IMG/VR virus record: IMGVR_UViG_3300012929_000012
Coordinates: 1 to 42,595 of that record
Strand: one strand, 5' to 3'
DNA from: a virus
DNA: 42,595 nucleotides
This document shows, one piece after another, positions 1 to 42,595 of the stretch. Made by a program: the position numbers and the translations under genes. How positions within the stretch are numbered: the stretch's first letter is position 1; every line of letters begins with the position of its first letter. Below the pieces are notes generated by a model, which was not told the origin of the DNA, ran no database searches, and worked only from the letters and a program-made list of their open reading frames with translations.

Positions 1-88
1 GAACTGCGGGCGCAATTTCTTCCGCTGCATCCAGTCGACGCGACAGACGCGGCATGGAGGCGGCGCGAATCACTGCTGTAAATGTCGC
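1..88. repeat. Direct terminal repeat, left copy
   Basis: Bases 1-88 are identical to 42508-42595. This shows that the sequence closes on itself, leaving a unique unit of 42507 bp. An overlap this short may be an assembly overlap of a circularly permuted headful-packaged genome rather than a true packaged terminal repeat. P22-type packaging normally gives circular permutation. Confidence 0.97.
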
Positions 89-247
89 GAGCACCTGCAG
101 GGCGACAACAATCAGCTCTGGACCTGCGATGAGTGCGGCACGTTTCGCGCGTGGGGCCAGGGTGCGCCGGCTGAAACCGTTAATAAACTTCTCCGCTGCG
201 AGCACTGCAGCGAAGTGACGCCGCACGAATTCTGGAAAGTTGCATAA
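2..247 (+). CDS. Cys-rich Zn-ribbon protein, C-terminal part (continues from 42428)
   Basis: This is the 3' part of a gene whose start lies at 42428 on the other end of the circular genome. Reading across the junction gives an intact protein of about 108 aa with four CxxC knuckles (CENC, CCKC, CDEC, CEHC), consistent with two treble-clef or zinc-ribbon sites. No catalytic motif is visible. It ends with TAA at 245-247, which overlaps the ATG of the next small ORF (TAATG). It probably belongs to the pre-terminase cluster of small genes. Function is unknown; a nucleic-acid- or protein-binding adaptor role would be inference. Confidence 0.8.
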   Translation, partial: NCGRNFFRCIQSTRQTRHGGGANHCCKCREHLQGDNNQLWTCDECGTFRAWGQGAPAETVNKLLRCEHCSEVTPHEFWKVA

Positions 248-390
248 TGAGGCGTCGTCTGTTGGCCACTGGCAATTCTCAGCACGCGGTTGATTGTGAG
301 CAAAACCATCAAATGCTGACCTACCAATGGCAGCCTAATCCGAGGAGCGGCCGGCTTGCGACACCGGCCGCGATCCGGCCCGCATGTTAA
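247..390 (+). CDS. Small hypothetical protein (47 aa)
   Basis: A short ORF starting at the ATG that overlaps the previous stop (TAATG), with GGAAAG about 8 nt upstream. It ends at TAA 388-390, overlapping the ATG of the next ORF at 384. The tight junctions on both sides support translation. The product is basic and Arg-rich, without a recognisable domain. It could also be non-coding leader between two genes. Confidence 0.4.
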   Translation: MRRRLLATGNSQHAVDCEQNHQMLTYQWQPNPRSGRLATPAAIRPAC

Positions 391-587
391 TCGACTCCCG
401 CACCGGCATGAAGATCACGACCCGCGCCAGTCTCGGCCGCACCTTGGTCGGCCGCTCGGATGGCATTCCGCTGCCGCTCAACGACGTGATTATCGTGGGC
501 GAGGACGGCGAGCCGATTGGCGTGTGGATGCCCTGGGGAATCTGGTTCCAGATCCAGCATTTTGTGCACCGGGTGCTCGAGCGATGA
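384..587 (+). CDS. Small hypothetical protein (67 aa)
   Basis: ATG at 384 overlaps the end of the upstream ORF. The product has a beta-rich middle (VIIVGEDGEPIGVW) and an aromatic C-terminus, with no recognised domain. Codon use matches the phage (C/G third positions). The stop TGA 585-587 lies just before the SD of the next gene, so it sits in the same small-gene run leading to the terminase. Function unknown. Confidence 0.6.
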   Translation: MLIDSRTGMKITTRASLGRTLVGRSDGIPLPLNDVIIVGEDGEPIGVWMPWGIWFQIQHFVHRVLER

Positions 588-598
588 GGGAGGAAATG

Positions 599-799
599 AT
601 GAGCGACGAAAAACAGACTTGTTACTTGAGTGGACCGCCGAACCTGAATGCGTTCACGATCATGCGAGTCCGCAATGGCGAGATTCGTGGAGTGGACATC
701 AACTTTGAGGACATCGAGCACGCTTACCGCGCGCTGCCGTGGGATCAGTTTGTCGAGCAGTACGTCGAGCCCGCATTCGCGCAGTTATTCCTTGAGTAA
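599..799 (+). CDS. Small hypothetical protein upstream of TerS (66 aa)
   Basis: The start was placed at ATG 599, 5 nt after a strong GGAGG (589-593); the in-frame ATG at 596 is an alternative. The frame remains open further upstream, but that part is a shadow of the previous gene. The protein is acidic with a predicted alpha-beta pattern (e.g. EIRGVDINFEDIEHAY) and no known motif. Its stop TAA overlaps the ATG of the TerS-like gene, implying translational coupling. Confidence 0.65.
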   Translation: MSDEKQTCYLSGPPNLNAFTIMRVRNGEIRGVDINFEDIEHAYRALPWDQFVEQYVEPAFAQLFLE

Positions 800-1140
800 T
801 GGCAAAGGGCGGAAAGCGACCAGGCGCCGGCCGCAAGCCGAAACCGAAAGTCGCATCGATCGCCGATCGGGCGCATGCCGGCTGGTTGATCGAAAAACTG
901 AATAGCCTGCCCGAGCCCAATGAGCCGATCGAAGTCGCCGGCTGGCGCGGCTTGTGGGATTCGACCGACGCGCGGATCCGACTGGACACAAGAAAATACT
1001 TGTACGACCAGCGCGACGGCAAAGCCCGCAACACCGTGAACCATCTCCACGACAAGCCGATCGAGCACAACGTCACCGTGAGCTATTCCGACGTCATCCA
1101 GAAAGCGCGCAAACGCGCGACGGGGCATCTCCCGGCATGA
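799..1140 (+). CDS. terS: Putative terminase small subunit
   Basis: The 113-aa product begins with the basic Gly-rich leader GGKRPGAGRKPKPK that is common in phage small terminase subunits. It continues with helices containing RIRLDTRKYLYDQRDGK, which resembles the C-terminal helix region of such proteins. It lies directly upstream of the large subunit and overlaps it by ATGA at 1137-1140. The expected role is recognising the packaging site on phage DNA and regulating TerL. It is shorter than P22 gp3, and no HTH can be assigned by eye, so the call leans on position and the N-terminal signature. Confidence 0.7.
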   Translation: MAKGGKRPGAGRKPKPKVASIADRAHAGWLIEKLNSLPEPNEPIEVAGWRGLWDSTDARIRLDTRKYLYDQRDGKARNTVNHLHDKPIEHNVTVSYSDVIQKARKRATGHLPA

Positions 1141-2648
1141 TCGAAGCGAGCGACCAGGCGATGATGCTTTCCGACATCGGGCAATTTACGCACGACCCGC
1201 TCGGCGCCGTGCTCTACGGTTTCCCGTGGGGCGAAGGTGAGCTTGAGAAATTTGCGGGCCCGTGGGCCTGGCAGCGCGACGTGCTCGGCGACATCGGCGC
1301 GCACCTGCAGAACCCCGACACTCGCTATCAGCCGTGTCGCATTGCGGTGAGCTCGGGCCATGACATCGGGAAAACCGGCCTGATCGCAATGGTCTGCTGG
1401 TGGGCGATGTCCACTTTCGAGGACACGCGCGCGACCCTCACCGCCAACACAAAAAACCAGCTCGACACCAAGACATCACCTGAACTCGCGAAATGGTTCC
1501 GCAACGCGCTCAACACCGAAATGTTTCAGGTCAACGTGACCTCGGTCAAAGTGCGCGAGGATGCGCACGAGCAGACCTGGCGCGTCGATCTTGTGCCCTG
1601 GTCGGAGGACAACCCCGCAGCGTCGGCCGGTTTGCACAACAAAGGCAAGCGCCTCTTAATCATCTTCGACGAGGCGAGCGAGATCCCGTGCGTGATCTTC
1701 GAAACCGCCGAGGGTGTGCTGCTCGATAGCGACACCGAGATCATTTTCCTGATCTTCGGCAACCCGACACGCAACCAGGGGCCATTTTTCGATGCGGTTT
1801 TCGGAAACCAGCGGCACCTCTGGAAACATCGCGTGATCGATTCGCGCGAAGTCGAAGGCACTAACAAAACGCAGCTACAGCAGTGGCTCGAAACTTATGG
1901 CGAGGATTCTGATTTCTTCCGCGTTCGCGCCCGTGGCCTGCCGCCTCATTCCGCCGAGGGGCAGTTCATTGACAACGAGCTCATCGCCGGCGCTCAAGTT
2001 CGAAACGTGCACAATCTCGGCGACGAGCCTCTGGTCGCCGGGGTCGATTTCGCCTGGGGCGGATCCGACGACAACGTGGTGCGCTTCCGCTGCGGCACTG
2101 ATGCGCGCACAATTCCGCCGGTCCGCGTCAAGGGAGCCGCCTCGAAAGACCCCGCTGTGATGACCGGCAAGCTGGCCGACGTGCTCGCGAAAACCTACAC
2201 GCTCGCCGACGGCCGGCAAACCAAAGTCGACACGCTGTTTTTTGATTCCGCCGGCATCGCGGCACCGGTCGAGGCTCGACTGCGCGCGCTCGGCTACAAA
2301 AACATCATCGTCGTGAATTTCGGCGCCGACTCGCCGGACCCGAAGGCCGCTTACTTCCGTGATTTCATGTGGTGGAAGCTGCAGCAGTGGCTGCCGACGG
2401 GCGCGATCGACAAAACCATCGAGCTCGCGCAGGATCTCGCAAAGCCGGTGCTGGTGAGCGATCGCCTGCAGAGGATCAAGCTGGAATCGAAAGAAGATAT
2501 GCAGCGACGCCTTTCGAAACTAGGGCTCGACTCGAGCTCGCCCGACGACGGCGACGCGCTCGCCCTCACTTTTGCAATGCCGGTCGCCCCGAAAGCGCCA
2601 CCGAAACCACCGAAGCGCTCGGCCGCGTCCCGATCCGCATGGAGTTAA
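1137..2648 (+). CDS. terL: Terminase large subunit (packaging ATPase/nuclease)
   Basis: 503 aa; ATG 1137 overlaps the TerS stop. The frame is open upstream to 954, but that stretch is shadow. The N-terminal ATPase domain has a deviant Walker A SGHDIGKT (residues 73-80) and Walker B LLIIFDEAS (173-181, with the catalytic Glu after Asp178). An RNase-H-like nuclease domain follows, with candidate acidic residues in GVDFAWGG (Asp304), LFFDSAG (Asp370) and a C-terminal DDGDALAL. The enzyme pumps DNA through the portal and cuts the concatemer. Context (P22-like portal and coat) suggests headful packaging. Confidence 0.95.
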   Translation: MIEASDQAMMLSDIGQFTHDPLGAVLYGFPWGEGELEKFAGPWAWQRDVLGDIGAHLQNPDTRYQPCRIAVSSGHDIGKTGLIAMVCWWAMSTFEDTRATLTANTKNQLDTKTSPELAKWFRNALNTEMFQVNVTSVKVREDAHEQTWRVDLVPWSEDNPAASAGLHNKGKRLLIIFDEASEIPCVIFETAEGVLLDSDTEIIFLIFGNPTRNQGPFFDAVFGNQRHLWKHRVIDSREVEGTNKTQLQQWLETYGEDSDFFRVRARGLPPHSAEGQFIDNELIAGAQVRNVHNLGDEPLVAGVDFAWGGSDDNVVRFRCGTDARTIPPVRVKGAASKDPAVMTGKLADVLAKTYTLADGRQTKVDTLFFDSAGIAAPVEARLRALGYKNIIVVNFGADSPDPKAAYFRDFMWWKLQQWLPTGAIDKTIELAQDLAKPVLVSDRLQRIKLESKEDMQRRLSKLGLDSSSPDDGDALALTFAMPVAPKAPPKPPKRSAASRSAWS

Positions 2649-2652
2649 CCCG

Positions 2653-3048
2653 ATGAATACAGTCCCCAACATTTTCGCGATGCGTGCCGGCACAGCGATG
2701 CCGCGGCGCTCACTCATGTCGCCGAGTGGGCTGCCAGCGCAAGCCGGTCCGCTGCCGGCCACGATAGCGCCGCCGATGGGCGCACCCGGCCCGGGAATGA
2801 TGCCCGCACGCTTTCAGGGAGAGGCGCCGCAACCGCAACCGCCTTACATCCCGCCCGGCGTGATGCCGCCCAACATGGGGCCCGGTGGACCGATGCCGCC
2901 GCAAGCAATGCCGCCGAATCCCGAACTCTATCGCCGACCGATGTCGACCGCGATGCCGGTGCAGCCTGGCATGATGCCACCGCAAGGACCGCCGCAGGAT
3001 CCGCGGTTGATGCAGAACATTTTTGCGCGCCGCGCGATGCAGTACTGA
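2653..3048 (+). CDS. Pro/Met-rich low-complexity protein
   Basis: 131 aa from ATG 2653, four bases after the TerL stop. The composition is extreme: Pro, Met, Gly, Ala and Gln dominate, with repeated MPP/PPQ-type units. Similar short motifs NIFAMRAG and NIFARRAM sit at the two ends. No fold or known domain is visible; it is probably disordered. Its position between terminase and portal suggests a minor capsid or packaging-associated role, but this is inference. Confidence 0.7.
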   Translation: MNTVPNIFAMRAGTAMPRRSLMSPSGLPAQAGPLPATIAPPMGAPGPGMMPARFQGEAPQPQPPYIPPGVMPPNMGPGGPMPPQAMPPNPELYRRPMSTAMPVQPGMMPPQGPPQDPRLMQNIFARRAMQY

Positions 3049-3050
3049 GA

Positions 3051-3239
3051 ATGAAACAGGATTACGTCATCAAAAAGCACGTGCGCGCGGACAGTGCGGC
3101 CGATGCTCTCTCGATGGATTCGTCGACGCCCGTGCACGAAGTTTTTCTCGCCGGCGACAAACCAGAACGCGGCAACGTGTCCGCAGTGGGTTTCGCGACC
3201 GTGCAGGCCAATCTCGACAACTTCGAGCTCGACAACTGA
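3051..3239 (+). CDS. Small conserved-looking hypothetical protein (62 aa)
   Basis: ATG at 3051 lies 2 nt after the previous stop. The protein begins with Lys-rich MKQDYVIKKHVRADSAADAL and has a central beta-like segment (VHEVFLAGDKP), ending acidic. No domain recognised. It belongs to the tight gene run between terL and the portal. Confidence 0.65.
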   Translation: MKQDYVIKKHVRADSAADALSMDSSTPVHEVFLAGDKPERGNVSAVGFATVQANLDNFELDN

Positions 3240-3350
3240 TTTCCCTTGCTGTGCGGACCAGGACTCGCCCCGGGGCCAGCGGGGAAGTCTACCCGACGCG
3301 GCCTCGTCTCCCGTCGCCGCACACTGCGGAGGCTGGCCGACAAAAACCTT

Positions 3351-3563
3351 ATGCCATGGACACGTCGTCAAGTTAAGAAGTTGCTCTCGAACGGCTCGCC
3401 TCTCACCGCGGACCAGAAAGCGCGGATGAAAGACGAACTGCACGCGAACCCCGCCATGGGACACGCGAAAAAGGGATCTGCAGCGCTCAAGCGCGGCCCG
3501 AAACCGGTGCCGATATCCAGCGGGGTGAATTCGAACGCACTACGGAGACGAGCAGGACTTTAA
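3351..3563 (+). CDS. Small basic phage protein (70 aa)
   Basis: ATG 3351 is preferred over an upstream in-frame TTG (3246), because the MPWTRRQVKKLLSNGSPL opening resembles small phage proteins of the MP(W/M)TRRQVRYLLS..SPLT type found near head genes. It contains KARMKDELHANPAMGH. Function is unknown; it is basic and helical. The interval 3240-3350 contains no other convincing ORF. Confidence 0.65.
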   Translation: MPWTRRQVKKLLSNGSPLTADQKARMKDELHANPAMGHAKKGSAALKRGPKPVPISSGVNSNALRRRAGL

Positions 3564-3566
3564 TCC

Positions 3567-4199
3567 ATGAACGCAGCCCAACAACAGATCGATCGCGCAC
3601 TCAAGCGCAAAGGTTTCGGCGGCCTGGCGGATCCGCGCCTGGTGCAGCAGCTCGCTTTCTGTGTGCGCGACCACGACCACCTGCGGACTATCCTCGCCGG
3701 TACGAAGCCAGAAGAGCGCACGAAGGCCTTCGAACAGATGCGGCCTTACCTGCGTTTCGCCGCGAAGCCGCTCGACGTCTATCTCGCCGAGGCCGCGGAT
3801 CTGGCCGCGCGGCGCGAATATGACCAGACCGCGATCGACATCCTCGCCGAAAAGGCAATCGCGCAATCGCAGCATGAAAAAGTCGGCGGGGGGCTCACGC
3901 TGGTTTGTACGAAGTGCACGAAAACCGAGATCTTTCGCGCGGCCGAGAAGAAAGAAGCCGAGAGAGCAGCGCACCGCGCAGGATGGCGCGCCGATGTCCG
4001 AAAAACTTACTGCCCGGGACACGTCCCGACGCGCGGCACGATCAAAATCCATTGTGTTGGAGCCTGCGATGTGATCGCTCGCCTGCGCTGCTGGGATCCG
4101 CAGGATGGCTACACGGAACTGCGGCGGCTGGGATGGACGATCGACGACGACGCTCGCTGCCCGAATTGCACGCTCAAACAGACGGTCACTCTACAGTAA
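3567..4199 (+). CDS. Hypothetical Zn-finger-like protein (210 aa)
   Basis: ATG 3567 lies 3 nt after the previous stop. The N-terminal half is helical (residues 1-100). The C-terminal half has paired cysteines (CTKC near residue 115, CPNC near 199, plus isolated Cys and His such as CPGH), suggesting zinc binding. It directly precedes the portal gene. No family recognised; possibly a head or packaging accessory. Confidence 0.7.
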   Translation: MNAAQQQIDRALKRKGFGGLADPRLVQQLAFCVRDHDHLRTILAGTKPEERTKAFEQMRPYLRFAAKPLDVYLAEAADLAARREYDQTAIDILAEKAIAQSQHEKVGGGLTLVCTKCTKTEIFRAAEKKEAERAAHRAGWRADVRKTYCPGHVPTRGTIKIHCVGACDVIARLRCWDPQDGYTELRRLGWTIDDDARCPNCTLKQTVTLQ

Positions 4200-4208
4200 C
4201 CCCACTTC

Positions 4209-6383
4209 ATGAGCAAGCCCACACCTAAAGAAATTCGCGAGCGGTTCTCCGACTACTCGAACGAGTGGGAGGACATTCGCGACGAGGCGCGCATCGATAT
4301 GCGCTACGTGCTCGGCGACCCATGGGATCCCGAGGACCGCAAGGCGCGCGAGGATGCCGGCCGGCCCTGCATCTCGCTCGACGAAATCAACCAGTACCTG
4401 AATCAGTACATCAACAACCTGCGCGCCAACAAGCGCGCGATTCAGATCGCCCCGACCGGCAACGGCGCCAACGACAAGCTCGCCACCAGCCGCGAGGACG
4501 TCGTGCGCGGCATCGAGTACCGATCGAACGCCCAAGCGGCTTATGTCACCGGCGGCGAAAACGCGGTCATGCGCAGTTACGGCTTCGCCGAGCTAACCAC
4601 GGTCTATGCGAACGACCAGGCCGAGGACGGGCCCGCAGCTTTCGATCAGGAGATCCGCATCGCGCCGATCCCGAACCCCGACACGGTGACGCTCGACCCC
4701 GATTACAAACAGGCCGATGCGAGCGACGTCGAGCACGCTTTCAAAACCGACCTGCTGCGCTTGAAGGACTACAAGCGCAAATACCGCGGCATGGCGACCG
4801 TGAGTTTCTCGGCCGACCAGAAAAAAGATGCGTCGCAGTGGATCCGCGAGAACTACATCCAAATCGCGGCTTTCTGGCAGATCAACAAAACGCAGCGCGA
4901 GCTGCTGCTGATCGATGGCGGCGAAAACGGTCCGATCGCGGAGTGGGCCGACAAACTGAAAGGGAAAAAAGGTTTTCAAATATTGAAATCGCGCAAGGTC
5001 GAAAAGCGCGAAGTCATGCAGTATCTGACCAACGGCGTCGAGATCATCGACGAGGTGCCATGGGCAGGCTCAAGAATCCCGATTCTCGCGTGCTTCGGCA
5101 AAGAGCTCTTCGTCGATGACGGCTCGGGCTCACAACGAAAACTGATCTCGATGGTGCGCCTCGCGCGCGACCCGCAGATGCTGCATGCGTTCTACGCTTC
5201 GCAGGAAGCGGAAGAGGCGGGGATGTCGCCGAAAACGCCCTACGTCGGCTACAAAGGGCAATTCGAGAGCGACCGCGAAACCTGGGAAGAGCTCGCCAAA
5301 GTGCCACACGCGTTCGTGCAGGTCGATCCTTACGTCGACGCCGCGAGCGGCCAATTGCTCCCACTTCCAGAGCGCACGCCGTTTGTTCCGAATTTCGAGG
5401 CCTACGAGCTCGCAAAAGAGGCCGCCAAGCGCTCGATTCAGTCGGCAATGGGCATCTCGCCACAGCCGACCGACATGCAGCGCGACAACCTGAAATCTGG
5501 CGTCGCGCTCGAGCGGATCGAAACCTCGGAAGCGGTCGGCAGCTTCCACTTTTCCGACAACTACGACCGATTTCTGCAAAATGCCGGCTGGCAGATTAAC
5601 GAACTGATCCCAATCATCTACGACACCGCGCGCGACGTGCCGATCCACAAGGCCGACGGCAAAACGGCGACCATGCGCCTCAATGATCGCGAGTACGAGG
5701 TGCAGAACCCGGGCGCGCCGCACCTCGACACCAGCATCGGCAAATACGACACCACGGTTTCAACCGCCCCGAGCCATGCATCGCAGCGCCAGGCCGCCGA
5801 GGCGTTCGTCGATCTGCTGCTCACCAACCTGCAGACGCTGCCGATCCCGCCCGAAACCGCGACCAAGATCCTCGCGCTCGGCATCAAGATGAAAACACTG
5901 GGCGCGATCGGCGACCAGATCGCCGAGCTGCTCGACCCGCCGACTGGCGAAAATCTGCCGCCGCAGGTGCGGGCCGCGATGCAGCAGCTGCAGGGGCAGA
6001 TCCAAATGCTCACGCAAGAAAACGCGGCGCTGCACATGGAGCGCGCCGGCAAGGTACTCGAGCAGAAAACGAAAGTGCAAATCGAAGGAATGCGCGGGCA
6101 GACCACGCTCGACGAGGCGCACATCAACGCGATCGTTCGCCTGGCGGTCGCCGAGATCACGAAGCAATCGAAAGCTGACGACGGGCAGGCGCGCGCTGAT
6201 GTGCAGACGGAGCTCGCACAGCTCGGCATGAAGAAAGACATTGTGACAATGGCGCACGCATCGGCCGATCAGCAGGCCGCGGCCGCGGTCGGGCACGAGC
6301 GCGCGAAGGATCTCGCAACGCACCAGGTCGCGATCCAACCGGCGCCTAACGAATCAAAGGGGCCGTTGCCTCAAACACCATAG
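4209..6383 (+). CDS. P22-like portal protein
   Basis: 724 aa, close to the length of the P22 portal (725 aa). The N-terminus has the family's pattern, with GDPWDPEDRKAREDAGRPC followed by ISLDEINQYLNQYINNLRANKRAIQI (broken here for clarity: a Pro-Cys turn, then a long helix). The C-terminal third, from about residue 590, is Gln/Ala-rich and coiled, as expected for the barrel. Twelve copies would form the DNA entry/exit vertex, binding TerL during packaging and the gp4-like adaptor afterwards. It sits between TerL and scaffold/coat, the canonical place. Confidence 0.93.
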   Translation: MSKPTPKEIRERFSDYSNEWEDIRDEARIDMRYVLGDPWDPEDRKAREDAGRPCISLDEINQYLNQYINNLRANKRAIQIAPTGNGANDKLATSREDVVRGIEYRSNAQAAYVTGGENAVMRSYGFAELTTVYANDQAEDGPAAFDQEIRIAPIPNPDTVTLDPDYKQADASDVEHAFKTDLLRLKDYKRKYRGMATVSFSADQKKDASQWIRENYIQIAAFWQINKTQRELLLIDGGENGPIAEWADKLKGKKGFQILKSRKVEKREVMQYLTNGVEIIDEVPWAGSRIPILACFGKELFVDDGSGSQRKLISMVRLARDPQMLHAFYASQEAEEAGMSPKTPYVGYKGQFESDRETWEELAKVPHAFVQVDPYVDAASGQLLPLPERTPFVPNFEAYELAKEAAKRSIQSAMGISPQPTDMQRDNLKSGVALERIETSEAVGSFHFSDNYDRFLQNAGWQINELIPIIYDTARDVPIHKADGKTATMRLNDREYEVQNPGAPHLDTSIGKYDTTVSTAPSHASQRQAAEAFVDLLLTNLQTLPIPPETATKILALGIKMKTLGAIGDQIAELLDPPTGENLPPQVRAAMQQLQGQIQMLTQENAALHMERAGKVLEQKTKVQIEGMRGQTTLDEAHINAIVRLAVAEITKQSKADDGQARADVQTELAQLGMKKDIVTMAHASADQQAAAAVGHERAKDLATHQVAIQPAPNESKGPLPQTP

Positions 6384-6528
6384 GCAGAAATTCACAGCAG
6401 ATGATGCATTGCCCTTTTTGCGATTTGTGCACGTACGTGATGACGAAGACCTCGCCGCGCACCGGATCCTGCTCGACGCGGATCGCCGTCGCACATGGCG
6501 AAATCAACTTTAGATCAACTGAATCCAC
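6346..6528 (-). CDS. Small antisense-strand hypothetical protein in structural operon
   Basis: 60 aa on the minus strand, occupying most of the 220-bp gap between portal and scaffold genes. Start GTG 6528 is tentative. Its codon use in the gap part (ATC, GTC, GTG, GAG, TGC) matches genuine genes of this phage rather than a shadow. It contains CIICC and a beta-rich middle (GEVFVITYVHK). Its last 38 bp overlap the portal 3' end. Function unknown; it is one of several minus-strand inserts in this operon. Confidence 0.5.
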   Translation of the reverse strand: MDSVDLKLISPCATAIRVEQDPVRGEVFVITYVHKSQKGQCIICCEFLPMVFEATAPLIR

Positions 6529-6603
6529 GCCCCGACTTTAGCACTACCTCGCGCCGCCCGTTCTCGCGACACAACGGGCACACCACCCCCCACAAGGAAA
6601 CCA

Positions 6604-7665
6604 ATGAGACTGATCACCTGGCTGCTCTCGATCTGGCTTGCTCCTGCACTCGGCAAATTCATCGTCGAAGCGCCCGCCGAAACTGCCGGCTCGGCCCCGG
6701 CATCTGAAACACCCGCAGCACCTGGGAATTCTGATCTCGCGATTCCATCCGGCGCCGAGTACGACGCCTGGCGCATGAGCGGAAAACTGCCGACACCCAA
6801 GGACGACGCGGCACCGTCCGGCGAGAGCGAAACACCCGATACCGAAACACCCGAAACAAACGCCGACACCGCTGCGGCCTCGGCAGCCGCAACCGCCGCA
6901 GGGAAAAAGGGGAAAACCAAAGAGGACACGGAGCGACGCTTCCGCGAACTCTCCGAAAATTTCGGAGCAGCACAGCGGCGCATCGCCGAGCTCGAGCGCG
7001 AACGCACTGCACCGCCGAAACCCGCGACAACGCCGGCCCCGCAACCGGCAGCGGCCGCAATTACTGAGCCCGAGCCCAAGATCGATGACGTCGACGCGAA
7101 AGGCGAGCCGAAATACAAAACGCTCAACGACTACCTCGCTGCTGCCCGTAAATGGGACCGTGACACAACGCTTTCCGAGATGGAGAAACGTAGTTACGCA
7201 AAGCAGCAGGAATCGGCTCGCTCCGAGCATCTCCGCGTCATCAATGAGAGCTGGAAAACCAAAGTCGAAGCAGCGCGCACCAAGTTCGCCGACTTCGATG
7301 CGGTCGCTCTCAATCCTGACCTGAAGATTATCGAGGGTTCGGTCGCCGATGCGTTCGTGCTCGACAGCGAACACGGCGGCGAGGTGCTCTATCACCTCGG
7401 CAAGAATCCCGCCGAGCTCGAGGCCCTCTCGAAGTTGAACCCACTGCGCCAGGCACGCGAACTGTTCAAGATCGAAGCGAAATTCGCAAAGCCGGCCGCA
7501 GCCCCTGCGAAAAAAGTCACCGACGCCCCTCGGCCCCCGCACGAAGTGAATGGCGGCGGGCGCACTGCGCCCGACGAGCTCGAGCAGGCGGTCAAAGATG
7601 GCGACGAGGCCGCGTATTTCGCGTCCGCGAATCGCCGCGACGTCTCACGTCGAAAAGGAAAATAA
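6604..7665 (+). CDS. Putative scaffolding protein
   Basis: 353 aa, with AAGGA 6 nt before ATG 6604. Residues about 20-110 are Ala/Pro/Glu/Thr-rich and likely disordered. Residues about 110-300 form a charged helical region, and the C-terminus is basic (RRDVSRRKGK), as expected for a scaffold's coat-binding end. Its position between portal and coat supports scaffold for procapsid assembly. Oddly, the first 20 residues (MRLITWLLSIWLAPALGKF) are hydrophobic like a signal anchor, not typical of scaffolds. No obvious downstream start with a better SD exists. Confidence 0.75.
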   Translation: MRLITWLLSIWLAPALGKFIVEAPAETAGSAPASETPAAPGNSDLAIPSGAEYDAWRMSGKLPTPKDDAAPSGESETPDTETPETNADTAAASAAATAAGKKGKTKEDTERRFRELSENFGAAQRRIAELERERTAPPKPATTPAPQPAAAAITEPEPKIDDVDAKGEPKYKTLNDYLAAARKWDRDTTLSEMEKRSYAKQQESARSEHLRVINESWKTKVEAARTKFADFDAVALNPDLKIIEGSVADAFVLDSEHGGEVLYHLGKNPAELEALSKLNPLRQARELFKIEAKFAKPAAAPAKKVTDAPRPPHEVNGGGRTAPDELEQAVKDGDEAAYFASANRRDVSRRKGK

Positions 7666-7668
7666 TCC

Positions 7669-8913
7669 GTGGCAAACCTGTTTCTCAACACGAGCTGGAT
7701 CTCGCTCGAAGTGTTGCGGTTGCTGGTCAACAAACTGACCGTCGCCGAGTACTTCAACACCGACGACAACGACGAATTCAAACAAGAATTCGCGGTCGGC
7801 GCGACCATCCAGAAGAAGTTTCCGCAGAAGTTCCTCATTCGCGACGGGCTCGGCTACAACCCCCAAGCGATCAACCGGATCAGCACCACGATCTCGCTCG
7901 ATCAGCCTTTCGGCATCGATTTCGAGTGGGACGATTACGAAGGCGCCGTCAAGGCCGAGCGCAGCGAGGACGAAATTCGCGAGCAGTACCTCGAGCCCGC
8001 AGCCGCGCAGCTGGCGCAGGAAGTCGATACCCGATGCGCGCTTTTTGCCAAAAACAACGTCTCCAACATCGTCGGGATTTTGGGCACCGATTTTACTTCG
8101 GTCGCCACTCCCTACGCTGCCCGCCGGCGCCTGATGGAGAAGGCCGCACCCCCGGGAAAACGGGCGATGTGTATTTCGTCCTCGCAGATGGCGAGTTTCG
8201 GCACCAATATCACCAACTTTTTCCAGCCTGGTGACGAGCTCTCGCAGATGTTCAAAGAAGGCTATCTCGGGCGCAATGGTGGCTTCGACTGGATCGAGTC
8301 AAACTCGATCTTCTCGCACACCACCGGCGTTTGGGCGAACGTGGTCGGCGTCACCGTCACCGGTGCCGGACAGTCGGGCAGTTCGCTGATCATCACCGGC
8401 ACCAACGGCGACACGATCAAGCAAGGCGACAAAATCTCGATCGCCAACGTGAACGCCGTCAACCCGATGACGCGGCGCGTCGCTGGACCGCTGCAAGCGC
8501 AGCAGTTCAACGTCACGGCGGATTTCGTTCTCACCGGCGGCGCGGACACGATCTCGATCTTGCCCGCGATCTTCGGACCTGGGTCGCAGAATCAGAACGT
8601 CGACGCCCTGCCCGGCAACGGCGCAGTGCTTACGCTCTGGCCTGGCTCGTCCATCGTCAACGGCGCCGCCAAGACTGGCACCGTCGGCCTGGCACTCACT
8701 AAACTTGCATTCGCGCTGGTCGGAGCGAAGCTCTACTCGCCGAAGGCGGTCGAAGTTTGCAGCCAGAAGCGGGATCCAAAAACCGGCCTCGCGGTTCGGT
8801 TCGTCAAGGCCTGGGATCCGGTGCGCTCGATGAACATCCACCGATTCGATATGGTCATCGGATTCGGCAACCTGTACCAAGACAACGGCGCCGTCGGCGT
8901 CCTGAGCGCATAA
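7669..8913 (+). CDS. Major capsid (coat) protein, P22 gp5-like
   Basis: 414 aa from GTG 7669, with AAGGAA 8 nt upstream; the P22 coat has 430 aa. The opening MANLFLNTSWISLEVLRLLVN and segments such as QKKFPQKFLIRDG and SLDQPFGIDFEWDD match the N-arm and early HK97-fold region of P22-type coats. Residues about 220-320 (VTVTGAGQSG.. to ..LPGNGAVL) look like the inserted I-domain. It forms the T=7 type shell together with the scaffold. Confidence 0.9.
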   Translation: MANLFLNTSWISLEVLRLLVNKLTVAEYFNTDDNDEFKQEFAVGATIQKKFPQKFLIRDGLGYNPQAINRISTTISLDQPFGIDFEWDDYEGAVKAERSEDEIREQYLEPAAAQLAQEVDTRCALFAKNNVSNIVGILGTDFTSVATPYAARRRLMEKAAPPGKRAMCISSSQMASFGTNITNFFQPGDELSQMFKEGYLGRNGGFDWIESNSIFSHTTGVWANVVGVTVTGAGQSGSSLIITGTNGDTIKQGDKISIANVNAVNPMTRRVAGPLQAQQFNVTADFVLTGGADTISILPAIFGPGSQNQNVDALPGNGAVLTLWPGSSIVNGAAKTGTVGLALTKLAFALVGAKLYSPKAVEVCSQKRDPKTGLAVRFVKAWDPVRSMNIHRFDMVIGFGNLYQDNGAVGVLSA

Positions 8914-8982
8914 GGAGAATTCCCGCCAGCTCGCGTCTGTAATTACACCGTAGTTGCAGGCGCAGACCGGGAGCCCAAAACC

Positions 8983-9741
8983 ATGAAAAACACTTTCCTG
9001 AAATCTCTCTCGCTGTTCCTGTTGGTCTTTGCCGGCCTGGCCTTCGGTCAGACCACGATGACCACCACCACGCTCTCGGCCGCTGTTTCCTCGACCTCGA
9101 CGACCACGGTTCGCGTGGCGTCGGCGACGGGCATCACGGCCGGCAGCACCATGCTGTACATCGAAGATGGCACCGGCGGCTTTGGTGCCGGCGAAGCGCT
9201 GTTCGTCAATTCCGTGAACGGCACCGCGATCGGCGTCACCCGCGGTTACTACGGCACGCTCGCCAACCAGCATATTTCTGGCGCGATTGTGTTCGTCGGA
9301 CCACCTTCCGCGTTCCAGGTGGTCGAGCCGTCGGGCGCCTGCACCGCGGCCAACCAGCCGTTTACTCCCTACCTCAACGTGAAAACGGGGAATCAATGGT
9401 TGTGCTCCACGATCTCGCTCTCGTGGGTGCCGGGTTTCTTCAACCAATCGGCACCGACTGGGGTCACGGTCGCGGTGGCTTCGGCTGCGACGGCGGTTCC
9501 AAGCGGACCACTGTTCCACGTCACGGGTGCAGTCGCAATTACGACCATCGGGGCCGGCGTTGGAATGGGCGGTTCTACTACCAGCGTGGAGGGTGCGCCG
9601 TTCTGCATCATCCCCGACAATGCCACAGTCGCCGGGCTCACGGCGGGCAATAACATCGCCAAGAGCACGACGTTTGTGGTGAATCAGATCGTTTGTCTGA
9701 CGTTCGATCAGACCAACAAGAAGTACGTCGCGAGTTACTAA
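8983..9741 (+). CDS. Secreted-type protein with Sec leader in the head operon
   Basis: 252 aa. The N-terminus MKNTFLKSLSLFLLVFAGL then AFGQ is a clear Sec signal peptide (Lys-rich n-region, hydrophobic core, small residues before Gln). The mature part is Thr/Ser/Ala/Gly-rich beta structure, with TATGITAGSTMLYIEDG-like turns and a few Cys. Phage decoration or tail proteins have similar composition, but an export leader right after the coat gene is unusual. A 69-bp gap precedes it, containing the palindrome TGTAATTACA (8938-8947). It could be a decoration protein, a surface-exported moron, or an exported fibre part. Confidence 0.85.
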   Translation: MKNTFLKSLSLFLLVFAGLAFGQTTMTTTTLSAAVSSTSTTTVRVASATGITAGSTMLYIEDGTGGFGAGEALFVNSVNGTAIGVTRGYYGTLANQHISGAIVFVGPPSAFQVVEPSGACTAANQPFTPYLNVKTGNQWLCSTISLSWVPGFFNQSAPTGVTVAVASAATAVPSGPLFHVTGAVAITTIGAGVGMGGSTTSVEGAPFCIIPDNATVAGLTAGNNIAKSTTFVVNQIVCLTFDQTNKKYVASY

Positions 9742-9748
9742 GAAAATG

Positions 9749-9766
9749 GGGCGGGAGAACCTGCCC
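9749..9766 (+). terminator. Candidate hairpin terminator
   Basis: GGGCGGG, loop AGAA, CCTGCCC form a 7-bp stem (one G.U), followed by a pyrimidine-rich tail with several T runs (gctccctttctttccctct). It lies 8 bp after the stop of the secreted protein, so it could attenuate transcription from head genes into neck genes. Confidence 0.45.
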
Positions 9767-9911
9767 GCTCCCTTTCTTTCCCTCTATGTCACTTCGCGAA
9801 AGCGCACGACGAGCGCCGCGGGACCGATGGCCGCTCGAATTCGACCTCGCCGGCGTGCCGCGCAACACCGACACCCGCGAGCAACTTCTCAGAGACGAGG
9901 ACACCAGCACC

Positions 9912-10217
9912 ATGAGCAAAAACAATTTTTCGGACGGGCAATCGATCGACCTCAACAAAGTGCCCCGCGTGCCGTACACGCACCAGGAATTCCCGAAGAT
10001 GCTCTACCACGCCGACGGTCGAATTTTGACGGTCGAGGACGAGAAAGCCGAGCGCAAAGCGGAGCGCAAGGGATTCGGCGCGAAGCCGGTCGCCGAGCGC
10101 GATTACCACCTGCTGCGCAACGGGCGGGCGCCCGAGAAAGCCGAGCACGTTGAGCCGGTTGCCGATGATGAATTCGCCGGCGACGATCAGAATGACCAGC
10201 AAACCGCCGACGAGTAA
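9912..10217 (+). CDS. Small charged hypothetical protein (101 aa)
   Basis: ATG 9912 was chosen (GAGGA about 10 nt upstream); an in-frame ATG at 9786 would add 42 Arg-rich residues but has no SD. The protein is hydrophilic: a central Lys/Glu/Arg helix (EDEKAERKAERKGFG) and an acidic C-terminus (DDEFAGDDQNDQQTADE). Phage head-to-tail regions often have such short charged proteins. Function unknown. Confidence 0.7.
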   Translation: MSKNNFSDGQSIDLNKVPRVPYTHQEFPKMLYHADGRILTVEDEKAERKAERKGFGAKPVAERDYHLLRNGRAPEKAEHVEPVADDEFAGDDQNDQQTADE

Positions 10218-10255
10218 CTGCTCGCGGCTCACATTTTCCAGGAGAACGTGCGGCA

Positions 10256-10579
10256 ATGGGTTACGAAGAAAGATTTGCACTGCGCAAACTGACGGTGAAT
10301 AGCGTCACTTGGACTGACATCCAGGGCCTAGCGGTCCTGCCGATCAATGCCAATTACGTCATCATTGTCAACACGCTCACCCCGCCCGAGGCGCTGTTGC
10401 TGCGCTCCGATCCCAATAATGCCAACTCTGAAATCTCGATCGCTGCGGGCGCCTCCTTCCAGATCGGGGCATCTGGCACGCCGCGCGGATCGCTGCGGTT
10501 TCCGCAAGGTTGCAATGCGGTGGGCGCAGTCAAATCGACTTCTTTGACGCAGGCAATTCCGGTCGAGTCCTCCGACTAA
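10256..10579 (+). CDS. Hypothetical virion-associated beta protein (107 aa)
   Basis: ATG 10256 follows AGGAG about 12 nt upstream (10240 region). The sequence alternates hydrophobic strands (LAVLPINANYVIIVNTL) with Gly/Ser turns (SIAAGASFQIGASGTPRGS), typical of small phage head-decoration or fibre-like beta-sandwiches. It sits between coat and gp4-like adaptor. No specific family recognised. Its stop overlaps the next start (TAATG). Confidence 0.75.
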   Translation: MGYEERFALRKLTVNSVTWTDIQGLAVLPINANYVIIVNTLTPPEALLLRSDPNNANSEISIAAGASFQIGASGTPRGSLRFPQGCNAVGAVKSTSLTQAIPVESSD

Positions 10580-10710
10580 TGCCGATACGCTTTGAACGGC
10601 CGCCCGACCCGCCGCACGTCGTTTTTCACGAGCGATTAACTCTGGCGCTACGGGGCGCAAGTGTTCTGCTTTTGCTGCTTCTGTTTTTGCACGCGCACGG
10701 CTGCGCGTGA
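10579..10710 (+). CDS. Small single-pass membrane protein (43 aa)
   Basis: Starts at the ATG overlapping the previous stop (TAATG at 10577-10581). A proline-rich N-terminus is followed by a strongly hydrophobic stretch (residues about 23-38, SVLLLLLLFLHAH) and a terminal Cys-Ala. It is probably an inner-membrane peptide, or a very short lipoprotein-like leader. No SD of its own is seen, so translation would depend on coupling. Function unknown. Confidence 0.5.
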   Translation: MPIRFERPPDPPHVVFHERLTLALRGASVLLLLLLFLHAHGCA

Positions 10711-10732
10711 ACTCTTTCAGGAGATACCTTCC

Positions 10733-11008
10733 ATGATTTTTCAAGCCTCTCTTCCTGGTTTCGGTTTTGGCATCCGTGGTGATGGCGTCTCAACTAGCAT
10801 TGATCTCGATCTTCGCCAGCTTGTGCCCATTGGTCCTTTCACTGTTCCGCCCGATAGTGTCGTGAGTGCTTTTGTTGTTTCCGGGCCGACGGGACTTACG
10901 GTTTCGGCCGCAATTAGCGGCCATCTTTTGACCATCACTTTTAACAGTGCCATTGCTGCAGACAGTTCCGCGGTGGTGAATATCGGTTTCGGTTTCAGCG
11001 GTCGCTAG
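10733..11008 (+). CDS. Hypothetical beta protein with atypical codon use (91 aa)
   Basis: ATG 10733 with AGGAGA 8 nt upstream. The 91-aa product is rich in Val, Ser, Thr, Gly and looks like an all-beta domain (PPDSVVSAFVVSGPTG; a final GFGFSGR). Third codon positions are T-rich (ctt, gtt, ggt, gat), unlike its GC-ending neighbours, suggesting recent acquisition. It lies just before the gp4-like gene. Confidence 0.75.
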   Translation: MIFQASLPGFGFGIRGDGVSTSIDLDLRQLVPIGPFTVPPDSVVSAFVVSGPTGLTVSAAISGHLLTITFNSAIAADSSAVVNIGFGFSGR

Positions 11009-11011
11009 TCC

Positions 11012-11806
11012 ATGGCCCCTCTCACCTACACGCTGCTCGATATCATCTCCGATGCTCTGATCGAGATCGGGATCCTCGCGCCCGGCGACCAGCTCGACGC
11101 GGAAACCGGGCAGTGGGCCTTTCGCAAAGCAAATTATCTGATCGATACCTGGTCGGCTGAATTCGGCAAGGTGTTCACGACCACGTTTCAGCTCTTTAAC
11201 CTGGTGCCGAACCTCTCGCCGCACACGATCGGACCAGCCGGCAACGTTCCGGCGCCGACATTCGCGCTCAACTCGCCGCGGCCGGTGCGAATCGAGAGCG
11301 CGGCGCTGATCCTCAACACCAGCGGGCAGCTCGTCGACCTGCCGATGAATATCCGCGACGATGCATGGTGGGCGCAGCAGCGGACGAAAGACATCAAGAC
11401 GAACGTACCGACGGACCTTTTCTACTCGGCCGACTCACCGCTCGGGAGCTGCTTTTTCTGGCCGGTGCCGAACGTCGCGAACCAGGTGCGCCTACAACTG
11501 CGGACGATGCTCGCACAGTACGAGCAGATCAATGATCCACTCGCCGGGTCAGGCGGCGCGACCACGCTGCCGGTGGGCTATCGCAACGCGCTCATGCTCA
11601 CGCTCGCGGAAACGCTGGCCTCGGGTGCTGCGCGGGAGTTGAGCGCGACCCTGGTCGCCTCTGCATTGGCAGCGCGCGCCGTAATCTTCGGAAATAACGC
11701 GAAGTCGCCGCGGACCTCGACGCAAGACGCCGGCATGCCGCGCGCTGGACGACGGGCCGATTTCAACTGGGCAACGGGCGGGCGACCGGGCGGGCCGCCG
11801 GAATAG
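11012..11806 (+). CDS. Head-to-tail adaptor, P22 gp4-like
   Basis: 264 aa. N-terminal helices (TLLDIISDALIEIGIL..GQWAFRKANYLIDTW) followed by a beta region resemble P22-type tail accessory factor gp4, which binds below the portal ring after packaging. It is longer than P22 gp4 (166 aa), with an extra Ala-rich helix and a Gly/Pro/Arg tail (RRADFNWATGGRPGGPPE). Position before gp10-like protein supports the call. The minus-strand gene at 11763 overlaps its last 44 bp. Confidence 0.75.
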   Translation: MAPLTYTLLDIISDALIEIGILAPGDQLDAETGQWAFRKANYLIDTWSAEFGKVFTTTFQLFNLVPNLSPHTIGPAGNVPAPTFALNSPRPVRIESAALILNTSGQLVDLPMNIRDDAWWAQQRTKDIKTNVPTDLFYSADSPLGSCFFWPVPNVANQVRLQLRTMLAQYEQINDPLAGSGGATTLPVGYRNALMLTLAETLASGAARELSATLVASALAARAVIFGNNAKSPRTSTQDAGMPRAGRRADFNWATGGRPGGPPE

Positions 11807-12041
11807 ACCATTCGTCGCCGTGGAGAAATGCGATGTCGGCGACATACTCCGCGGCTAGCTCCGGAGCGATCTCTATCATCCGTAAAATTGATCTCTCCCA
11901 TTCGCGCTGAAAGTCGAATGGGTGTTGCGCGATGACGATGTTTTTCGGAAACGACCAAATGCGACCAAATGGAATCGCCTGCTTGAACGCGCCCGCGGCG
12001 ACGCCGAGCCCGAGCATCGATAGAAAGCGCCGCCGATCCAT
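11763..12041 (-). CDS. Minus-strand small protein with Tat-like leader
   Basis: 92 aa. It opens MDRRRFLSMLGLGVAAGAF, a textbook twin-arginine leader (RRxFL then a mild hydrophobic core). The rest (about residues 30-92) is soluble, with a Trp/Arg/Glu-rich helix, and has no known domain. It lies convergent to gp4 and divergent from the next plus gene. No SD precedes the ATG, but TAAAAT ends 6 nt upstream of it, so transcription could start at or next to the start codon. Small twin-arginine proteins of unknown function are known from environmental phage contigs; I cannot assign a role. Confidence 0.7.
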   Translation of the reverse strand: MDRRRFLSMLGLGVAAGAFKQAIPFGRIWSFPKNIVIAQHPFDFQREWERSILRMIEIAPELAAEYVADIAFLHGDEWSIPAARPVARPLPS

Positions 12042-12057
12042 GAGGAGATTTTAGCCG

Positions 12058-12270
12058 ATGGCAAAAGTCACAACACCACCAGCACAGCCGGACGATCTCA
12101 CGCTCACCATCCGCCTGCACGACCCGATCGAGAAAGGCGACCACGAGCTCGCTGCGGGATGGGTTACGGTGCGGGTCGCGCGCGCAGATCTCGAGATGAG
12201 TGCGGCGGGATTTTTGGGGCGCTACGTGCGGCCGGCGCTGAAGCAGATCAAGGCGCTGAAACTCTCGTAA
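12058..12270 (+). CDS. Small hypothetical protein (70 aa)
   Basis: ATG 12058 is preceded by AGGAG (spacing about 10). Predicted beta-alpha: DDLTLTIRLHDPIEK.. then AAGWVTVRVARADLE and a basic helix at the C-terminus. Lies between gp4-like and gp10-like genes, so probably co-transcribed with the neck. Family not recognised. Confidence 0.65.
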   Translation: MAKVTTPPAQPDDLTLTIRLHDPIEKGDHELAAGWVTVRVARADLEMSAAGFLGRYVRPALKQIKALKLS

Positions 12271-12271
12271 T

Positions 12272-12291
12272 TGCATAAACGTGCATTAACG
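12272..12291 (+). repeat. Tandem 10-nt repeat upstream of gp10-like gene
   Basis: TGCATAAACG and TGCATTAACG occur back to back, ending 1 nt before the ATG at 12293. There is no SD in this leader. It could be an operator, a translational element, or chance. Confidence 0.5.
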
Positions 12292-12292
12292 C

Positions 12293-13747
12293 ATGCCTCC
12301 CTTTCCCCTTTTTTGCGGCCCGACATACCAAGCCATCTCGCCGAACATCGACGCCGAGCTCGCGGTTAACCTATTTTGCGAGCGTTCGGAGTCGACGGGC
12401 GCGAAAACGCCGCTCGCGATGATCATGGCGCCCGGCAAGCGCCTGTTTTCACAGCTGCCCGAGGCCGGCGTTTCCGAGCTCTTCACCGTCAACGGCCGCA
12501 CCTTCGCCGCGGGCGCGCACCTCTGGGAGCTGCAGGGGAATGGGGCCACGGTCGACCTCGGCCCGCTGGGCGGGACGCAGCCGGTGCGGCAGTGCCAGAT
12601 CGAATCGAATCAGACGCAACTACTCTGCTTGAATAACGGCAACCTCTACGTGCTCACGCTCGCGACCAACGTCCTCACCGCGGTGAACATGGCGCAGTTC
12701 AACGGGCCGGTGATGCAGATCGCCTTCGCCGATGGCTACTTTTTCGCGTGGATCCAGAGCACGCACACCTTTCAGGTGTCGCAGCTTGAGAATGGGCTCA
12801 CCTGGTCGGGCCTCGACATCTCGACGGTTTCGCTGTTTCCTGACAATTTCGTTTCCATGATCTCCGACCACCGCGAGATCGGGTTTTTCTCCAATAAAAA
12901 ATCGGTCGCGTACTACAACGCCGGCGCCGGCTTTCCGCCTTACATCCCGATTCAGGGATCGTTTTCGGAATTCGGCGCGGCTGCGATGTCGGCGACGGTG
13001 CAGGCCGACAACTCGGTGCTCTGGATCGGCGCCGATGAGCGCGGCGGCGCGATCGCGCAGCGCCTGGTCGGTTATAACAATCAGCGGATCTCGACGCACG
13101 CGGTCGAGTTTGCCTGGCAGAACTACACGACGGTCGCGGACGCGCGCGGCTACACCTACCAGGAGAACGGGCATACGTTTTGGGTGATCTGGTTTCCGAC
13201 CGCGAACGCGACTTGGGTCTACGACATCTCGACGCAGTTCTGGCACCAGCGCGGCGCGTGGAATGCGATCTCGGGCACCTACGATGCCGACCACTCGCAA
13301 TCGCACACCTTCAACTTTAATAAGCACCTGGTTGGCGACTGGGCGAGCGGGAACATCTACGAGCAGTCGACTTCGATCTATGCGGACAACGGCGGGATCC
13401 TGCGCTGGCTGCGGCGATCGCCGACGGCGAACAAGGACAACAAGTGGATCTACTATTCGGAGCTCGAAATCGACATCGAGCCCGGGCTCGGGCCGCAACC
13501 GCCTTTTCTTGACGGGCTCGGCAACCCGCGGCCGCCGCAGATCATGCTGCGCTGGTCGAACGATGCGACGAAAACCTGGTCGAGCACGTTCCTGCTCGGC
13601 TGCGGGAAGGCCGGCGAGTACGGCGCCCGGGCCCGCAAGATGCAGCTCGGACGGGCCCGAAAAAGAGTTTGGGAGATCGCGGGCACGGATCCGATCGCGT
13701 GGAGAGTGGCTAACGCTTACGTGAAAGCGGAAGTCTCGACCGAATAG
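12293..13747 (+). CDS. Packaged-DNA stabilisation protein, P22 gp10-like
   Basis: 484 aa (P22 gp10 is 472). The pattern of successive beta-blades with Trp/Tyr/Phe-rich strands, the early segment (NIDAELAVNLFCERSES), and motifs such as FVSMISDHREIGFFSNKKS and WVYDISTQFWHQRG match the gp10 tail hub family. It would form the lower tail tube, plugging the portal and carrying the tailspike/needle. The ATG lacks an SD; the start is set by similarity and the tandem repeat just upstream. Confidence 0.82.
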   Translation: MPPFPLFCGPTYQAISPNIDAELAVNLFCERSESTGAKTPLAMIMAPGKRLFSQLPEAGVSELFTVNGRTFAAGAHLWELQGNGATVDLGPLGGTQPVRQCQIESNQTQLLCLNNGNLYVLTLATNVLTAVNMAQFNGPVMQIAFADGYFFAWIQSTHTFQVSQLENGLTWSGLDISTVSLFPDNFVSMISDHREIGFFSNKKSVAYYNAGAGFPPYIPIQGSFSEFGAAAMSATVQADNSVLWIGADERGGAIAQRLVGYNNQRISTHAVEFAWQNYTTVADARGYTYQENGHTFWVIWFPTANATWVYDISTQFWHQRGAWNAISGTYDADHSQSHTFNFNKHLVGDWASGNIYEQSTSIYADNGGILRWLRRSPTANKDNKWIYYSELEIDIEPGLGPQPPFLDGLGNPRPPQIMLRWSNDATKTWSSTFLLGCGKAGEYGARARKMQLGRARKRVWEIAGTDPIAWRVANAYVKAEVSTE

Positions 13748-13748
13748 C

Positions 13749-14084
13749 ATGGCGACCAAGCAAACAACGCTGTTCCCGCCGCCGTTGCGTGCGTCCCAGC
13801 TCTCGGATCCGGAACAGAAATGGCTGCTCACCTTGCAGGTGTTGCATCCGCTGCGTGTCGGTGACAGCTCTGCGGGCCCGTATTCGGAAGCGCTGCCCGC
13901 GGCTGGCCTGAATTCGATCACCGGGCAATCGAACCAGAACCAGGAGCTGATTTTCGTGAAGGGGTCGGCCGACGCGAACAACTGGACGATCACGGGCGCG
14001 CTCTCGGGCGCCGTGGTGCTCGCGGCGCAGTATGCTTTCGCGCGCTTCAAGTCGGATGGAACGAATTGGTGGAGGGTCGGCTAA
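13749..14084 (+). CDS. Hypothetical tail-region beta protein (111 aa)
   Basis: Starts 1 nt after the gp10-like stop. It contains a C-terminal beta-rich module (NNWTITGALSGAVVLAAQYAFARF and SDGTNWWRVG, seen in fibre and tail accessory proteins that end in strand-turn repeats). Could be a small tail or fibre-associated protein; no tail needle signature (long coiled coil) is seen. The stop overlaps the next start (TAATG). Confidence 0.7.
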   Translation: MATKQTTLFPPPLRASQLSDPEQKWLLTLQVLHPLRVGDSSAGPYSEALPAAGLNSITGQSNQNQELIFVKGSADANNWTITGALSGAVVLAAQYAFARFKSDGTNWWRVG

Positions 14085-14542
14085 TGACCATCGCGCGCAC
14101 CTCGGATTTCGTGCTGATCAAGCGCTTGGCGACCGATCCGGCAATTTTTCCGCACATCTCCGACGACCTCTCGCCTGAACCGGAAGCATGGGAGCCGATG
14201 ACCGATTCGCGCGTGTGCTACTTGGTGGCTTCCGATGAGCACGGCGTGTTTGGCTTCGGCGTTTTCATCCCAGTGACGTGGGTGTGTTGGCGGGCGCACT
14301 TCGGGTTTCTGCCGCGGGCTTACGGGCAGGCTGCCGCAATCGCATTCGGCGGGATGTTCGAGTGGATGTGGGCGAACACGCTGGCGCGGCGCATCGTGGG
14401 CGAAATCTGCTCTGACAACCGGCGGGCGATCCGCTTCGCCCAGCGGGCGGGCGCGGAAGTTTACGGAATCAATCGCGGTAGCCTGCTCAAGGACGGCGTG
14501 TTGCGCGACCAGACTGCTTTCGGAATGAGCAAACCTCTATGA
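14084..14542 (+). CDS. GNAT-like acyltransferase fold protein
   Basis: 152 aa; GGAGGG 8 nt upstream of ATG 14084. The C-terminal half has the GNAT arrangement: a helix (MFEWMWANTLARRIVGEI), then CSDNRRAIRFAQRAGAEVYG, the typical beta4-alpha4 'N..a..faer.Gf' signature. GNAT-like proteins recur in podovirus tail/ejection modules with unclear function. It may acetylate a host or phage protein with acetyl-CoA, or be a structural relic. Overlaps the next gene by ATGA. Confidence 0.75.
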   Translation: MTIARTSDFVLIKRLATDPAIFPHISDDLSPEPEAWEPMTDSRVCYLVASDEHGVFGFGVFIPVTWVCWRAHFGFLPRAYGQAAAIAFGGMFEWMWANTLARRIVGEICSDNRRAIRFAQRAGAEVYGINRGSLLKDGVLRDQTAFGMSKPL

Positions 14543-15282
14543 GCTTCGTATCGGACATCGTTGGCGGGATCATGGGCGCGCACGCGGCAGGCGATGCCGC
14601 GGACGTTACAAGCCAGGCCGCGAAAAAAGCGCAGGACCTGATCGCCAAACAGCAGCAGCACGCGCTCGACTTCCAGAGCGGCGTCTGGAATGAGGACAAG
14701 GCCAACCAGCAGCCCTATCTCGATGTGGGCTCGACCTCCGCGAATCACCTGCGGGATTTTCTCAATAATCCCTTTATCGCGCCCACGCTCGAGCAGGCAA
14801 AACAAAACCCCGGTTACCAGTTCGCGCTCGACCAAGGAGTAACTGCGCTCGACAAGAGCGCGGCCGCGCGCGGCGACGTGTTCAGCGGCACGCAGGGAAC
14901 AGCGCTGCAGCAGTACGGACAGCAGCTCGGCGAGCAGAACTATAGCGACGTCTACAACCGGGCTATGGGCGAGTATATGAACCGGTTCAACACGCTCATG
15001 GGCGGGACGCAGGTCGGGCAAACGGCAACCGGACAGTATGGACAGCAAGGCCAGGCGGCGGCTTCGAACACTGGCTACATCGATCTGACCGGGGCCGACA
15101 TGCAGGCGCGACAGATCAACAATGCGGCCGCCGCGCGGGCGTCGGGCTATCTCGGAACCGCGAAGGCCTGGGGCACGATGGCGGGAAACTTGGAGCAAGA
15201 CGTCGTGGGCGGCATCGGCAATCTCGATCGCACGGGCGGCTCTAGTCCGTGGGAGCAGGCGGGAAATTTCTTCGGATTCTAA
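14539..15282 (+). CDS. Ejection/DNA-transfer protein, P22 gp7-like
   Basis: 247 aa, Ala/Gln/Gly-rich. Contains the conserved core of phage 'DNA transfer' proteins: NPGYQFALDQGVTALDKSAAARG, then FSGTQGTALQQYGQQLGEQNY (listed here in two parts) and repeated Gly-Gln turns. Such proteins are packaged inside the capsid and ejected to form a conduit across the envelope. It is followed by two further ejection-type proteins. Confidence 0.75.
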   Translation: MSFVSDIVGGIMGAHAAGDAADVTSQAAKKAQDLIAKQQQHALDFQSGVWNEDKANQQPYLDVGSTSANHLRDFLNNPFIAPTLEQAKQNPGYQFALDQGVTALDKSAAARGDVFSGTQGTALQQYGQQLGEQNYSDVYNRAMGEYMNRFNTLMGGTQVGQTATGQYGQQGQAAASNTGYIDLTGADMQARQINNAAAARASGYLGTAKAWGTMAGNLEQDVVGGIGNLDRTGGSSPWEQAGNFFGF

Positions 15283-15285
15283 CTT

Positions 15286-16824
15286 ATGAGCACAATTCCT
15301 TTTCCGAACATTGCTGATGAAGCCGGGCAGATTGCGGCCGCTCCGCGCAATGCGCTCGAAGAGTACACGCGTGTCGCGGGATTGAAGGCGCAGAACGCAG
15401 CGTTGCAACAGCGCACTCAGCAGGAAGCGCAGAGCTTTCCAATCGCGCAGCAACAAGCCCAGGCCGCGCTTCAGCAGACGCAGCAGCAAAACCAGATCCA
15501 GCAACTACAGCTGCAGGATCAGCAGACGCTGCGGAAGATCCAGCCGAACCATGTCCAGAAGGATGCAAACGGCGTGCCTACCGGCTACGACTTCGACGGA
15601 TTCTTTCGAGATGCGGTCGCGAGCGGAGTCTCGCCGCAAACCCTGCAGGCGATGCAAGAGAAGCACCAAGAGATTTTGCAAAAAGCCCTCACGCTCGATG
15701 ACACCAAACTGAAAGCCGAACAAGCAAAGAATCAACGTCTGTTCGAGAAAGCCGAAAGCCTGCGGCCGCTCAAAGGCCCGGAACGGGAAGCGGCCTATCA
15801 ACAAATCCTGATGGATGAAGGTCGTTCCGGCGCAGACGTTTCAAAATGGCCCGCACGGGCGCCGAACGATGATGCGCTGACCGCTCTCGAAGCGCCTCTC
15901 GGGATGCACGCGCAAGTGTTGGCCGATGCAAAGACGCAATCAGAGATCGCAAAGAATCTGCGAGAGGGAACGGCTTCACAACTGGAAGCAAAGTATCTCG
16001 GCATTCAGGAGAAACTCGGACTCAAGCAGCCCGTCACTGCGGAAGAGAAGGCATGGGCGCGCGGCTATGAGAAAAACAAAACGATGGTGCCGGTCGCGAA
16101 TTTCAATCTGCAGAATGCTGGCGTAACTGGCTCTGCAGGCCAGCCTTCTGCGATCGCTCAGGCACTCGCAAACAATGAAATGAAGTGGAGCGAGGCAGTG
16201 TCGCCGCGCATGCCGATTGCGGTTAAGCAGAAGTTGCTGGCCGAAGTTAAGCAGATCAATCCGAACTATAACTCTGGCGATTTTGCCGTCGAGCAGGGAG
16301 TTAAGAAAGCCTTCACGAGCGGCCAGTATTCGCAGCAACTCAACTCGATCAACCGTGCACGCGAGCACATGGGCACATTCCTGCAGATGGCCGATGCGAT
16401 GAACAATGGCGACGTGAAAGCGATCAATCGGGTCAAAAATGTTTTCAAAACTCAGTTCGGAAGCGATGCACCCGGAAATCTCAACATCGCCAAACAGGCA
16501 TTCGCGTCCGAAGTGGGAAAGGCATTCGCCGGATCGAGTGTTGCCCTCGCTGATCGTCAAGAGCTCGCGCATTCGATCGACTCGGCGAGCAGCTGGGATC
16601 AGCTCTCTGGGGCTGCTAAAACGGCCGACGCTCTACTCGAAGGCGCACAGAAGGCGCTCAAGCAGACTTACGAGTCGGGAATGAAAAGCATGCCGAACTT
16701 TGGTGGCCAACATTCATCCGGCGGCGGGATGGTCACCATGAAAGCGCCGAACGGCGCGACACGGCAGGTGCCTGCCGATCAGGTCGAACATTATAAGTCG
16801 CTCGGGGCTACAGTTGCTCCCTAG
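15286..16824 (+). CDS. Putative ejection protein (coiled coil)
   Basis: 512 aa. Residues about 25-90 form a Gln/Ala-rich coiled coil, followed by mixed helical segments up to about 490 and a short Gly-rich tail. This resembles P22 gp20/gp16-type internal proteins in size, order and composition, but no specific signature is seen. Predicted to be co-packaged and injected with the DNA. Its 3' end is overlapped by the minus-strand gene ending at 16714. Confidence 0.65.
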   Translation: MSTIPFPNIADEAGQIAAAPRNALEEYTRVAGLKAQNAALQQRTQQEAQSFPIAQQQAQAALQQTQQQNQIQQLQLQDQQTLRKIQPNHVQKDANGVPTGYDFDGFFRDAVASGVSPQTLQAMQEKHQEILQKALTLDDTKLKAEQAKNQRLFEKAESLRPLKGPEREAAYQQILMDEGRSGADVSKWPARAPNDDALTALEAPLGMHAQVLADAKTQSEIAKNLREGTASQLEAKYLGIQEKLGLKQPVTAEEKAWARGYEKNKTMVPVANFNLQNAGVTGSAGQPSAIAQALANNEMKWSEAVSPRMPIAVKQKLLAEVKQINPNYNSGDFAVEQGVKKAFTSGQYSQQLNSINRAREHMGTFLQMADAMNNGDVKAINRVKNVFKTQFGSDAPGNLNIAKQAFASEVGKAFAGSSVALADRQELAHSIDSASSWDQLSGAAKTADALLEGAQKALKQTYESGMKSMPNFGGQHSSGGGMVTMKAPNGATRQVPADQVEHYKSLGATVAP

Positions 16825-16986
16825 GGTGAGAGAATGGCAGCTATAGGCTTTATGGGTGGCGGGCTGATCTTCCTCCAAAACCGCCTCTAGGGCCTTGAAC
16901 CGTAGTTCGCTGTTGTGGCACTTCGCGAGTGCGATGTTTAAGGCGTCCACCAGCACCTTCGCAGATGCTTCACTAATGGGTGACAT
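16714..16986 (-). CDS. Minus-strand small hypothetical protein (90 aa)
   Basis: Lies mostly in the 218-bp gap between two ejection genes. ATG 16986 has GAGG 8 nt upstream. Residues 1-50 form a plausible amphipathic helical domain (SPISEASAKVLVDALNIAL). The last ~37 residues overlap the 3' end of the upstream gene in antisense and look less protein-like. The region has a lower GC content than its flanks. Function unknown; moron-like insertion. Confidence 0.55.
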   Translation of the reverse strand: MSPISEASAKVLVDALNIALAKCHNSELRFKALEAVLEEDQPATHKAYSCHSLTLGSNCSPERLIMFDLIGRHLPCRAVRRFHGDHPAAG

Positions 16987-17042
16987 TTTCACGGCCTCGG
17001 TAACTGCGTAAGAGCATTTCTTCGGCATCCAGCATAACTCAG

Positions 17043-19133
17043 ATGAACACCCTCTCCGCACTGCCTGTTTCCGTGCTGCGGCAGTACCTCGCCGAGCTCA
17101 CGCCCGAACAGCGCCGCGCCCTTGGTTTGTCCCGGCCGGCAACCGATGCTGAAGTCGCTGGCTACGAGCAGGCACATGCACCTGGCGGCGCGCCAGCCGA
17201 TTTTGCCGGGCCCGTATTCTCGAATCCGGATCAGGCGCGCGTGAGCGAGGACACCGAAAGCGGCATCGACCCGCTACGACTGCCGACCGGCGTCACGCTG
17301 CAGCACCAAAACTTTTCCGGAGCGATGCCGACCGACCTCTCGAATCCTGTGCAAGCGCAGATTGTCGGCCCGCACATGCAGACGGTGGGAGCGAGCTCCC
17401 AAGCGCAAGGTGATTGGTTCGAACAGAACGCGCCAAAATCTACAGCTGCTGCAAGTGGCGATTGGTTTGAACAGAACGCGCCGAAAAAGGAAGCCGAGCC
17501 GCCCGCCGACTACCTCTCGCGCATGAAGGATCGAATTCATGAGTCCGCGGCGACACTCGGCAGGGAAACCGGTTCGCTCGCCGAAACGCTGGGCACTGTC
17601 ATCAACCCGATGACTTATTACCACGCTGCGGCCGACGAGCCTACGCCAACCGAGCTCAAACTGCTCGGCGCCGAAAAATCGAGTGGACCGGTGCGTGTCG
17701 CTAATTTCATTCAGCGACTCACTGGCATGGGCCAGATCGCTGAAGCCGCGCGTTTCTACCGCACTTACCTGCAGGCCTCACCCGACAAAAAGCGAGAGAT
17801 GGAAACCGAGATACTCGACGTCGCGCCGGAAGCAGTCGGCACCGGTGGCGCGGCCATACTCGCGCCGAAACTTCTCGAGAAAGCACCCTCGGTAATCAAC
17901 GCAATGCTTGAAACGGCGAAGAAAGCTCCGGCTGCGATCGCTGAGCGCGCCGCTGCCGTCGTCGACAAGGCCCGCAACGTCACGCCGAAGCAGGCGGCAC
18001 AGGCGGTCGGCGGCACGTCCGGTGCTATCTCTGGGCATGGCACGCTAAGCGCGCCTGGCGCGTACTACGGCGCAAAGACTGCCGGCCGAGCAGCGGAAAT
18101 CGTGCTCGGGAAAGAGCGCGCGAATCGGCCGCTGTTTCCGAAGAAAAGCGCACCCGCAGAGGCACCGCCCGTTGAGGACCTAGAAGGCATCACCAGTCGG
18201 CAGACTGCAGAAGCAGGCGCCGGCGAGGCCGAAGTTTCCACAGGAAATGCACCGGAAACGGTGCCAGCCGAAACCCCCGTCGAGCCTGCGTCGAGCGCTC
18301 CACGGGGCGCCGGCGTGCCTCGTACCCTATCGGGCGAGTCGGCTTTGACGCAGATCCTCACCGGCCAGGACAACGCGAACCTGCTCAAGATCGCGCGCTC
18401 GCGCGGGATCAACGTCACCCAGGAAGCGCAGCTCAAGCCGGGCGTCGCCGACACGCGGCTGATCCGAAAGATCATTGATGACCACACCCCGGAAGAGCTC
18501 GGCGAGCTGCGCGATACCTACCTCGAACACACGCGTTTTCGCCACAATTTCGGCGACATCGGGCCCGAGGCCTGGAAAACTCTCAGCCTGCAAACCTATT
18601 TCCCAGACATCAAACTGCCGGCCGCGGTGCTGAAGCGCACCCAATCGGCGATCGAGATGGCAGGGAAACCGCCCGCCGAAGTGATGAACGCGCCGGCGAG
18701 CGAAGCCGCGGCGCCTAAGGCACCTAAGATCGAGGCCGCACCGAAAGCCAAAACGCCCGCGATCGCGAAAGACGATCTCACCGACTTACTCGCGCAGTCA
18801 GTCGAGCAGGCGAAGGGAATCAAGGGCGGGGTTTTTACTAGCGCAGATCCGGCCGAACTCATGCAGCGCTGGGGCGTGGATCCGGAGAGCCTCACTTCCG
18901 GCCGCGAGCAAACCCGCGGGATGTCACCGGCTGAAACCGAGGCCGCGGTCGACAAATTAGCGAAGGCTTACAAAAAAGGGCAGGCAATCGAGCCGATTCT
19001 CGAAACGCGCGACGCGCAAAACAATGTGATCGATGTCGACGGCCGCATGCGGGTGATCGCGGCGCACCGGGCAGGGATTAAGCGGATCCCGGTGATTGTG
19101 CGGCGGGCAGGGATTGCGAAAGCGGCGGACTGA
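17043..19133 (+). CDS. Large internal/ejection protein with C-terminal ParB-like domain
   Basis: 696 aa. Residues 1-115 are Pro/Ala-rich. A motif GDWFEQNAPK is duplicated at about 123-132 and 139-148. A helical middle (150-330) has hydrophobic Ala/Gly stretches that could insert in membranes. Then a long low-complexity linker leads to residues about 590-690, where QAIEPILETRDAQNN, VIDVDGRMRVIAAHRAG and IKRIPVIVRR match the N-terminal ParB/Srx fold (DG-x-R..A..aG...iPV). The protein probably enters the host with DNA; the ParB-like end may bind or cut DNA or hydrolyse CTP-like nucleotides (inference). Confidence 0.7.
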   Translation: MNTLSALPVSVLRQYLAELTPEQRRALGLSRPATDAEVAGYEQAHAPGGAPADFAGPVFSNPDQARVSEDTESGIDPLRLPTGVTLQHQNFSGAMPTDLSNPVQAQIVGPHMQTVGASSQAQGDWFEQNAPKSTAAASGDWFEQNAPKKEAEPPADYLSRMKDRIHESAATLGRETGSLAETLGTVINPMTYYHAAADEPTPTELKLLGAEKSSGPVRVANFIQRLTGMGQIAEAARFYRTYLQASPDKKREMETEILDVAPEAVGTGGAAILAPKLLEKAPSVINAMLETAKKAPAAIAERAAAVVDKARNVTPKQAAQAVGGTSGAISGHGTLSAPGAYYGAKTAGRAAEIVLGKERANRPLFPKKSAPAEAPPVEDLEGITSRQTAEAGAGEAEVSTGNAPETVPAETPVEPASSAPRGAGVPRTLSGESALTQILTGQDNANLLKIARSRGINVTQEAQLKPGVADTRLIRKIIDDHTPEELGELRDTYLEHTRFRHNFGDIGPEAWKTLSLQTYFPDIKLPAAVLKRTQSAIEMAGKPPAEVMNAPASEAAAPKAPKIEAAPKAKTPAIAKDDLTDLLAQSVEQAKGIKGGVFTSADPAELMQRWGVDPESLTSGREQTRGMSPAETEAAVDKLAKAYKKGQAIEPILETRDAQNNVIDVDGRMRVIAAHRAGIKRIPVIVRRAGIAKAAD

Positions 19134-19323
19134 CTTGCTCCTCGATGACGACCTCGACGGGCTGCTGGTAGCGATCCCACAACTGGGCTGGCTGGCCGCA
19201 GCAGATCGCCGGAAGAATCCCCGGGCGCGCCGGCCTATGTCTGAAGCGCTTGCAGGCACCGGTGCAGCGCCACACTTCGCGCGGCTCCCAGTTGGTTAGC
19301 GTGTATTCGATGGAGTCGGTCAT
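19078..19323 (-). CDS. Minus-strand Cys-containing small protein (81 aa)
   Basis: ATG 19323 overlaps the lipoprotein stop (ATGA), so the two minus genes form a mini-operon. The product begins MTDSIEYTLTNWEPREVW and has a CTGAC..CC pattern that may bind zinc, then a Pro/Gln/Ser-rich end. Its last 56 bp overlap the upstream ejection gene. Function unknown. Confidence 0.6.
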   Translation of the reverse strand: MTDSIEYTLTNWEPREVWRCTGACKRFRHRPARPGILPAICCGQPAQLWDRYQQPVEVVIEEQVSPPLSQSLPAAQSPGSA

Positions 19324-19709
19324 TTTTTGGCCCAAAGTTCCTCGCACGAGTCGTGATCACCGACAACCAAACACTCAGCCCTCAGGAAAGCGCGCGCGTC
19401 CGGTGCGCTGGCCATGTCTTGATACTCGCAGCCTTGGCGGATTGTCTCTTTCTTCTTCCAGTCTGCTGTCGTCGTGAGCTGAATACAAATATCGCCGGTG
19501 CCTGGGTCAAAGCGAAATGTTCGGAGGCCATCCTGGCGCAGCTCGTAGTGATGACGAGGTTGCTGCTGCTTATCTAGTGCCGCGATCTGAGTCTTCAGTA
19601 TCTCAATTTCTTTTGCTTGCTCCGCTACCTTTCGCGAGCTGGCATCGCTACTGCAACCGACTGCAGCGCCGAGCACCAACACGATGAGAGTTACCAAAAC
19701 TCGCTTCAT
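19320..19709 (-). CDS. Minus-strand lipoprotein (129 aa)
   Basis: Leader MKRVLVTLIVLVLGAAVGC gives a lipobox-like AVGC with Cys19; AGGAG lies about 10 nt upstream of ATG 19709. A coiled coil follows (KVAEQAKEIEILKTQIAALDK), then a compact domain with three Cys. The architecture (lipobox, coiled coil, small globular end) recalls outer-membrane lipoproteins and phage superinfection-exclusion lipoproteins. It is divergent from the fibre gene (13 bp between starts) and less GC-rich. An o-spanin role is possible but distance from the holin argues against it. Confidence 0.75.
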   Translation of the reverse strand: MKRVLVTLIVLVLGAAVGCSSDASSRKVAEQAKEIEILKTQIAALDKQQQPRHHYELRQDGLRTFRFDPGTGDICIQLTTTADWKKKETIRQGCEYQDMASAPDARAFLRAECLVVGDHDSCEELWAKK

Positions 19710-19722
19710 CTTTTAGACTCCT

Positions 19723-21240
19723 ATGCCCCTCAAATCTAGCTTTCTCCGCTCCCTCCGACAATGGCACCGCAGTTCAGTTACCAGCCTGCTGTTACTCGCC
19801 TTAGTAACACTTTTTGGCACTTTTGCGGGTGCCGCTGTGCCTGTAACCCTCGCGCCCGTGCCGAAGCTGCAGTTTTTCGATGCTTCCGGGCGTCCGCTGG
19901 CCTTTGGCTGCGTCTTTGCCTACCAGAGCGGCACCACGACGCCCCTCACCACCTACACCGATTACACGGGCAGCGTTGCGAACTCGAACCCGGTCGTTTT
20001 GACCGCGGGCGGGTTCGCCGGCTCGGGCTCGGGCGGAATCTGGCTGCAGGCCGGCCAGGCTTACACGCTGAAGGTGGTTGCAGCGGGCGGCGTAAACTGC
20101 GCATCGGGCGTCACCCAATTTACAGTGGACGGTATCGGCGGGGGCCTCACCATCCTGACGTCGGTGGTCACTTACAGCGCGACGCCCTCGTTTCCGATCC
20201 AGGCCGAAATCCAGCTCTTCACGATCACGCTCACCGGCAACGCGGTGGCGCAGCCTCTGACCGCGGTCGGCATCATTCCCCCGGCTCACTTGATCTTTCA
20301 AATCACGCAGGACGGCGCGGGCGGCCACACCTTTACATGGCCATCAAACTCGATCGGTGGCGCTCCAATCGGCCTCGGCATCAACCAGGTCACAACCCAG
20401 GAATTTATCTGGAATGGCACCAACGCGACCGCGATCGGGCCCGCCATTACCGGCACCGGCCCCGCGCTTTCTGCGGGCTCACTTACTCTTTCCGGGCAGC
20501 TTACCTCGACACTCGCGACCGGCACAGCGCCGTTTGTCATCGCGTCGACGACCAAGGTCGTAAACCTCAACGTCGACCAAGTGGATGGTTTCGACTGGGC
20601 GATACCGGGCGCGATCGGCTCGACCACACCGAACACGGCCGCAGTCACCACGCTGGTCGTGGGCGGATCGCAGCCGCAGACCAGCGTGCAGGGCGGCGGG
20701 ACCGATGTAAAACTGCTCTCCGCGTCGACTGTCGCCGCGAGCTCGCCGATTGGCTGCACTGATGCGGCTGGCGGCTTTACTACAACGTGCACCGGGTTCG
20801 GTCCGACGTTCGCGCCGCAACGCATAACTCTCGGCTCGCCCGTCACTATCAATGCGACGACGCAAACGACGATTCTTACCAAGTCGGTCACGTTCCCCTC
20901 GACGCCGGGCACCTATCGCGCGAGCCTCAGTTACAACGCATGGGTGACGGCGGGCGGGAACCACTGCGCTGCGGAAGTCTATGACCATACCAACACGCTA
21001 GCCTTTGCGTCGAGCGGCCAAGACGCGAACGGCGTCGGCTATATGGGGCTCGCGGGCGCAGAGATCACTTCGCAGACTTACGCCGCAAGCGCGACGGTGA
21101 GTTTCACTCTCGAAGTGGAATGCAACAACGGCGCCGGTGGCCTGGTCGGAGCCACGGTCGACATGAACGGCGGCGCTCTTTTTGCGATGTCGCCCAAGGA
21201 AGCGACCTATCTTTCGATCACGCCGGTTTTGAGCAACTAG
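19723..21240 (+). CDS. Tail fibre/spike protein with head-binding domain and Sec-like leader
   Basis: 505 aa. Residues about 39-130 carry the podovirus fibre N-terminal pattern: KLQFFDASGRPLAFGCVFAY, then QSGTTTPLTTYTDYTGS and NPVVLTAGGFAG..GIWLQAG. This is the domain that docks fibres to the tail. In front of it, residues 1-38 have a basic n-region (KSSFLRSLRQWHR) and a hydrophobic core (SLLLLALVTLFGTFAGA), as in a Sec signal. ATG 19723 has no SD; GTG at 19837 would remove the leader but also lacks one. Distal repeats are Thr/Ala/Gly-rich beta structure. Confidence 0.82.
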   Translation: MPLKSSFLRSLRQWHRSSVTSLLLLALVTLFGTFAGAAVPVTLAPVPKLQFFDASGRPLAFGCVFAYQSGTTTPLTTYTDYTGSVANSNPVVLTAGGFAGSGSGGIWLQAGQAYTLKVVAAGGVNCASGVTQFTVDGIGGGLTILTSVVTYSATPSFPIQAEIQLFTITLTGNAVAQPLTAVGIIPPAHLIFQITQDGAGGHTFTWPSNSIGGAPIGLGINQVTTQEFIWNGTNATAIGPAITGTGPALSAGSLTLSGQLTSTLATGTAPFVIASTTKVVNLNVDQVDGFDWAIPGAIGSTTPNTAAVTTLVVGGSQPQTSVQGGGTDVKLLSASTVAASSPIGCTDAAGGFTTTCTGFGPTFAPQRITLGSPVTINATTQTTILTKSVTFPSTPGTYRASLSYNAWVTAGGNHCAAEVYDHTNTLAFASSGQDANGVGYMGLAGAEITSQTYAASATVSFTLEVECNNGAGGLVGATVDMNGGALFAMSPKEATYLSITPVLSN

Positions 21241-21242
21241 CC

Positions 21243-21605
21243 ATGAGAACCGTTCTTATTGGAACAATTTTTGTGCTCGCTCTCGCGGGCATCGCGGCAG
21301 CACAGTCTTTCACCGTTACGGGCTCGCAGTGCGGGAGTGTCACGGTCGACGGGCAGGCCACAATCGCGCTCCAGGTGACGGGCGCAACCTGGAGCGGCAC
21401 CGTGCAACCGAAAATCGCAATCGCGGGGCAGGCGCCCGTCAACCTGCAGATCGCGCCGGCAAATTCCTCGACCAAGCAATCGACCATCACCGCGAACGGC
21501 GCTTATGTCGCGAGCGTCGCCGGCTACTCGCTGTTCCAGCTGTGCGGCGCGACCGTGACCAACACGGCGACGATCTACGTCAACGTTTCCCGATTCATTC
21601 ACTGA
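21243..21605 (+). CDS. Secreted small beta-sandwich protein (120 aa)
   Basis: ATG 21243, 2 nt after the fibre stop. Sec leader MRTVLIGTIFVLALAGIAAAQ with AAA before Gln. The mature ~98 aa form a beta domain with two conserved Cys (SQCGSVTV and FQLCGATV), closely matching residues about 23-120 of the next protein. The shared segments include TGQAPxN/FNV-like and a Y..S.AGYS.FQLCGATV ending. Probably a paralogue arising by duplication; may be a free subunit of the fibre or a surface decoy. Confidence 0.85.
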   Translation: MRTVLIGTIFVLALAGIAAAQSFTVTGSQCGSVTVDGQATIALQVTGATWSGTVQPKIAIAGQAPVNLQIAPANSSTKQSTITANGAYVASVAGYSLFQLCGATVTNTATIYVNVSRFIH

Positions 21606-21615
21606 GTTTTTCCTC

Positions 21616-24105
21616 ATGCGAAAATTTGTACTTTTTCTAGCAACGTTTTTGGTTGTGCTGCCGGCGCTCGCCTCCGCCCAGTGGGTCGGCCCGATCTCCA
21701 TTACCTCGAATCAGTGCGCCTCGATCGGCGCCGAGATGAACGCGACCGTGGTCGCCTATGTGTCCGGCACCTGGACTGGCACACTGCAGCCACAGGGAAC
21801 GATCCAGGGACAGGCGCCTTTCAACGTCCTGGTCACGCCATCGACCTCGAGCACGACGCAGGCGACCGTCACCGCGAGTGGCGCCTACACGACCTCGATC
21901 GCCGGCTATTCGACTTTTCAACTCTGCGGGGCGACGGTCGCGAGCGGGGCGGCCGTGGTCTACCTGAATGCGTCGATGGCTGAAACCGGCTCGGGCGGCG
22001 GCGGGGCGGCCAGCTTTACCACGCTCGCCGGCGGCACGAACAACGTCAACGCCTCCCACATCGAAGGATCCGGCTCGAGCCTGTCGGCCTCGGGCACGGG
22101 CCAGGTGGCCGGGACGCAGCTCTGGCAGGATGATGGTCTGACCGCGCCCACGATCAGCTTTGGACTCGCCGGCGGCAGTTTCGCGAATGGGCGTTCGACC
22201 TCCATCCGTTACACGTTCGTGACTGCGGCTGGGCAGACTTATCCGAGTATCGCCACTAGTGGCGGCAATGGTTCGTTTGGGTGCTCGTCGGGCACCACTT
22301 GCCAACTCACCGTCACGGCGCCGACGCTGCCCTCGGGCATCACTGGCTATAGCGTCTACGCGCAGGATTGTGGCGCGAGTCCCTGCGGCGGCTCAGAGAC
22401 GTTGCAAGCGGCCTGCACGAACATCGTAATCAATTGCGTGTTGAACTCGGTCGGCGGCGGTGCCGCGGTCCCAACTGCGAACACAGCTTACCTGCAGCCT
22501 TCGCCGTTGCTCACGAGCGAATGCCCGGCCGGCACCATCCCGAACTGGTTTATCAAAGACAATGACGGCAACTGGCATACGCAGGCAGGCATCGATCCGA
22601 CGAATACCGCGTCATTGCCGCCTACTCCTTATGGCACTCTCACTTTCTGCCGGCGCACTTGGTTCAACGACAGTTTGGTGGGCGGCCCGGCAGGGAAGAA
22701 CTCTTTCGTAGCTATCTTTCATACGCCTGGAATTGGTGTAGGGGTAGGTCAAGATCGTGCCTTGCATGTGGAGATGGATAACGCTTCGGTAGACTCTACT
22801 TCCTACTATGGCTGGGAAGGTATTCAATCCCAAGTTGTCGTTTCCGGTACACCCAACTTCACTGGCACACCAGACGGAGAAGAGTCTGCAGGTTCGTTCC
22901 AAACGAACATGCTAAACACGAACTCGATGACCGGAGGCAGCTACGGTCCGAACGCAGTGCGTGCCCAAATCTTTCGCAATGGGGTTGGAGGAAGTGTTTC
23001 GGGTTGTACTTACTGTTACCGAGGCCTGAACGCCATTGCAACCAATGGCGCAACTGGTAGCTTGGCGGGTGGAGTTATGGCGGCAATTACGGCCTTGGCG
23101 ACCGACCAGGGCGGTTGCAGTTCCTGTGCCGGAATCGGCGTCGCTATCCTGAAAGGCACGCGCTTCACGACCTACGCCCGTGGCCTGTTTCTTGAGGACT
23201 TCGGCACCAATACAGCGGACTGGAATATCTTCAGCTCATCAACCAATGGCACACCCACCAGCGGGCGCAACTGGTTTGGCGGAAACGTCTACTTTGCCAA
23301 CCTAATTACAGCAGCCAAGGAAATCGCGGTCACCGGCTCGCTGGTTGCTAGCGGTTCAGTAAGTTCCGCGGCCTTTGCTACTCCCTCATTTAATAACGGC
23401 AACGTGACGAACATTGGCGCAACCGGCGCGACCACAGATACTTACAAAATCACCGCCGTGGACGGGAACGGCAAGGAGAGTTCCGTATCAGCAGCAGGCA
23501 CAACCACCACGGCCAACGCGACCCTAAACGGCACAAACTTCAACCGAATCAATTTAAATGCGCCGACGCTTGTCATCGGAGTCGGTTCTTATAAGGTTTA
23601 TCGCACAGCGGCGGGTGGGACGCCTTCGACCACAGGCTTGATCGGTACAATCACGATCACCAATACCACGCTGTCCGGCGCAAGTTTCACCTTAGACGAT
23701 ACCGGTCTTGCGGGCGATGGTTCAACGCCGCCAACCCAAAGCCTCACCGGCGCGGTGCAGGCGCCGCTCTACGACACGACAACAATCTGCGCGGCGGTCG
23801 GCACGGCGGCGAGCCCAAGTGTTGCATCCTGCACAGCCGCACCGGCGGGTTCTTTCTCCTGCGCGACCAACGCGACGGGCGCGACGTGCACGGTCAACAC
23901 CACGGCCGTGACCACGATCAGCCAGATTTTCGTGCAGGAAGATGAGACGCTCGGTACACGCCTGGGCGTTACCTGCAATACCGGCACGAACGTGCTGCCG
24001 GCGTCGCGCCTGCTCAATGCGCGCGTGGCGGGCACTAGTTTCACGATCAACCTGGGCACGGTTACGACAAATCCGGCCTGTTTCTCATATTTCATCATCA
24101 ACTAA
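21616..24105 (+). CDS. Large secreted fibre-like protein (829 aa)
   Basis: Sec leader MRKFVLFLATFLVVLPALASAQ. Residues 23-120 repeat the domain of the preceding small protein. Middle parts include FN3-like strands (TDTYKITAVDGNGKESSV, SYKVYRTAAGG) and many Gly/Thr/Asn turns; the last ~110 residues have spaced Cys and an end FTINLGTVTTNPACFSYF, like fibre tips. Bases about 22680-23760 are visibly less GC-rich, suggesting a swapped receptor-binding segment. It is a predicted adhesin/receptor-binding protein, yet carries an export signal; either it acts on the cell surface or assembles outside the cytoplasm. Confidence 0.8.
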   Translation: MRKFVLFLATFLVVLPALASAQWVGPISITSNQCASIGAEMNATVVAYVSGTWTGTLQPQGTIQGQAPFNVLVTPSTSSTTQATVTASGAYTTSIAGYSTFQLCGATVASGAAVVYLNASMAETGSGGGGAASFTTLAGGTNNVNASHIEGSGSSLSASGTGQVAGTQLWQDDGLTAPTISFGLAGGSFANGRSTSIRYTFVTAAGQTYPSIATSGGNGSFGCSSGTTCQLTVTAPTLPSGITGYSVYAQDCGASPCGGSETLQAACTNIVINCVLNSVGGGAAVPTANTAYLQPSPLLTSECPAGTIPNWFIKDNDGNWHTQAGIDPTNTASLPPTPYGTLTFCRRTWFNDSLVGGPAGKNSFVAIFHTPGIGVGVGQDRALHVEMDNASVDSTSYYGWEGIQSQVVVSGTPNFTGTPDGEESAGSFQTNMLNTNSMTGGSYGPNAVRAQIFRNGVGGSVSGCTYCYRGLNAIATNGATGSLAGGVMAAITALATDQGGCSSCAGIGVAILKGTRFTTYARGLFLEDFGTNTADWNIFSSSTNGTPTSGRNWFGGNVYFANLITAAKEIAVTGSLVASGSVSSAAFATPSFNNGNVTNIGATGATTDTYKITAVDGNGKESSVSAAGTTTTANATLNGTNFNRINLNAPTLVIGVGSYKVYRTAAGGTPSTTGLIGTITITNTTLSGASFTLDDTGLAGDGSTPPTQSLTGAVQAPLYDTTTICAAVGTAASPSVASCTAAPAGSFSCATNATGATCTVNTTAVTTISQIFVQEDETLGTRLGVTCNTGTNVLPASRLLNARVAGTSFTINLGTVTTNPACFSYFIIN

Positions 24106-24147
24106 GACCCTTCCAGCGACTTATCCCACTTACAGAAGGTGTTCCCG

Positions 24148-25659
24148 ATGAAGTTTTTTGCTATTGCGCTCGTGTCTCTGCTCGCCTTCGCCCTCGCCGG
24201 CTGCACCACAAAAGTGCCATCCGCTCAGAAACCCAGCCCAGCCGTGAAAGCCGGGCCTCCGGAAATTCAAAACGCGGTGATCGAAGCCGCACAGATCGGG
24301 ACCGCGACGACCACGCAGGTCGCGCAGGCCAACATCCTGATCCCGCGCACCTACAGCGCGCGCACCGACGATGCCATCGTGCAGCCGCTCGCGCCCGTGC
24401 CCGACATGGGCGGCCTGCTCGGACAAAACAAGGTTTTCACCGACCCGCGTTTCGGGAACGCGCGCACGCTGCGCGCGACCGATGGCGCGACCGGCAAGCC
24501 CGGGCAGACACTCTCGACCGCCGACGGGGGCGCGCCGACGCTCTGGGCCTCGGACTCGCGACACTTCATGGTGCATACCAATGGCGGCCCGCGGCGGGTG
24601 CTGGCTTTCGATCCGAAAACCTTCCGGGTCGCCAACACTTCAATCATCGTCAAGGGCGGCGCAGTGTTCGCCTGGAGAGATCCGCAGATGATCTTTCAGC
24701 TGCTCGGCACGGAACTCCATCAGCTCACCGCGAGCCTCGACTGGTCGGCAATCGCGACCGATGTCGTGATCGGTGATTTCCGGGCATGCCTAGGCGCGAA
24801 TTTCATACCCACATGGAACGGGACATTTCTCGCCAAGCGCGATGACGCGACCTTTACGGTCGCGTTCTCGAATGAAGGCGGGCAGGGAACCGGGCACTAT
24901 CTAGTCGCGTTTCGCGTCGGCAAAGGCTGCTCGATGCTCGACACCAAAGCCGGTACCGTTGGCGGGCAGTGGGGCGCGAAAGGTTCGATCGATGACGGCG
25001 CACTCCCGACCGCTCACCCCCTCGCCGATCGCCTGATCATGCACGAGGGCGGCGGCGGCCAGAACGAAAAGTTTGCGGCATTTGGCATGACGCTGCGCCA
25101 GCCGGGCGGCGCTTCCGGATGCCTGGCGGGCGGGTGCGTGGTGAACAGCCCCTACGTGTGGGAAGTCGGCACGACGCATGTGCGCATCTGCGGCGGCTTC
25201 CAGTGCGACGGACACGCGGCCGATGGCTATCTCCATCGAGCGACCGGCAAGAAATACACGCTGCACAGCTACGCGGCTCCCAGCACGCCACTCACTCAGC
25301 TGCTGAAGAAATCTTCCTTTTGCTCGGACATGCACGGCAGCTGGCAGAACTCAACCCGCCTGGACGTCAACCCGCTGTTTGCGGTCACGACCGACGTCAA
25401 CCCGACTAGCCTGATCTACCCGTGCGCCGGCTACAACGAGGTGATCGGCGTGCCCGCCGACGGCAGCGGCCTGCGCTATCGATTTGGGCAAACCTTTAAC
25501 ACCGGCACCTCGAAATATTTTGAAGTGCAGAACGCGAACGGCGTGGTCGACCAGTCCGGCCGCTGGGTGCTGTTCGTGTCGGATTGGGGCGGCACGCTGG
25601 GCGTGGAAGCCGACGGCAAAACGCCGCGCGGCGATGCCTTCATCCTGGAGATTAAATAA
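24148..25659 (+). CDS. Lipoprotein, beta-propeller-like surface protein (503 aa)
   Basis: ATG 24148 is used rather than an in-frame GTG 9 nt upstream. The leader MKFFAIALVSLLAFALAGC has a perfect lipobox LAGC with Cys19. The rest is a secreted beta-rich protein with repeats of the type ..GPRRVLAFDPKTFRV.. and VVDQSGRWVLFVSDWGG (blade-like), plus several Cys pairs. In Gram-negative hosts it would be anchored in the outer membrane. Its position at the end of the fibre block suggests receptor masking, superinfection exclusion or fibre attachment; all inference. Confidence 0.8.
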   Translation: MKFFAIALVSLLAFALAGCTTKVPSAQKPSPAVKAGPPEIQNAVIEAAQIGTATTTQVAQANILIPRTYSARTDDAIVQPLAPVPDMGGLLGQNKVFTDPRFGNARTLRATDGATGKPGQTLSTADGGAPTLWASDSRHFMVHTNGGPRRVLAFDPKTFRVANTSIIVKGGAVFAWRDPQMIFQLLGTELHQLTASLDWSAIATDVVIGDFRACLGANFIPTWNGTFLAKRDDATFTVAFSNEGGQGTGHYLVAFRVGKGCSMLDTKAGTVGGQWGAKGSIDDGALPTAHPLADRLIMHEGGGGQNEKFAAFGMTLRQPGGASGCLAGGCVVNSPYVWEVGTTHVRICGGFQCDGHAADGYLHRATGKKYTLHSYAAPSTPLTQLLKKSSFCSDMHGSWQNSTRLDVNPLFAVTTDVNPTSLIYPCAGYNEVIGVPADGSGLRYRFGQTFNTGTSKYFEVQNANGVVDQSGRWVLFVSDWGGTLGVEADGKTPRGDAFILEIK

Positions 25660-25965
25660 ATGCGAGCGCGGGGATTGAAAATCCTGCTCGCAGTACTCCT
25701 GCTCTCCGCATGGGCATGCGCTTACTCCGTCGATCTGACCTGGGATCCCGTCGCGTGGCCGACCACGATCAAATATCACGTTTGGCGCTCTCGTACTTCC
25801 GGCGGGCCCTACGTCCGCAGACACGGCGGGAAGCTCACGTACTGGACTGACCTATATGTGAAACCGGGCGTGACTTACTACTACGTCGTGACCGCCTTCG
25901 ATTCGGTAACGCTGCAGGAATCCGGCTATTCCAACGAGTGCATGGTACTGATCCCAACCCCATGA
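25660..25965 (+). CDS. Secreted fibronectin type III domain protein (101 aa)
   Basis: Starts right after the lipoprotein stop. Leader MRARGLKILLAVLLLSAWACAYS. The mature part is a single FN3 module: SVDLTWDPV..IKYHVWRSRTSGGPY..PGVTYYYVVTAFDS..ESGYSNE. This form is very common in secreted Acidobacteriota proteins, hinting at host-derived origin. Overlaps the next gene by ATGA. Likely extracellular or periplasmic binding module. Confidence 0.85.
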   Translation: MRARGLKILLAVLLLSAWACAYSVDLTWDPVAWPTTIKYHVWRSRTSGGPYVRRHGGKLTYWTDLYVKPGVTYYYVVTAFDSVTLQESGYSNECMVLIPTP

Positions 25966-26384
25966 AAATCGTCATTCAAAGAAAGTGGATCTCGTCGGAA
26001 TCGGTGTGCGGCGAGCTCTCCGTCGACGGGCAATTTGAATGCTTCACGCTGGAGCGGCCGCGCGAAGGCGATCACCCGTGCATCCCGGCCGGCACTTACA
26101 GTGTGATCCTCACGCTCTCGCCACACCTGCATTACCGAACGCCGGAAGTGCTCGACGTGCCGGGCCGGACCGGAATCCGGATCCACATCGCGAACCGGGC
26201 CTCGGAGCTCGAGGGCTGCACCGCGGTCGGCGAAACGCACTTGCCGAACGTGGTCGGCAACTCGCGCAGCGCGTTCGCGAGCCTGATGACGCTGCTCAGC
26301 ATGGCGACCAGCCGCATCACCGTCACCTATCTGGATCCGGACGGATCCGCGGCGCCGGACGTTACCGGCGAAATTTCGATGTGA
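25962..26384 (+). CDS. DUF5675-family protein
   Basis: 140 aa; ATG 25962 overlaps the FN3 stop. Features typical for DUF5675: TLERP..GDHPCIPAGTYSV, then VLDVPGRTGIRIHIAN and LEGCTAVG. The family is commonly found in phage lysis or tail-end cassettes and is suspected, not proven, to act on peptidoglycan (L,D-transpeptidase-like His/Cys arrangement: IRIH..GC). Here it precedes two membrane proteins and no conventional endolysin is visible, so it is the best endolysin candidate. Confidence 0.8.
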   Translation: MKIVIQRKWISSESVCGELSVDGQFECFTLERPREGDHPCIPAGTYSVILTLSPHLHYRTPEVLDVPGRTGIRIHIANRASELEGCTAVGETHLPNVVGNSRSAFASLMTLLSMATSRITVTYLDPDGSAAPDVTGEISM

Positions 26385-26398
26385 AAGGGAAACACTCT

Positions 26399-26566
26399 AT
26401 GACCAAAAAAATCGGCTATTTCGTTGTGGCGGGCGGCGCGATCGCGGTCGTCGTCGGCCTTGCTCTCACCATTCATACCAATTTAGTGGCTGCAATCCTG
26501 ATGGGCGTGGGAGCGGTCGCCGGTGCCGGTGGCTACTACGTCGCCAAAAAGCAGTCGGGAGTCTAG
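26399..26566 (+). CDS. Small two-pass membrane protein (55 aa), holin-like
   Basis: ATG 26399 with GGGAAA upstream. Two hydrophobic segments (IGYFVVAGGAIAVVVGLALTI and LVAAILMGVGAVAGAGGYYVA, shown separately from their linkers) are joined by a short HTN turn, ending KKQSGV. Sits 3 nt before the 3TM holin gene and after DUF5675. Could be an antiholin, a pinholin, or a holin partner. Confidence 0.7.
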   Translation: MTKKIGYFVVAGGAIAVVVGLALTIHTNLVAAILMGVGAVAGAGGYYVAKKQSGV

Positions 26567-26569
26567 AAA

Positions 26570-27118
26570 ATGGGGTTCACCGACATCCTTAAAAAGTCGT
26601 TTCCCTTCCTCTCGGCGGCCGCTTCGCTGGGCGGGCCTCTCGGCACGATGGCTGCCGCGGCCGTGGGGAAGGCTCTAGGACTCGACAAGCCGCCCGCGGG
26701 CACCTCGGACAGCATCTCGAACGCGATCGCCCTCGCCATGGCCGACCCTGCGCAACGGGCGGCCATCCTGGAAGCCGAACGGCAGTTTCAGCTGCAAATG
26801 GCCGAGCTCGGCTACAAGGACGCCGAAGAGCTGGCTGCGATCGCCGCCAAAGACCGGGACAGCGCGCGCAACCGGGAAATCCAGGTCAAGGACAAGATGC
26901 CGGCGATCCTCGGCCTGAGCGTCACGGTCGGTTTCTTCTCTCTGGTCGGCCTGATGGCCTTCCATCCGTTTCCTGAGCAGACGAAAGACGTGTTCTTGAT
27001 CCTGGTGGGAGCGCTCACCGTGGGCTGGAAGGATGTCATGGGTTATTACCTGGGGAGCTCGGCGGGTTCCGATCGCAAAACCGATCTGCTCGCGCAGGCT
27101 GGCACCAAAGTGCCATAA
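26570..27118 (+). CDS. 3TM-type phage holin
   Basis: 182 aa. Residues 1-110 carry an amphipathic start and a Glu/Ala/Arg helix (EELAAIAAKDRDSARNREIQ), then hydrophobic segments near 112-132 and 140-160 and the diagnostic end YYLGSSAGSDRKTDLL, as in the GTA/phage 3TM holin family (Holin_3TM, PF11351 type). It should permeabilise the inner membrane at lysis. Confidence 0.85.
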   Translation: MGFTDILKKSFPFLSAAASLGGPLGTMAAAAVGKALGLDKPPAGTSDSISNAIALAMADPAQRAAILEAERQFQLQMAELGYKDAEELAAIAAKDRDSARNREIQVKDKMPAILGLSVTVGFFSLVGLMAFHPFPEQTKDVFLILVGALTVGWKDVMGYYLGSSAGSDRKTDLLAQAGTKVP

Positions 27119-27139
27119 CCAGGAAAAACACGGGCGCGC

Positions 27140-27176
27140 TTGACTGGGGTCGCTATGATGGGAGCGAGGTGCTTCC
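27140..27176 (+). promoter_or_regulatory. Repeated upstream element, copy 1
   Basis: TTGACT (27140), TATGATG (27154) and GAGGTGCTTCC (27166-27176) precede the Acb2-like gene. The same three blocks recur before 27623, with the same 12-nt step from TATGAT to GAGG. GAGG serves as SD. TTGAC to TATGAT is only 8 bp, too close for a standard -35/-10 pair, so the TATGAT block may be an extended -10 or a regulator site. Confidence 0.55.
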
Positions 27177-27178
27177 CC

Positions 27179-27559
27179 ATGCACACCGGAGTCGATACGG
27201 AGAAATCGCAAGGCCTGCCATCACGCGAGTTGTTCAACAAACAAGCTGCCGAGCGCGAGTGGCAGCAGCGGCGCCGCACCGATATGCCGTCGGATCCGAT
27301 GGCGGAGTGCGACGTTAACCAAGCGAGCGCGATGCTCCGCTCCGATGCTTGGATCGTCGACGAGTTTTTCCGCTACCATCCGCCAACCCTTGAGCAGCTG
27401 CCGCGTTATGAGTCGATCAACCAGGCGGCGAAAAACTTTGCGGCCGTGATCCTCGCCAACTGCCCGCCCGGCGCCGACCGTGCGACCGCGATCCGCATGC
27501 TGCGCGAATGCCGCATGACCGCCAATGCCGCGATCGCGCTCAACGGGCTCAGCCTCTAA
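27179..27559 (+). CDS. Acb2/Tad1-hairpin-like protein (putative anti-CBASS sponge)
   Basis: 126 aa; ATG 27179 with GAGGTG 9 nt upstream (upstream ATGs at 27154 lack an SD). Residues about 58-126 match the helical hairpin of phage Acb2 proteins: DEFFRYHPPTLEQLPRYE, then INQAAKNFAAVILANCPPGAD and RATAIRMLRECRMTANAAIA. Acb2 hexamers bind cyclic di- and trinucleotides and blunt CBASS; T4 Vs.4 belongs to the same family. The N-terminal 57 residues are an additional charged segment not needed for the fold. Assignment is by pattern recall, not alignment. Confidence 0.72.
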   Translation: MHTGVDTEKSQGLPSRELFNKQAAEREWQQRRRTDMPSDPMAECDVNQASAMLRSDAWIVDEFFRYHPPTLEQLPRYESINQAAKNFAAVILANCPPGADRATAIRMLRECRMTANAAIALNGLSL

Positions 27560-27583
27560 CCCATCGGAGCTAACTAGCAAAAG

Positions 27584-27619
27584 TTGACGCCATGGTTATG
27601 ATGGTGATGAGGTGCTTCC
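27584..27619 (+). promoter_or_regulatory. Repeated upstream element, copy 2
   Basis: TTGACG (27584), TATGATG (27597) and GAGGTGCTTCC (27609-27619) precede ATG 27623. This is the same architecture as the element at 27140, though the genes downstream are unrelated. It implies a shared regulatory or translational signal for accessory genes after the holin. Confidence 0.55.
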
Positions 27620-27622
27620 GCG

Positions 27623-27892
27623 ATGGATCCAAACCTGATCGCTCACCTGCAAGAAATTCGCGCGAGGATGACCGACAACGTGCGCGGTCTTGAGCGGCTC
27701 TCGCGAAAGATGACAGGGCCGAAGCCGTCCGATCAAGCCGGGAAAACACCGCCAGTCACTGAAAACCTCACCAGCATCGTCAGCGACATCGGCAGTCTCG
27801 CCGGTTACACAAACAAGTTGATCGAAGAGGCACACAACTTCATTGGCGATTTCAATCTTGCCGCTGAGGCGCCCACATCCCGCTTCGGATAA
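27623..27892 (+). CDS. Hypothetical helical protein (89 aa)
   Basis: ATG 27623 follows GAGGTG. Two helices rich in charged residues (HLQEIRARMTDNVRGLERLS and VSDIGSLAGYTNKLIEEA, separated by a Pro/Gly/Lys linker). No family recognised. Shares its leader with the Acb2-like gene, so it may be another counter-defence or accessory factor. The stop overlaps the next start (TAATG). Confidence 0.65.
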   Translation: MDPNLIAHLQEIRARMTDNVRGLERLSRKMTGPKPSDQAGKTPPVTENLTSIVSDIGSLAGYTNKLIEEAHNFIGDFNLAAEAPTSRFG

Positions 27893-28173
27893 TGAGCCAG
27901 CTCACCAAACGCGAGAAGGCCGTCGCCGCCAAGTACCGGAAGTATGAGAAGGCGCGCGAGAGCGCAAAAACCTTCTACGACCGGGCCGACGCGATCGTGC
28001 TCGACATCGCCCGCACCATGAACGGAAAAGGGCGCTGCCGGATCCGCGAGGATGGCAAAGAGCTGATCCTCATCGATCACGCGAAAGCGGCGGTCGCCGA
28101 TGAAACCTCGGCCATCGTCGGATGGGGTCACGCGGCGGTGCGCAGATTCGAGCTCAAGACGGCGAAGCCGTGA
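27892..28173 (+). CDS. Hypothetical basic protein (93 aa)
   Basis: Coupled to the previous gene (TAATG). Lys/Arg-rich helical N-terminus (KREKAVAAKYRKYEKARESA), then a beta hairpin RCRIREDGKELILID. No family recognised; nucleic-acid binding would be a guess from charge alone. Confidence 0.65.
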   Translation: MSQLTKREKAVAAKYRKYEKARESAKTFYDRADAIVLDIARTMNGKGRCRIREDGKELILIDHAKAAVADETSAIVGWGHAAVRRFELKTAKP

Positions 28174-28188
28174 GGCGTGCAGCCGTTC

Positions 28189-28194
28189 TATAAT
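28189..28194 (+). promoter_or_regulatory. Consensus -10 (TATAAT) adjacent to methyltransferase start
   Basis: A perfect TATAAT ends 7 nt before the GTG at 28202. The expected transcription start therefore falls at or next to the start codon, suggesting a leaderless mRNA. No good -35 hexamer is seen 17 bp upstream. Confidence 0.4.
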
Positions 28195-28201
28195 TCTCGG
28201 C

Positions 28202-28945
28202 GTGCTGCGCTCCCTGCTCACCTACCTTAGCCGCGGCGTTGTCCTCAAGCGATACCTGCCGCCCGATTTCGACTCCCGCCCGATCTACGTCTCGCCCGAT
28301 GCCGCTCTCGGCTTCTGGAAACGAGATCTCGAAAAACTCGACCCGTTCCTATTCCATTTTGCCCGGCATCTCGTGAAGCCCGGCAACGTGGTGTGGGATA
28401 TCGGCGCCAACGTCGGACTATTCACATTCGCAGCGGCATCTCGTCTTGAAGGCCGCGGCCAAGTGCTCGCAGTTGAGCCCGATCCATTTCTCGCGGGCTT
28501 GCTCAAGCGATCAGCACTCGAAAACTGCGAGACGGCGAAAGTGCACATTCTGCAGCTGGCGATTTCCGATCAGGCGGGCGCGGCCGATTTCAACATTTCC
28601 AAGCGCGGCCGCTGCGCGAACTTTGTCACAGGATTTGGGACCGCACAGAGCGGCGGCGCCCGCGGTTCGATTTCTGTCCCGTCCACTACTCTCGATCGCC
28701 TGCTAGCCGAAGGCTGGCAGCGGCCCAACCTCGTAAAGATCGACATCGAGGGCATGGATCACATCGCGCTGCGGGGTGCCGGGCGGGTGCTGGCGCAGCG
28801 CCCGACCCTGATTCTGGAAGTGACCGACGCAAACCGCGAGGAAATGGCGGAAATTCTGGCGGGCCACGGCTACCAGGTTTTCAATACCAACCTACAGCCG
28901 GTGCGGAAAATGCCGCTGTGCAACCTGGTAGCGATGGCGGCCTAG
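28202..28945 (+). CDS. FkbM-family SAM-dependent methyltransferase
   Basis: 247 aa from GTG 28202; the frame is open to 28100, but that part is a shadow of the previous gene. SAM motif I VWDIGANVG at residues 64-72, acidic loop VEPD near 88-91, and the FkbM C-terminal signature LVKIDIEGMD..ALRGA. Members O-methylate sugars or small molecules. A phage copy may modify surface glycans (serotype-like change) or virion components. It is the last plus-strand gene, 3 bp from the convergent minus operon. Confidence 0.85.
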   Translation: MLRSLLTYLSRGVVLKRYLPPDFDSRPIYVSPDAALGFWKRDLEKLDPFLFHFARHLVKPGNVVWDIGANVGLFTFAAASRLEGRGQVLAVEPDPFLAGLLKRSALENCETAKVHILQLAISDQAGAADFNISKRGRCANFVTGFGTAQSGGARGSISVPSTTLDRLLAEGWQRPNLVKIDIEGMDHIALRGAGRVLAQRPTLILEVTDANREEMAEILAGHGYQVFNTNLQPVRKMPLCNLVAMAA

Positions 28946-28948
28946 CGG

Positions 28949-29560
28949 CTAGTCGGCGAGCAGTTCGGGTATATCGGCTGCGATGGCGCGGTGCACGTCG
29001 CAGATTACACACCCGCAGTTTTCGTTTCCCTCCATCGTCCGCTTACTCAACCAGGCCCGCAGCGCCTCGTAGACTCTCCCGGTGATTTCGTGCGTGACGG
29101 CGGGCGCCGACTCCCGGGGAACCGCTAGGGATGCGGCCTCGGGCGCAAAATCTGGATGCTCTCGCATAAGCCTGCTCTCCATTTCTCGTTTCTCTGCCCG
29201 AAACTTCTTCTTCAGCGATGGTTCCCCTGTGCTCACTGGGGCGGGGCTATTGAATATTTCGACACACATGCAGTAATAGAGATGCTGGTTTCTGGTGGCG
29301 TCGGTACACATTGTTGATGCTGCTGCGAGTTTCGGCTTACCACACTTCGGACAATTGGCGGGCGCTCTCTCGGCTGGGGATGCGGCCTCGTGGTGACACG
29401 CGGGGCACATATCCTCTCGCGCCATGCCTTCAATGAACGGCAATTTACTTCCGCACGTGGAGCAGCAACCGTAATGGTCATGTGGGCACCGGTGCCGTCC
29501 CTTGTAAGTTAGACAAGACTCAACCTCTCTTCCTTCTGGTCGCCGCGGCTCTATTGTCAC
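28949..29560 (-). CDS. Multi zinc-ribbon hypothetical protein (203 aa)
   Basis: Start GTG 29560 overlaps the upstream stop (GTGA). The N-terminal 110 residues carry repeated Cys/His pairs (CPHDHYGCCSTC, CPACHH, CPKCGK, CMC), at least two zinc ribbons. A basic helix follows and a final CGCVICDVH. Last gene of the minus operon. Function unknown; scaffold or DNA-binding role possible. Confidence 0.7.
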   Translation of the reverse strand: MTIEPRRPEGREVESCLTYKGRHRCPHDHYGCCSTCGSKLPFIEGMAREDMCPACHHEAASPAERAPANCPKCGKPKLAAASTMCTDATRNQHLYYCMCVEIFNSPAPVSTGEPSLKKKFRAEKREMESRLMREHPDFAPEAASLAVPRESAPAVTHEITGRVYEALRAWLSKRTMEGNENCGCVICDVHRAIAADIPELLAD

Positions 29561-30384
29561 GCTGGCCTCGCTTTCGGAAACTCCCGCACGCGCAGCGACA
29601 CCGGCCAGTCCTGCATATCCCCACCTTTACGGTCGCCCTTCCGCGCCCTGCCTAGCTCGAAGCCTTGCCAGCGCGGACTCGCCCCGACCTGTTTCATAAA
29701 AAATGCAGTTTCGGCCTGCTGGCACTGTTCGCGCAGCGCTTCTGCCCATTCAAGCTCGAAGGGCCGCGCTCTAGGTCCCGACTCGCCGCCAACGATTGCC
29801 CAGCCAATACCTTGCAGATTGACCGTGCCTAGATCCTCGAGTAGCGGCTCGAAAGAAACCAATCGCACCGCGGCCGGCGTTTCACGCAGCAGGTCAAGCC
29901 GATCGAGATACTTTTTGCTTTCGACGGAGACGCCGGGCCAGACGTTCGGGAGAGGGAAAGTGATTGCATCGCGCGGATAGCCTGCCAGCGATAAGTAGTC
30001 GGCGGTCGCCTCACGGATCCGCATCTCGCGTTCAGTCAGAAAACTGCGCATGCGCTCGGGACTCTTTGTCAGTACCTGGTAGGTGTGCTGCGGAGTAAGC
30101 GCCATCACCGCGAACACCTGGTCGACGAATTCGAACGGCACGCTGACCTGAAAGAGATCGGACATCGAATTGACGAAAACCATCTGCGGCGCCTTCCAGC
30201 GCAGCGGCTCGCGCAGTTTTTCCGGCACCAGGCGCAGGTCGAAGCCCTGCTCGTAAGGGTGCCCCGGGACGCCGCGGAAGCGCTCGGCGAAGGTTTCCGC
30301 ATAGCAGTGCTTGCAGCCGGGCGAGATCTTCACGCAGCCGCGCACGGGATTCCAGGTGCGCTCGGTCCATTGGATTTTGGTCAT
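29557..30384 (-). CDS. Phage Gp37/Gp68-family (DUF5131-type) protein
   Basis: 275 aa. Begins MTKIQWTERTWNPVRGC with the Cys cluster GCVKISPGCKHCYAE, followed by PQMVFVNSMSDLF and TYQVLTKSPERM, then VSVES..RLVSFEPLLEDLG and WAIVGGESGPRARP. These are hallmark motifs of the Gp37Gp68 family, a TIM-barrel, radical-SAM-like family (CxxxxxCxxC-like cysteines). The biochemical role is unknown; relatives occur in many phages and near DNA-modification genes. Overlaps the next upstream gene by ATGA. Confidence 0.88.
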   Translation of the reverse strand: MTKIQWTERTWNPVRGCVKISPGCKHCYAETFAERFRGVPGHPYEQGFDLRLVPEKLREPLRWKAPQMVFVNSMSDLFQVSVPFEFVDQVFAVMALTPQHTYQVLTKSPERMRSFLTEREMRIREATADYLSLAGYPRDAITFPLPNVWPGVSVESKKYLDRLDLLRETPAAVRLVSFEPLLEDLGTVNLQGIGWAIVGGESGPRARPFELEWAEALREQCQQAETAFFMKQVGASPRWQGFELGRARKGDRKGGDMQDWPVSLRVREFPKARPA

Positions 30385-30644
30385 TGCCTCGACCCCGCTC
30401 CCAGCGCTCGGCCGGTCACAGTGACGGACAGCTCCGGATCGTTGAAGAATTTTTTGGCGCGCTCTTCGCCCTGGCCGGTAACTTCGATGTACTTCACTTC
30501 GACGCGCGCCGTGTCGATGATCGATTGCGCCGTCGAGCAGACCGCCTTCGCGCGTTCGATGTCCATTGGCTTTTCGTCATCCGTGAGCGCTTCCAGCGTC
30601 GCGAACAGATGATCCCGCAGGTCCTGCAGTGTGTTCTTCGCCAT
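30381..30644 (-). CDS. Conserved phage hypothetical protein (87 aa)
   Basis: MAKNTLQDLRDHLFATLEAL then DDEKPMDIERAKAVCSTAQ and a C-terminal beta part. This opening is one I recognise from small early proteins of many proteobacterial temperate phages, usually beside an HNH gene, as here. Function unknown. Its 5' 68 bp overlap the 3' end of the HNH gene in another frame. Confidence 0.8.
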   Translation of the reverse strand: MAKNTLQDLRDHLFATLEALTDDEKPMDIERAKAVCSTAQSIIDTARVEVKYIEVTGQGEERAKKFFNDPELSVTVTGRALGAGSRQ

Positions 30645-31458
30645 TCGCTTTCTTCTCCCTGTTTCTGATTTTGCGTTTCAACGCGCCCGTTAGCTGGATG
30701 ACCTGCGCGAGCTCCTTCGGCAGCCGGTGAACCGTGTTGCGCTTCATGTTCTCGGCCAGAGTGCGGAGCTCAAGATTTTCGAGAGTGCAGTTCGCGCGAT
30801 TTCGATCCTTGAATGTGACGATGTGCCCCGCCGGAATCGGCCCGTGGTGCTGCGCCCACACATGACGATTTAGTAGCGGCCAGATTTTTACATTTCCGAA
30901 TCCGTAGGCTTCACCCTTCCGCCCCTCGCGCACCTTGATTCGCAGATAGCCTTCAGCATCGGGCCGGATGCTGCCGATCGGACACCAGTTGATCGCGGCG
31001 ATTCCCGAGCGAATTCCTTTCTTGAATTGCGTTTCGGCCATCCGACCAGGAGCCCAACCAGGTCGCCGCAGGCCTTTGTTCGCCGGAACGTGGCCCTTGG
31101 GATAGCGATAGGCCCATCCAACCTTATCGCCGCGTCGAAGTCGGCACGCTGCCGGACTCGCCATGTATGCCGCGCTTTTCTTCAGGCCGAGTTTTGCGGC
31201 GCGCTGGTAGACGACGTAGAAGGTGCGCCCGAGCTGCGCTCCGATCTCTTTCGTCGGCCGATGCGGATAGAGCTTTCGCAGCACGCGATCCTCGACGGCA
31301 GTCCATCGTCGATAGTTCGGGCGAAGTCGCCGAATGCCGAGCACCTTCGCGCGGCTCGCGATCGCTTTGGCGGTACGACCGATGATGGCGGCGACTTCAG
31401 TCCGCGACTTGTGGGGATAGAGCTCGCGCAGCAGGCGCGTTTCTTCGGCCGTCCACAT
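30577..31458 (-). CDS. SANT/Myb-like + HNH endonuclease (293 aa)
   Basis: ATG 31458 has GTGAGG 7 nt upstream; a GTG at 31473 overlapping the previous stop is an alternative. Two tandem HTH/SANT-like repeats (WTAEETRLLRELYPHKS.. and WTAVEDRVLRKLYPHRP..) occupy residues 1-90. The HNH_3-type domain lies near 210-260 (RHVWAQHHGPIPAGHIVTF..CTLENLELRT). It likely nicks or cleaves DNA, possibly as a homing enzyme or a packaging/replication nuclease. Confidence 0.85.
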   Translation of the reverse strand: MWTAEETRLLRELYPHKSRTEVAAIIGRTAKAIASRAKVLGIRRLRPNYRRWTAVEDRVLRKLYPHRPTKEIGAQLGRTFYVVYQRAAKLGLKKSAAYMASPAACRLRRGDKVGWAYRYPKGHVPANKGLRRPGWAPGRMAETQFKKGIRSGIAAINWCPIGSIRPDAEGYLRIKVREGRKGEAYGFGNVKIWPLLNRHVWAQHHGPIPAGHIVTFKDRNRANCTLENLELRTLAENMKRNTVHRLPKELAQVIQLTGALKRKIRNREKKANGEEHTAGPAGSSVRDAGSAHG

Positions 31459-31469
31459 ATCGGCACGCC

Positions 31470-31760
31470 TCACGCGCTCAACCCCCGGAAAGAAATATTC
31501 ACGTCGCCGTCGTCGATCTCGAACCCCCAAATTTTCAGCAGCCACTCGGGAACGTAGCGCGAGCCGTGATTGCGCTCGGCGAACATTTTCAGCGCGCGCG
31601 AGTCCTGCCACAATTCCGGCCGGCCTTCGAGCTTGTGTTTCTTCACCAGCTCCTCGAAGAGCGTGCTGCGGTCGGGGATCGATTGGCAGGGTTTGCCCCA
31701 GTTGGGGTTTCCGCGCTTCTGCAGCTTGGTGCGGATTGCAGGGTAGGTGCCTGAGCTCAT
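31470..31760 (-). CDS. Hypothetical protein (96 aa)
   Basis: ATG 31760 overlaps a tiny upstream ORF (ATGA). Contains RGNPNWGKPCQSIPDRSTLFEELVKK, recalling small phage DNA-binding-like proteins, and an end WLLKIWGFEIDDGD. No family assigned. The strong packing on both sides supports it being real. Confidence 0.7.
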   Translation of the reverse strand: MSSGTYPAIRTKLQKRGNPNWGKPCQSIPDRSTLFEELVKKHKLEGRPELWQDSRALKMFAERNHGSRYVPEWLLKIWGFEIDDGDVNISFRGLSA

Positions 31761-31825
31761 GCGGTTTTCTTTTCCTCCGGTGGTGGTTCGGGCAGTAGAC
31801 TGCCCTGTCTTTCTAAAATTGCCAT
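31757..31825 (-). CDS. Tiny ORF (22 aa)
   Basis: A 22-codon ORF from ATG 31825, with GGAG upstream, ends in an ATGA overlap with the next gene. The peptide is MAILERQGSLLPEPPPEEKK plus two residues. It fills an otherwise empty 84-bp gap in a gapless operon, so it may be translated, but length precludes a firm call. Confidence 0.3.
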   Translation of the reverse strand: MAILERQGSLLPEPPPEEKKTA

Positions 31826-31844
31826 TGACTCGACTCCGACCTCT

Positions 31845-32138
31845 TCACCCCGTATCGAGTCGGACGATAGTTTTCTCGCCTTCGCGCGGCGAGTTATAGA
31901 GCACCTTGCAAAGCACGTCGCGGTACTCCCAGCCTTCGCAGAGCAGGCGGGCCAAGTGCGCGATTTTCGTGTCGAGTGCTTCGATGTTCGAGTCGTGCGC
32001 TTTCTTCGCGGCGGCGAAAAGTTTCTGCGCCTGCGTGCGCGTCGTCAGTTCGTGCGCGAGATCCTCGGCGTTGCGCACCCGTTCCTGCGGGGTGAGTGTG
32101 TGCCGGAAATCGCGCGTGATGGTTTCAGGTGCGCTCAT
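31845..32138 (-). CDS. Hypothetical helical protein (97 aa)
   Basis: ATG 32138 with GAGG 10 nt upstream. Predicted all-helical with a long coiled coil (LFAAAKKAHDSNIEALDTKIAHLARLL, described in part) followed by CEGWEYRDVLCKVLYNSPREGEK-type beta end, a pattern seen in small phage proteins. Sits in the early operon; starts inside the end of the previous 52-aa gene. Confidence 0.72.
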   Translation of the reverse strand: MSAPETITRDFRHTLTPQERVRNAEDLAHELTTRTQAQKLFAAAKKAHDSNIEALDTKIAHLARLLCEGWEYRDVLCKVLYNSPREGEKTIVRLDTG

Positions 32139-32283
32139 CGGCAATTTTCCTCACGTCACTTTCGGCCTGGGCTTCGGCGTGGCGGCGCGACATCCCGCCG
32201 TCGAACTCCATCACGCCGGCGCGCTCGTTCCACAATTCGCGCCACTCGGGCGGCCACTCGGAGATTTTTTCAGGCAGGGTCAT
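32125..32283 (-). CDS. Small early protein (52 aa)
   Basis: [20 protein letters not shown] then [21 protein letters not shown] recognise this 'ERAaimEFDGGlsRaeAE' pattern from small phage early proteins. ATG 32283 overlaps the methyltransferase stop. Function unknown. Confidence 0.75.
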
Positions 32284-33164
32284 TCGCACCTCGCTTCGAG
32301 ATAGGCGCGGATGAACGCTTCGGCCTGGGGCGCGCAGAGCGCGTTACCATAGCCGCGCAGTCGTCCCACACGGCCGGCAATCCCATGAGCCAGCGGGAAT
32401 GTGCCGGGTTCAACTGGCCGGGCTTTTCCGTCGCGGCAGGGGATCCAGGCGGCATCGGACCAGAAACTAACTTGCTCTGCGAGTGCAGCCCGTCCGCTAC
32501 TCCTCGATGCGATCCCGCGCACTCCGCATCCTCGCCCCTCGGTGTTGCCCACGTCGCCAGCTTCGCCACGTTCTCTAAACACACCTGCGCTTTTTTCCCG
32601 TCCGGTTTCCTGCCAGATGCTGTGGTTTCTTCCGGCTGTGATCTGCCGCCGTTCGGCGTGTTGGGCGTGGGCCACGAAGTAGAGTTGCTGCCGAATGTGC
32701 GGAGCGCCGAAGCCCGCAGCGCAGGTATCAACCGCCCCGACGGCGTAATCCGATCTCTCCAGGTCAGACGAAACAAGGTCGAGCCAAGCGAGGCCGTCAT
32801 CGGACGCAACCTGTTCGCCAAAGATGACGCTAGGGCGCGACTCGCGGATGAGCGGGAACCAGTACGGCCAGAGGTGGCGCCCATCGGATGCGCCGGCTCG
32901 CTTTCCGGAAACAGAGAAAGGCTGGCACGGGCACGATCCCGTCCACGCTGGCTTATCGTCGGGCCAGTCGGCGCACCGGAGAGCGTAGGACCAGACACCG
33001 ATGCCGGCGAAGAAGTGGCACTGTGTGAATCCGCGTAGCTCGTCGGCGCGCACCTCCTGAATGTTTCGTTCGTCAACCTCACCTCCTGCGATCACGTCGG
33101 CCGCGATTAGCTCGCGCAGCCAGGCCGCCGAAAATTTGTCGTGTTCGTTGTAATACGCGCTCAC
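32280..33164 (-). CDS. DNA (cytosine-5) methyltransferase
   Basis: 294 aa; GTG 33164 was preferred (GAGG 6 nt upstream, GTGA overlap) over GTG 33170. Motif I FFAGIG (51-56), motif IV PCQPFS with catalytic Cys80, motif VI as GEQV (E117) instead of ENV, motif VIII-like [10 protein letters not shown], and motif [17 protein letters not shown]. It is a compact C5-MTase with a short target-recognition region. It likely protects phage DNA from host restriction, as no cognate restriction enzyme is evident. Confidence 0.9.
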
Positions 33165-33232
33165 GCGCACCTCGCGATCGCGCGCTCGACCAGCTCCACC
33201 AGGAAATCAATCTCGGGCAAAGTCGGCAGCAT
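33161..33232 (-). CDS. Tiny ORF (23 aa) upstream of methyltransferase
   Basis: ATG 33232 with GGAAGG 5 nt upstream; ends in a GTGA overlap with the methyltransferase start. The frame also reads meaningfully further upstream (VTWFTICRNRKAG), overlapping the HNH gene's 3' end. It could be a coupling peptide or a remnant of a longer protein. Confidence 0.3.
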   Translation of the reverse strand: MLPTLPEIDFLVELVERAIARCA

Positions 33233-33659
33233 GCCGGCCTTCCGATTCCGGCAGATCGTGAACCACGTCACCCCTTCGGCGTCGCTCAGAAACGAACTGC
33301 GGGCCGGGGTGGAACTTTCTGCGATGACAGCCGCCGGGCCCGCCGCAGCTCCAGAGGCAATTGTCTGCAGTGTCGGAACCGCCTCGGCCACTCGCGACGA
33401 CGTGGGCGAGCTCGCCTTTTCCGATGCCGTCCCAGGCGGCAAACTTGTTGCAGCGTTTTCTATTGCGTTCGACTTCGCACCTGCCTGCAGCTCGCGCATA
33501 AACTTTTCTCCTTAGTGCGGTCATGTCGGCGCCGAACAAAACGACGCGGCCGGTGCGCGTTTCGATGTAAGAGCGTGGATCCAGAAAGCCGTGGTCGAGA
33601 AATTCCGGCGTGCCGAGCGGCCGGCGGATGCGGGTGCGGGAGAGTGGGCGGCGGTTCAT
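33207..33659 (-). CDS. HNH endonuclease (150 aa)
   Basis: ATG 33659 overlaps the J-domain gene stop (ATGA). The HNH core occupies residues about 47-115: ALRRKVYARAAGRCEV, ELAHVVASGRGGSDTADNCL and CHRRKFHPG, with Cys and His ligands. N-terminus is Arg/Pro-rich. It is a small metal-dependent nuclease; a role in packaging is less likely because it is far from terL. Confidence 0.85.
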   Translation of the reverse strand: MNRRPLSRTRIRRPLGTPEFLDHGFLDPRSYIETRTGRVVLFGADMTALRRKVYARAAGRCEVERNRKRCNKFAAWDGIGKGELAHVVASGRGGSDTADNCLWSCGGPGGCHRRKFHPGPQFVSERRRRGDVVHDLPESEGRHAADFARD

Positions 33660-34261
33660 GCGACTTCTAACTCCGCGGCCTCGCGGGCCTGGGTGATTTC
33701 GAGAAACTTCGCCTCACTGCCGCCGACGTCGGGGTGATGCAGTTTGACTAGCGCGCGATAACGCGACTGGATGAGTTCGGCCGTCGCCGATCCGGAGATC
33801 CCGAGCACTTCTCGCCAGTGCTGCGTTGCGCGTTCGGGCAGAGCTGCGAATCCCTTAAAAGCGCGATCGAGAATTTCGGCGCCGCCGTGGCGCTCGATGG
33901 CCCGCATCGCTTCGAGGGTGGCGGCGATCGCCGCGATGTTGTCGGCGACCAGGTTGTATTGATCGGTCGCAATACAGCGCATCCCGTGCTGTTTGGTTTG
34001 CCAGTAGATCGCGACACCAGGATCCGCCGGCGCGGCCTGGTCGGAGCGTGGGAAACCGTCGAGCCGCGGCCGTAGGTTCGTCGACAGAATGATGTCGTCG
34101 GATGTGATACCCATGCGCTCGAATTCGTAGAGCACGCGCTGAGTCGCGGCGCCGACGCTGATCCAGTTTTTATCTTTGCCGAGAAATTTCCCGTGCCGGC
34201 GTGTTTTGGTGCGCTTCCAGCCGTCCGGCCAGCAGAGGGGGAATGCCGTTTTCTCGCTCAT
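33656..34261 (-). CDS. J-domain (DnaJ-like) protein (201 aa)
   Basis: ATG 34261. Residues about 1-145 are an unfamiliar domain starting MSEKTAFPLCWPDGWKRTKT and containing IILSTNLRPRLDG. The C-terminal 52 residues form a J-domain: HWREVLGI..AELIQSRYRALVKLHHPDVGG, with the HPD triad at 176-178. It should recruit host DnaK. J-domain placement at the C-terminus is seen in phage early proteins; the client is unknown. Confidence 0.85.
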   Translation of the reverse strand: MSEKTAFPLCWPDGWKRTKTRRHGKFLGKDKNWISVGAATQRVLYEFERMGITSDDIILSTNLRPRLDGFPRSDQAAPADPGVAIYWQTKQHGMRCIATDQYNLVADNIAAIAATLEAMRAIERHGGAEILDRAFKGFAALPERATQHWREVLGISGSATAELIQSRYRALVKLHHPDVGGSEAKFLEITQAREAAELEVA

Positions 34262-34605
34262 CGGATCCACCAATAAGCCGCGGCCGCAGCCGAGCCGAGC
34301 AGGAAGCCCGCCCCGAGCAGTCCCAGCATGCGGCGGAAGTTAGTAACTCGCACTCGGATCTGCATTGCATCTTTTTCCCGGCCGACCAAGCGCGACTCGC
34401 GCGCAACCGCTAACTCTCGATCGACCCATGGGCAATTGCTCACCCGGTGCCCGTCCTGGCGGCAGTGCACGCAGCGCGGTACTTCCGGACACTCGCTCAC
34501 GCGATGGCCGAAGCGCCCACACTCCATGCACTTCGTCACTGCGAGATCGGCTTCGAGCGCGAGCCGGCTGCAATCGTCGGGTATGCCATCCCAGCAGGTC
34601 GTCAT
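34258..34605 (-). CDS. Membrane-anchored double CCHC zinc-knuckle protein (115 aa)
   Basis: ATG 34605 overlaps the previous gene's stop (ATGA). Two perfect CX2CX4HX4C knuckles: C26-C29-H34-C39 and C45-C48-H53-C58, as in retroviral nucleocapsid and other single-stranded nucleic acid binders. A basic linker (60-92) and a C-terminal hydrophobic segment (about 93-113) ending WWIR follow, so it is tail-anchored with knuckles predicted in the cytoplasm. It may tether nucleic acid to the inner membrane. Confidence 0.75.
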   Translation of the reverse strand: MTTCWDGIPDDCSRLALEADLAVTKCMECGRFGHRVSECPEVPRCVHCRQDGHRVSNCPWVDRELAVARESRLVGREKDAMQIRVRVTNFRRMLGLLGAGFLLGSAAAAAYWWIR

Positions 34606-34724
34606 TTTGGCCGTCGTTTCCGTTTGGGAAATTTGTTGACCTCCGGCGCCCCACATGCTGCGCACTTGCCGTTTTTGAAGCGGTGCCGCTTGTAGATCAC
34701 GCCCTGTCGTTCACATCGCGCCAT
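34602..34724 (-). CDS. Small Zn-binding protein (40 aa)
   Basis: ATG 34724 to TGA 34602, overlapping the knuckle gene start (ATGA). MARCERQGVIYKRHRFKNGK then CAACGAPE and a Lys/Arg-rich tail. One CxxC pair and a further Cys suggest half a zinc ribbon; strongly basic. Probably nucleic-acid binding; no family assigned. Confidence 0.6.
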   Translation of the reverse strand: MARCERQGVIYKRHRFKNGKCAACGAPEVNKFPKRKRRPK

Positions 34725-34750
34725 TCATTGACTCGCTTTCTCACTCGACC

Positions 34751-34794
34751 GGCGGGCGGCCTGGGGGAAGTGGGGGAGGGAAGCGCCGCCCGCC
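34751..34794. repeat. 10-bp perfect inverted repeat with 24-nt loop
   Basis: GGCGGGCGGC (34751-34760) and GCCGCCCGCC (34785-34794) are exact reverse complements flanking a purine-rich loop (ctgggggaagtgggggaggg..). No T tract follows in either direction, so it is not a standard terminator. Confidence 0.6.
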
Positions 34795-34987
34795 TGTTCA
34801 TCGAGTGCCCGCGGGGCGGCTGCCTTGCTTTGGTTGCCCCCTCTCGCCCCGCGGAATCCTGCTGTGCTGAAAATTTACGGCTGCGGCCCCGCCCGCCCGT
34901 GCTCGCTGGGTTCCAGAAGGTAATTCTGACCACCGTTGCCAGCGGGCACGCTTGGGAGTCCTCCGCAGCCAACCCGTAAAAGTTTCA

Positions 34988-35020
34988 CGCGGCGGGATCG
35001 GAGATCACAGTCCCGCCGCG
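34988..35020 (-). terminator. Candidate terminator after ATPase gene
   Basis: CGCGGCGGGA (34988-34997) pairs with TCCCGCCGCG (35011-35020), a perfect 10-bp stem with a 13-nt loop. On the minus strand it is followed by GTGAAACTTTTACGG, a modest T-rich tail. It lies 41 bp past the ATPase stop. Confidence 0.5.
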
Positions 35021-35061
35021 CGCTTCGCCGTGGAGATCTGGGGCGCCACGGCAAACCCGCA

Positions 35062-36339
35062 TCAGCTCGCCGCCTCATTTTCGCCGGCGTCGATCGCGTC
35101 CACGACCGGCTGCGGCTTCGCGCGCTTGCCCTTGCCGTTGGGCTTCGACTCGGCCTCGGCGATCGACTGCAGGCCCATCGCTTCGATCAGCGTGCGTGCT
35201 TTCGCTGGCGGCGCGAATACGTCATCGTTCGCCAGGTCGAGCAGCGCTCGCAGCATGGCCTGCCCGCGAGCTCCGTCGCCAGTCGGAATTTCCCCTGCCT
35301 CGATCCGCTTGCGTAGGGCCTTGATGATGAGCAGGTTTTTGCCGAGATCGTCGGTGGAAACCTCTTCCTCCATGCGCGAAACCGAGATGAATCCGTTGAG
35401 GTACTCCAACGTGAGATCTCTGTACATCTTTGCGAGCTTCGAGCGGCCCTCGCCTGACGGAAAGCACATCTCGAGATTCGCCTGAATCTCTTCGAGCAGC
35501 CCTTTACGGTCGGCATTGTCGCGAGCCCAGGCCGTTTTTCCGGACACGACCAGCTCGCGACTCGATTTGCCGGGCTCGAACCCGCCGCCCTCGAGCTTCT
35601 GCATAAAGTCGATATGCGGGCGCAGCGCGTCGAGCAGCTGTTTGTAGCCGCCGCGCTTGTACCCGCCGCGGATGGCGTCGAAGGTAAACTGTGAGCCCGA
35701 GAGCATCGTGGTGACGTCCTTCACGACGTCGCAGACGTGCTGCACCGAGGTTTTCCGGCGGAACAGGCCGCCGACCAGATTTTTCTTGCGCCGGATCTCG
35801 AGCTCGAGCTCACACTCGTAACCGAAATTCGAGCCACCGCCGGCGTTGAATTTGGAGTCACCCTGGAGCAGCTTGATGTCGCCCGTCTCCGGATCCTCGA
35901 CGTTTTCCCAGTGGTAGCCGAGCCGGCCGCAGGCGAGCGCGTGGAACGGTCCCTTGAAGCGCCGCACCATCGTGTCCCACTGGTTCATGAGCTGCTGCCG
36001 CTGGTTGAACGGTAGATCGCCATTCGAGTAGCTGAAGGTTTTCAGGCCTTCCATCCAGGGTGTTGTGAGCTGGTCGCCGACGTAGACCGCGGCGCGCTCT
36101 TCGCGGCACCGTTCGAGCGACTCGAGCAGCGCGATCAGGCTGGTGCCCGGCACGATAATCACCGGCACCTGTTCGACGTCGTAGATCAGCGCTTTTAAGA
36201 GCTGGCCGCGGCCCTCGGAATCGAACATCAAGACCGGGCGCGACCCGCAGAATTCCTTCGACAGCGCGGCCGCGAGCATTGCCGTGGTGAACGACTTGCC
36301 GGCACCGTTTTTCCCGTCCATACTGAGTTTGACGAACAT
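35062..36339 (-). CDS. P-loop ATPase (RecA/Sak4-like NTPase)
   Basis: 425 aa; AGGAG about 9 nt before ATG 36339. Walker A GKNGAGKS (9-16) immediately at the N-terminus, a Walker-B-like AAVYVGDQL near residue 90, and a C-terminal basic, disordered tail (KPNGKGKRAKPQP). This organisation resembles the phage AAA/RecA-core proteins used in recombination or replication initiation. In the absence of polymerase genes it may be the central DNA metabolism factor. A Sak4-type single-strand annealing role is inferred. Confidence 0.75.
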   Translation of the reverse strand: MFVKLSMDGKNGAGKSFTTAMLAAALSKEFCGSRPVLMFDSEGRGQLLKALIYDVEQVPVIIVPGTSLIALLESLERCREERAAVYVGDQLTTPWMEGLKTFSYSNGDLPFNQRQQLMNQWDTMVRRFKGPFHALACGRLGYHWENVEDPETGDIKLLQGDSKFNAGGGSNFGYECELELEIRRKKNLVGGLFRRKTSVQHVCDVVKDVTTMLSGSQFTFDAIRGGYKRGGYKQLLDALRPHIDFMQKLEGGGFEPGKSSRELVVSGKTAWARDNADRKGLLEEIQANLEMCFPSGEGRSKLAKMYRDLTLEYLNGFISVSRMEEEVSTDDLGKNLLIIKALRKRIEAGEIPTGDGARGQAMLRALLDLANDDVFAPPAKARTLIEAMGLQSIAEAESKPNGKGKRAKPQPVVDAIDAGENEAAS

Positions 36340-36494
36340 TGTGTTTCTCTCCTGTTGAGGCGTGGGTTTGGTTCTGAGCCAGGCCCGCGCCGGATTTTTC
36401 GATCTACTTCCCCCACAAACAACCTTTCGACCAAAACAAAAGCCAGCAGCCAGCCCGCAACCAAGGCGGCGAAGCGCAGCCAGCGAGGAATCAC
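36228..36494 (-). CDS. Small membrane protein overlapping the ATPase start (88 aa)
   Basis: GTG 36494 overlaps the upstream stop (GTGA). The N-terminal segment WLRFAALVAGWLLAFVLVE is a clear transmembrane helix, then GEVDRKIRRG. The last ~37 codons overlap the ATPase 5' end in another frame. The hydrophobic part and the tight junction support coding, while the overlapped C-terminus may be shadow read-through. Function unknown. Confidence 0.5.
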   Translation of the reverse strand: MIPRWLRFAALVAGWLLAFVLVERLFVGEVDRKIRRGPGSEPNPRLNRRETQCSSNSVWTGKTVPASRSPRQCSRPRCRRNSAGRARS

Positions 36495-36712
36495 GGAGCG
36501 CCGCCGATCTCGGCTACGGCCCCGGCTTCGCGCTCGGCTTTTTCGTAAACTTCTAGCGCCTTGCGGGCCTCATCGTATTTCTTGATGAGTTCTGCCGTGT
36601 TCCACGCGGTGGCTTTATCCAGAGTTAGAACAAGGACGCGAGAAGCTCCCAGCACGGCATAGGCTGCCAAGTCGCACTGATGCCTCAGATCGTGCAGTTT
36701 TTCGCGGCTCAC
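36491..36712 (-). CDS. Hypothetical helical protein (73 aa)
   Basis: GTG 36712 overlaps the previous stop (GTGA); the longer open frame upstream is a shadow. SREKLHDLRHQCDLAAYAVL followed by TLDKATAWNTAELIKKYDEA is amphipathic and likely a two-helix hairpin. Function unknown. Confidence 0.6.
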   Translation of the reverse strand: MSREKLHDLRHQCDLAAYAVLGASRVLVLTLDKATAWNTAELIKKYDEARKALEVYEKAEREAGAVAEIGGAP

Positions 36713-37113
36713 CGCGCACCCCCGAGCTCGAGCAGCGACTCGATCAGGCTGCCGGTGTAGAGTTCGGCGACCGGCGGCAAACCCTTCGGCCCGTCGACGC
36801 GATGCCCGCTCGATTTCGCGTGCTCCTCGCGGCAGTGATCGTGCAGCGGCTGGCCGCACTCGAAGCAGGGAAGCGCGCAGCGGATGCAGACGCCGCAGCC
36901 GCAGTCAATGCAGAGCTCGCTGGTGAGCGTCCGGCATTCGTCGCCATGGCGGTCGGTGGTGGTGCAGGGAACCGGCGCCGCCGGATCCTGGTCGCGGTAT
37001 TCCTGGCAGAGCACGCACCAGCGGCTGGTGCAGGTTTCGGCTTTCTCCCAAGCGGACAAGGGCGGCAGCGGGGCGGAATTGAACCACGCGGCATCGTGCG
37101 CGTGAGCGATCAT
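36709..37113 (-). CDS. Cys/His-rich Zn-finger protein, B-box/RING-like (134 aa)
   Basis: ATG 37113 overlaps the previous stop (ATGA). Residues about 28-115 contain 14 Cys and several His: CTSRWCVLC, CIDCGCGVCIRC, CFECGQPLHDHCREEH. The spacing is like cross-brace zinc fingers (B-box/RING) but does not match one known family closely. Possibly a protein-interaction adaptor. Confidence 0.7.
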   Translation of the reverse strand: MIAHAHDAAWFNSAPLPPLSAWEKAETCTSRWCVLCQEYRDQDPAAPVPCTTTDRHGDECRTLTSELCIDCGCGVCIRCALPCFECGQPLHDHCREEHAKSSGHRVDGPKGLPPVAELYTGSLIESLLELGGAR

Positions 37114-37298
37114 GCGGCCCTCCGCAGTGACCAAGCCGGGGTTAACCAGAGCCTTCCTTTTGGATCGCGGATGCGCACGCCGGCAGCGCTTACACGCACT
37201 ACACGGCAGCGAATGGGGCCGGTTCCGAAAGTTCTAAGTTCAAGGCTTTCGCCGCTGATCAAAACAACCTCGTCTTTCTTGAAACTGAGTGCCTTCAT
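37110..37298 (-). CDS. Small beta protein (62 aa)
   Basis: ATG 37298 overlaps the DUF559 stop. The protein is a short beta barrel-like sequence (KKDEVVLISGESLELRTFG.. RCRVVRVSAAGVRIRD.. GRLWLTP) resembling small SH3/KOW-type domains. No family assigned. Confidence 0.65.
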   Translation of the reverse strand: MKALSFKKDEVVLISGESLELRTFGTGPIRCRVVRVSAAGVRIRDPKGRLWLTPAWSLRRAA

Positions 37299-37984
37299 GC
37301 TTTCCTCCGGATTTTTTCAGCGAGTTTGTAGCGCTGCTCCCATACCTTCTTGGCCGCTGGGCGCTGGTCGTCAAAATTCATGGAGCGCTGCCGGGAGAGA
37401 GTGACGATGCGACGCCGCAGGTCGGCTAGTTCGGTCGGAGTTATCCTCTGGTTTTGTGGGATTTCCACCGATTTTTGCGAAACCTTCCACTGGTCCAATG
37501 CGTTGTAAGTCGCTGCGCCGGCAGGATTGTTGCCCGACTTTTGCAGCGATGGACAGGACCTACTGCTACTGCTGGTAAGTGAACGTGTAGGTAAAGCAAA
37601 ACCCTTTAAGAGCCGCGAGCCGCGGTGATGGCACTCGCGCAGGATGTTGTCGAGCACCATCGAGAGCAGCCCGAAAACTTCGTCATTTGTAAAGCGCAGC
37701 AGGCCGATCCCGTAACTTTCGAGCGCGCGTTCTTTCTCGTCGTCGGCGGCCGCAAGGTCCTCGGTTGCGTGGATCCAGCCGTCGACTTCGACGGCTAGCC
37801 GTGATGAGTGACACCAGAAATCGACGATGTACCCGCAGACGAGTGATTGCCGGTTGAATTTATGGCCGAGCTGGCCGGCGCGCAGACGCGACCAGAGCAG
37901 CGCTTCGGCCGGCGTGGGGTTCTCGCGCATCTTCCGCGCAAATTCACGCTTTTCTGCGAGGGTGTACTGCGGCTGGCGTTTCAT
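37295..37984 (-). CDS. DUF559-domain endonuclease-like protein (229 aa)
   Basis: Residues about 8-115 show the DUF559/Vsr-like fold: LAEKREFARKMRENPTPAEALLW, LGHKFNRQSLVCGYIVDFWC (nuclease Asp), LAVEVDGWIHA (E-x-D), YGIGLLRFTNDEV. The C-terminal 110 residues are a separate, less conserved basic domain. Expected to be a PD-(D/E)xK-type nuclease; relatives are found in prophages and near DNA-mismatch genes. Role unknown. Confidence 0.85.
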   Translation of the reverse strand: MKRQPQYTLAEKREFARKMRENPTPAEALLWSRLRAGQLGHKFNRQSLVCGYIVDFWCHSSRLAVEVDGWIHATEDLAAADDEKERALESYGIGLLRFTNDEVFGLLSMVLDNILRECHHRGSRLLKGFALPTRSLTSSSSRSCPSLQKSGNNPAGAATYNALDQWKVSQKSVEIPQNQRITPTELADLRRRIVTLSRQRSMNFDDQRPAAKKVWEQRYKLAEKIRRKA

Positions 37985-38270
37985 GCCGCACCCCGCGCGC
38001 AGGTTTCTTCGCCGGCAGGTCGAGCATCACTTGGTCGTAGAGTCGGCCGAGCTGGGCCCGGCGACGCGCCTCGATGGCCGCCTGCAATTTGTCGGGATGG
38101 ATCCCCAGCACCCGGTAGCTGGCTAGGACAAAGGGCTGAGACAATCCGCGGTCTGCGAACAGGACGGTCAGCCACGCGATCCGGAGATCGTCGCGCAGCC
38201 AGGGATTGATTTCCGCCTGTTCTGCGCGTGCAAGGTATTGCAGGATGCTCTCGACGTGCGGGGCGGTCAT
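37944..38270 (-). CDS. Hypothetical helical protein (108 aa)
   Basis: ATG 38270. All-helical: APHVESILQYLARAEQAEIN, DLRIAWLTVLFADRG, VLASYRVLGIHPDKLQAAIEA. Ends in a basic region overlapping the DUF559 5' end by 41 bp. Family not recognised. Confidence 0.65.
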   Translation of the reverse strand: MTAPHVESILQYLARAEQAEINPWLRDDLRIAWLTVLFADRGLSQPFVLASYRVLGIHPDKLQAAIEARRRAQLGRLYDQVMLDLPAKKPARGVRHETPAAVHPRRKA

Positions 38271-38501
38271 TCGGCCCTACGCGCTGGGAGAGAGCCGGTA
38301 GGAAGTTCAGGCTAAAAGCAATGGCCTGATCTGGCGACTGCCAGAAGTAAATCGAGTTAGTTACTGCGGTGGGTAAGTTTTGCGACCTTTCGCCCGAGAG
38401 AATCTTGGATTTGGGCGCGATTTTGCTGCAATGTCCGATAACAGGTACCGGGTAAAGGCTTGAAAAGGCAGGGATGTCGCCCGGAAGTGTAAAGCAATAA
38501 T
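38271..38501 (-). other. 231-bp gap without a confident gene
   Basis: Composition drops in GC relative to its surroundings. A 24-codon minus ORF from a TTG (LQQNRAQIQDSLGRKVAKLTHRSN-type) and other short frames exist, but none has SD support. It may be an untranslated leader or a small RNA. Confidence 0.4.
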
Positions 38502-38651
38502 TCACGCGATTGCCTTCGCTCGTTTCTTGTCCCAGTAGGGTGATTTGCACTTGGGACACACACGCGGTTTTTCTGGGCGAGAGGGATACCAACCATGCCC
38601 GCATCGGAAACAGGTGAGGGCCGTCACGATGATCTTGGTTTGTTTGCTCAT
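38502..38651 (-). CDS. Zinc-ribbon protein (49 aa)
   Basis: ATG 38651 to TGA 38502. LTCFRCGHGWYPSRPEKPRV followed by CPKCKSPYWDKKR is a classic rubredoxin-like zinc ribbon (CxxC..CxxC), a small family often found beside toxin genes and in phages as a probable DNA- or protein-binding element. Confidence 0.8.
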   Translation of the reverse strand: MSKQTKIIVTALTCFRCGHGWYPSRPEKPRVCPKCKSPYWDKKRAKAIA

Positions 38652-38657
38652 CGGTGC

Positions 38658-38689
38658 AGTATATTCTTTCACTCAATCCCCTAAGTCAA
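38658..38689 (-). promoter_or_regulatory. Candidate promoter for the Zn-ribbon/early operon
   Basis: On the minus strand TTGACT (38689-38684) and TATACT (38663-38658) precede the Zn-ribbon ATG by 6 nt. The 20-bp spacing is too long for a strong sigma70 promoter; GAATAT would give 17. AT-rich relative to surroundings. Confidence 0.3.
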
Positions 38690-38696
38690 CAGTTTT

Positions 38697-39137
38697 TCAG
38701 TGTGCAGCCCTGTGAATCTTCTTATGCTCATCTGGCGAAACCAGTTGTAGGTGGTCGGGGCGAACGCAATTCCGGTTTTTGCACAGATGGTGAACGTGGA
38801 ACTTGCTCGAACTAATTGCTCCGTGCGCCAGTTCCCACGAATAGCGATGAGCCATGATCTGAAGCGGCCCAAAAGAGAAATTCCCGTAGCCGTGAGCAGC
38901 CATCGGGCCGAACCACAGCCAGCAAGTTGGAGTTTTTCTGACTAGGCCCCAGAATGCTTTCTTGGTACCCGCTGCGAATTTGATCGACGCCTGCGCGCTC
39001 GTGCTCCTCGATTGGTAGCGGAACGCTGGGAGTTTCTTCGCGGATAGCTTCGCCGGCGTCTCAGGTGCGGGCGTTTCAGGCACGCCTGTCATTCGTTCGC
39101 GCATCTCACGCTGGCGCTCTTGCAGGTCTTTCTTCAC
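38697..39137 (-). CDS. HNH endonuclease (146 aa)
   Basis: GTG 39137 is tentative; ATG 39104 is an alternative. N-terminal 45 residues are charged and Pro-rich. The HNH_3 domain covers residues about 80-145: HRYSWELAHGAISS.., HVHHLCKNRNCVRPDHLQLVS. Standalone nucleases of this type are often homing enzymes. It lies below the palindrome at 39138 and could be under its control. Confidence 0.8.
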   Translation of the reverse strand: MKKDLQERQREMRERMTGVPETPAPETPAKLSAKKLPAFRYQSRSTSAQASIKFAAGTKKAFWGLVRKTPTCWLWFGPMAAHGYGNFSFGPLQIMAHRYSWELAHGAISSSKFHVHHLCKNRNCVRPDHLQLVSPDEHKKIHRAAH

Positions 39138-39150
39138 TTACTCAGAGTAA
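39138..39150. promoter_or_regulatory. Palindrome TTACTCAGAGTAA (operator-like)
   Basis: Perfect 6-bp arms around a central A, immediately upstream of the HNH gene. On the minus strand it overlaps a TATATT (39154-39149) that could be a -10, so a dimeric regulator could repress from here. Confidence 0.55.
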
Positions 39151-39278
39151 TATACCATAGGTAAGAAAATCAAGCCCTATATTTGACCTGTTTTCTGCGA
39201 TTTACCGCTCTGGTCCTCAAGTGTTCACAGTATGGACGCGCCGCCGCGGGCGCTGGCAGGGTATTCCAGGCAAACAAA

Positions 39279-39302
39279 GGGCCCGGCTGTGACCCCGGGC
39301 CC
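39279..39302 (-). terminator. Candidate terminator after the Tad2-like gene
   Basis: GGGCCCGG (39279-39286) pairs with CCGGGCCC (39295-39302), 8 bp with an 8-nt loop. On the minus strand it is followed by TTTGTTTG. It would end transcripts coming from 39702. Confidence 0.5.
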
Positions 39303-39320
39303 GACTCTGGCGATTTCTCC

Positions 39321-39337
39321 GCGACCTCGCTTTCTAG
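39321..39337. repeat. 17-bp direct repeat, copy A
   Basis: GCGACCTCGCTTTCTAG occurs here and at 39411-39427. Copy B contains the stop codon of the Tad2-like gene, so copy A, with the same minus-strand TAG, may be a remnant of a duplicated gene end. Confidence 0.9.
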
Positions 39338-39394
39338 CCGAAAACCGGCTGGAGATTTTCGGGGCATATTACGAAAGGCGGGCCCGGTCGGGCT

Positions 39395-39408
39395 GTTCAA
39401 AATTGAAC
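39395..39408. promoter_or_regulatory. Palindrome GTTCAAAATTGAAC
   Basis: Arms GTTCAA and TTGAAC with centre AA, lying just 3' of the Tad2-like gene. A possible operator or part of a small-RNA hairpin. Confidence 0.4.
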
Positions 39409-39410
39409 AC

Positions 39411-39427
39411 GCGACCTCGCTTTCTAG
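39411..39427. repeat. 17-bp direct repeat, copy B
   Basis: Identical to 39321-39337. It overlaps the last codons and TAG of the Tad2-like gene. Confidence 0.9.
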
Positions 39428-39702
39428 GTGGCCGTGACCGGCTCCGCCTTGGCTTCCACAGGCGATTGCGGCGCGGGCTCGCTTGCCACAAATAGGCCCC
39501 AGTCCGTCGCGAGGATGTCAGTCTGCGACGCCAGCCAAGGCACGCGATCGCCCTGCGCCGTGTGCATGAAGATGTAGGGCAGCGTCATTTTGCTGTTTTC
39601 GTCGGGCACCTGCAGCTCGAGTGACATGCCTTTCCCGTTCCAACCTGGCCGGGTGGCGCGCTTGCCTGCCCGCAAAATGTTTAGCGCTTGTCCGAGATCC
39701 AT
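39424..39702 (-). CDS. tad2: Tad2-like protein (DUF2829; putative Thoeris inhibitor)
   Basis: 92 aa; ATG 39702 with GGGAGAGG about 7 nt upstream; the frame is open 24 codons further but without an SD. The core matches DUF2829/Tad2: MDLGQALNILRAGKRATRPGW, MTLPYIFMHTAQGD, VPWLASQTDILATDWGLF, followed by a Pro/Ala/Glu tail. Tad2 tetramers sequester Thoeris signal molecules (gcADPR) and some bind CBASS cyclic nucleotides. First gene of the minus operon, so probably expressed early. Confidence 0.85.
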   Translation of the reverse strand: MDLGQALNILRAGKRATRPGWNGKGMSLELQVPDENSKMTLPYIFMHTAQGDRVPWLASQTDILATDWGLFVASEPAPQSPVEAKAEPVTAT

Positions 39703-39728
39703 GTTTCGGCCTCTCCCTTGGCGGCCGG

Positions 39729-39753
39729 TGTAACAGTTGTTACATCTGTGACA
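39729..39753. promoter_or_regulatory. Three TGTNACA palindromes (operator-like cluster)
   Basis: TGTAACA, TGTTACA and TGTGACA occur at 39729, 39738 and 39747 with 2-nt gaps; the first two form a larger 16-bp palindrome. They lie 27 bp upstream of the Tad2-like ATG. An alternative is that they encode a VTDVTTVT repeat in a minus frame that lacks an ATG. Confidence 0.5.
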
Positions 39754-39828
39754 GGGGCCGAGGATGAGCCGCAACCTGCGCCCCTACTCGCCCTTTCTTC
39801 GGCGCTCGATATCCAGCATCGTCCGCAC

Positions 39829-40020
39829 TCAGTTTGCTGGCTTGAGCACTCCAACCTCGCGGACCTTCGGGCTTTCGGCGACTTCGGGCACTATCCCTTG
39901 CAGAGGGTCGTGACACCGCGTATCTATGTCGACTTTTCTTTTGCAGGCTAGTCGCACAACCTGTACGTCGGCTTTCTCGGCCGCGACTATCGTAACGTGC
40001 GCGATCGGGCGGCGCTGCAC
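39829..40020 (-). CDS. Possible small protein in the control region (63 aa)
   Basis: GTG 40020 to TGA 39829. Reads VQRRPIAHVTIVAAEKADVQ, then VVRLACKRKVDIDTRCHDPL and ends VREVGVLKPAN. It looks more protein-like than random, but there is no SD and the codon use is mixed. The 346-bp space 39703-40048 holds no better gene. It may be a leader peptide, or non-coding control DNA. Confidence 0.25.
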   Translation of the reverse strand: MQRRPIAHVTIVAAEKADVQVVRLACKRKVDIDTRCHDPLQGIVPEVAESPKVREVGVLKPAN

Positions 40021-40043
40021 CAAAATGTCGTACTGGTGCAGAA

Positions 40044-40056
40044 ATTGATTGTTTGA
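40044..40056. repeat. 13-bp direct repeat flanking the recombinase gene, left
   Basis: ATTGATTGTTTGA at 40044-40056 recurs at 40590-40602. It contains a stop TGA in frame and then the TTG start codon of the recombinase. Confidence 0.92.
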
Positions 40057-40594
40057 CGCTCTTTCAAAAGCCGAACTGCTCGCCCTGCTGCGAGCTGCCC
40101 GGGACAAAAGCGCCCGCGATTGGCTGATGATCCTTGTCACGTACACACACGGCCTGCGCGTGTCTGAAACTCTTGCCCTGACTGGGGAAAACATCGTCGG
40201 CGATTACATCGACGTGCGTCGATTGAAAGGATCCCGACGGACAAAGCAGCCGCTTTTTGACAACCCCGACCCACTGCTCGACGAGCGCGCCGCGGTGCTT
40301 GAATTGGTCGCGAATCAACCGCGCAATCAAAAACTGTTCCCGCTCAGCCGCTGGACGTTCGACCGCCGCATGAAGCAGTTCGCGACAGCCGCGGGCGTCG
40401 ATCTCCACAAGGCGCACGCGCACGCGCTCAAGCATGCCTGCGCGATGCAACTCATAGACACCGCTGGAATTCACCGCACGCAGGCCTGGCTCGGCCATGA
40501 ATCGATTGCGAGCACCGGCCGCTATCTGAATCCGAGCGCGGAGCAGGTAGCGGAGGCCGCGCGCGCTGCTATGAAAAAACCCGCCGGCGATTGA
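40049..40594 (+). CDS. int: Tyrosine recombinase (integrase), compact
   Basis: 181 aa, essentially only the catalytic domain. Arg37 (HGLRVSE), Lys60 (RRLKGSR), a HALKH box at 125-129 where the canonical second Arg is Lys128, His150 (WLGHES) and Tyr159 (TGRYL). HxLKH variants occur in small phage recombinases. Lacks an N-terminal arm-binding domain. The frame opens at a TTG right after a stop, with no SD, so initiation may depend on an unusual signal. It should catalyse integration or excision; the phage is therefore probably temperate. Confidence 0.85.
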   Translation: MFDALSKAELLALLRAARDKSARDWLMILVTYTHGLRVSETLALTGENIVGDYIDVRRLKGSRRTKQPLFDNPDPLLDERAAVLELVANQPRNQKLFPLSRWTFDRRMKQFATAAGVDLHKAHAHALKHACAMQLIDTAGIHRTQAWLGHESIASTGRYLNPSAEQVAEAARAAMKKPAGD

Positions 40595-40602
40595 TTGTTT
40601 GA
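40590..40602. repeat. 13-bp direct repeat flanking the recombinase gene, right
   Basis: ATTGATTGTTTGA; it contains the recombinase stop codon (TGA 40592-40594). The distance to the left copy, 546 bp, equals the ORF length. Downstream, 40603-40786 holds no gene I can support. Confidence 0.92.
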
Positions 40603-40786
40603 TTTCTAAGTGGAGTTTTCAGCCCCGCCAGGGGTGCACGTCGTGGTTCCTAGCCGTTGGTAACTTGGCGATCCTGGCACCTGCCCGCAGAATGGCTAGC
40701 GACCGAACTCTGGCCGCATCCCTTACAGTTTTGCGTTTTCCGGCACGCCAAAGCCGGGCCCGCCTCCGCGCCTAATAGTCACCCGT

Positions 40787-41137
40787 GTGTCTCTGAAAAT
40801 CGCGCTGTATCGAAGCGGCCGGTTCTCGCACTTCCTGCCGCGCAAAAAAGCCATGCGCAGACTCTCTCTCGGCATCTATCGCCGGCGGGATGAGACATCG
40901 ATCGAAGAAGTCGAGCGCGATGCCGCGCAGGTGATGCAGGCGCAGTTTCTGACGGTCGATGCGAAATTTGGGACCGGCAACATGGTGCCCTTCTCGCGGG
41001 TGCTCAATCCGTGGAAGAAACCGCCGAGCCTGCACTACCCGATTCCCGCGTGCGTCGCGCACGGGCGGCTGCTGCGCTGTAAAGATGTGAATCACGTACC
41101 GAAAGCGACCGATGACGCGGAGCAGCAGAGCGCGTGA
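40787..41137 (+). CDS. Hypothetical protein (116 aa)
   Basis: Start GTG 40787 is tentative; ATG 40852 is possible. The protein has a basic N-terminus and a central helix (EEVERDAAQVMQAQFLTVDA), then a Pro-rich part. No domain recognised. First gene of the right-hand small-gene run leading to the terminase; overlaps the next ORF by GTGA. Confidence 0.55.
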   Translation: MSLKIALYRSGRFSHFLPRKKAMRRLSLGIYRRRDETSIEEVERDAAQVMQAQFLTVDAKFGTGNMVPFSRVLNPWKKPPSLHYPIPACVAHGRLLRCKDVNHVPKATDDAEQQSA

Positions 41138-41271
41138 AACCCGCGACGGCGTCCGAGCACGATCTGTTCTTGCCGTGGGTGATCGAGCTTGTGTCCGCAA
41201 CAATGTCGCGCTACTACCCTGATGAGTTTCCGCTGGCGACCGCGCCGGCCGAGCTTGAGAAAGCTGCATAA
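41134..41271 (+). CDS. Small hypothetical protein (45 aa)
   Basis: GTG 41134 overlaps the preceding TGA (GTGA). A helix-rich peptide (SEHDLFLPWVIELVSATMSR). Its stop is followed immediately by the next start. The tight chain favours coding. Function unknown. Confidence 0.5.
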   Translation: MKPATASEHDLFLPWVIELVSATMSRYYPDEFPLATAPAELEKAA

Positions 41272-41273
41272 AT

Positions 41274-41504
41274 GTGGCTGCTAGCCTTTTTCCTCACGAA
41301 CTCACCGATCTCACCCGGGACGCAGTTTCTGGTTTCGTTGGCGGGCTGCTGCTTTTGGGTGTCAGCTGGTTTGCTGCTACTCGTCGCGCTCGCCGGCGAG
41401 CGACGGCCCGCGTCGAAGAAAGGCTCGACGATCACGCCGTCGAAATCCGCCACACCCAGCGCGAAAGCAACGTCGAACCCTTCTATCCCGGGAAAGAATT
41501 GTGA
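41274..41504 (+). CDS. Single-pass membrane protein, possible i-spanin-like (76 aa)
   Basis: GTG 41274 is preferred over an overlapping 116-aa frame from ATG 41272, whose composition is poor. A transmembrane helix at about 20-36 (GFVGGLLLLGVSWFAAT) is followed by an Arg-rich stop-transfer and a short coiled coil (RVEERLDDHAVEIRHTQRES). Next to an overlapping lipoprotein-like ORF, this recalls an Rz/Rz1 pair, but the coil is very short and the holin is far away. Confidence 0.5.
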   Translation: MAASLFPHELTDLTRDAVSGFVGGLLLLGVSWFAATRRARRRATARVEERLDDHAVEIRHTQRESNVEPFYPGKEL

Positions 41505-41746
41505 GCCGCTCGGCCCTCTCCCCGATGAGGCGCTCGATGCTCTGTTTGGCGGTCCTCTGTTCGGTCATCGAGTCGGGCTGCGCGCATCCCAAACGACACT
41601 CCGGAATCAGCGCTCTCATTGATCCGCCCTGTTTAATTGGGCCGATTCTGTTGCAAGATTGCGATATGAGCCAGGCCGAGCCCAAGTGCAAGGTCGTGAA
41701 AGTGCGATATAAGCAGGGCTGCGAGCGCCTGGTGGTCGACAAATAA
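41501..41746 (+). CDS. Lipoprotein-like Cys-rich small protein (81 aa)
   Basis: GTG 41501 overlaps the previous stop; ATG 41525 is an alternative. A short hydrophobic leader (MLCLAVLCSVIESGC) ends in a Cys but with an imperfect lipobox (ESGC). The mature part has four further Cys (PPCLIG, DCDM, KCKVVKV, GCERL). It could be an o-spanin-like lipoprotein paired with the preceding gene, or a periplasmic disulfide protein. Confidence 0.55.
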   Translation: MSRSALSPMRRSMLCLAVLCSVIESGCAHPKRHSGISALIDPPCLIGPILLQDCDMSQAEPKCKVVKVRYKQGCERLVVDK

Positions 41747-41747
41747 C

Positions 41748-41990
41748 GTGGCGAACTTTCGCAATCGCGAGTATCACCGGCGGGCGGCGCGGCAAGCGCT
41801 GCGCGTCGCGGGCGGGCTTGCGCTCTACGACCCGAACACGGGATTTTATCGCCCCGCTTTGCGACCCGTACCATACGAGCGACGAGAGCAACGAAAGCCT
41901 CGAGCTGTGCCTGCGGAGCAGATGAGCCTCGATTTCGAAGAGCGGAAGCCGCTGCAAGACCTTTTCCCGGAAGCCTACCTTGGAGAGTAA
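41748..41990 (+). CDS. Hypothetical basic protein (80 aa)
   Basis: GTG 41748. Arg-rich (NREYHRRAARQALR, YERREQRKPRAVP), then EQMSLDFEERKPLQDLFP. No domain. Overlaps the next gene. Confidence 0.55.
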   Translation: MANFRNREYHRRAARQALRVAGGLALYDPNTGFYRPALRPVPYERREQRKPRAVPAEQMSLDFEERKPLQDLFPEAYLGE

Positions 41991-42192
41991 TCATCCAATC
42001 GTGCTTAGCCCGCACGTGTTTGCGGCCATCCTCTCCGCGCACGGCGGCGAGCTGTGTTTCGAGAACATCGTGCGCTTCAACCAAGAGCGGCGGCGGCGCA
42101 AGGCCTCGGGCGTGATCTGCGACCACTGCCTGCAGGGCCATCAGGAGCACTGCACGGTGCCAGAACTGTGCGATTGTCTGTGCCACCGCTAG
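41980..42192 (+). CDS. Small His/Cys-rich protein (70 aa)
   Basis: TTG 41980 with GGAAG 8 nt upstream. Contains CDHCLQGHQEHCTVPELCDCLCH, which looks like a metal-binding cluster at the C-terminus. No family assigned; may act as a zinc adaptor like the gene spanning the ends. Confidence 0.6.
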   Translation: MESNHPIVLSPHVFAAILSAHGGELCFENIVRFNQERRRRKASGVICDHCLQGHQEHCTVPELCDCLCHR

Positions 42193-42203
42193 ACGAAATC
42201 AGG

Positions 42204-42431
42204 ATGAACGAAATTATCCGAGCCGGGCTCACCGATCAGCAGGCGCGTGTCGCCGACTTACTGCTCGAAGGTTTGCGGAATCACGAAATCGCGGCACGGC
42301 TGAAGCTCTCCCCGCGCACCATCAAGCAACACCTGCGAAACCTCTCCAATGCGTTCCAGATTTCCTCGGGCGCTGGCCAGAAAATTCGCCTAGCCTGCAA
42401 GTTAGCTTCTTTCTCCGTCAACTGCCGATGA
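42204..42431 (+). CDS. LuxR-type HTH protein (75 aa)
   Basis: ATG 42204. Essentially a stand-alone GerE/LuxR HTH: LTDQQARVADLLLEGLRNHE followed by IAARLKLSPRTIKQHLRNL. No sensory domain. It is the only obvious transcriptional regulator in the window and sits just before the terminase cluster, so it could control late genes. Overlaps the next gene by ATGA (42428-42431). Confidence 0.8.
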   Translation: MNEIIRAGLTDQQARVADLLLEGLRNHEIAARLKLSPRTIKQHLRNLSNAFQISSGAGQKIRLACKLASFSVNCR

Positions 42432-42595
42432 GCACCGCCGCCATCCAAGCCCCTGATTATGCCCACTCTCATGACGGCGGCGTGCCCGGGCTCTACAAGA
42501 TCTGCGAGAACTGCGGGCGCAATTTCTTCCGCTGCATCCAGTCGACGCGACAGACGCGGCATGGAGGCGGCGCGAATCACTGCTGTAAATGTCGC
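42428..42595 (+). CDS. Cys-rich Zn-ribbon protein, N-terminal part (continues at position 2)
   Basis: ATG 42428 overlaps the HTH stop (ATGA). The 56 codons to the window end read MSTAAIQAPDYAHSHDGG.. with CENCG and CCKC. The frame then continues at base 89 (following the identical bases 1-88), giving the full ~108-aa protein described at 2-247. Confidence 0.85.
   Translation, partial: MSTAAIQAPDYAHSHDGGVPGLYKICENCGRNFFRCIQSTRQTRHGGGANHCCKCR
42508..42595. repeat. Direct terminal repeat, right copy
   Basis: Exact copy of bases 1-88; see the left copy. Confidence 0.97.

Follow-up and report, generated by a model that had tools for sequence, protein, structure and literature searches.

Predicted Sec leaders on fibre and post-coat proteins of a P22-like phage lineage and a possible periplasmic route for outer virion parts

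Analysis of a viral DNA stretch and its relatives led us to a lineage of uncultured P22-like phages that appears to have put Sec signal peptides on what would be its outermost virion parts, the tailspike or fibre proteins and a protein encoded directly after the coat gene (hereafter the post-coat protein). Export of the leadered families is strongly supported at the level of sequence. That these outer parts are exported through Sec, form disulphides in the periplasm and are attached to the virions at lysis is a reading to which we give about even odds (a probability of roughly 0.5).

Head module and leadered genes of the window

The window, by which we mean the whole stretch of DNA that was analysed, is an IMG/VR virus record of 42,595 bases. 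Its head region is P22-like, with genes for terminase, portal, scaffold, coat, Hc3 and ejection proteins. From terminase through portal, scaffold and P22-type coat to Hc3/gp10, the gene order is that of a P22-like podovirus morphogenesis module, which is backed by PHROG matches (phrog_2, 156, 8865, 283 and 578) and by matches of the coat protein to P22 coat proteins in 34 phage records. A filamentous phage coat system, that is, an ssDNA inovirus with a membrane-extruded virion, was ruled out given the terminase, portal and P22 coat. The features that enter the argument are as follows.

4209..6383, + strand: portal protein, leaderless
7669..8913, + strand: P22-type major coat protein, leaderless
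8983..9741, + strand: leadered post-coat protein directly 3' of the coat gene, candidate head decoration protein or fibre; leader ~8983-9048, 4 Cys
11766..12041, - strand: antisense ORF with a Tat-type leader (MDRRRFL...IPFGRIWSFP)
12293..13747, + strand: head closure Hc3 / P22 gp10-like hub, leaderless; basis of the tree
19320..19709, - strand: antisense predicted lipoprotein, 129 aa, AVGC lipobox, immediately 5' of the fibre gene
19723..21240, + strand: leadered tail fibre/tailspike-like protein, 505 aa; leader ~19723-19833, predicted cleavage AGA|AVP
21243..21605, + strand: leadered single beta-sandwich domain protein, 120 aa; leader ~21243-21302, conserved Cys pair
21616..24105, + strand: leadered fibre, 829 aa; leader ~21616-21678, beta-sandwich domain at the N-terminus, a homologue of the 21243 product
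24148..25659, + strand: predicted lipoprotein, 503 aa; leader 24148-24201, lipobox LAGC at residues 16-19
25660..25965, + strand: leadered small protein, 101 aa, FN3-like by eye; leader ~25660-25722

Leaders were called by our own rule-based scoring together with reading by eye, and by the rule these are Sec type I signal peptides with a basic n-region, an uncharged hydrophobic core and small residues at -3/-1. The initial annotation had described five consecutive ORFs at 19723-25965 as all bearing export leaders; their coordinates were confirmed and each was found to have a basic n-region, a hydrophobic core and a cleavage motif. Besides the site in the first fibre, cleavage is predicted at AAA|QSF (21243), ASA|QWV (21616) and ACA|YSV (25660, for which a lipoprotein site at C20 is a possible alternative), and 24148 has the mark of a bacterial lipoprotein, a lipobox (LAG|C) behind its leader. 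The view that this block replaces an ordinary tail-fibre locus was only partly sustained, in that the locus is an ordinary tailspike locus to which leaders have been added. Three leadered genes had been absent from that annotation: the post-coat gene in the head cluster (8983-9741), the antisense lipoprotein (19320-19709) and the antisense Tat-leader ORF (11766-12041). The scaffold protein (6604) was considered as a further leadered gene and rejected, its hydrophobic N-terminus not being conserved among relatives.

The leader of the 19723 fibre comprises ~37 residues and is followed by the head-binding domain (~19858-20142), which contains both Cys63 and Cys126, and the products of 21243 and 21616 have one beta-sandwich domain in common, with an invariant Cys pair. 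None of the fibres recognised in the window lacks a leader, and no enzymatic domain was found in its proteins. The lipoprotein 24148 had no relative in the viral contigs and no Pfam or PHROGs family match above chance; it and the FN3-like 25660 are probably accessory genes. The slot of the antisense lipoprotein is occupied by a receiver-domain-like gene (by eye) in two related loci, L002 and L107. After the lysis region of the window lie an FkbM methyltransferase gene (28202-28945, + strand) and a DUF5131 gene (29557-30384, - strand).

The presence of a podovirus head-binding domain behind the leader of the first protein, also proposed at the outset, was borne out by profile matches in the PDB. 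Using hmmsearch, a profile that included leaderless homologues matched 7eeq ("Tailspike head-binding domain", 2e-8) and 9vyg ("Tail spike protein", 9e-8), and a profile of leadered sequences only matched 9vyg at 4e-4. Fold matches of the fibre domain were to the tailspike head-binding domains of P22, Pan3 and Pam1, with a probability of 1.00 at modest E-values of 0.004-0.02 and a pLDDT of ~55-80. The fibre resembles the P22-like tailspikes (P22 gp9, cyanophage Pam1 7eeq and Pan3 9vyg) in domain profile, in position after the ejection proteins and probably in fold, and in one leadered relative (L045) also in its receptor domain, where the fibre runs on into a pectate-lyase domain that scored above the curated cut-off, a beta-helix of a kind typical of tailspikes. 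It differs from all three in its predicted cleavable Sec leader and conserved Cys pair. The post-coat model gave weak matches to virion proteins, including a capsid chain of Vibrio phage VP1 and tailspike N-domains.

Leaders and cysteines among relatives

Relatives were collected by scanning IMG/VR viral contigs with fibre, Hc3, post-coat and beta-sandwich alignments. In the first set of 32 clade loci (408 genes called; some loci overlap or share a contig), the rule marked leaders in 13/20 fibre, 17/23 beta-sandwich and 18/20 post-coat members. Because this amounts to 48/63 genes of the three families as against none of the 255 genes of the remaining families with at least three members (same rule, same 32 loci, some overlapping), leaders are present more often than expected by chance. 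Nearly all of the 15 unmarked members have an in-frame hydrophobic leader by eye; the rule missed them because the start had been called wrongly or an acidic residue interfered, and one gene (in L102) is cut at a contig edge. A leader is present in essentially every complete member of the fibre, beta-sandwich fibre and post-coat families. In the Hc3 tree the leadered phages cluster, with 4 trait changes as compared with 24.5 in shuffles, albeit on a tree with some uncertain long branches and a weak pairing of one long leadered row with a row that has no leader.

Twenty-eight further loci contained the post-coat family, 23 with a leader and five (L131-L135) with leaderless homologues. The latter five match the lineage's own post-coat protein in sequence and share the gene order portal-scaffold-coat-post-coat, but they have no Cys, unlike the leadered proteins. 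They begin MANNLTQTTLSA or MASTITQTTLSG, and MASTITQTTLSG is the predicted mature N-terminus of the leadered form. In the same way, leaderless fibre domains in many other phages begin MxTxLSPxPKLQFFD, which is the predicted cleavage point of the leadered ones.

Cysteines track the leaders. Among 47 non-redundant fibre domains, the Cys pair was present in 19/20 flagged as leadered by the rule versus 2/27 that were unflagged (Fisher 6e-10). As the two unflagged domains with cysteines (L092 and L093) are leadered by eye, two Cys are found in 21/22 leadered versus 0/25 leaderless domains, one of them in an extra hairpin that the leaderless homologues lack. The exception is the fibre of a different podovirus (L197:9947-12304), which is leadered without a Cys pair in its head-binding domain; possibly the leader was acquired first there and the cysteines afterwards. 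This fibre gene adjoins an open frame of 2774 aa. Nearly all leadered members of the post-coat family have 4-8 Cys versus 0 in the leaderless ones, the leadered member in L136, which is shortened by the contig edge, having none. Overall, Cys density is 1.8-2.3 per 100 aa in the leadered families and at most 0.8 in nearly all others, although total counts in leadered proteins are not always even.

Leader codons in closely related pairs, all of them from the post-coat and beta-sandwich families of the relatives, differ mostly by synonymous changes (synonymous/non-synonymous: L141/L142, 7/1; L099/L101, 8/3; L117/L121, 13/11). The more distant pair L141/L144 has 10 synonymous and 16 non-synonymous differences, with non-synonymous changes still fewer per site. 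This pattern indicates that the leaders of the relatives compared are translated and under selection at the protein level. A start downstream of the leader, such as the GTG at 19837 that would yield a normal leaderless fibre, was considered and is unlikely for the family given the synonymous evolution of leaders in these relatives.

Among isolate phages there was no match to the post-coat protein or the 21616 product. Fibre-domain matches in 29 isolate records align to the query only from residue 24 onward, with no homology to the leader, and in the six records that were read in detail the fibre starts at the domain. The only genome match was the 29-kb contig L107, in a MAG titled Betaproteobacteria, which carries the same leadered gene set. 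A class-wide search of 185 genomes located a close relative only in that MAG, with distant Hc3 matches in three others. Since the other genomes searched gave no close relative, L107 may be a viral contig that was binned in error, and it was set aside as a host clue. Acidobacteriota are a tentative candidate for the host group, in view of the cleavage before Gln and of the FN3-type small protein.

In most relatives the interval from the Ad3-like gene to the Hc3 gene also holds antisense ORFs in which a Tat-type leader (RRxFL...IPxGRVWSFP) precedes a variable body, for example L002:1297-863 and 866-393, L086:9977-9651, L096:9499-9011 and L107:2838-2362 (all - strand). Of 19 distinct bodies, at least seven match segments of their own family's coat protein; the segments differ between phages and the best E-value is ~1e-7.

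A candidate assembly route and its alternatives

Export is the simplest reading of the leaders, cleavage motifs, Cys pairs and selection combined, and the earlier proposal that the fibre proteins are exported gains support from the conservation of leaders, protein-level selection in the relatives and cysteines that follow the leaders. Presence of the leadered proteins in the virion is suggested by homology and gene order, and we infer that they join the particles late. In the route that we propose, signal peptidase cleavage would create the head-binding N-terminus in the periplasm, where the disulphides would form. At lysis, holin lesions would breach the inner membrane and bring packaged particles into contact with the fibres and decoration proteins in the periplasm. 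These would then dock last via the head-binding domain, an attachment of which P22 tailspikes are capable in vitro. Israel et al. in 1967 reportedly joined P22 heads and base-plate parts in vitro.

Virion proteins of filamentous phages (M13 pIII and pVIII) are exported by Sec before assembly, but they assemble in the membrane around ssDNA, whereas the phage described here is tailed, has dsDNA and encodes terminase, portal and coat. The P22 tailspike and T4 Hoc and Soc lie outermost on the virion, are the last to attach and can be supplied externally, yet they are cytoplasmic products and have no leaders, unlike the leadered proteins of this lineage. Our literature search found no tailed phage described as exporting its fibres or decoration proteins and no precedent among tailed phages for periplasmic docking at lysis, and the accessible part of a rumen phage paper that deals with signal peptides makes no link to fibres.

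Three purposes had been offered for export, namely superinfection exclusion, receptor masking and two-site assembly. Two-site assembly fits best because the post-coat protein, which has no obvious receptor-masking part, is leadered too, and because leaderless homologues begin at the mature N-terminus. Alternatively, the exported proteins might have no place in the virion and block superinfection from the cell surface, as decoys or by masking receptors, an explanation that we regard as unlikely overall. Export itself would suit such a role, as would the nearby accessory lipoproteins (24148 and the antisense 19320); the explanation is weakened by the leader on the post-coat family, which is syntenic with the coat gene and lacks a leader in related phages, and by the head-binding domain, which is kept in every relative and would be superfluous in a pure decoy. 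As a head-cluster protein is leadered and the window has no recognised leaderless fibre that could serve the virion, we favour late docking over decoys.

Given that P22-type tailspikes are known depolymerases, the leadered fibres could also be secreted ahead of lysis as free enzymes that bind or degrade polysaccharides and open up the matrix surrounding the host. The pectate-lyase domain in L045 and a K1-lyase_C match, below the cut-off, in the 21616 homologue L107:11930 point in this direction, but with no enzymatic domain detected in the window proteins, and with the leadered post-coat family and the retained head-binding domain left unexplained, we find this improbable. Lowest in our estimation is the proposal that the hydrophobic N-termini are not export signals at all and either serve as a cytoplasmic anchor or assembly regulator or precede the true start (e.g. 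GTG 19837). Some leaders are indeed long and have unusual n-regions, that of the window fibre included, but such a proposal sits poorly with cleavage motifs at a fixed place, the lack of leaders in other families, purifying selection on the leader codons of relatives and Cys pairs that are tied to the leader.

Late docking of exported parts can be extended to a tentative scheme of two-compartment assembly, which we put at somewhat less than even odds. The DNA-filled particle would be built in the cytoplasm, and the fibres and head decoration protein would be exported, oxidised and docked at lysis, in phages that also carry the Tat-leader antisense ORFs, several with coat-like bodies.

Implications for tailed phage assembly

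Tailed phage virions are held to assemble in the cytoplasm. If our reading is true, a lineage that exports its outer parts adds an assembly compartment, its fibres would be stabilised by disulphides and the timing of fibre attachment becomes testable. The combination of a leader and a Cys pair would provide a simple marker for finding this strategy in other phages, and leaders on fibre genes should not be trimmed by annotators as wrong starts.
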